Shown: positions 1 to 46,632 of the stretch, in pieces
Layout: every line of letters begins with the position of its first letter
Numbering within the stretch: the stretch's first letter is position 1
Source of the DNA: Candidatus Halobonum tyrrellensis G22
GTDB taxonomy: Archaea > Halobacteriota > Halobacteria > Halobacteriales > Haloferacaceae
Length of the DNA stretch: 46,632 bases
Reading direction: 5' to 3'
Assembly (NCBI RefSeq): GCF_000495475.1
Contig: NZ_ASGZ01000044.1
Span: 1 to 46,632 of the forward strand
Program-made: the position numbers and the translations under genes
Notes under the pieces: model-generated
Seen by the model: only the letters and a program-made list of their open reading frames with translations
Told to the model about the DNA's origin: nothing
Databases searched by the model: none

Positions 1-77
1 CGGGCGTCCGCGACCGCCGGGAGCGACGCGCCCAGCAGGGCGACCGCGAGCGCGGCCGCGAGGACGACGCGGATCAC
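1..77 (-). CDS. Partial secreted or membrane protein, N-terminus only
   Basis: Only the first 25 or so codons lie in the window; the gene runs off the left edge. The GTG start overlaps the TGA stop of the upstream coiled-coil gene in a GTGA, so the two are almost certainly co-transcribed and translationally coupled. The visible residues read M-I-R-V-V-L followed by an Ala/Leu/Val-rich stretch ending in A-D-A, which looks like a signal peptide or a first membrane segment. The function cannot be read from this fragment. Confidence 0.6.
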   Translation of the reverse strand, partial: MIRVVLAAALAVALLGASLPAVADA

Positions 78-601
78 AGCGCGTCGCGGAGGCGTTCGGC
101 GATGCCGGCGGGCGTCGACCCCGCCTCGTCGTCGCCGCGTGCCGCCTCCCCGTCGTCTCCCCCCGTCGTCCCGTCACTTGCCGCCGCGAGCGTCCCGTCG
201 TCGGGCGTCAGCGCGTCGAACGCGTCGGGGTCGTCCGGCGGGTCCGCGGCGGGCGCGGCAGGCGCGGCAGGCGCGGCGGACGCGTCCCGCTCCGGGTTCG
301 TGTCCGCCGAGTCTACGAGTTCCTCCGTGCGCGCGAGCGCGAGGTCGGCGCGCCGCTCCACGTCGCGGTTGACCGCGCGGACGCCGCCGACGTAGCCGCG
401 GAGCGCCTGCGTCGCCGCCTCCAGTTCGCTCACGCGGTCGTCGAGCGCGGCGAGCGTCGACTCCACCTCCGCGAGGCGCGCCTCCACGTCGGCGGCGTCG
501 TCCGGGTCGGCCGGGGCGGCAGCCCCGTCGCCCACCGCGCGTTCGACCGCCGCGAGTCGCTCCGCGAGCGCCGCCGTCTCGACCGTCGGGTCGTCGGACA
601 T
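74..601 (-). CDS. Acidic coiled-coil protein (DUF7310-like)
   Basis: This 175-residue protein starts at ATG 601. Residues 8-85 carry heptad-like patterns (ALAERLAAVER, VEARLAEVEST, LDDRVSELEAA) typical of a coiled coil. A central segment (GYVGGVRAVNRDVE) follows, then a long low-complexity tail rich in Ala, Asp and Pro that is probably disordered in high salt, ending in an IAERLRDAL helix. It overlaps the next gene by 4 bp. Haloarchaea carry a coiled-coil family of this architecture (DUF7310) paired with a small secreted partner; I infer membership from layout and composition. The same frame is open upstream to 919, but that part is Arg/Ser-rich and not haloarchaeal in composition, so the 601 start is preferred. 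Confidence 0.75.
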   Translation of the reverse strand: MSDDPTVETAALAERLAAVERAVGDGAAAPADPDDAADVEARLAEVESTLAALDDRVSELEAATQALRGYVGGVRAVNRDVERRADLALARTEELVDSADTNPERDASAAPAAPAAPAADPPDDPDAFDALTPDDGTLAAASDGTTGGDDGEAARGDDEAGSTPAGIAERLRDAL

Positions 602-659
602 GGGGCGGGTGGTCGCCCCATCGCTGATAAACCGTCGGGCGGGTCGGAGCCGAGCGCCG

Positions 660-833
660 TCACTCCGCGTCCGGTGCCGGTCTCGACGCGGGCGAGAGCA
701 CGCCGACCAGTCCGACGAGGACCCCGAGGATGGCGAGCGCGACGCCGCCCTCGGCGACGACGCCCGTCGACACGTCCGCGAGGAACCAGCCGAACAGGAG
801 CGCGAGCAGGCCGAGACGGAAGAGGAGAGACAC
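660..833 (-). CDS. Small two-helix membrane protein
   Basis: A 57-residue protein read from a GTG at 833. It has two hydrophobic segments, residues about 3-18 (LLFRLGLLALLFGWFL) and 25-45 (VVAEGGVALAILGVLVGLVG), followed by a short polar tail ending in D-A-E. The reading frame is open further upstream, but that sequence is the shadow of the divergent acetyltransferase gene, so a start near 833 is the sensible one. It is separated by 58 bp from the coiled-coil gene and points the same way. No family was recognised; small membrane proteins of this kind are common and mostly uncharacterised in haloarchaea. Confidence 0.6.
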   Translation of the reverse strand: MSLLFRLGLLALLFGWFLADVSTGVVAEGGVALAILGVLVGLVGVLSPASRPAPDAE

Positions 834-917
834 GGGTCGCGGTCCCGTCGGGAGGACATAGCGGTTCCGGATCTGTCGGATAGCAACCCCTTTGCCGGTC
901 GTCCGCGGCCGTCGGGC

Positions 918-1454
918 ATGGACGTTCGCAGGTACGAGGGCCGCGCGGACGCCCGCGGTATCGCCCGGGTGAACGCGCTCGCGTGGCGCGACGCCTACGA
1001 GGGGCTGGTGCCCGCCGCGGTGCTCGACCGACTGGACCCCGACCCGGACGAGGAGGCGGTCGACGGGTGGCACGAGGGACTCGCCGCCAACCGCCGGGGC
1101 GTGTTCGTCGCCGTCGAACGGCGCGACGGGAGCGACGACGAAACCGTCCGCGGCTACGCCGACGTGCGCTGGGGCGATGCGGGGACGAAGGCGTTCGTCG
1201 GCGAGGGCGAGGCCGACCTCAAGGCCGTCTACGTCGACCCGGACTGGTGGGGCGAGGGCGTCGGCACCGCGCTGTTAGAGCGAGTGCTCGACGCCCTCCC
1301 CGACTCCGTCGACACCCTCCGGCTGGAGATGCTCGAGGGGAACGAGGTGGGCCGGCGGTTCTACGAGGCCCGCGGGTTCGAGCGGACGGGGACGGCGAGC
1401 CACGACATCGGCGGCGAGTCGCACCCGACGGTGGTGTACTCGCGGGCGGTGTGA
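918..1454 (+). CDS. GNAT family N-acetyltransferase
   Basis: A 178-residue GCN5-related acetyltransferase starting at ATG 918. The acetyl-CoA pyrophosphate-binding motif is clear: V-Y-V-D-P at 104-108, then WWGEGVGTALL at 110-120. The C-terminal motif GNEVGRRFYEARGFE at 141-155 is the usual GNAT helix and strand around the thiolester. The family moves an acetyl group from acetyl-CoA to an amine; the substrate cannot be told. The N-terminal R-R-Y-E-G-R-A-D segment is the typical first strand and helix. The gene is alone, divergent from the small membrane protein and 106 bp ahead of ctaA. Confidence 0.88.
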   Translation: MDVRRYEGRADARGIARVNALAWRDAYEGLVPAAVLDRLDPDPDEEAVDGWHEGLAANRRGVFVAVERRDGSDDETVRGYADVRWGDAGTKAFVGEGEADLKAVYVDPDWWGEGVGTALLERVLDALPDSVDTLRLEMLEGNEVGRRFYEARGFERTGTASHDIGGESHPTVVYSRAV

Positions 1455-1560
1455 GTTCGGTCGGGTCGACCCGAGCGGGCGCGACCGGCCGCCGCCCTTC
1501 CGGTGAGTCGGTCGGTCCGCGATCGCGCGTTCTAAGTGCGAGCGATACCCAGATCCACCG

Positions 1561-2445
1561 ATGACACGCGGAGCCGATCGGGGTCGATTCACCTTTCGAC
1601 GGTACGCGGCGTTCACGACGGGCATGACGCTCACGCTGGTGATGCTGGGCGTCTACACCGCCGCGACCGGGTCCGGGCTGGCCTGCTCACAGCAGTGGCC
1701 GCTGTGTGACGGCGGCGTGCTCCCGCAGACCGTCCCCTCGTTCATCGAGTGGTTCCACCGGCTGTGGGCGATGGTGACGGGCTTTCTCATCCTCGGCGTC
1801 GCGGTGTGGGCGTGGCGGGCGGACAAGCCGAAGCGGACGCGGTGGGCCGCGGCTGGCGCGACGGTGCTCACGCCGCTGCAGGCGGTCTTCGGCGCGGTCA
1901 CGGTGACGTTCAACGGCCGGCTCCCGGGGGGTTACTCGATGCCCGTCCACGCCGCCCACTTCGTCACCGGGTTCGGCATCTTCGCGCTGCTTGCGTACAC
2001 CGCGCTGCTGTCGTACGAGGGCCGGTACGGCCGCGACCCGCTGACGCGGACGCGCGCGGCGCTCGGCGTCGCGCTGGCGTGCCTGCTCGCGAGCGTGGTG
2101 TTCTCGCGGCTCCCGCCGCTGTTAGATTACGCGCCGTGGGCGCAGGCCGCCTTCTACGGCGTCTCGCTCGCGGGGTTCGGCGCGCTCACGGGCGCGACCC
2201 GGTGGCTCGGCGACGTGGCCGACGACCACGGCGGCCGGTTCCGCCCCGCGACGGCGCTCGCGGGCGCGCTGCTGTTCGTGGCGATGCTGCTCGGGCGCGA
2301 CCTGGTGTACTACAGCCCGACCGTGCGGCTGGTGAACGCGGTGGTCGTCGCCGGCGCCGTCGCCCTCGTCGCGGGCGTCGGCTGGGCGCTCCGGCGCGAG
2401 GACGGTCCCGGCGCAACCCCCGTGTACGGGTCGACGGACGACTGA
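1561..2445 (+). CDS. ctaA: Heme A synthase (CtaA/Cox15 family)
   Basis: A 294-residue polytopic membrane protein that would convert heme O to heme A for cytochrome oxidase. The N-terminal half keeps the family signature: the loop Cys pair C42 and C49 in GSGLAC...WPLC, the E63-W-F-H66-R heme-ligand motif, and a second His site in MPVHAAHF (H130/H133). About eight membrane helices can be drawn. The C-terminal half (from about residue 155) has no intramembrane histidine at the places where bacterial CtaA binds its second heme; the only His is in a polar loop (DDHGG). It ends in a charged tail. A TTCTAAG box at 1527-1533 could be its promoter. No ctaB is adjacent. Confidence 0.9.
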   Translation: MTRGADRGRFTFRRYAAFTTGMTLTLVMLGVYTAATGSGLACSQQWPLCDGGVLPQTVPSFIEWFHRLWAMVTGFLILGVAVWAWRADKPKRTRWAAAGATVLTPLQAVFGAVTVTFNGRLPGGYSMPVHAAHFVTGFGIFALLAYTALLSYEGRYGRDPLTRTRAALGVALACLLASVVFSRLPPLLDYAPWAQAAFYGVSLAGFGALTGATRWLGDVADDHGGRFRPATALAGALLFVAMLLGRDLVYYSPTVRLVNAVVVAGAVALVAGVGWALRREDGPGATPVYGSTDD

Positions 2446-2556
2446 ACCCCTCGGGTCAATGCGGCGGCCCCCGAATCGGTGCGGCGGCCCGCACCACAGC
2501 GCGGGTCGACGCGGGCGAACCCGACGGCCGACGCGGGAGCCGCTCGGAACGCGGAA

Positions 2557-3612
2557 CTAGAACGTCAGCACTTCGACGCCGTCGGTCTCGTAGTCGGTCA
2601 TGGCGGCCAGGCGGTCGGGCACCGCGTCGAGTCCCACCTCGCGGCCGACCAGCGACCCCGGCGAGAGCTCTCCCGCCTCCAACAGCCCGAGGAGTTCGTC
2701 GTACCGGGTCGGCGGCATCCCGCGCGCGCCGAGGAACTCCACCTCCCACCGGGTCATGGTGTCGGTGGGGAGCGACACCTCGCCCTTCTCGGCGTCGGTG
2801 GTCAGCCCGACCTGGACGTGTCGGCCCCGCTGGCGGAGGCAGTCGACCGAGTTGCGGCACGTCTCCGCGCGGCCGAGCGCGTCCATCGACACGTCGGCGC
2901 CGCCGCCCGTGACCGCCTCGATGGCCGCCACCGGCTCCTCCTCGCGGCTGTTGACCGTCGCGTCCGCGCCCGCGGCGGCCGCGCGGTCGAGTTTCCCGTC
3001 GGCGATGTCGACGGCGACCACCCGCGCGCCGAGGGCGTCGGCGACGTGGACCGCCGAGAGACCGACCCCGCCGCAGCCGTGGACCGCGACCCACTCGCCC
3101 GCCGCGAGGTCCGCGCGGTGTGCGAGCCCGTGGAACGCGGTCATGAACCGACAGCCGAGCGCCGCCACGTCGCGGGCGGCCACCCCGTCGGGGAGCGGCA
3201 TCGCGTTGTAGTCCGCGCGCGGGACGTGAACCCGCTCCGCGAACGCGCCGGGCGCGTCGCGCTCGAACCCGAGCGCCCGACCGTCGAGACACGTGTTGCC
3301 GTGGCCGTTGAGACACTCGCCGCAGGCGCCACACCCCAGGTTGAACGGGACGGCCACGCGGTCGCCCTCCCGGACCGACTCGACGCGTTCGCCCACCTCG
3401 ACCACGGTGCCGGCGGGTTCGTGCCCGAGCACGAAGTCGAGGGGGACCTGATCGTCGGCCCACTGGCCGTGCCCCTGCCACGAGTGCCAGTCCGACCGGC
3501 AGATGCCGCACGCCTCGACGTCGACGACGACGCCGTGAGGGTCGGCCTCGGGGTCGGGCACGTCGGTCACGTCGAGCGGCTCCCCGTACTCGCGGAGGAC
3601 GGCTGCGCGCAT
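2557..3612 (-). CDS. Zinc-dependent alcohol dehydrogenase family protein
   Basis: A 351-residue medium-chain dehydrogenase. Catalytic zinc ligands are C38 (in ACGICRSDW) and the G-H64-E65 motif; the structural zinc lobe is complete with C94, C97, C100 and C108. The GroES-like N-domain is followed by a Rossmann fold with the GCGGVG turn and an acidic residue after the second strand (VVAVDIADGK), which favours NAD over NADP. The family oxidises alcohols or reduces aldehydes; substrate is unknown. It is convergent with ctaA and is followed upstream by the oxidoreductase at 3693 on the same strand, 80 bp away. Confidence 0.9.
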   Translation of the reverse strand: MRAAVLREYGEPLDVTDVPDPEADPHGVVVDVEACGICRSDWHSWQGHGQWADDQVPLDFVLGHEPAGTVVEVGERVESVREGDRVAVPFNLGCGACGECLNGHGNTCLDGRALGFERDAPGAFAERVHVPRADYNAMPLPDGVAARDVAALGCRFMTAFHGLAHRADLAAGEWVAVHGCGGVGLSAVHVADALGARVVAVDIADGKLDRAAAAGADATVNSREEEPVAAIEAVTGGGADVSMDALGRAETCRNSVDCLRQRGRHVQVGLTTDAEKGEVSLPTDTMTRWEVEFLGARGMPPTRYDELLGLLEAGELSPGSLVGREVGLDAVPDRLAAMTDYETDGVEVLTF

Positions 3613-3692
3613 GGTTGTGCCTCGTCGTTCGCGGACGGCGGGTAAAAACCGACGCGTCGCGGCGAGGAGCTACCACCCGGTGTTCGACCCGC

Positions 3693-4670
3693 TCACTGGA
3701 ACGACGGCAGGACCTCCGCCTCGTAGAAGTCGATCGCCTTCCCCTGCTCGTCACCGATCTGGTGGACGTACACGTGGTCGAACCCGGCGTCGATACACTC
3801 CTGGATCGACTCGATGTGGTCGTCGGGGTCCCGGGACGTGACGGTGCTCCCCTCGCGGATGTCGTCTTCGGATATCATCCGGCTCGCCTGCTCGAAGTGG
3901 ACGGGCGTCGGCAGTTCCTGGTTGAGTTCGCCCGGGAGCGACCCCTGCCGCCAGTTCTCGTGGGCGGTCGACACCGCCTCCGCCTCGGAGTCGGCGTAAC
4001 ACACCGAGATCTGCGTTATCGCCGGGCCGTCGTCGGGGGCGGGTCCGCCGGCCTCGCCGTGAACGTCGAGCAGGTCGCCCTGCGGGCCGGTGGTCCAGAA
4101 GCCGTCGGCGTGGTCGGCGCCGTACTCCGCGGCCTTCTCGCCGAACGCCGACAGACAGATCTCGGGGAGTTCGTCGGGGAGCGTGAACAGTTTCGCGTTC
4201 TCGACCGTGTAGTGCTCGCCGTGGTGGCTGACGTTCCGGCCGGTCCAGAGCTTCCGGATCACCTCGACGCACTCTTCGAGCATCTCCATGCGGACCTCCA
4301 TCTCGGGCCAGCGCTGCCCCGAGACGTGTTCGTTGAGGTTCTCACCGGTGCCGACGCCGAAGTAGAAGTCGCGGTCGGGGACCATCGCGGCGGCGGTGGC
4401 GACCGCCTGGGCGGTGATGACCGGGTGCATCCGGAACGCGGGCGCGGAGACGCCGACGCCGAGGTCGACCTCGTCGGTCGCCTCCGCGACGCCGCCGAGC
4501 GTCCCCCAGACGAACGGCGACTGCCCCTGTTCGACGAGCCACGGGTGGACGTGGTCGGCCGCCGAGAGGAACTCGAAGCCCGCCTCCTCGGCGCTTCGCG
4601 CGATATCCACCAACTCGTTCGGACCGAACTCCTCGCTCGACAGGGTGTAGCCGATGGCTGTATCAGACAT
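3693..4670 (-). CDS. LLM-class F420-dependent oxidoreductase, G6PDH-like
   Basis: A 325-residue luciferase-like TIM-barrel protein. The N-terminus (IGYTLSSEEFGP, then FEFLSAADHVHPW) and the FYFGVGTGENLNEHV loop match the F420-dependent glucose-6-phosphate dehydrogenase-like subfamily annotated as TIGR03557. The family uses coenzyme F420, which haloarchaea make, to oxidise or reduce small molecules; the substrate here is not known. The conserved WP-E-MEVR-MEMLEE-C helix and the FDHVYVHQIG strand near the end are both present, and the length is normal. It lies 22 bp from the alcohol dehydrogenase side gene's start region and may share a transcript with it. Confidence 0.87.
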   Translation of the reverse strand: MSDTAIGYTLSSEEFGPNELVDIARSAEEAGFEFLSAADHVHPWLVEQGQSPFVWGTLGGVAEATDEVDLGVGVSAPAFRMHPVITAQAVATAAAMVPDRDFYFGVGTGENLNEHVSGQRWPEMEVRMEMLEECVEVIRKLWTGRNVSHHGEHYTVENAKLFTLPDELPEICLSAFGEKAAEYGADHADGFWTTGPQGDLLDVHGEAGGPAPDDGPAITQISVCYADSEAEAVSTAHENWRQGSLPGELNQELPTPVHFEQASRMISEDDIREGSTVTSRDPDDHIESIQECIDAGFDHVYVHQIGDEQGKAIDFYEAEVLPSFQ

Positions 4671-4740
4671 GGTGAGCGTACCGGACGCGGTGGCCGCGCC
4701 CCGTTAGTTTCCGGGTCGCCCGGGTGTCGTGTAAAGCTGA

Positions 4741-4758
4741 CTGCCGAGTTGGCGGCAG
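4741..4758 (-). terminator. Possible rfcL 3' hairpin
   Basis: CTGCCG and CGGCAG form a perfect 6-bp stem around a 6-base loop 17 bp after the rfcL stop. Archaeal termination usually depends on T tracts, and none follows here, so this may only be a transcript-end structure. Confidence 0.25.
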
Positions 4759-4774
4759 GCTGGTGGCCGGCGGG

Positions 4775-6268
4775 TCAGAAGTCGCTGAAACTCGTCTGGC
4801 TGTCGTCGCCCTCCTCGCCGTCGACGCCCGCCGCTCGCTCGTCGGCGGCCTCGTCGGGTCCGCCGTCCGCGTCCGCGCTCCCGTCGTCCGCGTCGGTGTT
4901 CACGCTCCCGTCGTCCGTCTCGCTATCGCCGTCGGTCTCGCCGTCGTCCGCAGCCGCAGGGGTGCCCGCGAACGCGCCGCCCGCGTGCTCCTCGACGAGT
5001 TCCTCGCGCATCGCCGCCGCGTCGGCGACGACCGACTCCACCTTGTTGGTGGTCTCGCCCGACCCGGTGACGAACGAGACGTGCGACTCGTCGAGGTCGT
5101 AGGCGGCCGCCATCCGGACGGTGAAGTCGCGCGGCTTGCAGTGGTGGGTCATCGCCGCGAGGAACGGCAACAGCTCCCGCCGGGCGGTCGTCATCGAGAC
5201 GCCGCCCGCGGTCGCCAGTTTCCGGACGACGTGGTCGGCCGTCTTCGACGACGAGTGGTAGAACTGCGGGCGGCCCCACCGCGTCCACCCGCCCTTCGTC
5301 CCCTCGCGGGCGGCGGCGACGCCCGCGAGGTTGTCGCCCGCGTACCGCCAGTAGGAGTAGTCCTGCGTCGCCCTGACGCGGCCCAGCCACACGTCCGCGT
5401 CCGCGAGGTGGTCGTACGCGTGGACCGCCTCGTCCCGGTCGTACACCTTCAGCATGTTGTCCTCCAGCCACTTGGTGAGGTCGTCGGGCGTCTCGTCGAC
5501 GTCGTAACTGGAGTGGAGCACCTCGCGGGCGGAGTCGGCCTCCTTGAGCGCGAGATCGAGGAACGGGAAGATCCCCATCGAGCGGTCGCGGTCGCCCGTC
5601 ACCACGTCCTCCAGTTCGACCCGGTCGCGGCCGTCCGCGACGGCTTGCAGGTCGTTGACCGCGCCGCGGAGGTCGCCCGCGTTCCGCTCGGCGATCCGCT
5701 CTAAGGCGTCGGCGTCGAACTCGATCCCCTCCTTCCGGCAGAGGTCGCGGAGCACCGGGACGATCGAGCGCTTGCCCACGTCGCGGAACTCGATCTCGCG
5801 GGTCGCGTTGCGCAGGCCGCGGGACATGTCGTAGTACTCGTTGGCGATCAGGACGATGGGCTGGCCCGCGTCCTTCACGAGCGAGGTGACCGCGCCCGCG
5901 CCGCCGCGGTCGTAGTTGCCGTGGATGTTGTCCGCCTCGTCCATCACGATCAGCTGTCGGCCGCCGGTGTCGTCGGCGCCGCTCGACCCGCCGAGGGTGG
6001 CGTTGTTCGCCGCCCGGCCCGCGTACCGCTCGATCACGTCGGCGGTCCGCTGGTCGGAGGCGTTGAGTTCGACCGTCTCCCACCCCATGTCGGCCGCGAG
6101 CGCGTGCGCCGCCGAGGTCTTGCCGACCCCGGGAGAGCCGTGGAGCACGACCGCCTCGCGGTGGTCGTCCCACGACTCCGCCCACTCGCGGAACGCGTCG
6201 ACCGCCTTGTCGTTGCCGCGGAGTTCCGCGAGCGAGCGCGGGCGGTACTTCTCCGTCCAGTCGGTCAT
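4775..6268 (-). CDS. rfcL: Replication factor C large subunit
   Basis: A 497-residue AAA+ clamp-loader subunit that works with the small RFC subunit to place PCNA on primed DNA. Walker A is GSPGVGKTS at 44-52; Walker B is LIVMDEADN near 105. Sensor and RFC collar regions follow (WRYAGDNLAG, HHCKPRDFTVRMAAAYD). Residues from about 425 form a long Asp/Glu/Gly-rich linker, and the protein ends in QTSFSDF, a PCNA-interacting (PIP-box) motif. The start MTDWTEKYRP is the standard one for the family. A strong BRE/TATA-like element ends 18 bp upstream, suggesting a nearly leaderless transcript. An imperfect copy of the first codons and promoter is found at 7108-7170 beyond the toxin-antitoxin genes. 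Confidence 0.95.
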   Translation of the reverse strand: MTDWTEKYRPRSLAELRGNDKAVDAFREWAESWDDHREAVVLHGSPGVGKTSAAHALAADMGWETVELNASDQRTADVIERYAGRAANNATLGGSSGADDTGGRQLIVMDEADNIHGNYDRGGAGAVTSLVKDAGQPIVLIANEYYDMSRGLRNATREIEFRDVGKRSIVPVLRDLCRKEGIEFDADALERIAERNAGDLRGAVNDLQAVADGRDRVELEDVVTGDRDRSMGIFPFLDLALKEADSAREVLHSSYDVDETPDDLTKWLEDNMLKVYDRDEAVHAYDHLADADVWLGRVRATQDYSYWRYAGDNLAGVAAAREGTKGGWTRWGRPQFYHSSSKTADHVVRKLATAGGVSMTTARRELLPFLAAMTHHCKPRDFTVRMAAAYDLDESHVSFVTGSGETTNKVESVVADAAAMREELVEEHAGGAFAGTPAAADDGETDGDSETDDGSVNTDADDGSADADGGPDEAADERAAGVDGEEGDDSQTSFSDF

Positions 6269-6285
6269 CGTCGGAGGGAGGCGGG

Positions 6286-6316
6286 AGGCGCGGTTAGTGG
6301 TTTCGAAGGGTCACTC
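6286..6316 (-). promoter_or_regulatory. rfcL promoter and repeat copy 1
   Basis: On the minus strand this reads TTCGAAACCACTAACC, a good haloarchaeal BRE plus TATA-like box, about 25-30 bp before the rfcL ATG. The same 30 bp occurs at 7141-7170 with one substitution and one indel. Confidence 0.6.
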
Positions 6317-6379
6317 GTCGGTGCCCCCGACCCGCGAGTTCGCCGGACACGTTCGTCCCGCGTCACTCCTCGGTCGCGT

Positions 6380-6733
6380 TCAGGTCGAGCGCGGGGCGTA
6401 CCCCTCGTACGCGCCGTCGCTGGAGACGATACTGTCACCGTCGGACTCGACGAGGTGGAGCGCGTCGAACGGAGTGAATCCGTGGTCTTCGGCGTACGTG
6501 GCCGCCGCGACGACCGTATCGACGTCGCCGCGCACCTCGACGAGTCTCGCCGCGTTCGTGACGACCCGCTCCGCGTCTCGGTCTTCGCGATAGGCGACCA
6601 TCAGCAGTTCGATGAGCGTGAACTGGGACGTCCAGAGTTCGTCTTCGTGTTTCCGATACACCGTTTCGGCGGCCTCGCCGAGCCAGTCCTCGTCCTTGAT
6701 GAGAGCCAGCAGGAAATCCGTCTCGGCGTACAT
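6380..6733 (-). CDS. PIN-domain toxin, VapC-like
   Basis: A 117-residue PIN domain. The four acidic residues that bind Mg2+ are in place: D6 (YAETD), E42 (TLIELL), D90 (FTPFDALHL) and D106 (SSDGAY). PIN toxins are Mg-dependent RNases that usually cut tRNA or rRNA. The ATG abuts the stop of the AbrB-type gene with no gap, the standard order (antitoxin first) of a VapBC operon. The pair sits between rfcL and a histidine kinase, flanked by direct repeats of the rfcL start region, which suggests that it was inserted. Confidence 0.87.
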   Translation of the reverse strand: MYAETDFLLALIKDEDWLGEAAETVYRKHEDELWTSQFTLIELLMVAYREDRDAERVVTNAARLVEVRGDVDTVVAAATYAEDHGFTPFDALHLVESDGDSIVSSDGAYEGYAPRST

Positions 6734-6964
6734 TCAGCGCCCGGCCCCGTCCAGCGCCGCGTCGCGTGCCGCTTCGCGCAGTTCTTCCGCCGACGTCTCG
6801 ACGTCCGCGAACTCGTCTCGAAGCGCGTCGAGAGGGTCGTCCGCGACCGGGATCAGCTTGATCCCGTCGTGGACGTCGACGACGTGGTAGCGGTCGCCGT
6901 ACCGCTCTCGCATCTCCTTCGGGAGCGTCAGACGCCCCCGGTCGTCGAGCGTCGCGTCTGACAT
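6734..6964 (-). CDS. AbrB/MazE-type antitoxin, VapB-like
   Basis: A 76-residue protein starting at ATG 6964. Residues 2-45 form a swapped-hairpin AbrB/SpoVT DNA-binding domain (LDDRGRLTLPKEMRERYG, then YHVVDVHDGIKLIPV). The rest (DALRDEFADVETSAEELREAARD) is a helix expected to wrap and neutralise the PIN toxin encoded directly after it. A start nine codons further up is possible, but the 6964 start leaves a palindrome right against the ATG, which fits autorepression. Confidence 0.87.
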   Translation of the reverse strand: MSDATLDDRGRLTLPKEMRERYGDRYHVVDVHDGIKLIPVADDPLDALRDEFADVETSAEELREAARDAALDGAGR

Positions 6965-6979
6965 ACCGTCTCGTACGGT
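6965..6979. promoter_or_regulatory. Palindromic operator in front of vapB
   Basis: ACCGT and ACGGT arms surround CTCGT immediately before the antitoxin ATG. AbrB-type antitoxins repress their own operons through such sites. That this is the operator is inferred from its position. Confidence 0.4.
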
Positions 6980-7107
6980 GGGTATCGTCAAAAGGATTCC
7001 CCGAAACTCGTCGGTCTACCCATCCCCGGTGTCTCGACCGTAGCTCGTCTATCGGAGAGCGAGCGTATCGCATGTACCCGCGATATGCACACAGTTAGAC
7101 GGACTAC

Positions 7108-7170
7108 TCCGTCCAGTCCATCGACTACTCACTCGGTACGAGGCGCGGTTGGTGGTTTCGAAGGTCACTC
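7108..7170 (-). repeat. Degenerate copy of the rfcL promoter and first codons
   Basis: Minus-strand reading gives the rfcL-type promoter (7141-7170, about 29 of 31 positions matching 6286-6316), then ATG at 7121 and codons M-D-W-T-E followed by TAG. RfcL itself begins M-T-D-W-T-E-K. The copy therefore looks like a broken rfcL 5' end left outside the inserted toxin-antitoxin pair. Its promoter points toward vapB, 177 bp downstream. The rest of 6980-7216 shows no gene I can support. Confidence 0.65.
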
Positions 7171-7216
7171 CCCGGCCCCGCTCCGGGACCGACTCCGCTC
7201 GGCCGCTCCCACCGCG

Positions 7217-8236
7217 TCACATCCCGAGTTCCACGTCGCCCGCACCGCACGGCGAGACGACGAACTCGAAGCGCGCGCCGCCCTCCGACCCCTCGGTGAG
7301 CGAGACGGTCCAGCCGTGCGACTCCGCGACGGCGCGGACGATGGCCAGCCCGAACCCGGTGCCGTCCGCGACGCCGGAGACGCCCGAGTCGAACACGCGG
7401 CCGCGGTCGGCCGGGTCGACCCCCGGCCCGTCGTCCGTCACGGCGAACCCCCCGTCGGTCGCGGCGACGGTGACGGTCACGTCCGGTCCGGCGTGTTGGA
7501 CCGCGTTCCGGAACAGGTTCTCGAACAGGCGTCCCAGCCGCGGTTCGTCGGCGTCGACCGTCGCGTCGGTCCGCACGTCGAGCGTCGCCCCGGGGGTGTC
7601 GACCATCGCCCAGGCGTCGCGCGCGACCACGTCCAGGTCGACCGGCCGGACGTCGGTCGCGGCCCGGCCGTGCGTCGCCACCAGCAGCATCTCCTCGACC
7701 ATGGCGTCGATCCGAGCGAGCGCGTCGCTCACCCGGTCGAGCGCCGTCCCGTCGCCCGTTTCGCGGTAGAGGTCGACGAACCCCGTCGCGACCGACAGCG
7801 GGTTCCGGAGGTCGTGTGCGAGCAGGGTGGCGAACTCCCCGAGCCGGTGGTTCTGGGCGGCGAGCCGTCGCTCCTGGTCGCGCCGGTCGGTCACGTCGCG
7901 GCCGACGCCGCAGAAGCCGAGGAGTTCGCCGTCGTCGCCGGCGAGTTTCCGCCCCGTGAGTTCGAAGCGTATGGTCCCCTCGCTGGTGTTCGCGCGCGCC
8001 TCCACCACCGTCTCCCCCTCGGCGAGTATCTCCCGCACGGCGCGTTCCACGGCCGGCCGGTCGGTCTCCACGAAGAACGCCGGGGGCGTCATCCCCGCGA
8101 GTTCCTCGTCCGTGAGGTCGAACAGGTCGCCGAGCCGACTGTTCCAGACCACCAGTTTCCCCCGCTCGTCGTAGACGTAGAAGACGTCCTCCAAGGCGTC
8201 GAGAGAGCGGCGGAGCAACTGCCTCTCGGTAGACAT
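7217..8236 (-). CDS. PAS-domain sensor histidine kinase
   Basis: A 339-residue soluble kinase. Residues about 5-120 are a PAS domain with a PAC motif (FCGVGRDVTDRRDQE). The phosphoacceptor is H141 in the H-box LAHDLRNPLS. The ATPase domain has an N-box (LFENLFRNAVQHAG), a DDGPGVD G1 box and a GTGFGLAIV G2 box. No membrane segment is seen, so the signal should be internal (redox, light or ligand on PAS). No response regulator is adjacent, which is common for haloarchaeal kinases. A GTG two codons upstream is an alternative start; the ATG is preferred. A TATA-like box lies about 26-40 bp upstream. Confidence 0.9.
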   Translation of the reverse strand: MSTERQLLRRSLDALEDVFYVYDERGKLVVWNSRLGDLFDLTDEELAGMTPPAFFVETDRPAVERAVREILAEGETVVEARANTSEGTIRFELTGRKLAGDDGELLGFCGVGRDVTDRRDQERRLAAQNHRLGEFATLLAHDLRNPLSVATGFVDLYRETGDGTALDRVSDALARIDAMVEEMLLVATHGRAATDVRPVDLDVVARDAWAMVDTPGATLDVRTDATVDADEPRLGRLFENLFRNAVQHAGPDVTVTVAATDGGFAVTDDGPGVDPADRGRVFDSGVSGVADGTGFGLAIVRAVAESHGWTVSLTEGSEGGARFEFVVSPCGAGDVELGM

Positions 8237-8261
8237 ACTCACCCACAGTGAAGCGCGGGTG

Positions 8262-8276
8262 GGATATAACTATACG
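8262..8276 (-). promoter_or_regulatory. TATA-like promoter of the histidine kinase
   Basis: The run GATATAACTATACG is AT-rich in a GC-rich surrounding and lies about 26-40 bp before the kinase ATG, the distance expected for a leaderless transcript. Confidence 0.45.
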
Positions 8277-8414
8277 TACATGTATCGCTCGACGGGAGAT
8301 TCCCGGCGAGTGACTGGTGCGTTCGGCGGGACGCCGACGGGACGGCCGCCCGCCCCGCCCCATCGGGCGCGCTCCGTACGCGTTATGGGTCCCCCGCCCG
8401 TCCGACGGGACGGG

Positions 8415-9263
8415 ATGAGCGACGACATCGGACAGCCGGTACTCGACGACCACCTCCACCTCGACCCCGAGCGCGGGCGGGGGATGGACGCCGTCGACGA
8501 CTTCGCGCGCCTCGGCGGCACCCACCTGCTCGTCGTCAACAAGCCGTCGTGGCACCTCGGCGTGGAGGCGGACGACCCCGACGACTTCCGCGCGGCGTTC
8601 GAGACGACCCTCGACGTGGTGGCCGACGCCTCCGACCGCCTGGAGGGGCGCGCGTGGCCGGTGCTCGGCGTCCACCCCGGGCTGGTGAGTCGGCTGGTCG
8701 ACGACCGGGGGTTCGACCCGGCCGAGGCGCGCGAGTTGATGGCCGGCGGGCTGGAGGTGGCGGCGGAGTACGTCGCCGACGGCCGCGCGCTCGCGCTCAA
8801 GTCGGGGCGGCCCCACTACGAGGTGGCCGACGCGGTGTGGGACGCCTCGAACGCGGTGATGCGCCGGGCGTTCGAACTCGGCGCGGACCACGACTGTGCG
8901 GTCCAACTCCACACCGAGGCGAGCGAGGACCTGCGCGAGGTGGCGGCGTGGGCCGACGACGCCGGACTGGAGCCCCACCGGGTGGTGAAACACTACGCCG
9001 CCGGCCGACTGGCGGGACCGACGCCGAGCGTGATGTGCGACAAGGACGACCTCCTGACCGCCTGTGCGGCGGGCGAGCCGTTCCTGATGGAGACCGACTT
9101 CGTCGACGACCCCGACCGGCCGGGCGCCGTGATGGGACCGAAGACCGTCCCCCGGCGGGTCCGGTGGCTCCGCGAGGAGGGACACGCCGAGGCGGTGCGG
9201 GGCGCGCACGTTGACACGCCCGAGCGGGTGTACGGCATCGATACGGTTGGAACGCTCGGCTGA
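8415..9263 (+). CDS. TatD-like metal-dependent hydrolase
   Basis: A 282-residue TIM-barrel hydrolase of the amidohydrolase superfamily, TatD-related branch. The metal-binding H13-L-H15 pair is in LDDHLHLD; further ligand motifs are GVHPG, QLHTE and KHYAAG, and METDF near the C-terminus supplies the final Asp. Substrate is unknown; TatD relatives include nucleases and phosphotriesterase-like enzymes. The start at ATG 8415 is favoured by a TATA-like GTTATGG 27 bp upstream; the frame is open earlier but encodes an Arg/Pro-rich stretch unlike a real N-terminus. It is followed 73 bp later by the DUF2150 gene. Confidence 0.85.
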   Translation: MSDDIGQPVLDDHLHLDPERGRGMDAVDDFARLGGTHLLVVNKPSWHLGVEADDPDDFRAAFETTLDVVADASDRLEGRAWPVLGVHPGLVSRLVDDRGFDPAEARELMAGGLEVAAEYVADGRALALKSGRPHYEVADAVWDASNAVMRRAFELGADHDCAVQLHTEASEDLREVAAWADDAGLEPHRVVKHYAAGRLAGPTPSVMCDKDDLLTACAAGEPFLMETDFVDDPDRPGAVMGPKTVPRRVRWLREEGHAEAVRGAHVDTPERVYGIDTVGTLG

Positions 9264-9336
9264 GACCGTCGCTCCGGTTCTCACGCGTGTCGAAGGATAA
9301 GAAAGGCCTATCAACACGGGACCGGACGGTGTGGGT

Positions 9337-9918
9337 ATGAGCGAACCCGAGGAGACGTTCTACACCGAAGATCGGTGGCAGAACTGGCTCGACCGGCTCC
9401 GGGAGGAGAGCCTCGACCCCGAGGACGAGGACTCCGCGCGCCTCCTGCTCAACCTGCAAGACGACGCCGCGATCGCGGTGGCGAAGATCGTCTCGGCGTA
9501 CGAGGACGACAAACTCGACCAGGAGCGGACGGCCGAGGAGATCGCGAACATCCGCGAGATCGTCCTCGACGACGTCGCGTTCGACGACGAGGAGAAGCGG
9601 ATGCTGGTCGACGGCGTCCAGACCAGCCTGGTCTGCGTGTTCTACGCCGCCGAGGAGTACGTGGTCGGCGGTCCCGCCGACGACGCCGCCGTCGCGGAGT
9701 ACGTCGACGCCGCCGTCGACGCCGAAGCCGACGAGGACGTCGACGCCGCGCTCGGCTACCTGGTGCAGGCGGGCACGCGGATCATCGACGGCGACGAACT
9801 CCCGATGGACGTCGTCGAGGACCTCGAGTACGGGCTGGTCTCCGAGTGGGTCAACGGACTCGACTCGCTCCAGTCGGCGATGGCCGACCCCGAAGTCGTC
9901 GAGGAAGAGGACGACTGA
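9337..9918 (+). CDS. DUF2150 family protein
   Basis: A 193-residue, strongly acidic, helical protein restricted to haloarchaea and relatives (DUF2150, from the FYTEDRWQNWLDRL start and the DDAAIAVAKIVSAY and VDGVQTSLVCVFYAAEEYV helices). It has no membrane segment or known catalytic motif. Function is unknown. The ATG at 9337 follows a GTG two codons earlier that could also serve. The 172 bp between it and the next gene (9919-10090) holds no gene I can support. Confidence 0.82.
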   Translation: MSEPEETFYTEDRWQNWLDRLREESLDPEDEDSARLLLNLQDDAAIAVAKIVSAYEDDKLDQERTAEEIANIREIVLDDVAFDDEEKRMLVDGVQTSLVCVFYAAEEYVVGGPADDAAVAEYVDAAVDAEADEDVDAALGYLVQAGTRIIDGDELPMDVVEDLEYGLVSEWVNGLDSLQSAMADPEVVEEEDD

Positions 9919-10090
9919 GCCGCCCGGTGCCGGCGCTCGCGACCCGGGGACTCGCCCCTGGGGGGCGCCGGGACCGGACGCCGACTCAGGCGGGCGACCG
10001 CGGCCGGAGTCGGCGACGGAGTCGGACTCGGGTTCTCCGAACTGATACCGCCCCCGCTACCCTTTTCCCCGGTCGACGGCGTCTCGGAGT

Positions 10091-12124
10091 ATGGGTCTGT
10101 GGGGGGACGAGCGGGGGCAGTCGACGCAGATAGGCGCGGTGCTGCTGTTCGGCTTCCTCGTCGTCTCGATGGCGACGTACCAGTCGACGGTGGTGCCGGC
10201 GCAGAACGAGGATATCGAGTTCTCCCACAGCCAGACGGTCCAGGGCGACCTCCAGCGGGTCCACGACGCCGCGCTCCGCACCGCCGCGACGGGCGTGCGG
10301 CAGTCGACGGCGGTCACGCTCGGGACGCGGTACCCCTCGCGGACGCTGTTCGTCAACCCGCCCGCGCCGTCGGGGTCGTTACGCACCACGGGCGCGTTCT
10401 CGACCGGGTACGGGATACAGAACGCCCGCGCGACCGGCGAGGCGGGCGACTACTGGGACGGCGACTGGCGGGTCGTCGGGTCGGAGGCGCTCGTCTACGC
10501 GCCCGGCTACCACGAGTACCGCTCGCCTCCCGAGACGGTCGTCGAGGGCGGGCTGGTGTACAACCGGTTCGACGACGCGACGGTGCCGCTGACCGACGGG
10601 TCGCTCGTCGACGGGCGGACGGTCACGCTGGTCGCGCTCGACGGGTCGCGCTCCGTCTCGCGGGGCGGCGTCGAGAGCGTGGGAACCGAGCCGCTGAGCG
10701 TCTCGACCACCACGGTCCCCGTCCGGAGCGCCGACGGCGACCCCATCCGACTGTACGTGCTGACGATGGCGTCGGAGTCGGCGTGGCGCGAGACGCTCGC
10801 GGACGAACTCGCCGAGGGCAACGTCGAGTCCGTCGACTACTACTCCAACGAACAGCTCCGGGCGTACGGGTCGGGAATCGACGGCGCGGTCGGCGGGGAC
10901 GTCTCGCTCGACCGCGGACAGGGGGCGGTGGTCGTCCAGTTAAACGCCAGCCGGACGTACGACCTCCGGATGGCGAAGGTCGGCGTCGGCTCGGGCGCCG
11001 AGACGCCCGGACCGGCGTACCTCGTCCCGGTCGGGGAGACGCGCCCGACCGCCGCGGCGCCGGGGAGCGTCACCGTCGAGGTCCGCGACGCGTACAACAA
11101 CCCCGTCTCGGGCGCGACCGTCGGGGTGGCCGGCGACGGAGCGGTCGTCGAGTCGTCGGTCGCGACCGGCGCGGACGGCCGCGCGACGTTCCACTACCGC
11201 GAGCCGTCGGGCGACCGGAACGTCACGTTCCGGATCGGGGACGACCCCGCCGAGCGCGTCGAGGTGACGCTCTCGCGGGCGGCGGAAAGCGGGGCGGGCG
11301 AGTACGACTTGCGGTGGGACACCGCGGCACTCGACGCCCGGAGCGGCGTCCGCTGTGTCGACACCGACGGCGACGGCGCCGCCGACGAGTGTACCGTCGG
11401 GCGCTCGGCCGGGCGCGACGAGGTGCGGACGGCCCTCGGGACGACCCCGGCGACCGGGCAGGCGTTCGTCGACCTCACGACCGGCGACCGGGCGGTCGCG
11501 GAGTTCGACGGGTCTGAGGGGAACACGGACGGCGACGGACGGCTCGCGCGCGATTTGGATCTCAACGGCGCCGGCACGACGACGCTCCGCGCCGCGAGCG
11601 TCGAGTCGAGCGACGAACTGACCGCCCGAGTGGTCGAGGGGGCGTACTACCGGTACTACGAGGGCGACTACGGGTCGATCCCCATGCCGGACTTCGCCAG
11701 CGAGACCCCGACGGCGACCGGCTACGCGCCGGCGTTCGACCTCTCGGCGCGCGAGCGCGACGACGAGTTCGCCATCGAGTACACCGCCTACCTCACCGTT
11801 CCGGAGACGGCGACGTACCGCTTTTACACCGAGTCGGACGACGGGAGCCGACTGTACATCGACGGCGAGCGGGTCGTCGACAACGGGGGCGACCACTCGC
11901 GGGCGGAGGCGAGCGGGGAGGTCGACCTCTCGGCGGGCGAGCACGCGATCCGGGTGACGTACTACGAGAACACCGGCGACCAGCATCTGGACGTCTCGTG
12001 GCGGCGTGCGAGTACCAGCCGGGACCGGTCGAGGTACGACAAGAAGCCGGTCCCGACGTGGGCGCTCCGGCCGCGCTACCCGGACGACCCGCTCCGCCCG
12101 GACGACGACCGCCACCGGCGGTAG
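10091..12124 (+). CDS. Pilin-like surface protein with Ig-like and PA14 domains
   Basis: A 677-residue protein. Its first 32 residues (M-G-L-W-G-D-E-R-G-Q-S, then a hydrophobic IGAVLLFGFLVVSM helix) resemble a class III signal peptide of archaeal type IV pilin-like proteins. Residues about 30-330 resemble the haloarchaeal DUF7289 type of envelope protein. Residues about 335-400 (VTVEVRDAYNNPVSGATV, ATGADGRATFHY) are an Ig-like Big_1 domain. A Ca-binding-like VDTDGDGAADE loop lies near 425. Residues about 525-655 are a PA14 domain (YYRYYEGDYG, TYRFYTESDDGSRLYIDG), which usually binds carbohydrate. I infer an exported, membrane-anchored or pilus-associated binding protein. No other pilus gene is adjacent. 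Confidence 0.8.
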   Translation: MGLWGDERGQSTQIGAVLLFGFLVVSMATYQSTVVPAQNEDIEFSHSQTVQGDLQRVHDAALRTAATGVRQSTAVTLGTRYPSRTLFVNPPAPSGSLRTTGAFSTGYGIQNARATGEAGDYWDGDWRVVGSEALVYAPGYHEYRSPPETVVEGGLVYNRFDDATVPLTDGSLVDGRTVTLVALDGSRSVSRGGVESVGTEPLSVSTTTVPVRSADGDPIRLYVLTMASESAWRETLADELAEGNVESVDYYSNEQLRAYGSGIDGAVGGDVSLDRGQGAVVVQLNASRTYDLRMAKVGVGSGAETPGPAYLVPVGETRPTAAAPGSVTVEVRDAYNNPVSGATVGVAGDGAVVESSVATGADGRATFHYREPSGDRNVTFRIGDDPAERVEVTLSRAAESGAGEYDLRWDTAALDARSGVRCVDTDGDGAADECTVGRSAGRDEVRTALGTTPATGQAFVDLTTGDRAVAEFDGSEGNTDGDGRLARDLDLNGAGTTTLRAASVESSDELTARVVEGAYYRYYEGDYGSIPMPDFASETPTATGYAPAFDLSARERDDEFAIEYTAYLTVPETATYRFYTESDDGSRLYIDGERVVDNGGDHSRAEASGEVDLSAGEHAIRVTYYENTGDQHLDVSWRRASTSRDRSRYDKKPVPTWALRPRYPDDPLRPDDDRHRR

Positions 12125-12265
12125 CCGGCCCGGACACCGTGGTCGGACACCGTGACCGGACGCGACGACACCCGAGCCGCGGGCCGCGGCGGACGGCGAC
12201 TCGGATCGACGATCGACGTGATCCCCATCGACAGAGGCATATGCCCGTTGCCCGAACCCCGGTGC

Positions 12266-13603
12266 ATGACTGCCGTCGGCATCGACGCCATCGAGATCTG
12301 GACGGGGAAGCTCAGCTTGGACCTCCCGGAGACGTTCGCGCCGGCGAAGGGCGAAGACCCCGAGAAGTACACCAAGGGGCTGGGGCTGAAGACCTCCTCG
12401 TTCCCCGACACGTACGAGGACATCGTGACGATGGGCGCGAACGCGGCCAAGCGCCTGATGGACCGGAAGGGGCTCGTCCCCGAGGACATCGGACGGATCG
12501 ACGTGGCGACGGAGTCGGCGTTCGACAACTCCAAGCCCGTCTCGACGTACATCGCGGGCTGTCTCGAACAGGTGTACGACGACGACTTCCACCACGCCAA
12601 CAAGGGCGAGCGGAAGTTCGCGTGCGTGGCGGGCACCCAGTCGATCGACGACGCGTACAACTGGATCCGCGCGGGCCGCCACCGCGGGCGGTCGGCGCTG
12701 GTGGTCGCGACCGACACCGCGCTGTACGCGCGCGGCGACCCCGGCGAGGCGACCCAGGGCGGGGGCGCGGTGGCGATGCTCATCTCCGAGGAGCCGTCGC
12801 TGGTCGAACTCTCGCCCGAGCAGGGGTACGGCAGCGCCGACGAGACGGACTTCCTCAAGCCCAACCAGCAGTTCCCGAGCGTCGACGGCAAGCGCTCGAT
12901 GCAGGTGTACCTCGCGCGGATGCGCGAGGCGCTGACCGACTTCGAGAGCGTCGCGTGGGACACCCACCCCGACGACTTCGCGTACATCCCGTTCCACACG
13001 CCGTTCCCGGGGATGGTGCGGAAGGCGGGGCTGTTGGGCTACCGCCACATGATCCGCGACACGGAGATCGAAGAGGACCTCGCGTCGGAGATCGGCCGCC
13101 AGCCCCGCGAGGAGGCGTTCGACGACCGCGAGTCGTACGAGGAGGCGATCCGCGGGTACATGGACGACCTGTCGGGGACCGACACGTACCGCGAGTGGTA
13201 CGGCGCGGCCATCGAGCCGACGCTCGCGCTCTCGCGGCGGGTGGGCAACTGGTACACCGGGTCGGTCCACGTCGCGCGCGCCTCCGCGCTCCAACACGCC
13301 CTCGAGAACGACGTCGACCTCGAGGGGTCGAAGCTCCTCGTCGGGTCGTACGGGTCGGGCGCGCAAGCGGAGATGCACGCCGAGACGGTCCGGCCGGGCT
13401 GGGCCGAGGAGGTCGCCGCACTCACGGTCGACGAACAGCTCGACCGGCGGTACGACCTCTCGTACGAGGAGTACGAGCGGGTCCACGACTCGCACAACCA
13501 CGACCTGAACGACGACATCGAGGCGTTCACCCAGCCCGACGGCGAGTTCGTCCACACCGGCTGGGGCCGGATGAGCGAGCGACAGTACGACTACGTCGAG
13601 TAG
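12266..13603 (+). CDS. hmgB: Hydroxymethylglutaryl-CoA synthase
   Basis: A 445-residue enzyme condensing acetyl-CoA with acetoacetyl-CoA to HMG-CoA, the entry to mevalonate and archaeal lipid synthesis. Catalytic residues can be placed: E83 (VATESAFDNSKP), nucleophile C120 (KFACVAGTQ) and H244 (YIPFHTPF). The C-terminal region holds the SVHVARASAL and GSYGSGAQAEM segments of the thiolase fold. Length equals that expected for haloarchaeal synthases. ATG 12266 is chosen because the open frame upstream is Arg/Gly-rich and the family starts M-T-A-V-G-I-D. The 141 bp before it shows no gene. Confidence 0.95.
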   Translation: MTAVGIDAIEIWTGKLSLDLPETFAPAKGEDPEKYTKGLGLKTSSFPDTYEDIVTMGANAAKRLMDRKGLVPEDIGRIDVATESAFDNSKPVSTYIAGCLEQVYDDDFHHANKGERKFACVAGTQSIDDAYNWIRAGRHRGRSALVVATDTALYARGDPGEATQGGGAVAMLISEEPSLVELSPEQGYGSADETDFLKPNQQFPSVDGKRSMQVYLARMREALTDFESVAWDTHPDDFAYIPFHTPFPGMVRKAGLLGYRHMIRDTEIEEDLASEIGRQPREEAFDDRESYEEAIRGYMDDLSGTDTYREWYGAAIEPTLALSRRVGNWYTGSVHVARASALQHALENDVDLEGSKLLVGSYGSGAQAEMHAETVRPGWAEEVAALTVDEQLDRRYDLSYEEYERVHDSHNHDLNDDIEAFTQPDGEFVHTGWGRMSERQYDYVE

Positions 13604-13700
13604 GGCGGGCCGACGAGCCGGTCGGGTTCCCCGCGCTCGCGTGTGCGCGCCGACCGCACGCGAGTGACGGCCTCATGCCGACGGGGCGCGGATCGGGGGT

Positions 13701-14051
13701 ATGGAGACGGACGCCGCCGCGACCCCGAGACCCCGCGACGTCGACGCCCGCGAGTTCCGCGCCGAACTCGACGCGGCGCTCGCCGACGACGAACTGGTGC
13801 TCGTCGACTTCTACACCGCCGGCTGTACGCTGTGTCGGAGCGTCGAGCCCGTGCTCGACTCGGTCGCGCGCGCGACCGGCGTGCCGATACTCACCGTGAA
13901 CCCGAAGGACGACCCGTCGCTCGTCGAGGAGCACGCGATCCGGTCGGTGCCGTCGCTCGTGCTGTTCGACGCCGACGGCGAGGTGGACCGGTTGGCCGAG
14001 GGGTTCGTCGGCGCCGAGCGACTCGTCGAACTCGTCGAGAACCACCGGTAG
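13701..14051 (+). CDS. Thioredoxin family protein (CTLC active site)
   Basis: A 116-residue thioredoxin fold. The active site is C42-T-L-C45 rather than the classic CGPC, following the LVLVDFYTAG strand; the cis-proline is P84 (RSVPSLVLFD). Both cysteines are present, so it should be a working dithiol reductase or isomerase, with a redox potential shifted by the altered central residues. No signal peptide or membrane helix, so cytoplasmic. It stands 97 bp after HMG-CoA synthase and is convergent with the HTH regulator. Confidence 0.9.
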   Translation: METDAAATPRPRDVDAREFRAELDAALADDELVLVDFYTAGCTLCRSVEPVLDSVARATGVPILTVNPKDDPSLVEEHAIRSVPSLVLFDADGEVDRLAEGFVGAERLVELVENHR

Positions 14052-14114
14052 GGGTGTCGTCCGCGCCGTCCGCGCGAGGATGCTCACCCCGCGGAACGTC
14101 GCCGGAGGGGCGGA

Positions 14115-14837
14115 TTACAGCGCCCGCAACTCGTCGAGCGCCTCCTCCAGCGGCGCGGTCGACACCGCGAGCGCGAACCCGTCGACGCGCGCGAGCGCCT
14201 CCGCGTGCTCCCAGAGGTCGTCGGGACCGAGTCCGTGGAGGATCACCGCGTTCGGCGTCGGCGTCACCACCCGGAGCGCGACCAGCGGCGACTCCCCGCG
14301 GGTCACGTCGGTGAACACGAGCGCGCGGTCGGTCGACTGGCCGTACAGGCGGTAGAAGTCCTCGCTCGACAGCGACGTGATCGCCTCGATGGAGTTGATC
14401 ACGGTGTGGCCGTTGACGGTGTCGCGTTCCCCCGGGGCTATCTCGGTCGCGTCGAGCGCCTCGTACACCCGCGAGGTGGGCAGCGCGGTGCGGTACTCGC
14501 GGATGTCGCGGACGATGTCCGACTCGAACCCCGCCGACACCACGCGGGCGTACTGGCGGATCCGGTGGCCGCCGCGCGACTCGTCGATGTCGAGTAGCGC
14601 GTCGACCACCCGCGAGACCAGCCCGATTCCCGGCGAGGCGCGCCGGCCGCTCTCGTAGTCGGAGATGACCGACGAGGAGACGTCCATCGTCCCCGCGAGT
14701 TCGGTCTGGGAGACCCCGAAGTCGGTCCGCCACTTCCGGAGCGTCGCGCCGGGGTCGGCCGACAGCGTGATCTCGCCGGCGATGCGCCGCGCCAACTCCT
14801 CGCGCGGGGCGTCGCCCCCCGCCGCTCCCGCGTCCAT
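14115..14837 (-). CDS. HTH (XRE) transcriptional regulator with C-terminal sensor-like domain
   Basis: A 240-residue protein. Residues about 30-75 are an XRE-type helix-turn-helix (LRKWRTDFGVSQTELAG, VSSSVISDYESGRR). The C-terminal half (from about 115) matches the archaeal COG1709 group: a domain with FYRLYGQSTDRALVFTDV and VILHGLGPDDLWEHA motifs whose ligand is unknown. I infer a ligand-responsive repressor or activator; the target cannot be told. It is convergent with thioredoxin and divergent, by 156 bp, from the membrane hydrolase gene. Confidence 0.8.
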   Translation of the reverse strand: MDAGAAGGDAPREELARRIAGEITLSADPGATLRKWRTDFGVSQTELAGTMDVSSSVISDYESGRRASPGIGLVSRVVDALLDIDESRGGHRIRQYARVVSAGFESDIVRDIREYRTALPTSRVYEALDATEIAPGERDTVNGHTVINSIEAITSLSSEDFYRLYGQSTDRALVFTDVTRGESPLVALRVVTPTPNAVILHGLGPDDLWEHAEALARVDGFALAVSTAPLEEALDELRAL

Positions 14838-14993
14838 GCCCGCCCGTCCGTCGACGCCTCGAATAAGCGTGTCGGCGGTGGGGGCCGGACGGCGGCGACC
14901 CGAGGCGAGGGGGCGCGACCGTCGCCGGCGCGGGACGGCGGCCCGACCCGCGACGGCGAAAACGTCACGTGCTGGCGGGGCGACTCACGGCCA

Positions 14994-15626
14994 GTGCCAT
15001 CGACGCTGGTCCACGTCGCGCTCGCGGGCCTGTTCGCCGCCGCCCTGCTCCGCGAGCGGGCGTTCGGCCGGCGGTCGGTCGCGGTCGTGCTGCTGGCGGC
15101 GACGCTCCCCGACCTCGACGCGTTCGCGTCGCTGGTCGTCGGCGGCGCGCACCGCTCGCTCGGCCACAACGCGCTGGTGCCCGCGGCGCTCGCGGCCGCG
15201 CTGCTGTACGACACGCGCGTCGGCGACTCGCGGGTCCGCGCGCGCTACGGTCCGACCGCGCCCGCCGTCGCGTGGACCGCGCTCGCGGGCTTTGCGGTCG
15301 CCGGGGTCGGTCTCGACTACGTCGTCAACGGCGTCAACCTGTTCTGGCCGCTCCACGACCAGTTCTACACGCTGGACGGCCGGCTGGCGCTGTCGACCCG
15401 GCGCGGGCTGGTCCAGACGTTCGTCGACCTCTCGGTGCCCGCCGAGGCGGCGCGCACGACCGAGAACCTCCACTACAGCACCGGCGTCGACCCCTCGCCC
15501 GGCGCCGAACCCGGCAACGTCGAGCGCGTGTTCCCGGTCGTCGCCGCCGGCTGGCAGTTCCTGGTCGTGCTTGCGGGCGCCGCGACCCTCGCGGTCCGGT
15601 TCCGGCAGTCGGCGCGCGCGGAGTGA
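14994..15626 (+). CDS. Membrane-bound metal-dependent hydrolase (YdjM/DUF457-like)
   Basis: A 210-residue integral membrane protein starting at GTG. The N-terminal S-T-L-V-H-V motif, LPDLDAF at about 38-44 and HRSLGHN at about 53-59 give the His/Asp metal site of the DUF457/YdjM family. Four or more hydrophobic helices can be drawn, the last near the C-terminus (FLVVLAGAATLAVRF). Family members are membrane-embedded hydrolases of mostly unknown substrate, some implicated in lipid metabolism. An extramembrane segment after about residue 130 (TLDGRLALSTRRG to NVERVFPVV) is longer than in small YdjM proteins. Confidence 0.8.
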   Translation: MPSTLVHVALAGLFAAALLRERAFGRRSVAVVLLAATLPDLDAFASLVVGGAHRSLGHNALVPAALAAALLYDTRVGDSRVRARYGPTAPAVAWTALAGFAVAGVGLDYVVNGVNLFWPLHDQFYTLDGRLALSTRRGLVQTFVDLSVPAEAARTTENLHYSTGVDPSPGAEPGNVERVFPVVAAGWQFLVVLAGAATLAVRFRQSARAE

Positions 15627-15694
15627 CGACCGCCGGCCCGTCGCACGTTCGCCGCCACCGGCGGGTTCAACACCCCGACGCCCCACCCCGGAGT

Positions 15695-16216
15695 ATGACC
15701 GACACCGGCGTCGACGTTCGGCCGTTCGAGCCGTTCGACGCGGACGCGCTGTGGGAGCTGAAACGGGGGTTCGAGACGGGGCTGGGTGCCGGAACCGGCG
15801 GCGAGGCGAAAGCTGAGGCGTACGAGGCCAAACTTGACCAGGAGTACCGCTCGCGCTGGCTCGCGTGGGTCGACGACTGCGTCTCCGAGGGGACCGACTG
15901 CGTCTCCGTGGCGGCGCGCGAGCGCAGGGGGGACGAGACGGGCGACGAACTCGCGGGCTACGTCTTCCTCCTCCCCGAGTCGATGGCGTTCGTCTGGGAC
16001 GCCGCGGTGTTGAACGAACTGTACGTCGAACCCGACGCGCGCGGGACCGGCGTCGCGGACGACCTGATGGACGCCGCGCTCGCGGCCGCGCGCGAGCAGG
16101 ACACGCCGCTCGACCGACTCGTGCTCGACGTGGATTCGGACAACCAGCGCGCGAAGGCGTTCTACGAGCGGCACGGCTTCGACGACTGGGGCGAGATGGT
16201 CGCCCGCAGGTTGTAG
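15695..16216 (+). CDS. GNAT family N-acetyltransferase
   Basis: A 173-residue acetyltransferase with the GNAT core LNELYVEPDARGTGVADDLM (about 108-127), where ARGTGVA is the acetyl-CoA loop, and the C-terminal VDSDNQRAKAFYERHGF motif. The Asn and Tyr of this motif are as in active enzymes. Substrate unknown. Start ATG 15695 gives the normal M-T-D-T-G-V-D-V-R-P-F first strand. It lies 68 bp after the membrane hydrolase on the same strand. Confidence 0.88.
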   Translation: MTDTGVDVRPFEPFDADALWELKRGFETGLGAGTGGEAKAEAYEAKLDQEYRSRWLAWVDDCVSEGTDCVSVAARERRGDETGDELAGYVFLLPESMAFVWDAAVLNELYVEPDARGTGVADDLMDAALAAAREQDTPLDRLVLDVDSDNQRAKAFYERHGFDDWGEMVARRL

Positions 16217-16431
16217 CGGCGTGCGCGCGGAGTCCGGCCGGCGACTCAGCTCACTACAACGGCTGGTCCGCCGAGACATCGCGCACGCGTACTCCTTGGG
16301 CAGGTCAGTCAACCAGCCCTTGAGGTTCGGCAGGAGCTTCCGTTCGCAGTACGGCGACGTATCGTCGGTCCGGTTGAGTCCGATCAATCGCGAGCGCTAC
16401 GGACGAGGTCCCGAAAAGGAAGGCTGAGTCG
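16217..16431. other. Intergenic stretch with a possible gene remnant
   Basis: On the minus strand 16250-16390 reads as a short open stretch containing SPYCERKLLPNLKGWLTDLP with no convincing start and no family I recognise. Composition is less GC-rich than its neighbours. It may be debris of a lost gene. Confidence 0.25.
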
Positions 16432-17211
16432 CTACTCGCTCGTCGAGAGCGACCAGTCGCCGTCGGCCTCGACGTTGAGATACGCGATGTCACCGGGGCG
16501 GGCGGTGGTCGTCGCCTCTTCGACGGTGCCGATTTCGTTGAAGATGATGTCGCCGAAGCCGAACGAGTCAAGCGGCACTGACTGGACGATGAAGTTCTGC
16601 TCGCCATCGTGCGAGCCCTGAAACTGCGTCGCGCCGCCGAACTCGAAGGGACCGAGATACGTCGGTCCCGACCCGGACGCCTCGACGGGGAGTGGCTGTA
16701 TCTCGGGATTCGGGGTTTGCTCGAGTGTGATCTCCCACTCTCCATCCGCTTGGACGTCCATCGTGAACGGTCCCGTGGTAGTGACGTTCGCTACCTTCGA
16801 CCCCTCGACCGAGCCGATGGCGTTCGTGAGGTAGACGTCTTGATAGGACTCGCCCTCCATCGCGATGAGCGTCGTCTGGAAGTTCTGTTCGCCGTCGTGA
16901 GTGTACTCGGCGGTCAGCGGCGCATTGACCAACTGGAACTCGTCGGTCGAACTGGTTCCTTCCCCACTGAACGTCTCGGGGCCGAACGCCTCCGTCGAAG
17001 GGGTAGGCGTCTGGCTCTCCGTCGCCGCCTCGGTGTCCGTCGCCGTCGGCGAATTGGTCGCCGCGGTCGTCTCGCCAGAGGCGGCTGACGTGTCCGCGGC
17101 GTCGCCGTTCGATCCACTGCCGGCCCCGGTGTCGGTCTCCCCCGAACAGCCCGCAAGCCCGGTCGTCAGAAGGGCGCTCCCGGTCAGCGTAATGTAGTCT
17201 CGTCTGTCCAC
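16432..17211 (-). CDS. Tat-exported lipoprotein with a duplicated domain
   Basis: A 259-residue protein from GTG 17211. The N-terminus has R-R-D-Y-I (twin-arginine) and an L-A-G-C lipobox at C22, then a Ser/Thr/Ala-rich linker to about residue 75. Two copies of an approximately 80-residue beta-rich domain follow (about 92-170 and 180-258). Shared positions include HDGEQNF, a D-x-x-x-x-N-x-I-G-x-V-E segment and V-x-A-D-G-D/E-W. It should be an externally anchored protein; ligand unknown. Thr and Asn codons are more frequent and GC lower than in flanking genes. An AT-rich GTTTCATTACAC box 25-36 bp upstream could be the promoter. Confidence 0.82.
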   Translation of the reverse strand: MDRRDYITLTGSALLTTGLAGCSGETDTGAGSGSNGDAADTSAASGETTAATNSPTATDTEAATESQTPTPSTEAFGPETFSGEGTSSTDEFQLVNAPLTAEYTHDGEQNFQTTLIAMEGESYQDVYLTNAIGSVEGSKVANVTTTGPFTMDVQADGEWEITLEQTPNPEIQPLPVEASGSGPTYLGPFEFGGATQFQGSHDGEQNFIVQSVPLDSFGFGDIIFNEIGTVEEATTTARPGDIAYLNVEADGDWSLSTSE

Positions 17212-17352
17212 GATTCTGAATTATTAGACAAGTGTAATGAAACGGGTGGTTTGCATCGAGTAGGTATGGTCGTATCAGAGTACGTGCGTTGACTATCCCT
17301 CAAGAGTGCCCAACTGTTGTGAATGGACGCATGCCGCCCAGTCCTATCCTCT

Positions 17353-17481
17353 CTAACACTCGCGCATATCGACGTACGCGGGCGAACGCGGCTCGAACCG
17401 CGGACGCTCGGTCTCGAACGTCTCGGGGACGGCCGCGTCGAGGCTGGCCGGGTCGGGGTCGTCGGAAGCGGATCCACTCAC
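17353..17481 (-). CDS. Small acidic ORF, possibly a fragment
   Basis: A 42-codon frame from GTG 17481, starting 6 bp after the acetyltransferase stop on the same strand. Its product is acidic and Pro-rich with the segments SASDDPDPASLDAAVPETF and PAYVDMREC. Third positions are GC-rich, as in real genes of this genome. No family is recognised. It could be a small protein co-transcribed with the acetyltransferase or the 5' remnant of a truncated gene. The remaining 17212-17352 is AT-richer promoter-like DNA of the lipoprotein gene. Confidence 0.3.
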   Translation of the reverse strand: MSGSASDDPDPASLDAAVPETFETERPRFEPRSPAYVDMREC

Positions 17482-17487
17482 GGCGCG

Positions 17488-18126
17488 TCATTCCCCGTCG
17501 GGGAGGTCCGCGACGAACCGCACCTCGGGGTCGGGGTCCGAGGCGTCGTACTCCGCCCGCGAGACGGAGAAGCGCACCATGTCCCGCGGGTCGTCGTCGT
17601 CGGAGACGACCCAGTTGCGGAGCCGACCCTCCCGGCGGCCGCCCAGTCGGTCGACGTACTTCTCGATGGCGCGCAGGCTCCGGTCGTTGTCCGGGAGCGC
17701 GCCGACCGACAGGAGTTCGAGGTCGAGTCGGTCGAACGCGAGGCTCGCGAGCGCGAGCGCCCGTTCGCCCGAGTAGCCCCGCCCCCAGAACGGCTTGCGG
17801 AGCCAGACCCCGAGCGTGCCGGTCCGCTTCTCCCAGTCGACGTGGAGGCCGGCGTTGCCGGCGTACTCGCCCGCACCGTCCTCGCCCTCGCGGGGGAAGA
17901 CGGCGTACGTCGCCGCCTCCCGGTCCTCCCACGACTCGCGGAACCGCTCGGTGACGTCGTGGCTCTCCTTCGGGTGTTCGTGCGGCCGCCACTGGAGGAA
18001 CCGGGTCTCCTCGCCGACCGTGTCGCTCCGCCGCCGGCCGGCGCCGTCGTACATCGCGAGCGCGTCGACGGCGGCGTCGTGGCGGTCCAGCCGGAGCCGC
18101 TCGGTCTCGATGCGTTCGGGGAACAC
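17488..18126 (-). CDS. GNAT acetyltransferase, RimJ/RimL-like
   Basis: A 212-residue protein chosen to start at GTG 18126, giving M-F-P-E-R-I-E-T-E-R-L-R-L, the classic RimJ/RimL opening. The family body is clear: GNAGLHVDWEKRTGTLGVWL, then KPFWGRGYSGERALAL as the acetyl-CoA loop, and NDRSLRAIEKYVDRLGG near the end. RimJ/RimL-type enzymes acetylate protein N-termini or small amines; substrate not known. Earlier codons in the frame are Arg/Gly-rich and not part of the fold. Confidence 0.87.
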   Translation of the reverse strand: MFPERIETERLRLDRHDAAVDALAMYDGAGRRRSDTVGEETRFLQWRPHEHPKESHDVTERFRESWEDREAATYAVFPREGEDGAGEYAGNAGLHVDWEKRTGTLGVWLRKPFWGRGYSGERALALASLAFDRLDLELLSVGALPDNDRSLRAIEKYVDRLGGRREGRLRNWVVSDDDDPRDMVRFSVSRAEYDASDPDPEVRFVADLPDGE

Positions 18127-18299
18127 GGCCGAGCGTCGGACCGGCGCACGAAAGCGCTGCCCCGGGTGTGACACGTCGTGGCACGCCAGAGGAAGGCGCG
18201 TCCGCCGACCCCCGCCGCCCCCGCGTCGGGTGTCTCTGTGCCCCGACCGCACAGCCGCGACCGGGTTTAAGTACGACCGGGCGCTACTGGCGGGTGAAG

Positions 18300-18560
18300 A
18301 TGGCAGACCTCGTCCTCTACGAACTGGCCGGCTGCCCGTACTGTGCGAAAGTCAAGGACAAACTCTCCGAACTCGACTTGGAGTACGAGTCGGTGATGGT
18401 CGAAGGCGACAAGAGCCAACGCGACGAAGTCGAGGAGGTCAGCGGTCAGCGCGGCGTCCCCGTCCTCGTCGACGAGGAGCACGGCGTCGACGGCATGGCC
18501 GAGAGCGACGACATCGTCGACTACCTCGACGAGACGTACGGCTCGGGCGCGGCGGCGTAA
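18300..18560 (+). CDS. Glutaredoxin family protein
   Basis: An 86-residue glutaredoxin with the classic C12-P-Y-C15 active site (LAGCPYCAKVKDKL), cis-proline motif RGVPVLVD near residue 54 and the GMAESDDIVDYLDE C-terminal helix. It should reduce disulfides or mixed thiols; haloarchaea use gamma-glutamylcysteine rather than glutathione. It is cytoplasmic. The gene stands alone, divergent from the acetyltransferase. A TTTAAG element at about 18266-18271, some 30 bp upstream, is a plausible TATA box for a nearly leaderless transcript. Confidence 0.92.
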   Translation: MADLVLYELAGCPYCAKVKDKLSELDLEYESVMVEGDKSQRDEVEEVSGQRGVPVLVDEEHGVDGMAESDDIVDYLDETYGSGAAA

Positions 18561-18726
18561 GCCCCGGCCCGCGCGACGCGGACCCGGTTCTCACTTCTCT
18601 CGACCCGCGAGCCGCGGCCGTCGGAGTGGGTCGGCACGGAGTCGGGGCCGGCGCCGAGGCTGGTGACCGGAGGAACTGAACTGCAAAACCGCGGCGGGGG
18701 AGCGTCGGCGGGTCCGCGCGACGCGC

Positions 18727-19710
18727 CTACGCCTCCTGCGGCTCCTCCGAGCGGTCGCGGATGAGGTCGCGGATGCGCTCGGGGTCGTCCTCGTCGTCCA
18801 CCTCGCCGTACGAGACGATGGCGGTGCCGTCGACGGACTCGTCGCGGGGCTTGGAGTCGTCGTCGGTGAAGTACACCGCGCGGGTGCGCGTCACCCGGCC
18901 GATGGACGCCATCAGCCGCGCGCGCTTGCGCGCCGTCTCGGTGAACGTCGAGTGACCCGACAGCAGGGTGAACTCGACGGGCGCGCGGTCGGCCTCCTCG
19001 CTGACGGCGGTGAACGGCGCGCGCTCGGTCGGGTGGACGACGAACCCGGCGCGTGCGAGCACCGCGTGGACGTGTTCGTCGTCCGGGTCGGCCGCGGGCG
19101 CCTCGGGCGTCGGGTCGGCGTCGCGAACCTCGGGCGCACCCTCGAACACGTCGACCGGGCCGGAGAACGGCCGGTCGAACAGGTCCTCGAGTTTCACGGC
19201 CACCTCGACGGAGGCGTTCATCCCGTCCTCGTACTTGGCGACGGTGCGCCGGGAGACGCCGAGTTCCTCCGCGAGGCGGCCGAGGCTCCACCCGCGTTCG
19301 CTCCGCTCCTCGTGGACGAGCGAGCCGTCGATGTTGACGTACAGCCCTCCGGGCGCGGCGTAGATGAGCGGCGGAACCCCCTCGACCAGCAGGTCGAACA
19401 GCGTGTCGGGGTGGATGGCCGGGACGCCGTGTCTGAAGTAGACCACGCCCGGTTTGAGGTCCTCGTCGCGCGTCCGCAGGCCGACGACGAGCGGCGTCGC
19501 CGAGAGGTACCGGCCCAGCCGGCGCATCTCCGCGCCGGTCGGTCCGTCGAAGGCGTCGACGTTCCCGAGCACCTTCACCAACAGCAGGTCCTCGCCGCGG
19601 CGGGCGGCGAGGTCGAAGCTCTTCGGGCGGACCGCACACCGCTCGCTGACGAGGAACTCCGCGTCCTCCAGCATGGCGGTCACGTTCCCGAGCAACGCCT
19701 CCCGTGACAT
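18727..19710 (-). CDS. Putative HTH-type transcriptional regulator (COG1395)
   Basis: A 327-residue archaeal regulator. The first 130 residues form a restriction-endonuclease-like or Rossmann-like domain ([21 protein letters not shown]). An XRE-type HTH follows at about 138-165 ([22 protein letters not shown]). The C-terminal third ([19 protein letters not shown]) repeats the style of the N-domain. This is the conserved archaeal family listed as a putative HTH-type transcriptional regulatory protein; its targets are unknown. It is divergent from tiaS with about 150 bp between starts. Confidence 0.88.
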
Positions 19711-19734
19711 ACCATAACGTAAGCGCCCGCAGAC

Positions 19735-19743
19735 GTATATGGG
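19735..19743 (-). promoter_or_regulatory. TATA-like promoter of the COG1395 regulator
   Basis: GTATATGGG lies 25-33 bp before the ATG at 19710, the normal spacing for a leaderless haloarchaeal transcript. Confidence 0.45.
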
Positions 19744-19864
19744 TTCCGCCGGCTTGCAGACTCACCTCGCCGCCGTCACGCCGTTCGATTCCGAACCGGC
19801 CGGTAGAACTATACGGGAAACCCGACGCGAAAGCCACATTTCGGCGGGCCGCCTCCGGGCGGGC

Positions 19865-21250
19865 GTGACGGTCATCGGTCTCGACGACACCGACTCGCGG
19901 ACGCGGGGGATGTGCAGTACCTACCTCGCGTCGCTGGTCGCGGCGGCCGTCGCCGACGCCGGCGGGGCGGTGACCCGTCGACTGCTCGTCAGGCTCAACC
20001 CCGCCGTCGAGCACAAGACCCGGGGGAACGCCGCGCTCGCGCTCCACACGGACCTCGACGCCGCGCGCGCGTTCGACCTCGCGGCGGACCTGATAGCGCG
20101 GTACGCGGAGGTCGACGACCCCCGGACCAGCCCCGGGTTGGTCGTCGCCGACTGCGCGCCGGAGGCGGTGCCGCCGGCGGTCGGAGCGTTCGCCCGGACC
20201 GCGGTCCGCGGCTTCCACACGCTCGACGACGCGCTGTCGCTCGCGGCCGACGCGGGGTTCGAGACGCGCGGGTGGGGCGCGGAGACCGCCGGGGGCCGCC
20301 CGGGTCGGGGACGGATCGGCGCGCTCGCGGCGACGGGCGCGTGGGCGGCGTTCGGCGGCGAGGCGGGCGACTGGACGTACGAGCGGATCAGCTACCGCGA
20401 GTTCGACCGGTGCGGCACGCCCCGGGAGGTGGACCTCGACTCGCTGTTCGCGGCCGCCGACGCGGGCTACCCCGCGGCGTGGGACACCGTCGACCGCGCG
20501 ACGGGCGAGGCGGTCTGCGTCCCGAACGCGCCCGGCCCCATCCTCCACGGGATCCGGGGCGACGACCCCGAGGCGGTGACCGCCGTCGCCGACGCCGTCG
20601 CGTCGGAACCCGTCGAGCGGACCGCGCTGTTCGTGACGAACCAGGGGACCGACGCCCACCTCCGCGACGGGGCACTCGGGAGCGTGCGGGCGGGCCGGGC
20701 GTACCGCGTGACCGGCGAGGTGGTCGACCCGCCGGAGACGCGCCGCGGCGGACACGTCTTCCTCGCGGTGGGCGACGGCGACGCGCGCCTGGAGTGCGTC
20801 GCGTTCGCGCCGACCGGCCGCTTCCGCGACCGGGTGCGCGCGCTCCGGGCCGGCGACCGCGTGACCGTCTGCGGGGAGGTGGGGCGACGGGACGCGAGCG
20901 GGAGCGAGGACGGCGACGAGAGTGAGGACGGGGACGCGAGCGACGAACGCGCGGAGCGTGAGGGCGCGACGGGCGCGCTCAAACTGGAGAAGTTCGCGGT
21001 CCGCTCGCTGGAGCGCACCGAGCGGGTCGTCCCGTCGTGCCCCGACTGCGGGCGGTCGATGGAGTCGGCGGGCCGGGGGCAGGGCTACCGGTGTCGCGAC
21101 TGCGGGACGAGCGCCGACGGCAAGGTCGACCGGCCGGTCGAGCGGGACCTCGAACTCGGCTGGTACGAGGTGCCGCCGTCGGCGCGGCGGCACGTCGCCA
21201 AGCCGCTGGTGCGCGGCGGGTTCGACGCGCCGACCCACCCCGAGCGCTGA
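19865..21250 (+). CDS. tiaS: tRNA(Ile2) 2-agmatinylcytidine synthetase TiaS
   Basis: A 461-residue enzyme that attaches agmatine to C34 of tRNA(Ile2), letting the CAU anticodon read AUA. The start VTVIGLDDTDSRTRGMCS is the kinase-like domain motif of the family, and GTG 19865 is chosen to place it at the N-terminus. The FLD-like middle region (RGWGAETAGGRPGRGRIGALA) and GPILHGIRGDD are typical. An OB-fold segment (YRVTGEVVDPPETRRGGHVF) follows, interrupted by a 25-residue acidic loop (about 347-372). A C-terminal zinc ribbon has C-P-D-C and C-R-D-C pairs. AUA decoding is essential, so this should be an essential gene. Confidence 0.93.
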   Translation: MTVIGLDDTDSRTRGMCSTYLASLVAAAVADAGGAVTRRLLVRLNPAVEHKTRGNAALALHTDLDAARAFDLAADLIARYAEVDDPRTSPGLVVADCAPEAVPPAVGAFARTAVRGFHTLDDALSLAADAGFETRGWGAETAGGRPGRGRIGALAATGAWAAFGGEAGDWTYERISYREFDRCGTPREVDLDSLFAAADAGYPAAWDTVDRATGEAVCVPNAPGPILHGIRGDDPEAVTAVADAVASEPVERTALFVTNQGTDAHLRDGALGSVRAGRAYRVTGEVVDPPETRRGGHVFLAVGDGDARLECVAFAPTGRFRDRVRALRAGDRVTVCGEVGRRDASGSEDGDESEDGDASDERAEREGATGALKLEKFAVRSLERTERVVPSCPDCGRSMESAGRGQGYRCRDCGTSADGKVDRPVERDLELGWYEVPPSARRHVAKPLVRGGFDAPTHPER

Positions 21251-21259
21251 GCGACCGAC

Positions 21260-22351
21260 TCAGGTCTTGAGTCCGCTGCCCGTGAGCGGCACCACCACGT
21301 CCGCGTCGGCGCCGAGCACCCCGCGCTCGCGGTACGCGCGGAGCGCGGCGGGTGCGACCGCACAGGTGGGCTCGGTGTAAAAGCCCGCCGCGTGGAGGGC
21401 CGCGAGTTCGCGTTCGACGCTCGCGGCGTCGAGCGCGATGGCGTCGCCGCCCGTCTCGGCTATCGCGTCGAGTATCTCCTCGCGGCGGACGGGCTCGGCG
21501 ATCCGAATCCCGTCGGCGGCGTCGTTGTCGCCCGCGGCCGCCTCCTCGCCGCGGAGTTCCGCGACGACGGGGGCGTACCCGGCGGCCTGCGCGCCGAGCA
21601 GCCGCGGGGTCGAGTCGGTCCAGCCCGCCGCCTCCAACGCGGAGAACCCCCGGTAGGCGCCGAGGAAGAGCGTGCCGTGACCGAGCGGGAGCACCACCGC
21701 GTCCGGCACGTCCCAGTCGCGTTGGAGCGCGGTCTCGTAGGCGAACGTCGCCGTGCCCGCGAGGAACGCCGGGTTCCACGCGTGGCTGGCGTACCAGCCC
21801 TCGCCCGCCTCTACGGCGTCGACGCACGCGTCCGTCGTCGCCTGCCGCGGTCCCTCGATACGGACGGGCGTCGCGCCCGCCCGTCGGATCGCGCGGAGCT
21901 TCGACGCCTTCGCGGACGCGGGGACGTATATCTCGGCGTCGATTCCCGCCCGCGCGGCGTACGTCGCTATCGCGGCGCCCGCGTTGCCCGACGAGTCCTC
22001 GACCAACGTGTCGACGCCCAGCGCGGCCGCCCGCGAGACGGTCGTGGTCGCGCCGCGGTCCTTGAACGACCCCGTGGGGAAGACGTACTCCAGTTTGAAC
22101 GACGCGTCCCACCCCTCGGCTCGGACGAGCGGCGTCGTCCCCTCGCCGAGCGTCGCCAGCGGGTCCTCCGGGAGGAACCCGTCGAACGACCACAGCCCCG
22201 CCCGGGTGTCGAACGCCGCGGGGTCGGGCGCGGGGCCGTCGGGGAGCGGCGTCTCGGCGTAGTCGAGGGGGTGACCACACTCACAACGCCACCGGTCGGC
22301 GTACGTGCGGTCGCAGTCGGGACAGCGGAGCGACGGCGGGCTCTCGTTCAT
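21260..22351 (-). CDS. thrC: Threonine synthase
   Basis: A 363-residue PLP enzyme of fold type II. An N-terminal zinc-ribbon-like piece (C10-P-D-C13, C23-E-C25-G) is usual in archaeal threonine synthases. The PLP lysine is K97 in PTGSFKDRG; the phosphate loop is DSSGNAGAA and the C-terminal GSGLKT is typical. The reaction is O-phosphohomoserine to threonine. Paralogues of this fold act on other substrates, so the exact role is inferred. Convergent with tiaS, with only 9 bp between stops. Confidence 0.87.
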   Translation of the reverse strand: MNESPPSLRCPDCDRTYADRWRCECGHPLDYAETPLPDGPAPDPAAFDTRAGLWSFDGFLPEDPLATLGEGTTPLVRAEGWDASFKLEYVFPTGSFKDRGATTTVSRAAALGVDTLVEDSSGNAGAAIATYAARAGIDAEIYVPASAKASKLRAIRRAGATPVRIEGPRQATTDACVDAVEAGEGWYASHAWNPAFLAGTATFAYETALQRDWDVPDAVVLPLGHGTLFLGAYRGFSALEAAGWTDSTPRLLGAQAAGYAPVVAELRGEEAAAGDNDAADGIRIAEPVRREEILDAIAETGGDAIALDAASVERELAALHAAGFYTEPTCAVAPAALRAYRERGVLGADADVVVPLTGSGLKT

Positions 22352-22439
22352 ACGCGGGGAGGCGGGTCGGACGGACCAGTAGGTGACGGTTCCGGCGGAC
22401 GGAGAACGGGAGGGGCGGAGCGACGAGGCCCGTCCGAAT

Positions 22440-22582
22440 GCAGGCCACTGGCAGTTCTACCGCGAGCGAGGGAGTGAACGGAGTGAGCGACCGAGCGAGC
22501 GGTTTTTTGATCATGAACGGGTTTTGGCGGGGGTCGACGAGTGAGCGCGCCGGAGGCGCGCGAACGAGGAGGCCCCCGCTAA
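22440..22582. repeat. Degenerate GAGCGA-type repeat and large imperfect hairpin
   Basis: Between thrC and the desuccinylase-like gene. 22461-22501 is a run of GAGCGA/GAGTGA-like pentamers and hexamers. 22527-22551 and 22555-22579 form an inverted repeat with 18 of 25 positions paired around a 3-base loop; the inner seven pairs (GCGCGCC/GGCGCGC) are perfect. A T6 run lies at 22503-22508. Sequences of this style recur between genes in haloarchaea; function unknown. Confidence 0.5.
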
Positions 22583-22594
22583 AAGCGGTTCGTG

Positions 22595-23554
22595 CTAGAA
22601 GGAATCCACGTCCGTCCCGACCGAGCAGACGTACTCGCCGGTCGCGACCTGCGGGAGCCGGCGGGTCCGCCAGAAGATGCCGTCGTTGTCGGCGGTGACG
22701 CGGCCCTTCAACTGCCCGAACGGGTCGGTGACGGTGAACAGCGCGTCGCCGGCGCCCACCCGCTCGCCCAACTCGCGTTCGAACGTGACCAGCCCGCCCG
22801 CGGGCGAGCCGTACTGGTCGAACCCCGACGCGCGCGTCTGGAGTTCGGTCTCGACGCTGCCGTCGAGGAAGCCGTAGTAGCGGAGCACGCGGAACATCCC
22901 CTCGACGCCGAGCGAGACGCTGTCGTCGTCCCAGCCGACGCAGCCGCCGAGTTCGGGGTCGATGGTGGGGATGCCGTTGTCCGGGCCGGCGCGCGCGAGT
23001 TGGCCGTCGGGTCCCTTCTGGTCTAAGACGTAGCCGAGCCCGAACGCCTTCGCGAGTTCGAGACACTCGCGGTGGAGCGAGTGGCGCGGACCGCACCGCA
23101 CCCGGACCTCGTTTATCATCCGGGAGGTCGACCCCTGGTGGAGGTCGACCACGAGGTCGGCGCGCTTGGCGGCGTCGAACGTGGCGGCGGCGACCCGCTC
23201 GGAGGAGGTGCCGTTGGCGTCGCCGGGGTACGCCCGGTTCATCTTCGTGTCGTCGATGGGGTTGCGGTGTTGGGCGGCGTGGAACGCGTGGAGGTTGACG
23301 ACCCCGACGATCAGCAGTTCGCCCGCGACCTCGTCGGGGTCGAGTTGCGGGACGAGTCGGTTGAGCACGCCGAGTCCGTTGAGTTCGTCGCCGTCGCTGA
23401 CGGCCTGGACGTACAGCGTCTTGCCGTCGGTCGCGCCGTTGAGGACGGCGACCGGGAGTCCGACCGTCGTGCCGTCGCGCATCTCGCCGACCTCCAGCCG
23501 ACCGGTGTCGAACTCGCCGGGGGCCGCACTCGCGGTCCCGAGCGTCGTCGTCAT
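22595..23554 (-). CDS. Succinylglutamate desuccinylase/aspartoacylase family protein
   Basis: A 319-residue carboxypeptidase-fold protein starting at ATG 23554. The family region VVNLHAFHAAQHRNPIDD followed by KMNRAYPGD (about 85-112) and the D-L-H139-Q-G zinc ligand are clear. The first metal motif, normally H-G-D-E, reads D54-G-D-E57 here, so one zinc His is replaced by Asp. The C-terminal third (from about 240) is a beta-barrel-like domain ending near ATGEYVCSVG. Such enzymes remove acyl groups from amino acids; substrate unknown. The open frame extends upstream but only through Arg/Gly-rich sequence. Confidence 0.85.
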   Translation of the reverse strand: MTTTLGTASAAPGEFDTGRLEVGEMRDGTTVGLPVAVLNGATDGKTLYVQAVSDGDELNGLGVLNRLVPQLDPDEVAGELLIVGVVNLHAFHAAQHRNPIDDTKMNRAYPGDANGTSSERVAAATFDAAKRADLVVDLHQGSTSRMINEVRVRCGPRHSLHRECLELAKAFGLGYVLDQKGPDGQLARAGPDNGIPTIDPELGGCVGWDDDSVSLGVEGMFRVLRYYGFLDGSVETELQTRASGFDQYGSPAGGLVTFERELGERVGAGDALFTVTDPFGQLKGRVTADNDGIFWRTRRLPQVATGEYVCSVGTDVDSF

Positions 23555-23736
23555 TATCACGGCGTTAGTGTCGGTCGACTTGAGGGGTTCGGTCCGGATC
23601 GGCCGACCCGGCGACCGCCCGCCGACTCGGACCCCGCCGCCGGTCACGCGCCGGCACCCGTCGGTCGTCGTGGCCCCTCGGCTGCCCGTCCCGGGCCGCC
23701 CGTGGATTCAAAGCCCGCGCGGGCGAGTCGACGGGT

Positions 23737-24849
23737 ATGGTCACACCCGACATCGGCGTCGACATCGACGACCGCGAGGCACGGCTCGACGACTACCTCG
23801 CGGAGACGGGGAACGAGGCGGTCTGGTTCGGCCGGCCCGCGGGGTTCGCGTGGCTGACCGGCGGGTCGAACTGGGTCGACGCGGCCGCCGACGTCGGCGA
23901 CGCCGCGGTCGGCTACGCGGGCGACGGCGACTGGACGGTCGTCACGAACAACATCGAGGCCGAGCGGATCGCCGCCGAGGAACTCCCGGCGGGGCTGTCG
24001 ATGTCGGTCGCCGCCGACGACTGGTACGACGCCGGTCTCGCCGAGTCGGTCGCCGCGCGGTCGCCGACGCCCGCGGCCGCCGACTTCGACGTTCCCGGGC
24101 TCGGCGGGCTGAACCCGACGCCGCTCCGCCTCCGACTGGCCGACAGCGACGTCGAGCGCTACCGCGCGCTCGGGACCGAGGCGGCGGTCGCCCTGGAGTC
24201 GGTGTGTCGGGAGCTCGAACCCGGCGACACCGAACACGAGGTGGCGGCCGCGGTCCGGATCGCCCTCGCCTCCCGGAACATCGACGCGCCGGTCGTCCTC
24301 GTCGGCGGGAGCGAACGCGCACAGGAGTACCGTCACCCGACGCCGACCGACGCGCCGCTGGGCGACTACGCGCTCGTCGTCCTGACCGCGCGGCGGGCGG
24401 GGCTCCACGCCAGCCTCACCCGGACCGTCGCGTTCGACCCGCCCGGGTGGCTCGCGGAGCGGCACGCCGCCGCCCAGCGGGTCGAGACGCGCGCGCTCGC
24501 GGCCACGCGGTCGGTCGCCCGCGAGGGCGGGACGGCGGGCGAGGTGTTCGACGAGATACGCGAGGCGTACGCCGACGAGGGGTACGAGGGCGAGTGGCGC
24601 CACCACCACCAGGGCGGCGCGACGGGGTACGCCGGCCGGGAGTGGTTCGCCGAACCCGGCCACGACGGACCCGTGGCGGCCGACGCCGCCTACGCGTGGA
24701 ACCCGACGGTCCAGGGGGCGAAGAGCGAGGACACCGCGGTCGTCCGCGACGAGGAGGTGGAGGTGCTCACGTCGACCGGCGAGTGGCCGACCGACGAGGT
24801 GACGGCGGGCGGGCTGACGCTCGACCGGCCGGCGGTGTACCGGCCGTAG
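23737..24849 (+). CDS. M24 (creatinase/aminopeptidase-fold) family protein
   Basis: A 370-residue protein with a creatinase-like N-domain (to about 130) and a pita-bread C-domain. The motifs align to M24 enzymes, but three of five metal ligands look replaced: the first Asp is about T217, the second is S226 ([10 protein letters not shown]), and the first Glu is N322 ([10 protein letters not shown]). The His site (HHHQGG, 289-294) and final Glu E331 (KSEDT) remain. HHQGG with AWNP is, to my knowledge, a recurring pattern in a prokaryotic M24 subgroup, so this may be a subfamily trait. Proline-peptidase or creatinase-like activity should not be assumed. Confidence 0.83.
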
Positions 24850-24935
24850 GTCGGGCGCCGCGACCGCCGGCCGTGTACACGCCCGCCGCCCGACGGAGGG
24901 CAACTTTCATTGTCCGGTGCGGATTCGACTGGGAC

Positions 24936-26189
24936 ATGTCGTGGTACGCGATAGACGCCATCGACGACGCCCTCGACGCGAGTCGGGAGTTCCTCTTCCC
25001 GTTCTCGCTCGGGCGGTGGGCGCGGCTCGCGCTCATCACCTTCTTCGTCGGAGGGAGCGGCGTCGGTGGTCAGGTCTCCAACCTCCAGAACGTCGGACAG
25101 GTCCCGACCGGGCCGACCGGACCGACCCAGCCCTCCCCCTCCATTCCCACCGACCCCTCGACGGTCACCCCGGAACTCGGGGGGCTCGCACTCGTCGTCG
25201 TCGTGGTCGTCCTCCTGTTGGTCCTCGCACTGGCGCTCATCAGCTACACGTTCGAGTTCGTGTTCGTCGACGCCATCGCCGAGGACCGCGTGCGCGTGCT
25301 CGGACCGTTCGCGAGCCGGGTGGGCGACGGCCTGCGGCTGTTCGTCTTCGAGTTCGTCGTCGGACTGGTCAGCCTCCTGCCGTTCGCGGTCGCCGGGTTC
25401 CTGATACTGTTCGCTGGCGGACCGCCCGGATTCAACGGCTTCGACGCGCTCGTTGGCTTCTTCGGCTCCGTCGGCACCGCCGGCACCGTCGCGGTGGTCG
25501 TCCTCGCGGCCGCGTGGCTGGTCGTCACGGGGCTGGTCACCGGGTTCACCCGGACGTTCGTCGTCCCGGTGATGGTGGCGACCGGGTCGGGCGTCCTCGG
25601 CGGCTGGCGGCGGCTCTGGCCCCGCCTGCGCGACGAGTGGAAGCAGACGCTGGTGTACCTGGTGATGCACTTCTTCGTCGGCATCGGCGTGGGGCTGGTC
25701 GGGCTGCTGCTGTTCCTGTTCGGCGCCGTCGTCGTCGGCATCGTCGCCCTGGTGGTGGGGCTGGCGGCCGCGGCGGTGACCCACGGCGGCAACCCGATGG
25801 CCGGCACCGGCGTCGGCCTGCTCGCGGGCGGCGTCGTCTTCGCGCTGCTGTACTTCCTGTTCGTCTTCCTGCCGGTGGGTATCCTCACGACCACCTACGT
25901 CCGCACGTACGAACTCGCGTCCCTCGCCGGCTTCGACGACGCCTTCGACCTGCTCGGTCCCTACCGGCCCGACCGGCGCGGTCCCGGCGGCTCCGGTGAC
26001 GGCGGCGTCGGCGCGACCCGCGACGACGGGGTCGACGGTCCCGGCGGCGGCACCGGCGGGCGGGTCGGCGACCGGTCCGGCGAGGACGACGGGTTCGGCG
26101 GGGTCACCCCCGCGGACGACGGGGACGACGGGGGCGACGACCGCCGGGGCGGCGCCGGCGGCGGGCGGACCGGAACCCCGGCCGGGTAG
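24936..26189 (+). CDS. Polytopic membrane protein (DUF7544-like)
   Basis: A 417-residue integral membrane protein starting at ATG 24936. The N-terminus [23 protein letters not shown] is followed by a short hydrophobic segment, an external Pro/Thr/Gly-rich loop (about 50-80), and five to six long membrane helices between about 85 and 345. The last 70 residues are a Gly/Asp-rich tail that is probably disordered and cytoplasmic. Haloarchaeal genomes contain such a family of unknown function (DUF7544), to which I assign it from its N-terminal signature. It is 86 bp after the M24 gene. Confidence 0.75.
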
Positions 26190-26238
26190 CGGTCTGTCCG
26201 CTCGGTAGCTTTTTCCCCGGGCCGGCGGTGCCCCTTCC

Positions 26239-28497
26239 ATGGGCCTGGACGACGACGCGCGGGAGTACCACCGATCCGACCCGCCCGGGAAGATCGAGAT
26301 ATCGACGACGAAGCCGACGAACACCCAACGCGACCTGTCGTTGGCGTACTCGCCGGGCGTGGCGGCGCCGTGTCTCGACATCGACGCCGACTCCGAACGG
26401 GCGTACGAGTACACGGCGAAGGGGAACCTCGTCGCGGTCGTCTCGAACGGGTCGGCCGTACTCGGTCTCGGCGACATCGGCGGGCAGGCGTCGAAGCCGG
26501 TGATGGAGGGGAAGGGCGTCCTCTTCAAGCGGTTCGCCGACATCGACGTGTTCGACATCGAACTCGACCAGACCGACCCGGACGACATCATCCGGAGCGT
26601 CTCGGCGATGGAGCCGACGTTCGGCGGCGTCAACCTCGAGGACATCGCCGCGCCCGAGTGTTTCGAGATCGAGTCCAAACTCCGCGAGGAGATGGACGTC
26701 CCCGTCTTCCACGACGACCAACACGGCACGGCGATCATCTCCGGTGCGGCGCTGATCAACGCCGCCGACATCGTCGACAAGGACCTCTCGGAACTGGACA
26801 TCGTCTTCTCCGGTGCGGGTGCGTCCGCCATCGCGACGGCGCGCTTCTACGTCTCGCTGGGCGCGGAGGCGAGCAACATCGTGATGTGCGACTCCTCGGG
26901 CGTCATCACCGCCGAACGCGCCGCGAACGACGACGTCAACGAGTTCAAGAAGGAGTTCGCCAGCGAGACCGCCGAGGGCGGGCTGGCGGACGCGATGGAG
27001 GGTGCGGACGTGTTCGTCGGCCTGTCGGTCGGCGGCATCGTCGACCAGGAGATGGTGCGGTCGATGGCCGACGACCCCGTCATCTTCGCGATGGCGAACC
27101 CCGACCCCGAGATCGGCTACGAGGAGGCCAAAAACGCCCGCGACGACACGGTGATCATGGCCACGGGCCGGTCGGACTACCCCAACCAGGTGAACAACGT
27201 CCTCGGCTTCCCGTTCATCTTCCGGGGCGCACTCGACGTGCGCGCGACCGACATCAACGAGGAGATGAAACGCGCCGCCGCCGAAGCGCTTGCCGACCTC
27301 GCCCGACAGGACGTCCCCGACGCCGTCGTCAAAGCGTACGGCGACCAACCGCTCCAGTACGGTCCCGAGTACGTCATCCCGAAACCGCTCGACCCTCGCG
27401 TCCTCTTCGAGTTGGCGCCCGCAGTCGCCGAGGCGGCGAGCGAGTCGGGCGTCGCCCGGACCGAACTCGACCCCGACGAGTACACCGAGCGGCTGGAGGC
27501 GCGGCTGGGCAAGGGCCGCGAGATGATGCGGGTCGTGCTCAACAAGGCTCGCTCGGAGCCCAAGCGGGTCGTGCTCGCGGAGGGCGCCGACGAGAAGATG
27601 ATCCGCGCGGCCTACCAGATGCGCGAGCAGGGCATCGCCGACCCCGTCCTCCTGGGTGACCGCGGGGAGATCGAGTCGACCGCGCGGCGACTCGGGCTCG
27701 GGTTCGACCCCGAGGTGGTCGACCCCGGCGAGGACGCCGCGGCCGACCGGTACGCCGACCGCCTCCACGACCTGCGCAAGCGCAAGGGGATCACCCGCTC
27801 GGAGGCGGCCGACCTGGTCCAGCGGGACTCCAACTACTTCGGGAGCGTGATGGTCGAGGAGGGCGACGCGGACGCGCTGTTGACGGGGCTGACCCACGAC
27901 TACCCGAAGGCGCTCCGGCCGCCGCTGCAGGTGATCGGCACCGCGGAGGACGCCGACTACGTCGCGGGCGTGTACATGCTCACGTTCAAGAACCGCGTCG
28001 TGTTCTGCGCCGACACCACGGTCAACCAGGCGCCCGACGAGGAGGTGCTCGCGGAGATAACCAAACACACCGCCGACCTCGCGCGGCGGTTCAACGTCGA
28101 ACCGCGCGCCGCGATGCTGTCGTACTCCAACTTCGGCTCCGTCGAGAACGAGGGGACGATGAAGCCGCGGAAGGCGGTCGAACGCCTCCACGACGACCCC
28201 GAAGTGGACTTCCCGGTCGACGGGGAGATGCAGGCGGACACCGCCGTCGTCGAGGAGATACTCGAAGACACCTACCCGTTCGCGGAACTCGACGGGCCGG
28301 CGAACGTGCTGGTGTTCCCGAACCTGGAGGCGGGGAACATCGGCTACAAACTCCTCCAGCGGCTCGGCGGCGCGGGCGCCATCGGCCCGATGCTCGTCGG
28401 GATGGACAAACCGGTCCACGTGATCCAGCGGGGCGACGAGGTGAAGGACATCGTCAACCTCGCCGGGGTCGCGGTCGTCGACGCCCAAGACGAGTAG
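26239..28497 (+). CDS. maeB: NADP-dependent malic enzyme (MaeB type)
   Basis: A 752-residue two-domain protein. Residues 1-420 are malic enzyme: [12 protein letters not shown] holds the catalytic Tyr, and [20 protein letters not shown] with [12 protein letters not shown] the catalytic Lys region; E-D and H-D-D-Q-H-G-T-A motifs bind metal and substrate; [10 protein letters not shown] is the nucleotide-binding turn. Residues about 430-752 are a phosphotransacetylase-like domain ([18 protein letters not shown] to the C-terminal [17 protein letters not shown]), usually a regulatory acetyl-CoA-sensing module in MaeB. It decarboxylates malate to pyruvate with NADP reduction, linking the TCA cycle to gluconeogenic or lipid precursors. 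A GCTTTTTCC box precedes the ATG by about 27 bp. Confidence 0.95.
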
Positions 28498-28544
28498 CCC
28501 CGAGCGCACATCCCTCCGGGACGAGTTTTCTACCCCGAGATTCA

Positions 28545-28575
28545 GTGCTGATAATCTAGCAGGTAGCCTTTTGTT
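28545..28575 (+). promoter_or_regulatory. AT-rich promoter region of the pilin operon
   Basis: GATAATCTAG and CCTTTTGTTTACC are the only AT-rich runs between maeB and the first pilin. They lie about 100-130 bp upstream, so a leader of some 80 bases is implied. Confidence 0.35.
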
Positions 28576-28675
28576 TACCACTCGGGTATCGCCGGACAGA
28601 GCCCGACGACGCAGGGCGGTGGGGGGGTCCAGAGCCCGTCGCCGTGCGAGAGTCGCGGGCGCGCAACACCAACAC

Positions 28676-29089
28676 ATGAACCTCAAACAACTCGTCACGG
28701 ACGACCGCGCCGTGAGCCCGGTCATCGGGGTCATCCTGATGGTCGCCATCACCGTGATCCTCGCGGCCGTCATCGGGACGTTCGTGCTCGGACTCGGTAG
28801 CGGGCTGAACCAAGCGCCGCAGGTGCAGATGGACTTCGAATACGATAGCCCGGATGGAACGGTTGCTGTTACTCATCAGGGTGGCGCTGAACTGTCGAAC
28901 AGTACGCTTTCAATATCTGAATCGGACACCAACACCTCACTGAGTTTGGGTACTCAAGATACCTACACCGCTGGTGACACCATCGCGTCCGGTGACTACG
29001 ACGCGGGCGAGACGATCAGCATCGTCTGGTCGAGCCCCGACGGCAGCAGCTCCCAGATCATCGGTGAATCCACCGCGCCGAGCAACTAA
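28676..29089 (+). CDS. Type IV pilin (PilA-like) 1
   Basis: A 137-residue prepilin. The class III signal is textbook for haloarchaea: K-Q-L-V-T-D-D-R-A followed by [20 protein letters not shown], cut by PibD just ahead of VSPVIG, after which the hydrophobic helix drives assembly. The head domain is small, acidic and Ser/Thr-rich and ends [15 protein letters not shown]. The next gene starts 2 bp after its stop and encodes a near twin. Codons for the head (about 28850-28990) are AT-richer than those for the helix. Pilins mediate adhesion and biofilm formation. Confidence 0.9.
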
Positions 29090-29091
29090 CC

Positions 29092-29526
29092 ATGAATATC
29101 AAACAACTCTTCGCTGACGACCGCGCGGTCAGCCCGGTCATCGGGGTCATCCTGATGGTCGCTATCACCGTGATCCTCGCGGCTGTCATCGGGACGTTCG
29201 TGCTCGGACTCGGTAGCGGACTCAACCAAGCGCCGCAGGTCCAGATGGACTTTCAGTTCACCGAGAACGCGAGCGAGGAGGGTTACAATGTTCAGGTCGT
29301 CCACCAAGGTGGACAGGAACTGACTGCCAATTCGATTTCAGCTGCGGCCTCGGAGGGGTCGGACATCTCGATCACTGGGACGAACAGCCCATACACAGCC
29401 GGTAGTGTCATTGTTGACAACAGCAACAATAGCGTGGTTCCCAGCGAAACCGTTCAGATTGTCTGGGCCTCACCCGACGGCAGCAGCTCCCAGATCATCG
29501 GCGAGTCCACCGCGCCGAGTAACTAA
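29092..29526 (+). CDS. Type IV pilin (PilA-like) 2
   Basis: A 144-residue prepilin, tandem to the first. Residues 9-52 are nearly identical to pilin 1 ([11 protein letters not shown] helix through [10 protein letters not shown]), and the last 15 residues are identical. The middle (about 53-125) has diverged (FTENASEEGYNVQVVHQGG and onwards), with VVHQGGQEL aligning to VTHQGGAEL. Tandem duplication followed by head-domain divergence is the likely history. Both genes should be on one transcript and may form heteropolymeric pili. Confidence 0.9.
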   Translation: MNIKQLFADDRAVSPVIGVILMVAITVILAAVIGTFVLGLGSGLNQAPQVQMDFQFTENASEEGYNVQVVHQGGQELTANSISAAASEGSDISITGTNSPYTAGSVIVDNSNNSVVPSETVQIVWASPDGSSSQIIGESTAPSN

Positions 29527-29684
29527 TCGCACCCGCGTTCTCACACTTTTCTCGACCGCTACACCGCGTAGCCGCGCGGCCGACCGGACGCCGGAGAACG
29601 GACGGCTCGACCCGCCGAGTCCGCGCGTAGACGCCGAGGCTCGTTATCACAGCATATAAGCCACTCAGTCACTTCGTGAGGGGT
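29527..29684 (+). promoter_or_regulatory. Promoter region of the ABC importer
   Basis: No gene is seen here. CATATAAG at 29653-29660 is a TATA-like box about 25-32 bp before the binding-protein ATG, indicating a near-leaderless transcript. CACACTTTTCTCG at 29542-29554 may end the pilin transcript. Confidence 0.45.
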
Positions 29685-31346
29685 ATGTCGAACGAGGACA
29701 CCACCAGACGGCGGTTTCTGAGCGCGGCCGGGTCGGCCGCGGCGGCGGCGGCGCTGGCCGGCTGTTCGGGCAACGGCGGCGACGACGCAACCACCGAGGG
29801 CGACGCCGACACCACCGCGTCGACGGGGACGGACACCGCCACCGGAACCGAGGCGGCGGAGACGACCGAACTGCCCGAACCCGAGACGCGGGAGGGGTAC
29901 CTCCAGCGGGCGAACCTCGTGGCCCACGAGCAGGCGCCGTGGATCTTCCTCAACCGCCAGTACTCGGTGTACGGCAAGTCGAACGCCATCGAGTGGGAGG
30001 CGCGACGCGACGAGCGGATCGACGCGTACGACATCGCGCCCGCGGGCGACGGCGGCGAGGACGTGCTGATCACGCAGGGGCAACTCGACTCGGGGCTCGA
30101 CCCCCACGACCACCGCGAGACGACCACCGACAACGTCGTCCTCCAGGCGTACGAGGGCGTCCTCGCGCGCGACGCCGAGGGGTCGGTCATCCCGATGCTG
30201 GCGACCGAGTACGAACGCGTCGAGGACGGCGTGGTCGAGTTCGTCGTCCGCGACGACGTGACGTTCCACAACGGCGACCCGCTCACCCCCGAGGACGTCG
30301 CCTTCTCGATCAACCGGATCGTCCAGAGCGACGTGGGCGGACTCGAGAGCCCTCAGAGCGACCAGTTGTCCGGCGTCACCGGCGCGGAAGTCGCCGACTC
30401 GGAGGCGCGGACGGTCCGGGTCGAATCGGAGAACCTCAACCCGATCGTCTTCGCGCTGTTCGCGAGCTACTGCGACATCATGCAGCAGTCGTGGGTCGAG
30501 GAGCACGAGAACGCCTACATCAACCAGCACATGAACGGGACCGGCCCGTTCGTCCTCTCGAACTACGAGCAGGGCGTCTCCGTCGAGTTCGAGCGGAACG
30601 AGGAGTACTGGCAGGAGCCCGCGGCCATCTCGACGCTCACCTTCGAGGGCGCCTCCGAGGCGAGCACGCGCGTCAACACGCTGCTCAGCGGCGAGTCGGA
30701 CATCATCGTCAACGTCCCCCCGCAGGACGTGAGCCGCGTCGACAGCAACGAGTCGACGTCGGTCGCGGCGGTGCCGTCGACGCGGATCATCTACAACGGG
30801 CTCCGGACCGACGTCGAGCCGTTCGACTCGGTCGAGTTCCGCCGCGCGATGAACTACGCGGTCAACCTCGATTCGATCGTCGAGAACGTCCTCCAGACGT
30901 TCGGCGCCCCGACGGGCCAGCCGACGCTCGAAGGGTTCACCGGCTACAACTCCGACGTCGACCCGTACCCCCACGACCCCGACCGCGCCGAGCAGTTGGT
31001 CGAGGAGTCGGGCTACGGCGGCGCGGAGCTGACGCTGCACACGCCGGTCGGCCGCTACCTCAAGGACGTCGAGATCGCCCGCGCGGTCGCGAGCCAGATC
31101 GACGAACTCCCCAACGTCTCCGCGAGCGTCGAACAGCGGGAGTTCGCGTCGCTCACCGACGAACTGCTGACGGGCAGCATCGAGGACAAGCCCCACTGGT
31201 TCCTCATCGGCTGGGGGAACGCGACGTTCGACGCGAGCCAGACGCTGATCCCGCTGATGACGAGCGAGGGCGTGTTGACCACGTTCCAAAGCGAGCGGTT
31301 CGACAGCCTCGTCGAGAACGCCCAGGGCCTCCCGGGCGACAACTGA
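29685..31346 (+). CDS. ABC importer substrate-binding lipoprotein (SBP_bac_5), apparently circularly permuted
   Basis: A 553-residue Tat lipoprotein: R8-R-R-F-L, hydrophobic core, lipobox L-A-G-C27, then an Asp/Thr linker. The body (about 125-553) is peptide/nickel-type SBP: LDPHDHRETT, VTFHNGDPLTPEDVAFSINR and GTGPFVLSNYEQG in the usual order. Residues 67-118 (REGYLQRANLVAHEQAPWIF, VYGKSNAIEWEARRDERID) look like the segment that normally ends this family, yet lie before the body. The protein stops at SLVENAQGLPGDN, just where that tail would begin. Both junctions share an L-P dipeptide. It delivers a peptide-like or other solute to the permeases encoded downstream; the solute is unknown. Confidence 0.9.
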   Translation: MSNEDTTRRRFLSAAGSAAAAAALAGCSGNGGDDATTEGDADTTASTGTDTATGTEAAETTELPEPETREGYLQRANLVAHEQAPWIFLNRQYSVYGKSNAIEWEARRDERIDAYDIAPAGDGGEDVLITQGQLDSGLDPHDHRETTTDNVVLQAYEGVLARDAEGSVIPMLATEYERVEDGVVEFVVRDDVTFHNGDPLTPEDVAFSINRIVQSDVGGLESPQSDQLSGVTGAEVADSEARTVRVESENLNPIVFALFASYCDIMQQSWVEEHENAYINQHMNGTGPFVLSNYEQGVSVEFERNEEYWQEPAAISTLTFEGASEASTRVNTLLSGESDIIVNVPPQDVSRVDSNESTSVAAVPSTRIIYNGLRTDVEPFDSVEFRRAMNYAVNLDSIVENVLQTFGAPTGQPTLEGFTGYNSDVDPYPHDPDRAEQLVEESGYGGAELTLHTPVGRYLKDVEIARAVASQIDELPNVSASVEQREFASLTDELLTGSIEDKPHWFLIGWGNATFDASQTLIPLMTSEGVLTTFQSERFDSLVENAQGLPGDN

Positions 31347-31457
31347 GCGGGCTGACGGCGCGGTCGGTCACGGCCCGACCGCCGGGCGCGGCGCGCGCCC
31401 GTCCGCGGCCCGCGTCTCACACACCAACACTCACCTCACACTCACACTCACATCCAC

Positions 31458-32453
31458 ATGGCTTACGGACGGTTCTTACTCAAACGCGGTCTGCAGGGCG
31501 TGCTGGTCGTCTGGGGGGTGGTGACCGTCGTGTTCGGACTGCGGTTCATCACGCCCGGCAACCCCGTCAACGCCGTCGCGCCGCTGGACGCCAGCCCGGA
31601 GCTGCGACAGCGGATCGCCGAGGAGCTCGGTCTCAACCGCCCGGTGTACGTCCAGTACGCCGACTACATCTGGGAACTGCTCCACGGCGACATGGGCTAC
31701 TCGTACATCTCGAGTATCGACGCGAGCACGATCGTGTTGAGCAAACTCCCCGCGACGCTCGAACTCGCGGTGGCGTCGACAGTCGTCGCCATCGTGTTGT
31801 CGATCCCGCTGGGGGTCGTGAGCGCGACCCGGCGGCACGAGCCCGCCGACTACGCCGCGACGTCGTTCTCGCTGGTCGGCATCTCGACGCCGAACTTCTG
31901 GCTGGGGATCATGCTCGTGTTGCTGCTGTCGGTCGAACTCAACCTCTTCCCGACCAGCGGGCGGGCGTTCGGCTTCTACCGGTCGTTCGAACTGCTGTTC
32001 GCCGAGGGGGTGGGCGCGTTCTGGGCCGCCATCACGGGCTGGCTGTGGCACATCGCGCTCCCGGCGGTCACGCTGGGGACGTACTTCACGGCGCTCGTCA
32101 CGCGGCTCACCCGCTCGGGGATGCTCGACGAACTCGGCAAGCAGTACGTCCGCGCGACCCGCGCGAAGGGACTGCCCGAGACGTTGGTGCGCTACCGACA
32201 CGCGCTCAAGAACACGCTGATCCCGGTGGTGACGGTGCTCGGTCTCCAGATGGGGACGCTGATCGGCGGCGCGGTCATCACCGAGGCGGTGTTCTCGTGG
32301 CCCGGGCTCGGCACCACGCTGATCAACGCGATCAACGCCCGCGATTGGCCGATCATCCAGGGGACGCTGATCGTCATCGGCGTCGGGTTCGTGCTGGTGA
32401 ACGTGCTGGTCGACGCGCTGTACGCGTATCTCGACCCGCAGGTGGTGGAGTAG
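31458..32453 (+). CDS. dppB: ABC importer permease 1 (DppB type)
   Basis: A 331-residue inner-membrane permease with about six helices. The N-terminal motif RFLLKRGLQGVLVVWGVVTVVF is the standard DppB/OppB opening; the cytoplasmic EAA loop is in ATRAKGLPETLVRYRHALKN, which docks the ATPases. It forms a heterodimeric channel with the next gene product, whose ATG follows its TAG directly. The 111 bp leader before it holds a CA-rich run (CACTCACACTCACA) and no other gene. Substrate class (dipeptide, oligopeptide, nickel) cannot be told. Confidence 0.92.
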   Translation: MAYGRFLLKRGLQGVLVVWGVVTVVFGLRFITPGNPVNAVAPLDASPELRQRIAEELGLNRPVYVQYADYIWELLHGDMGYSYISSIDASTIVLSKLPATLELAVASTVVAIVLSIPLGVVSATRRHEPADYAATSFSLVGISTPNFWLGIMLVLLLSVELNLFPTSGRAFGFYRSFELLFAEGVGAFWAAITGWLWHIALPAVTLGTYFTALVTRLTRSGMLDELGKQYVRATRAKGLPETLVRYRHALKNTLIPVVTVLGLQMGTLIGGAVITEAVFSWPGLGTTLINAINARDWPIIQGTLIVIGVGFVLVNVLVDALYAYLDPQVVE

Positions 32454-33563
32454 ATGGCGGACTCGACCGGACCCCTCGACCGGCTGTTCGGCGCCGTAGA
32501 CCGCGTCCGCGGCGCGCTGACGGTTTCGCCGCGGACGGTGCGGAACCTGAAGTCGGAGTACCGCACGAGCGCGCTCTCGAAGGTCGGGGTCGCGCTCATC
32601 CTCGTCGTCGTGTTCATGGCGGTGTTCGCGCCGTTCATCGCGCCCCAGAACCCGACGACCCAGAACCTCGACAACGGGCGGCTCCCCCCGCTGGGGTTCA
32701 CGCAGACGGAACAACAGACGCAGACGCAGATGGTCAACGGAAGCATCCAGACGGTGAACACGACGGAGACGGTCAACGCGACGCTCGCCCACCCGCTCGG
32801 GACGAACTCGCTCGGCCAGGACATGCTCGCGCGGGTGATCTACGGCGCCCGCACGTCGCTGCTGGTCGGACTGCTCGGAACCTCGCTCGCGGCGCTGTTG
32901 GGCGTGAGCGTCGGACTCACCGCGGGCTACTACCGCGGCCGGGTCGACGACACGCTGATGCGCTTTGCGGACGTGTCGCTCGCGTTCCCCTCGCTGGTGC
33001 TCGCGATCGCGCTGATCGGCGTGTGGGGGCGCGCGAGCGTGAGCGTCCCCGACCCGTTCGTGGTCGCGGGGGTGGTCGACCCGGTTCGGAGCGCGCTCGG
33101 CCTGCCGACGCCGATGCCCGACACGTTCGTCCTCCCGGGGACGGTGATCGTCGTCGTCGGGCTGGTCAACTGGGTGTGGTTCGCGCGGGTCGCCCGCGGC
33201 GAGGCGCTCTCCATCCGCGAAGAGGAGTTCGTGAAGGCCGCGCGCGCTCTCGGCGCGGACGACGCCCGGGTCGTCCTCCGGCACGTCCTCCCGAACGCGA
33301 CGACGCCGATCCTCGTGCTCGCGACGATCCAGGTGGCGTCGATCATCCTGCTCGAATCCTCGCTGTCGTTCCTCGGCTTCTCGGGGACGACCCTCTCGTG
33401 GGGCTTCGACATCGCGCAAGGGCGGGCGTACCTCGCGTCGGCGTGGTGGATCGCCACCGTCCCCGGGCTCGCCATCGTGTTGACCGTCGTCGGCATCAAC
33501 CTGGTCGGCGACTGGCTCCGCGACGCGCTCGACCCGGGCATCGAGGGCGAGGGGGGGATGTGA
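32454..33563 (+). CDS. dppC: ABC importer permease 2 (DppC type)
   Basis: A 369-residue permease. It has the DppC/OppC N-terminal helix (KVGVALILVVVFMAVFAPFI), then an external loop with a Gln/Thr-rich stretch (about 80-110), HPLGTNSLGQDMLARVIYGA, and the EAA loop EEEFVKAARALGADDARVVL. About six helices. The loop preceding HPLGTN is longer than in bacterial DppC. It starts immediately after the dppB stop, and dppD starts 1 bp after its TGA, so the four genes form one transcript. Confidence 0.92.
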   Translation: MADSTGPLDRLFGAVDRVRGALTVSPRTVRNLKSEYRTSALSKVGVALILVVVFMAVFAPFIAPQNPTTQNLDNGRLPPLGFTQTEQQTQTQMVNGSIQTVNTTETVNATLAHPLGTNSLGQDMLARVIYGARTSLLVGLLGTSLAALLGVSVGLTAGYYRGRVDDTLMRFADVSLAFPSLVLAIALIGVWGRASVSVPDPFVVAGVVDPVRSALGLPTPMPDTFVLPGTVIVVVGLVNWVWFARVARGEALSIREEEFVKAARALGADDARVVLRHVLPNATTPILVLATIQVASIILLESSLSFLGFSGTTLSWGFDIAQGRAYLASAWWIATVPGLAIVLTVVGINLVGDWLRDALDPGIEGEGGM

Positions 33564-33564
33564 G

Positions 33565-34846
<1,282 letters not shown>

Positions 34847-34854
<8 letters not shown>

Positions 34855-36718
34855 GACCGACCCCGGCGCCGGGAGCGACCTCCGGGGGACGGACGCCCGG
34901 GACGGGGACGGCGCAGACGCGAGTGCCCCGCCCGCGGGCGACGACGACGCGCTCGTGGAGGTGCGCGGCCTGCGGAAGTACTACTACGAGGACGACACGC
35001 TGATCGACCGACTGTTGCGCCGCGAGCCGACCAGCATCCAGGCGGTCGACGGGGTCGATCTGGACATCGAGCGGGGGGAGACGCTCGGGCTGGTCGGCGA
35101 GTCGGGCTGTGGCAAGTCGACGACCGGCGAGACGCTGTTGCGCCTGCGCGACGCGACCGACGGCTCCGTGCGGTTCGACGGCGAGGACGTGCTCTCGATG
35201 GGGTCGTCGGAGCTCCGCCGGTTCCGCAAGCGCGCGCAGATCGTCTTCCAGGACCCCTTCTCCAGTCTCGACCCGCGGATGACCGTCGGCGACGTGATCG
35301 CCGAGGGGCTGAAGATCCACGACCTGCCCGCCGCCGACCCCGACGTGGCGGTCGAAGCCGACGTGACCGTCGACGGCGACGCCGACGTGGAGGTGACCGT
35401 CGACGACGACGTCGACACCGCAGTCGAAAGCGAGGGAGGCGTCGCGCGCGTCCCCGTCCGCGTGGACGCGACCGGCGCGGGTGCGACCGGGTCGGCCGAC
35501 GGCGGGACGCGCGCGGACGGCGGGCCGACCGTCTCGTTCGGCCGGTACGACGACGTGCTCGCGGCCGAGGTAACCCCTCGCGACGGCGGCTACGACGTGC
35601 ACGTCTCGGTCGGCGCCTCCAAGCGGACGCTCCGCCGCGAGCGGGCGCGCACGCTGCTCGAACGCGTCGGTCTCTCGGCCGGCCAGATCGACCGCTACCC
35701 CCACGAGTTCTCGGGGGGACAGCGACAGCGGGTCGGCATCGCCAGAGCGCTCGCGCTCGACCCCGAGTTCATCGTGCTCGACGAGCCGGTGAGCGCGCTC
35801 GACGTGTCGGTGCAAGCGCAGATCCTCAACCTGCTCGACGACCTGCAGTCGGAGTACGGCCTGACGTACCTGTTCATCGCGCACGACCTGAGCGTGGTCC
35901 GGCACATCTGCGACCGGGTGGCCGTGATGTACCTCGGCGAGGTGGTCGAGACGGGGACGACCGAGGAACTGTTCGAGTCGCCGAAACACCCCTACACCGA
36001 GGCGCTGTTGGAGTCGGTCCCGCGGGCGGACACCTCCGAGCAGGGCCGACGGGTCGAGACGCTGTCGGGCGACGTGCCGTCGCCGCGCGACCCGCCGTCC
36101 GGCTGTCGGTTCCGGACCCGCTGTCCGGAGGTCATCCCGCCCGCGGGCGTCGCCGTCGACCAGTCGACGTACCGGTCGGTGATGGACCTCCGCGACCGCC
36201 TCCGCCGCGGCGACTTCGGCACGGGCGTCGTCTGGGAGGCGGTCGGCGACCCCGACCGCGAGGACACCGAGGCGTTCAAACGCGAGGTGCGCGCGGAGTT
36301 CGGTCTCGACGGGCTGACGGGCGCGAACGGCGACACCGTCGAGGACGCGCTCGAAGTGCTCGCGAACGGCCGCGAACGCGAGGCGGCCGAGCGGCTGACC
36401 GAGCGGTTCGAGTCGGTCTGCGAGACCGAGGAGCCGGTGTTGCCCGACGAACCGCACCCGGCGGCGTGTCACCTCTACGACGACGAGCGAGCGGCCGCGG
36501 GCGTCGACGACGACGCCGACCCCGTGACCGACCCCGAGTTCGGCGGGGCCGGGATGGCGGCGGGGATGGAGACCCCGGACCCCGAGGCGGCGGGCGGGGA
36601 GCTACCCGACGGGGTGTCCGACCCGGAGCACGGGGTCTCGGACGGGGACTCTAGCGATGCGGACGACGCCGACGACCACGACGCGAGTGAGGACGACCGC
36701 GACGGGTCGGAACCGTAA
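34847..36718 (+). CDS. dppF: ABC importer ATP-binding protein 2 (DppF type) with large insertions
   Basis: A 623-residue ATPase from GTG 34847; bacterial DppF is about 330. Core motifs are intact: GESGCGKST (84-92), [38 protein letters not shown] and IAHDLSVV. Residues about 164-258 are an extra acidic block ([19 protein letters not shown] and so on) between Q-loop and signature. A second block of about 95 residues (430-522) splits the Cys-bearing C-terminal oligopeptide domain: C420 and C426 precede it, C525 and C541 follow. An acidic tail of 80 residues ends the protein. It is expected to pair with DppD; the inserts may contact the permeases or be haloarchaeal adaptations. Confidence 0.9.
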
Positions 36719-36751
36719 CCGTAAGGCGGGGACCGCGGGAACCACCGGTAC

Positions 36752-37774
36752 GTGAGTCCCTACCGGAACGCGGCGCTGTTCCTGTTGCTCGCGGCGGTGT
36801 GGGGGTCGGCGTTCGCCGCGATCAAGGCGGGGCTGGCGTTCTTCCCGCCGGTGCTGTTCGCGGCGGTCCGTTACGACGTGGCGGGCGTCGTGATGTTGGC
36901 GTACGCGTGGTACGCGGTCGACGACCCCGTCCCCCGCGGGCGCGCCGAGTGGACCGAGGTGGCCGTCGGGGCGACGCTGCTCATCGCGGCGTACCACGCG
37001 TTCCTGTTCGTCGGCCAGACCGACCCCGCGGTGTCGAGCGCGGCGGCCGCGGTCATCGTCGGTCTCAACCCCGTGCTCACGACGGGCTTTTCGCGCGCGC
37101 TGCTGCCGAGCGAGCGGCTCTCGCCGCTGGGTCTCGTCGGACTGGTCGTCGGGTTCGCGGGTGCGGTCGTGCTCGCGGAACCCGACGCCGCGGCGCTCGC
37201 CGGCACCGGGGCGGGGAGCGACCCCCTCTCGTTCGCCCGCCTCTTCGAGGGCGGGGTCGCGGCGGGCGTCGGCCGTCTCGCCGACGCGGCCGTCGCCCTC
37301 CTCGGGACCGGCGGCGTCGCCAAGGGACTGGTGTTCCTCGCGGTCGTGAGCTTCGCGCTCGGGGGCGTGCTCACCCGGCGGGTCGACTCGGGACTGGAGA
37401 TAGAGCCGATGGAGGCGTGGTCGATGCTGCTCGGCGCGCTGTTGATGCACGCGGTGTCGGTCGCGATGGGCGAACGGGTCGCCGACGTGACGTGGACCGT
37501 CGAGGCGGCCGCGGCGCTCGCGTACCTCTCGCTGGCGGCGTCGGCGCTGGGCTTTCTGGTCTACTTCGACCTGCTCGACCGACTGGGTCCGGTGGAGATC
37601 AACCTGGTGTCGTACGTCTCGCCCGTCTTCGCGGCGCTCGCGGGGTGGGTGCTCCTCGCGGAGACGCCGACGCGCGCGACGGCCGTCGGGTTCTGTCTCA
37701 TCTTCGCCGCGTTCCTCCTGCTCAAGCGCGCCGCCGTCCGCGCGGAACTCCGCCGGCTGGTCTCGTCGGCGTGA
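36752..37774 (+). CDS. EamA/DMT family transporter
   Basis: A 340-residue, ten-helix transporter from GTG 36752. Two EamA repeats are evident: residues about 5-135 (FLLLAAVWGSAFAAIKAGLA) and about 185-330 (LVFLAVVSFALGGVLTRR, SLAASALGFLVYFDLLDRLG, NLVSYVSPVFAALAGWVLL). A hydrophilic loop of about 45 residues separates them. DMT proteins export or exchange amino acids, nucleotides or other metabolites; substrate unknown. It lies 33 bp after dppF on the same strand but is probably a separate function. Confidence 0.9.
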   Translation: MSPYRNAALFLLLAAVWGSAFAAIKAGLAFFPPVLFAAVRYDVAGVVMLAYAWYAVDDPVPRGRAEWTEVAVGATLLIAAYHAFLFVGQTDPAVSSAAAAVIVGLNPVLTTGFSRALLPSERLSPLGLVGLVVGFAGAVVLAEPDAAALAGTGAGSDPLSFARLFEGGVAAGVGRLADAAVALLGTGGVAKGLVFLAVVSFALGGVLTRRVDSGLEIEPMEAWSMLLGALLMHAVSVAMGERVADVTWTVEAAAALAYLSLAASALGFLVYFDLLDRLGPVEINLVSYVSPVFAALAGWVLLAETPTRATAVGFCLIFAAFLLLKRAAVRAELRRLVSSA

Positions 37775-37914
37775 GGGGTCGGATCCCCTCGGTCCCCGGG
37801 CACGATGCGGACGCTCGTCTCCGAGCGCGTCGTTCGACGGCCCCAGTAGGTGGAAGAAACGACACGGATCGGATGGACTCCATGTGCCTTCAGTGCGGAG
37901 AGTAACTCAACCGA

Positions 37915-37947
37915 ACACGTTATTTTATGTACTATAGCTGCGATCTA
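37915..37947 (+). promoter_or_regulatory. AT-rich promoter upstream of the FG-GAP gene
   Basis: CGTTATTTTATGTACTATAG is a strong AT-rich island 20-45 bp before the ATG at 37962. TTATTTTA at about 37920-37927 is the best TATA match. The rest of 37775-37914 shows nothing. Confidence 0.45.
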
Positions 37948-37961
37948 ATTCATGAACTATC

Positions 37962-39598
37962 ATGATAGATGGTGCGTGGATCACGCGACGCAGCGCACTT
38001 CGAACCGGCGCGGCCGCGACCGGACTGGTCGGTCTCGGCACGCGGGTCGGAACCGCTCGGTCGGACGGGTCTTCGGCCGACGAGTGCTACTACCAGGTCG
38101 ACTTCGTCGCCGGCGACCCCATCCAGACGCTCGGAGCGGACGAGGACGCGTTCTACGGCCGACAGAACAGGCTCGTCCAGTACGTCCACGCCACCGGCGA
38201 CACGGTGATCGAACGCGACACGTGGCTGAACTCGCTCGACACGGAAGTCCGCCGGTGTGTCACTGCCGAACCGATCAACGTGGAGGACGGGACCGTCTCG
38301 GTGGAGTTTCGGGTCGCGGAGGGGTGTGAACGGACGCTCTCGTTGACGCTCTACCCCCTCCCGGGCGGCGAGTTCTCCTTCGAGTCCCAGCAGCGCCTCG
38401 CCGACGCGGCGACCGGAACCTTCGGCCCCGGAACGCACGAACTGACGGTCGACCGCTCCTCGCTCGGCTGTTCGCGACCCTCGGACGGGTACGACCAAGT
38501 CGCCAAACTCACCGCCGCGAAGAGGAAGGGGGGCGACGCGTACGCCCAGTCGGTGGCGGTGTCCGGTTCCGGCGAGACGGCCGTCGTCGGCGCGCGGCTC
38601 CAGCGCAACGGCGGGTCGGCGTACGTGTTCGAGCGAACGAACGGGACCTGGAGCCAACGGGCGAAACTCACCGCTGCCGATGCGAGGGAGCAAGACCAGT
38701 TCGGCGTCTCGGTGGCGGTGTCCGGTTCCGGTGATACGGCCATCGTCGGCGCGTCGCGCGACCGGCGCGACGACACGGGCCGCGAGGCCGGGGCGGCGTA
38801 CGTGTTCGACCGGACTGACGGGACCTGGAGCCAACGGGCGAAACTCGTCGCCGACGACGCGAGAGGAGGAGACAGATTCGGTACCTCGGTGGCGGTCTCC
38901 GACGACACTGCCGTCGTCGGAGCCCCGTACGACGAGATAGAGGACGGCGGCTACATCGATGCCGGGTCGGCGTACGTGTTCGATCGGACGGGCGAGAGCT
39001 GGGACCAGACGGCGAAGCTCGTCTCGGACAGCGCGGTGGGGGAGGACGAGTTCGGTGTCTCGGTGGCGCTCTCCGACGCGGGCGACACCGCCGTCGTCGG
39101 ATCTCGGGGCGACGGCGACGAGGACAGGGGCACCAACGCCGGGTCGGCGTACGTGTTCGTCCGGTCGGGGAGGGCTGGATCCAGCGGCCGAAACTCACCG
39201 CCGACGACGCGGCGGAGTACAGCTACTTCGGCGACTCGGTGGCGATGTCCGGCTCCGGCGACGTCGCAGCTATCGCCACTCGCCCCAAAGGGCGATACGC
39301 CTCCTACCCCGGGTCGGTGTACGTGTTCGTCCGATCGGAGGAAACCTGGAACCAGCGGGCGAAACTCATCCAGCCCGGCCAGTCGGTGGGAGTCTCCGAC
39401 GCGGGCGACACCGTCGTCGTCGGGCCGCACGTGTTCGTCCGGAACGGCGAAACCTGGAGCCGCGAGTCGAAACTCGTCGACGACGACACGGACAACTACT
39501 TCGAGTTGGTGGGAGTCTCCGACGCGGGTGACACTGTCGTCGTCGGAGCCCCGGGGGCCGACGACTACGCCGGGGCGGCGTACGTGTTCGAACGGTAG
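37962..39598 (+). pseudogene. Secreted seven-repeat FG-GAP (beta-propeller) protein, frameshifted
   Basis: The product starts with a Tat-type signal (ITRRSALRTGAAATGLVGLG), then a beta-rich N-domain to about 165. Seven repeats of about 50-60 residues follow, from about 38480 to the end, with the pattern F-G-x-S-V-A-x-S-x-x-G-D-T-A-x-V-G-A and AYVF-x-R-x-x-x-x-W-x-Q-x-A-K-L: an FG-GAP/integrin-type seven-bladed propeller. After VFVRSG (39155-39170) the frame breaks: one missing G in the G4 run at 39167-39170. Adding it restores S-G-E-G-W-I-Q-R-P-K-L and reads on to the stop at 39596-39598. As it stands, translation continues in the wrong frame to 39917. Either a real disruption or a sequencing error. 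Confidence 0.8.
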
Positions 39599-39766
39599 CC
39601 CGGGACGCCCTCCGCGCTCCCCCACCCCGTCCGCTCGCGATGGCACGAACGGCGACCGTCGCCACCGAGACGCGTGCCGGAGGCGAGACGGGAGAGGGAG
39701 CGCGAACGGCGACGCGAGGCTCCCCCTCGGACCGGTTCGGGTCGTCCGACCGTCGGCGGTTCCCGA

Positions 39767-40870
39767 CTACGGAGCGAACGACTCGAACACCCGGTCGGCG
39801 GGCACGCCGCCCGCGAGCGCGAGCCGGAGCGCCAGCCGCGCCTTGTGGACGGGGAGGTCGCCCGCGAACAGGACGCCCGCCTCGGCGAGGGTGACGCCGC
39901 CGCCGCGCGTGCCGTAGACGGGTTCGGTGGGGCCGGCGTGACACCGCGTGCCGACGACGACCGGCACCGAGTCGACCGCGCGGACGAGCGCGTCGCCCAA
40001 CTCGCCGGTCACGTTCCCCAGTCCCGTGCCCTCGACCACGAGTCCGTCGGCGCCCGCCGACAGCGCGCGCTCGACCCCGTCGGCGCCGACGCCGGTCCCC
40101 GACGAGACCAGCGGGACCGACACGTCGTCGGCGTCCGCCGACAGCGGGAGCGACACGTCCGGCGGGCGGAGCGGGCGGTGGATATCGACGCCCGCGCGGG
40201 TGAACGTCGCCGCCGGACCCTTGCCGGGCGACCCGAACGTCGAGAGCGCGTTGGTGTGTCGCTTGACCGCGTCCCGGGCGGGGTGGAGTTCGTCGTCGAA
40301 CGCGACCGCGACCCCCGGCGCGAACCGGTCGTCGGCGGCCGCCCGGACCGCGGTGAGGAGGTTCGCGGGCGCGTCGCTTCCGGGTTCGTCGAACCGGCGC
40401 TGTGAGCCGGTGACGACCACGGGGACGGGGAGGTCGGTGCCGACCGCGAGCGCGAACGCGGTGTCGGCGAGCGTGTCCGTCCCGTGGGTGACGACCACGC
40501 CGTCGGCGCCGTCGTCGACCGCCCGGCCGGCCGCGTTCGCGAGGCGGGCCACCGTGGCGACGTCCATGTCGAACCCCGGCCGGGAGGCGACCGACTCCGC
40601 GCTCACGTCGGCGTGTCCGGCGAGTTCGGGCACCCGGTCGACCAACTCGGACCCCGCCTTCGCCGGCGCGGCACCGTCCTCGCCGGGTTCGGAGGCGATG
40701 GTGCCGCCCGCCGCGAGGACGCGCACGCGCGGGTGGTCGGGGTCGGTCCCGCTCTCCGGGTCGGTCCCGCTCTCCGGGTCGGTCCCGCTCTCCGGGTCGG
40801 TCCCGCTCTCCGGGTCGGTCCCGCTCTCCGGGTCCGTTCCGCGCTCGCCGTCCCGGTCGCGTCCGCTCAC
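39767..40870 (-). CDS. L-asparaginase
   Basis: A 367-residue enzyme from GTG 40870. The active-site threonines are T57 (LAAGGTIAS) and the T of THGTDTLADTA, which also supplies the Asp; the Lys is in AVKRHTNALSTFG. It hydrolyses asparagine to aspartate and ammonia; the related archaeal GatD has a similar fold, but no AnsB-type tudor-like N-domain or GatE partner is here. Residues 11-40 are five GTDPES hexapeptides, plus GTDPDH. It overlaps the amidohydrolase stop by 4 bp (GTGA), so the two are translated together. Confidence 0.9.
   Translation of the reverse strand: MSGRDRDGERGTDPESGTDPESGTDPESGTDPESGTDPESGTDPDHPRVRVLAAGGTIASEPGEDGAAPAKAGSELVDRVPELAGHADVSAESVASRPGFDMDVATVARLANAAGRAVDDGADGVVVTHGTDTLADTAFALAVGTDLPVPVVVTGSQRRFDEPGSDAPANLLTAVRAAADDRFAPGVAVAFDDELHPARDAVKRHTNALSTFGSPGKGPAATFTRAGVDIHRPLRPPDVSLPLSADADDVSVPLVSSGTGVGADGVERALSAGADGLVVEGTGLGNVTGELGDALVRAVDSVPVVVGTRCHAGPTEPVYGTRGGGVTLAEAGVLFAGDLPVHKARLALRLALAGGVPADRVFESFAP
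40733..40840. repeat. 18-bp tandem repeat inside the asparaginase gene
   Basis: Five in-frame units of 18 bp (40751-40840), four identical and one with two differences, encode GTDPES five times; a partial sixth unit encodes GTDPDH. The repeat lies ahead of the catalytic domain. Confidence 0.9.
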
Positions 40871-42099
40871 GCGCCCAGCCCCTCGTCGACGCGTTCGCCC
40901 GAGCGGTACACCGCGGCGGGGTCGCGGAGCGCGGAGACGTCCGACAGCGGGTCCGCCTCGAACGCGAGGAAGTCGGCGCGCATCCCGGGCGTGAGCGTGC
41001 CGAACTCGTCGTCGGGGACCGTCCGCGCGGCGACGCGCGTGCCCGCCTCGATGGCCTCCCGTTCGCTCATGCCTATCTCGTCGACGAACAGTTCCGCCTC
41101 CAGGGCGTTCTCGCCGTGCGGCACCAGGTCGGGTCCGATGAAGTCGGTGCCGAGCGCGATCGGTACCCCCGCCTCGTACGCCCGCCGGGTGGCGTCGAAG
41201 TGGGCCTCCCGCGCCTCCTCGGCTTTCGCCAGTCCGTACTCGGGGACGCCGTGGTCGGCGCCGCGCGTGACGAGACGGTGCATGATCGACAGCGTGGGGA
41301 CGAACGTCGCGTCCGTCTCCGCAAACAGGTCGAAACAGTCCTCGTCGAGGTAGAAGCCGTGTTCGACCGTGTCGACGCCGTTCTCGAGCGCCGCCTTCAC
41401 GCCGGGTGCGCCCTGCGCGTGGCTGGCGACCGGGATGCCGACGCGGTGGGCCTCCTCGGTGAACGCCCGGATCTCCCGGTCGGTGAACTGGCTCTGGTCC
41501 GGGGCGTCCTTCTCCGAGAGCACGCCCCCGGTTGTCATGATCTTGATCAGGTCGACCCCCTCGCGGACGCGCTTTCGCGCCTCCTTCCGGCACTCGTCGG
41601 CGCCGTCGGCGAGCGTCCCGATCCCCGACTCCGAGTCGGCCCACTCGTACGGCAGCATGTGCGAGTCGCCGTGGCCGCCGGTCTGGGAGATGGACCGCCC
41701 GCTGGTGTACACACGCGGGCCGGGCACCTCGCCGTCCGCGACGGCGTCGCGTAAGGCGAGGCCGGTGCCGCTGCCCACGTCGCGGACGGCGGTGAACCCC
41801 GCCGCGAGCAGGCGGCGGAGGTCCGCAGTCGCGCGGGCCGCGCCGAGTTCGGTCGACTCCGTCACCCACGTCATCGGGTCCATCGAACGGTCGCCCGTCA
41901 GGTGGACGTGCGCGTCGACCAGTCCCGGCGTGACCGTCGCGTCGCCGTGGTCGACGACCGCGGCGCCGTCCGGCGCGTCCACGTCCTCCCGCGGGCCGGC
42001 GTCGGCGACGCGCCCCGCCTCGACCACCAGTCGCGCGTCGTCGACCGGTTCCGACTCCCCGTCGAGCAGCGTGCCGCACTCGACGACTCGTGTCTCCAT
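40867..42099 (-). CDS. Amidohydrolase (imidazolonepropionase/prolidase-like)
   Basis: A 410-residue TIM-barrel amidohydrolase with a small beta-sandwich formed from both ends. Metal ligands: H64-V-H66 (LVDAHVHL), K186 (likely carboxylated, VDLIKIMTTGG), H227 (VASHAQG), H247 (VEHGFY) and D319 (ALGTDF). This arrangement matches the binuclear imidazolonepropionase-like group that includes Xaa-Pro dipeptidases of this fold. Substrate is unknown; linkage to an asparaginase suggests amino-acid or peptide breakdown. ATG 42099 begins METRVVECG, the normal first strand. Confidence 0.9.
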   Translation of the reverse strand: METRVVECGTLLDGESEPVDDARLVVEAGRVADAGPREDVDAPDGAAVVDHGDATVTPGLVDAHVHLTGDRSMDPMTWVTESTELGAARATADLRRLLAAGFTAVRDVGSGTGLALRDAVADGEVPGPRVYTSGRSISQTGGHGDSHMLPYEWADSESGIGTLADGADECRKEARKRVREGVDLIKIMTTGGVLSEKDAPDQSQFTDREIRAFTEEAHRVGIPVASHAQGAPGVKAALENGVDTVEHGFYLDEDCFDLFAETDATFVPTLSIMHRLVTRGADHGVPEYGLAKAEEAREAHFDATRRAYEAGVPIALGTDFIGPDLVPHGENALEAELFVDEIGMSEREAIEAGTRVAARTVPDDEFGTLTPGMRADFLAFEADPLSDVSALRDPAAVYRSGERVDEGLGA

Positions 42100-42368
42100 G
42101 GTGGGTCTGTGCGACCCCGGCCCAAAGCAGTTCGCCCGCCCCGCACGGACTGCCGCCACCGCTCCCCGGCCGCGGACTGGTCGCTCCGGGGGGTCCACCA
42201 AGCGGTGTGACGGGGTCGGAGCCGTCCCCGACGGGGCTTCGAACGCCTTCAGTCGGTATCTACTACGTATCGAATCGTTAGTAGGGGGACGCTTCTCGGG
42301 GTCGGGCCGGGGTGAACGATCGCGGGGGTATATGGGGGTGGGCGACCGAGTAACTGGTAGCTCCAACG
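42100..42368. other. Divergent intergenic region with promoter elements
   Basis: No gene is supported. Left part (42100-42240) is GC-rich. TATCTACTACGTATCG at 42258-42273 and the GTATATGG run at 42328-42335 are TATA-like; the second lies about 35 bp before the small membrane protein gene. Confidence 0.4.
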
Positions 42369-42620
42369 ATGACGCCCTCCACCGTTCCCTCCTCGTTGGT
42401 CCGAACCGTCGACCGACTGAAGGAGGCGGTTCCGGCCGTCGCCGACGCGCTCCCCCTCCACGCGCTCGGCTTCTACGCCGCCATCGCCGCCCCCTTCCTC
42501 TACCTCCCGCTGCTCGGCGGGAGGGGTGGACTCACCGCCGAGGAGGCGCCGCTGTTCGTCGCGCTGCTGGCAGCGAACGTCGGCGCGCTGGTTCTCGGAC
42601 AGGAGTACCACCGGGAGTGA
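42369..42620 (+). CDS. Small two-helix membrane protein
   Basis: An 83-residue protein. An N-terminal amphipathic segment (VRTVDRLKEAVPAVADALP) precedes two membrane helices, about 32-49 (GFYAAIAAPFLYLPLL) and 60-77 (APLFVALLAANVGALVLG), ending in a short charged tail. No family is recognised and no Cys or His motif is present. It has its own likely promoter, which supports it as a real gene. Function unknown. Confidence 0.6.
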   Translation: MTPSTVPSSLVRTVDRLKEAVPAVADALPLHALGFYAAIAAPFLYLPLLGGRGGLTAEEAPLFVALLAANVGALVLGQEYHRE

Positions 42621-42916
42621 GCGCCCGCGGCCGCAGGGCGGTCCGAACTCCTACCCCGCCGACGGCGAGTCGGACCGGGGTGAGGTATCGTGCCACCGCC
42701 GGCCGGTCGCCGTTCGCCTCCGGCGCCGCCACGCTACCGTCGGCGTAGCTCCCCGGACAGCCGGTCTATCCGGAATCGGGCCGCTAGTGCTCGGCGTCCT
42801 CGCCGTCACCGCGTTCCCGACCCGGGCGCGTCGCGCACGACGGCCGACCGAGAACCGCCGCGCGGGTACGGTTCGGCCGCGTAACGCCGGGTAGTTACGC
42901 CCCGTCTTCGGCCGCC
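42621..42916. other. Intergenic region, no gene seen
   Basis: No frame with a credible start and haloarchaeal composition is found. A short open stretch around 42765-42840 encodes one hydrophobic run (GIGPLVLGVLAVTAF) but has an Arg-rich continuation and no start, so it may be debris of a membrane gene. Confidence 0.35.
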
Positions 42917-43303
42917 TCAGTCCCGGAGCCACTCGAAAGCGTCGTCGCGATTGTCGAATATCCGCGAGGTGGTGTTCTCGCCCACCTCGTCGACCAGATC
43001 TTCGACCGACATGTTCGCGACGACGCTCTCGGGTTGGACCACGGCCATGTTCGACAGCGACGACCGGAACGCGCGGGGGTGCCACTCCTCTTGGGTCCAC
43101 TGGCTGTCGGCTTCGGGGACGGTTCCGAGTTCGCGGAGGTCGGCGAGCCAGTTGCGCGCCCCCTCGCGTTCGACCAGTTCGAGACCCTCGTTCAGCCCCT
43201 CGCGGTACTTCTCGCCCGACGCGAACGCGTGCCAGTTCATCACGACGGCTCCGAGCGACTCGTTCCACTCGACGGTGACCACGTCCGACTCGTAGTAGGC
43301 CAT
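42917..43303 (-). CDS. SpoIIAA-like (STAS/SEC14-type) protein
   Basis: A 128-residue acidic soluble protein from ATG 43303. The pattern fits SpoIIAA-like domains: a first strand pair (VVTVEWNESLGAVVMNWHAF), helix with YREGLNEGLELVERE, NWLADLRELGTVPEADSQW, a VVQPESVV strand, and the terminal RIFDNRDDAFEWLRD. The final F-D-x-x-D-D-A-F-E-W-L motif is typical of this fold. Function is unknown; such proteins are widespread in haloarchaea. It is divergent from the SDR gene over 91 bp; a TTTATAC box lies about 25-32 bp upstream. Confidence 0.72.
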   Translation of the reverse strand: MAYYESDVVTVEWNESLGAVVMNWHAFASGEKYREGLNEGLELVEREGARNWLADLRELGTVPEADSQWTQEEWHPRAFRSSLSNMAVVQPESVVANMSVEDLVDEVGENTTSRIFDNRDDAFEWLRD

Positions 43304-43394
43304 CGGCCGACTCGTGTCCGACCTCGTGTATAAACTATCCCCACCTGGTATCAAAATAGAAAAGCACAACTGGGCGGCGGCACGACGGGTGGCC
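43304..43394. promoter_or_regulatory. Divergent promoter region, SpoIIAA-like protein and SDR
   Basis: AT-rich boxes face both ways: TATAAAC at 43329-43335 serves the minus-strand gene, and ATCAAAATAGAAAAG at 43350-43364 lies about 31-45 bp before the SDR ATG. Confidence 0.5.
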
Positions 43395-44153
43395 ATGCAG
43401 TTGGTCGAAGACCGGACCGCGGTCATCACGGGGGCGGCGTCGGGTATCGGACGCGAGACGGCCGAGACGTTCGCGGAACACGGGGCGTCGGTCGTCGTCG
43501 CCGACGTGGACGCCGACGGCGGCGAGGCGACGGTCGACGCGATCGCGGACGCCGGGGGAGAGGCGACGTTCGTCTCCGCCGACGTGTCCGACCCGGCCGA
43601 CGCCGAGGCGATGGTGCAGACGGCGGTCGACGAGTACGGCGGGCTGGACGTCCTGTTCAACAACGCCGCCATCGAGGGACCCGTCGCGCGACTCGACGAG
43701 TACGACGACGACGCCTTCGAACGGGTGATCGACGTGAACCTGAAGGGCGTCTGGTACGGGACGAAGTACGGCATCGAGGCGATGCTCGACGACGACGGCG
43801 GGTCGATCGTCACCGCCTCGTCGATCGGCGGCGAGGTGGCGGTCCCGCAGTACGGCGGCTACGGCGTGGCCAAGGCCGCCGTGGCTCACCTGATGAAGTA
43901 CGCCGCCATCGAGTACGTCGAGGACGGCATCCGCGCGAACGCGGTCGCGCCCGGCATCGTCCGCACCGAGATGATCGAGCGGAGCATCGAGGAACACCCC
44001 GAGATGGAAGAGCAGTTCCTGAACACCGAACCCATGCCGGGGCTGGCCGACCCCCGCGAGATAGCCAACGCCGTGCTGTTCCTCGGCTCGGACCTCTCCT
44101 CGCGGGTCACCGGCGTGACCCTCCCCGTCGAGGGCGGCTACCTCGCACAGTAG
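43395..44153 (+). CDS. SDR family oxidoreductase
   Basis: A 252-residue classical short-chain dehydrogenase. Cofactor loop is GAASGIG (13-19), with an acidic residue after the second strand (VVVADVDADG) favouring NAD. The catalytic set is N115 (DVNLKG), S143, Y156 and K160 (YGVAK), with the normal Ser-x12-Tyr-x3-Lys spacing. NNAA and A-P-G-I-V-R-T are standard. It ends with the GVTLPVEGGYLAQ tail. Substrate is unknown; the group includes glucose, hydroxysteroid and 3-oxoacyl dehydrogenases. Confidence 0.92.
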   Translation: MQLVEDRTAVITGAASGIGRETAETFAEHGASVVVADVDADGGEATVDAIADAGGEATFVSADVSDPADAEAMVQTAVDEYGGLDVLFNNAAIEGPVARLDEYDDDAFERVIDVNLKGVWYGTKYGIEAMLDDDGGSIVTASSIGGEVAVPQYGGYGVAKAAVAHLMKYAAIEYVEDGIRANAVAPGIVRTEMIERSIEEHPEMEEQFLNTEPMPGLADPREIANAVLFLGSDLSSRVTGVTLPVEGGYLAQ

Positions 44154-44369
44154 GCGGCTCGGAACCGACCCGGCGGTCCCGAATCGGCGGAACCCGCTGG
44201 TCGCTCGTTCCGCTCACGCGTTCGTCCCCTCGCGCCGCGGGAAGCGGCCTGGGGCGGGGACCGACGGTCGTTCCGCTCGCCAACTCGCCTCGCTCGCTGG
44301 CTCGAATCCACGTGGAGTCTCGACCGCGCACACTCGTCGCTTCGCTCGTCGGTCGTGCGCCGTCAGAAG
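44154..44369. other. Intergenic region with short TCG-rich repeats
   Basis: No gene is supported. The stretch 44263-44360 holds degenerate CTCGCTCG/TTCGCTCG-like words (for example CGCCTCGCTCGCTGGCTCG), resembling those at 22461-22501 on the other strand. Confidence 0.4.
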
Positions 44370-44444
44370 TGGGTTGGGGCGGATTTGAACCGCCGGCCTC
44401 CTCCATGTCAAGGAGGTGTCATAACCAGACTAGACCACCAACCC
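44370..44444 (-). tRNA. tRNA-Val (anticodon GAC)
   Basis: Read on the minus strand, a full cloverleaf is present in 75 bases, no intron: acceptor GGGTTGG pairs with CCAACCC, discriminator A, D-arm GTC...GAC, anticodon stem CCTCC/GGAGG around loop TTGACAT, variable AGGCC, and T-arm GGCGG-TTCAAAT-CCGCC. The anticodon GAC reads GUC and GUU. CCA is not encoded. Confidence 0.95.
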
Positions 44445-44490
44445 TCCGGGGGTGCGTGCCTGCCGCGACTACTCCTTCCGCGGGTACGCA

Positions 44491-44508
44491 GTTGAAGGTT
44501 TCGAAACG
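44491..44508 (-). promoter_or_regulatory. Promoter of tRNA-Val
   Basis: On the minus strand CGTTTCGAAACCTTCAAC resembles the strong haloarchaeal BRE/TATA element, about 47-64 bp before the mature tRNA, leaving room for a short precursor leader. Confidence 0.5.
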
Positions 44509-44541
44509 TCGACGCCGTCGCCGTCCCCGGCTTTTCCCCGG

Positions 44542-44817
44542 TCAGCCGCCGCTGACGGGCGGGAACAGCGCGAGTTCGTCGTCGGCGTCGACGGGCGTCG
44601 CCAACCCCTCGGTCTCGTGGACGTCCTCGCCGTTCCGGAGGAGGTTGACGTGCGGGCGGAGCTCCCCCTCCTCGTCGAGTACGCGCGCGGCGAGCGCCGG
44701 GTGGGCGTCCAAGAGGGCGTCGAGCGCCTCCCCGACGGTGTCGGCGCCGTCGGCGTCGACCGCGAGTTCGCGCCCCCCGGCGGCCTCGGCGAGGTCGGCG
44801 AACAGTTTCCAGCGCAT
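44542..44817 (-). CDS. samp1: Ubiquitin-like small archaeal modifier protein 1 (SAMP1, MoaD-type)
   Basis: A 91-residue beta-grasp protein ending in P-V-S-G-G. The diglycine tail is adenylated by the E1-like UbaA and attached to protein lysines, or made a thiocarboxylate for molybdopterin synthesis, in haloarchaea. The fold positions WKLFADLAEAAG, VGEALDALLDAHPAL, HVNLLRNGEDV and DELALFPPVSGG match the MoaD/SAMP1 family. It lies 48 bp after the RCK gene on the same strand and 97 bp before the tRNA. Confidence 0.92.
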   Translation of the reverse strand: MRWKLFADLAEAAGGRELAVDADGADTVGEALDALLDAHPALAARVLDEEGELRPHVNLLRNGEDVHETEGLATPVDADDELALFPPVSGG

Positions 44818-44865
44818 GCCTCACGTCCGGCGGCGGGCGGGCAAGAGGGTTCGGGTCGGGGCGAG

Positions 44866-46272
44866 TCACGAGCGCCCGCGGGAGGCGCCGTCGGCGGGCG
44901 GGTCGTCCGCCCCCGTCCCCGCCCGCGCCTCCAAGTCGCGGATCGCGTCCGGCCGAGCGACGACGTACAGCGCGTCGCCGGCGGCGAGTCGTCGGTCCCG
45001 CCGGGGGAGGGGGTCGACGCTCCCCGCGGCGGGCCGGACCGCGACGACCGTCCCCGGGAGGTCGCCGACGACGGCCCCAACGAGGTCGCTCCCCCCGCCG
45101 ACGGTCACGACGCCCATCGTCTCGGCGGCGGCGCGCAACAGCGAGGCGAACTCGCGGTCGACGCGGGGGTCCGTCGGGAGCGTGAGCAGGCGGTACTCCC
45201 GGTCGGCCGACAGCGCCGCCGCGTCCGCCTCGTCGACGGCGAGCGTCACCACGTCGCCCGCGGTGGCGCGGAGTTCCCCCGTCGCCACCCGCTCGGGTCG
45301 CGCCCCGTCCGCGTCGGCGTCGGCTCCGCCGGCGGCTCCCGCGGACGCCGTCGAGCCGTCGGCTCCGGTGCTGTCGGCTCCGGCGCCGTCGGCGTGGTCG
45401 GCTCCGGCGCCGCTCGCGGTCGTCCACACCTGCACCACGTCGCCGACGCTCGCGCCGTTGGCGGGGTCGGCGCGCACCGGGACGGCACACGTCCCCGGCC
45501 CGAGCGTCGGTCCCAGCCCGGCGACCCGCTGGCCGACCGCGAGGTACGACACGTCGCCGCCGGTCAGGTCGACGTCGACGTACGAGACGCCGTAGTCCTC
45601 CTTCAGCCGCGTCGTCAGCCTCTCGCGTAGCGACGCGTCGGCGGGCCGCCGGGGGAGGATGAGCGTCGCGCCCGCCAGCCGCTCGACCGTCGCCTCGGGG
45701 ACGGGGTCGTACCCCTCCAGCGTCTCGATCTCCTCGGGGAGCGTCACCGTGACGACCCGGCCGACCGTCCGCACCAGTCGGCCCACCTCGCCGTCGACCC
45801 GGTCGGCCCCGGCGACCGCGACCACGTTCCGCGCGAACCCGTCACCCGCCCGCCGGCCCAGCGGGGCCGCGAGCGCGGCGACCGCGAGCGTGGCGGTGTT
45901 CGTCAGCACGTTCGCCGTCGTGAAGAAGTCCTCCTGCCGCTGGACCACCGAGAGGAGTTCGCCCAACAGCCCCACCGTGTTGAGGTAGAACGCCACCCCC
46001 GCGACGCCGACCAGCACCGCCAGCCCGCCGGGGACGGGTTCGCGGACGTACCACCGGTAGCCGAGCGCCGCCACCGCCGCCATCAGGAACGACATCGTCG
46101 CGAAGCCGAGCACCCGGGCGGCTCTGACGGCGAGCGTCGCGTCGACCTGCCCCGTCTGTCCGACCGGCGCGAACAGCGCGACCGCGACCCGGCGGACCCC
46201 GACGACGGGAACCGCGGCGGGGTCGACGACCGACGCGACCGACACGACCGACGCGACCGGAGCCACCGTCAC
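44866..46272 (-). CDS. Membrane protein with TrkA-C (RCK) domain
   Basis: A 468-residue protein from GTG 46272. The first 165 residues hold about four hydrophobic segments (AVALFAPVG, RVLGFATMSFLMAAVAALGY, PGGLAVLVGVAGVAFYLNTV, TATLAVAALAAPLG). The soluble part has segments typical of TrkA-C domains, such as YVVARPDAIRDLEA at its end and LVGAVVGDLPGTVVAVRPA. A Gly/Ala/Asp-rich linker (about residues 285-325) divides it. No pore signature (TVGYG or similar) is seen, so it is probably a regulator or accessory protein in ion transport. Its GTG overlaps the upstream gene's TGA. Confidence 0.78.
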   Translation of the reverse strand: MTVAPVASVVSVASVVDPAAVPVVGVRRVAVALFAPVGQTGQVDATLAVRAARVLGFATMSFLMAAVAALGYRWYVREPVPGGLAVLVGVAGVAFYLNTVGLLGELLSVVQRQEDFFTTANVLTNTATLAVAALAAPLGRRAGDGFARNVVAVAGADRVDGEVGRLVRTVGRVVTVTLPEEIETLEGYDPVPEATVERLAGATLILPRRPADASLRERLTTRLKEDYGVSYVDVDLTGGDVSYLAVGQRVAGLGPTLGPGTCAVPVRADPANGASVGDVVQVWTTASGAGADHADGAGADSTGADGSTASAGAAGGADADADGARPERVATGELRATAGDVVTLAVDEADAAALSADREYRLLTLPTDPRVDREFASLLRAAAETMGVVTVGGGSDLVGAVVGDLPGTVVAVRPAAGSVDPLPRRDRRLAAGDALYVVARPDAIRDLEARAGTGADDPPADGASRGRS

Positions 46273-46632
46273 GCCGCCTCCGACGCGAAGCGGTCGAGCG
46301 CCGCGCCCGCCCCGACGACGACCACCTCGTCGCCCGCGTTCACGACCCGGTCGCCGTCCGGCCCGACCGTCCAGCGGCCCTCGGCCCTGACCGCGAGCAC
46401 GGCCACGTCGTACTCGGCGCGGACGGCCGCGTCCGCGAGCGTCCGCCCCGCGAGCGCCCCGTCGGCGCGGACGGTCAGCCGTCGGAACCGTCGGCCCGCA
46501 CGCCGGAGCAGCGACAGCAGTTCGAACTCCCGGCGGGTTCCCCGCGAGCGGACCACCAGCCTACGCACGCTCGCCGACAGCAGCGCGCTCGCCGCCGAGC
46601 GGTCGACGGCGACGGTGACCCGCCCCTCGCCG
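46269..46632 (-). CDS. TrkA-C (RCK) domain protein, partial
   Basis: The gene is cut by the right edge; its start lies outside. The visible C-terminal 120 residues hold LVVRSRGTRREFELLSLLRR and an RCK_C-type domain (LTVRADGALAGRTLADAAVR, YDVAVLAVRAEG, VVNAGDEVVVVGAGAALDRF). RCK_C domains bind ligands that gate potassium channels and transporters. The TGA overlaps the GTG of the following RCK gene by 4 bp, so they form one operon. The real start cannot be placed; the frame is open to the edge. Confidence 0.8.
   Translation of the reverse strand, partial: GEGRVTVAVDRSAASALLSASVRRLVVRSRGTRREFELLSLLRRAGRRFRRLTVRADGALAGRTLADAAVRAEYDVAVLAVRAEGRWTVGPDGDRVVNAGDEVVVVGAGAALDRFASEAA

Follow-up and report, generated by a model that had tools for sequence, protein, structure and literature searches.

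The closest described precedent for a rearranged substrate-binding protein (SBP) is TpMglB-2 (Tp0684) of Treponema pallidum, a naturally permuted, membrane-tethered SBP designated 'Type Ic / Cluster Bc' (PMC4990184). Its first three N-lobe strands have moved to the C-terminus, with 13% identity in the permuted part, and it has kept glucose binding and closure; a connection with tethering was proposed by its authors (PMC4990184). For family 5, no report of a permuted SBP was found in the open-licence literature. The earlier note knew of no described permuted member; TpMglB-2 is a described case, in another SBP class (PMC4990184).

Our analysis concerns the SBP gene of a 46,632-nucleotide contig of Candidatus Halobonum tyrrellensis G22 (the window). 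Its product is very probably a naturally circularly permuted family-5 (cluster C) ABC-importer lipoprotein, an assessment that covers the whole account, including its inferred steps. In the present chain the last ~56 ancestral residues follow the lipid-anchored linker and precede the body, a short junction joins the old ends, and the new chain ends fall within a single surface loop that precedes the last helix. The features of the locus are as follows.

26239..28497, + strand: malic-enzyme gene that identifies the shared locus, lying upstream of the SBP whether permuted or canonical (comparative loci)
29685..31346, + strand: permuted SBP gene, encoding a 553-aa substrate-binding lipoprotein of family 5 / cluster C (ORF; Pfam PF00496, E 5e-69; swapped profile order)
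29685..29765, + strand: twin-arginine signal and lipobox, ...RRRFLSAAGSAAAAAALAGC, with predicted lipidated Cys27 (sequence; weak Pfam TAT_signal)
29766..29870, + strand: low-complexity linker from the lipid anchor to the moved tail (sequence; pLDDT <50 over mature residues 1-33)
29871..30038, + strand: moved tail, residues 63-118, consisting of a helix, a 14-residue strand and the W-E-x-R-x-D-E-R end (profile; blastp to canonical C-termini; predicted helix and strand)
30039..30062, + strand: new junction PAGDGGED, linking what were the C-terminus and the mature N-terminus (comparison with canonical relatives)
30039..31343, + strand: body, residues 119-553, equivalent to canonical positions 4-428 (profile E 2e-210; Foldseek to family-5 SBPs)
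31323..31346, + strand: new C-terminus, QGLPGDN and stop, at the loop where relatives run on into the tail (relatives; no tail remnant downstream)
31458..32453, + strand: ABC permease 1 of the operon (its orthologues come after the SBP at permuted and canonical loci alike)
32454..33563, + strand: ABC permease 2 of the operon (comparative loci)
33565..34854, + strand: ABC ATPase 1, Dpp/Opp type (comparative loci)
34847..36718, + strand: ABC ATPase 2 (ORF list; start inferred, the mechanical ORF running from 34613)

As is characteristic of family 5, the SBP is encoded together with two permeases and two ATPases. At 29650-29662, some 25-30 bases ahead of the SBP start codon, lies a TATA-like catataagc, a placement that would suit leaderless transcription in haloarchaea. 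Between the malic-enzyme gene and the SBP are tandem pilin-like genes (28676-29089 and 29092-29526), whose N-termini are nearly identical and whose C-termini have diverged.

The order malic enzyme, SBP, two permeases, ATPases is shared by five permuted and four canonical loci. The malic-enzyme gene, 80-87% identical, adjoins a permuted SBP in L063, L065, L067, L069 and L073 and a canonical one in L074, L076, L081 and L082, and permuted and canonical orthologues are ~60-67% identical. In genera g5 and g17, the shared locus holds a permuted or a canonical gene, depending on the species. Genome G006 has its permuted operon (L066) away from the malic-enzyme gene; near the latter lies a fast-evolving canonical SBP (L070, G006:C11:834821-836128), with no matching permease in the 17 kb read. 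As a rule, natural permutations are detected by comparing distantly related proteins. In this case, close permuted and canonical orthologues occupy the same locus and are even alternatives within one genus, so that the cost, benefit and origin of a permutation become directly testable.

The evidence for the swapped order comes mainly from a profile built from canonical haloarchaeal relatives. ORF residues 75-136 (protein residues ~57-118) match profile positions 423-484 (E 1e-22), and the body, which matches positions 4-428 (E 2e-210), comes after this tail match, whereas the canonical orthologue L074 gives a single collinear match over positions 3-486. The protein therefore has its tail first and its body second, the reverse of the canonical N-to-C order of elements in SBP family 5, and its homologous segments stand in rotated order relative to otherwise collinear relatives, as is the mark of a natural circular permutation. 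The tail motif LPEPETREGYLQRANLVAHEQAPWIFLNRQYSVYGKSNAIEWEARRDERIDAYDIA, which contains the APWIFLN strand, makes up residues 63-118 of the translation and is homologous to the C-terminus of canonical family-5 SBPs by profile and blastp, while the translated C-terminal end of the 553-aa chain reads ...ENAQGLPGDN*. No second tail copy was found at the C-terminus, nor within 300 bases past the end of 44 permuted genes. The earlier note had recognised the tail hallmark between lipobox linker and body, which the two profile matches bear out, and had read it as a circular permutation. This reading is supported because, at the syntenic locus, orthologues have this segment at their opposite end. The note had also argued, from an L-P shared by both ends, that a single tail had moved; the L-P is indeed present in the permuted SBP, but it is no evidence for such a move and does not discriminate between routes of rearrangement.

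Pfam SBP_bac_5 (PF00496, 'Middle') is the sole significant Pfam match, at residues 168-528 (233.6 bits against a curated cut-off of 32.4). Searching with phmmer against AccA (8caw) returned the body as domain 1 and aligned residues 60-106 out of order to AccA 430-476, a match that is weak and not significant alone. A profile of permuted tails only, which is too short for significance, placed AccA C-termini at E 0.16-1.2 in the PDB, with two unrelated chains above them. Profile tools see the body alone, and permuted proteins are consequently annotated as ordinary SBPs.

AlphaFold prediction of the mature permuted SBP, which the earlier note had proposed as a check, confidently retained the helix and the 14-residue strand of the tail. 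The mean pLDDT was 90.6 and the pTM 0.85, with the moved tail mostly at 91-97 (helix 43-57 and strand 60-73 in mature-chain numbering), although canonical tails entered the AlphaFold alignment as rows of their own, and this may favour folding of the tail. The canonical orthologue was modelled at pLDDT 91.2, with its C-terminal helix at 459-476 and strand at 479-492. Of 482 aligned residues, 470 have the same secondary structure in the two models after rotation, as do 50/50 in the tail; without rotation the body by itself matches equally well, and the tail count is thus the informative figure. Top Foldseek matches of the permuted model were family-5 structures only (5u4o, E 4e-33), which assigns it to the family-5 fold. 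Sequential Foldseek alignment to 5u4o gave a TM of 0.92 for the canonical and 0.74 for the permuted model, the lower value being what an out-of-order segment would be expected to produce. Confidence and secondary structure together suggest that the tail packs in the usual family-5 slot.

At least 46 haloarchaeal species have inherited the tail-first arrangement. In the host family, 170 genomes were searched and 106 had a close relative, with the order read from fetched ORFs or, failing these, from the query range matched. Permuted order was found in 31 of these 106, across six genera, and the canonical order, with its C-terminal tail, in the other 75. Sampling across the class contributed a further 15 permuted genes, drawn from four other haloarchaeal families, and each one read had an N-terminal tail; the earlier note had foreseen that the same order in many homologues would make it lineage-wide, as these counts now confirm. 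Contig and plasmid scans showed canonical relatives in Halorubellus, Haloarchaeobius, Haloquadratum, Halomontanus rarus and Natronorubrum bangense, and the Halorubellus salinus ORF has canonical order. In all permuted genes the cut lies in the same loop. In most of them it falls between ...DxLxxEAQxLP and ..PETRExxLQRAN, with [L/R]PEPETRE as the N-side and AQxLP as the C-side flanking motif. In L039 (G045:C1:79508-81157), the permuted SBP has no stop codon before the permease downstream of it, and its frame continues into that gene as a 915-aa ORF, either a fusion or a lost stop.

Such recurrence bears directly on how the arrangement is to be explained. An assembly or sequencing artefact, by which the tail was misplaced at one locus, might be suspected from the 72 contigs of the host assembly, but the same order and the same loop recur in 46 independent genomes, several of them in one or few contigs, and the permuted SBP frame is open with no tail remnant. 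We therefore reject this explanation, which has a negligible chance of being correct. A tail duplication would leave the N-terminal copy as a separate decoration on a fold that lacks a tail, its C-terminal copy having degenerated. Permutation usually begins with a duplication (PMC3320104). Against this, the permuted genes examined have neither a C-terminal tail nor a remnant of one in the 44 downstream stretches, on which ground a duplicated tail was rejected, and conservation of the N-terminal copy equals that of the body, with the same secondary structure predicted for it with high confidence. We consider this explanation very improbable. No double-tailed intermediate was present among the 46 permuted genes.

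Whether the permutation arose once is a finer question. Body trees scatter the permuted genes over an unresolved fork, and on the first data set a single clade of permuted genes was not rejected (p 0.51). A tree of body and tail places the main permuted set on one branch (support 89); as one clade, this set gave p 0.79, 0.13 and 0.029 for body segments 1, 2 and 3, counted from the N- to the C-side. Several independent tail-first permutations at the same loop would account for the deep group in family f4, genus g52 (L124, L125, L126 and L127), which is tail-first and stands apart from the rest in trees, with well-supported branches around L124, L125 and L127 that force at least two changes. One clade of the main set and this deep group is likewise rejected by segments 2 and 3 (p 0.0006 and 0.003), and one clade is rejected by the permeases of permuted operons (p 0.006). 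However, one clade of all permuted forms is compatible with segment 1 (p 0.24), the junction motif LP[E/D]xxTRE is common even to the deep f4 group, the main set groups by body and tail, and recombination with canonical genes would scatter body trees too. Independent events are thus possible but, in our assessment, doubtful. The simplest account is one old permutation followed by recombination and exchange. Because the clade tests gave mixed answers, a single origin for most permuted forms is put forward as plausible.

Taken as a circular permutation, the protein is most likely a working importer SBP with a shifted tether attachment point and predicted solute binding. With the tail in its usual place, it would bind its solute and deliver it to the adjoining permeases like an ordinary family-5 SBP. 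The main physical change would be in the tether's attachment site, which would shift from the first body strand to the helix preceding the last strand. The gene may have arisen by duplication and fusion, then trimming, the usual route to permutation (PMC3320104), plausibly with one origin for most carriers and later spread by descent and exchange.

Weak matches led to other archaeal family-5 SBPs that are permuted differently, with the C-terminal lobe first. Their cut lies near canonical position ~330-345, and the moved lobe measures ~115-190 residues. L135, from another archaeal class and with a PGF-CTERM anchor, matches profile positions 349-460 and then 14-325; the haloarchaeal L137 matches 360-472 and then 33-336. 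Curated models agree independently on the lobe-first order, with SapA positions 384-517 at residues 69-203 of L137 and PRK09755 positions 373-515 at residues 21-165 of L135. Lobe-first SBPs occur in 4/57 genomes of L135's order, and collinear relatives of L137 in 49/292 haloarchaeal genomes, their order being profile-checked only in those read. L136, L153 and L154 are further lobe-first family-5 SBPs. Three more are in the host genome:

G000:C28:50171-51874: lobe-first SBP L149, followed by its own permeases and ATPases
G000:C37:2317-4020: lobe-first SBP L150/L157
G000:C2:263930-265642: lobe-first SBP L151

The short lobe match of L149 (E 0.009) is weak and less certain alone, and the protein is collinear with L137 over its length. 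Besides these three, the host genome has the canonical L155 and L156 and the tail-first SBP, and three orders of one fold, namely two permutations and the canonical one, thus coexist in a single genome. Both archaeal permutations occur in anchored proteins, which fits the tethering idea without proving it. It is a tentative and rather unlikely generalisation that archaeal cluster-C SBPs have been repeatedly permuted, at two or more cut sites and in several events, because shifting the chain ends moves the membrane tether relative to the binding lobes and is favoured in surface-tethering cells.

Among known systems, TpMglB-2 resembles the permuted SBP in being a circularly permuted, tethered ABC SBP, but it belongs to the type I, cluster B, sugar class and a different segment has moved; the permuted SBP, with family-5 (cluster C) matches only, falls outside Type Ic / Cluster Bc. 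The lobe-first proteins (L135, L137, L149-L151) are permuted, tethered archaeal SBPs of the same family, but their cut differs, the whole C-terminal lobe coming first. Canonical family-5 SBPs (DppA, OppA, NikA and AccA, with 5u4o as the nearest solved structure by Foldseek) have the same fold and Pfam family, and those of haloarchaea also share its lipoprotein type, operon and locus. In contrast to them, the permuted SBP has its C-terminal ~56 residues ahead of the body.
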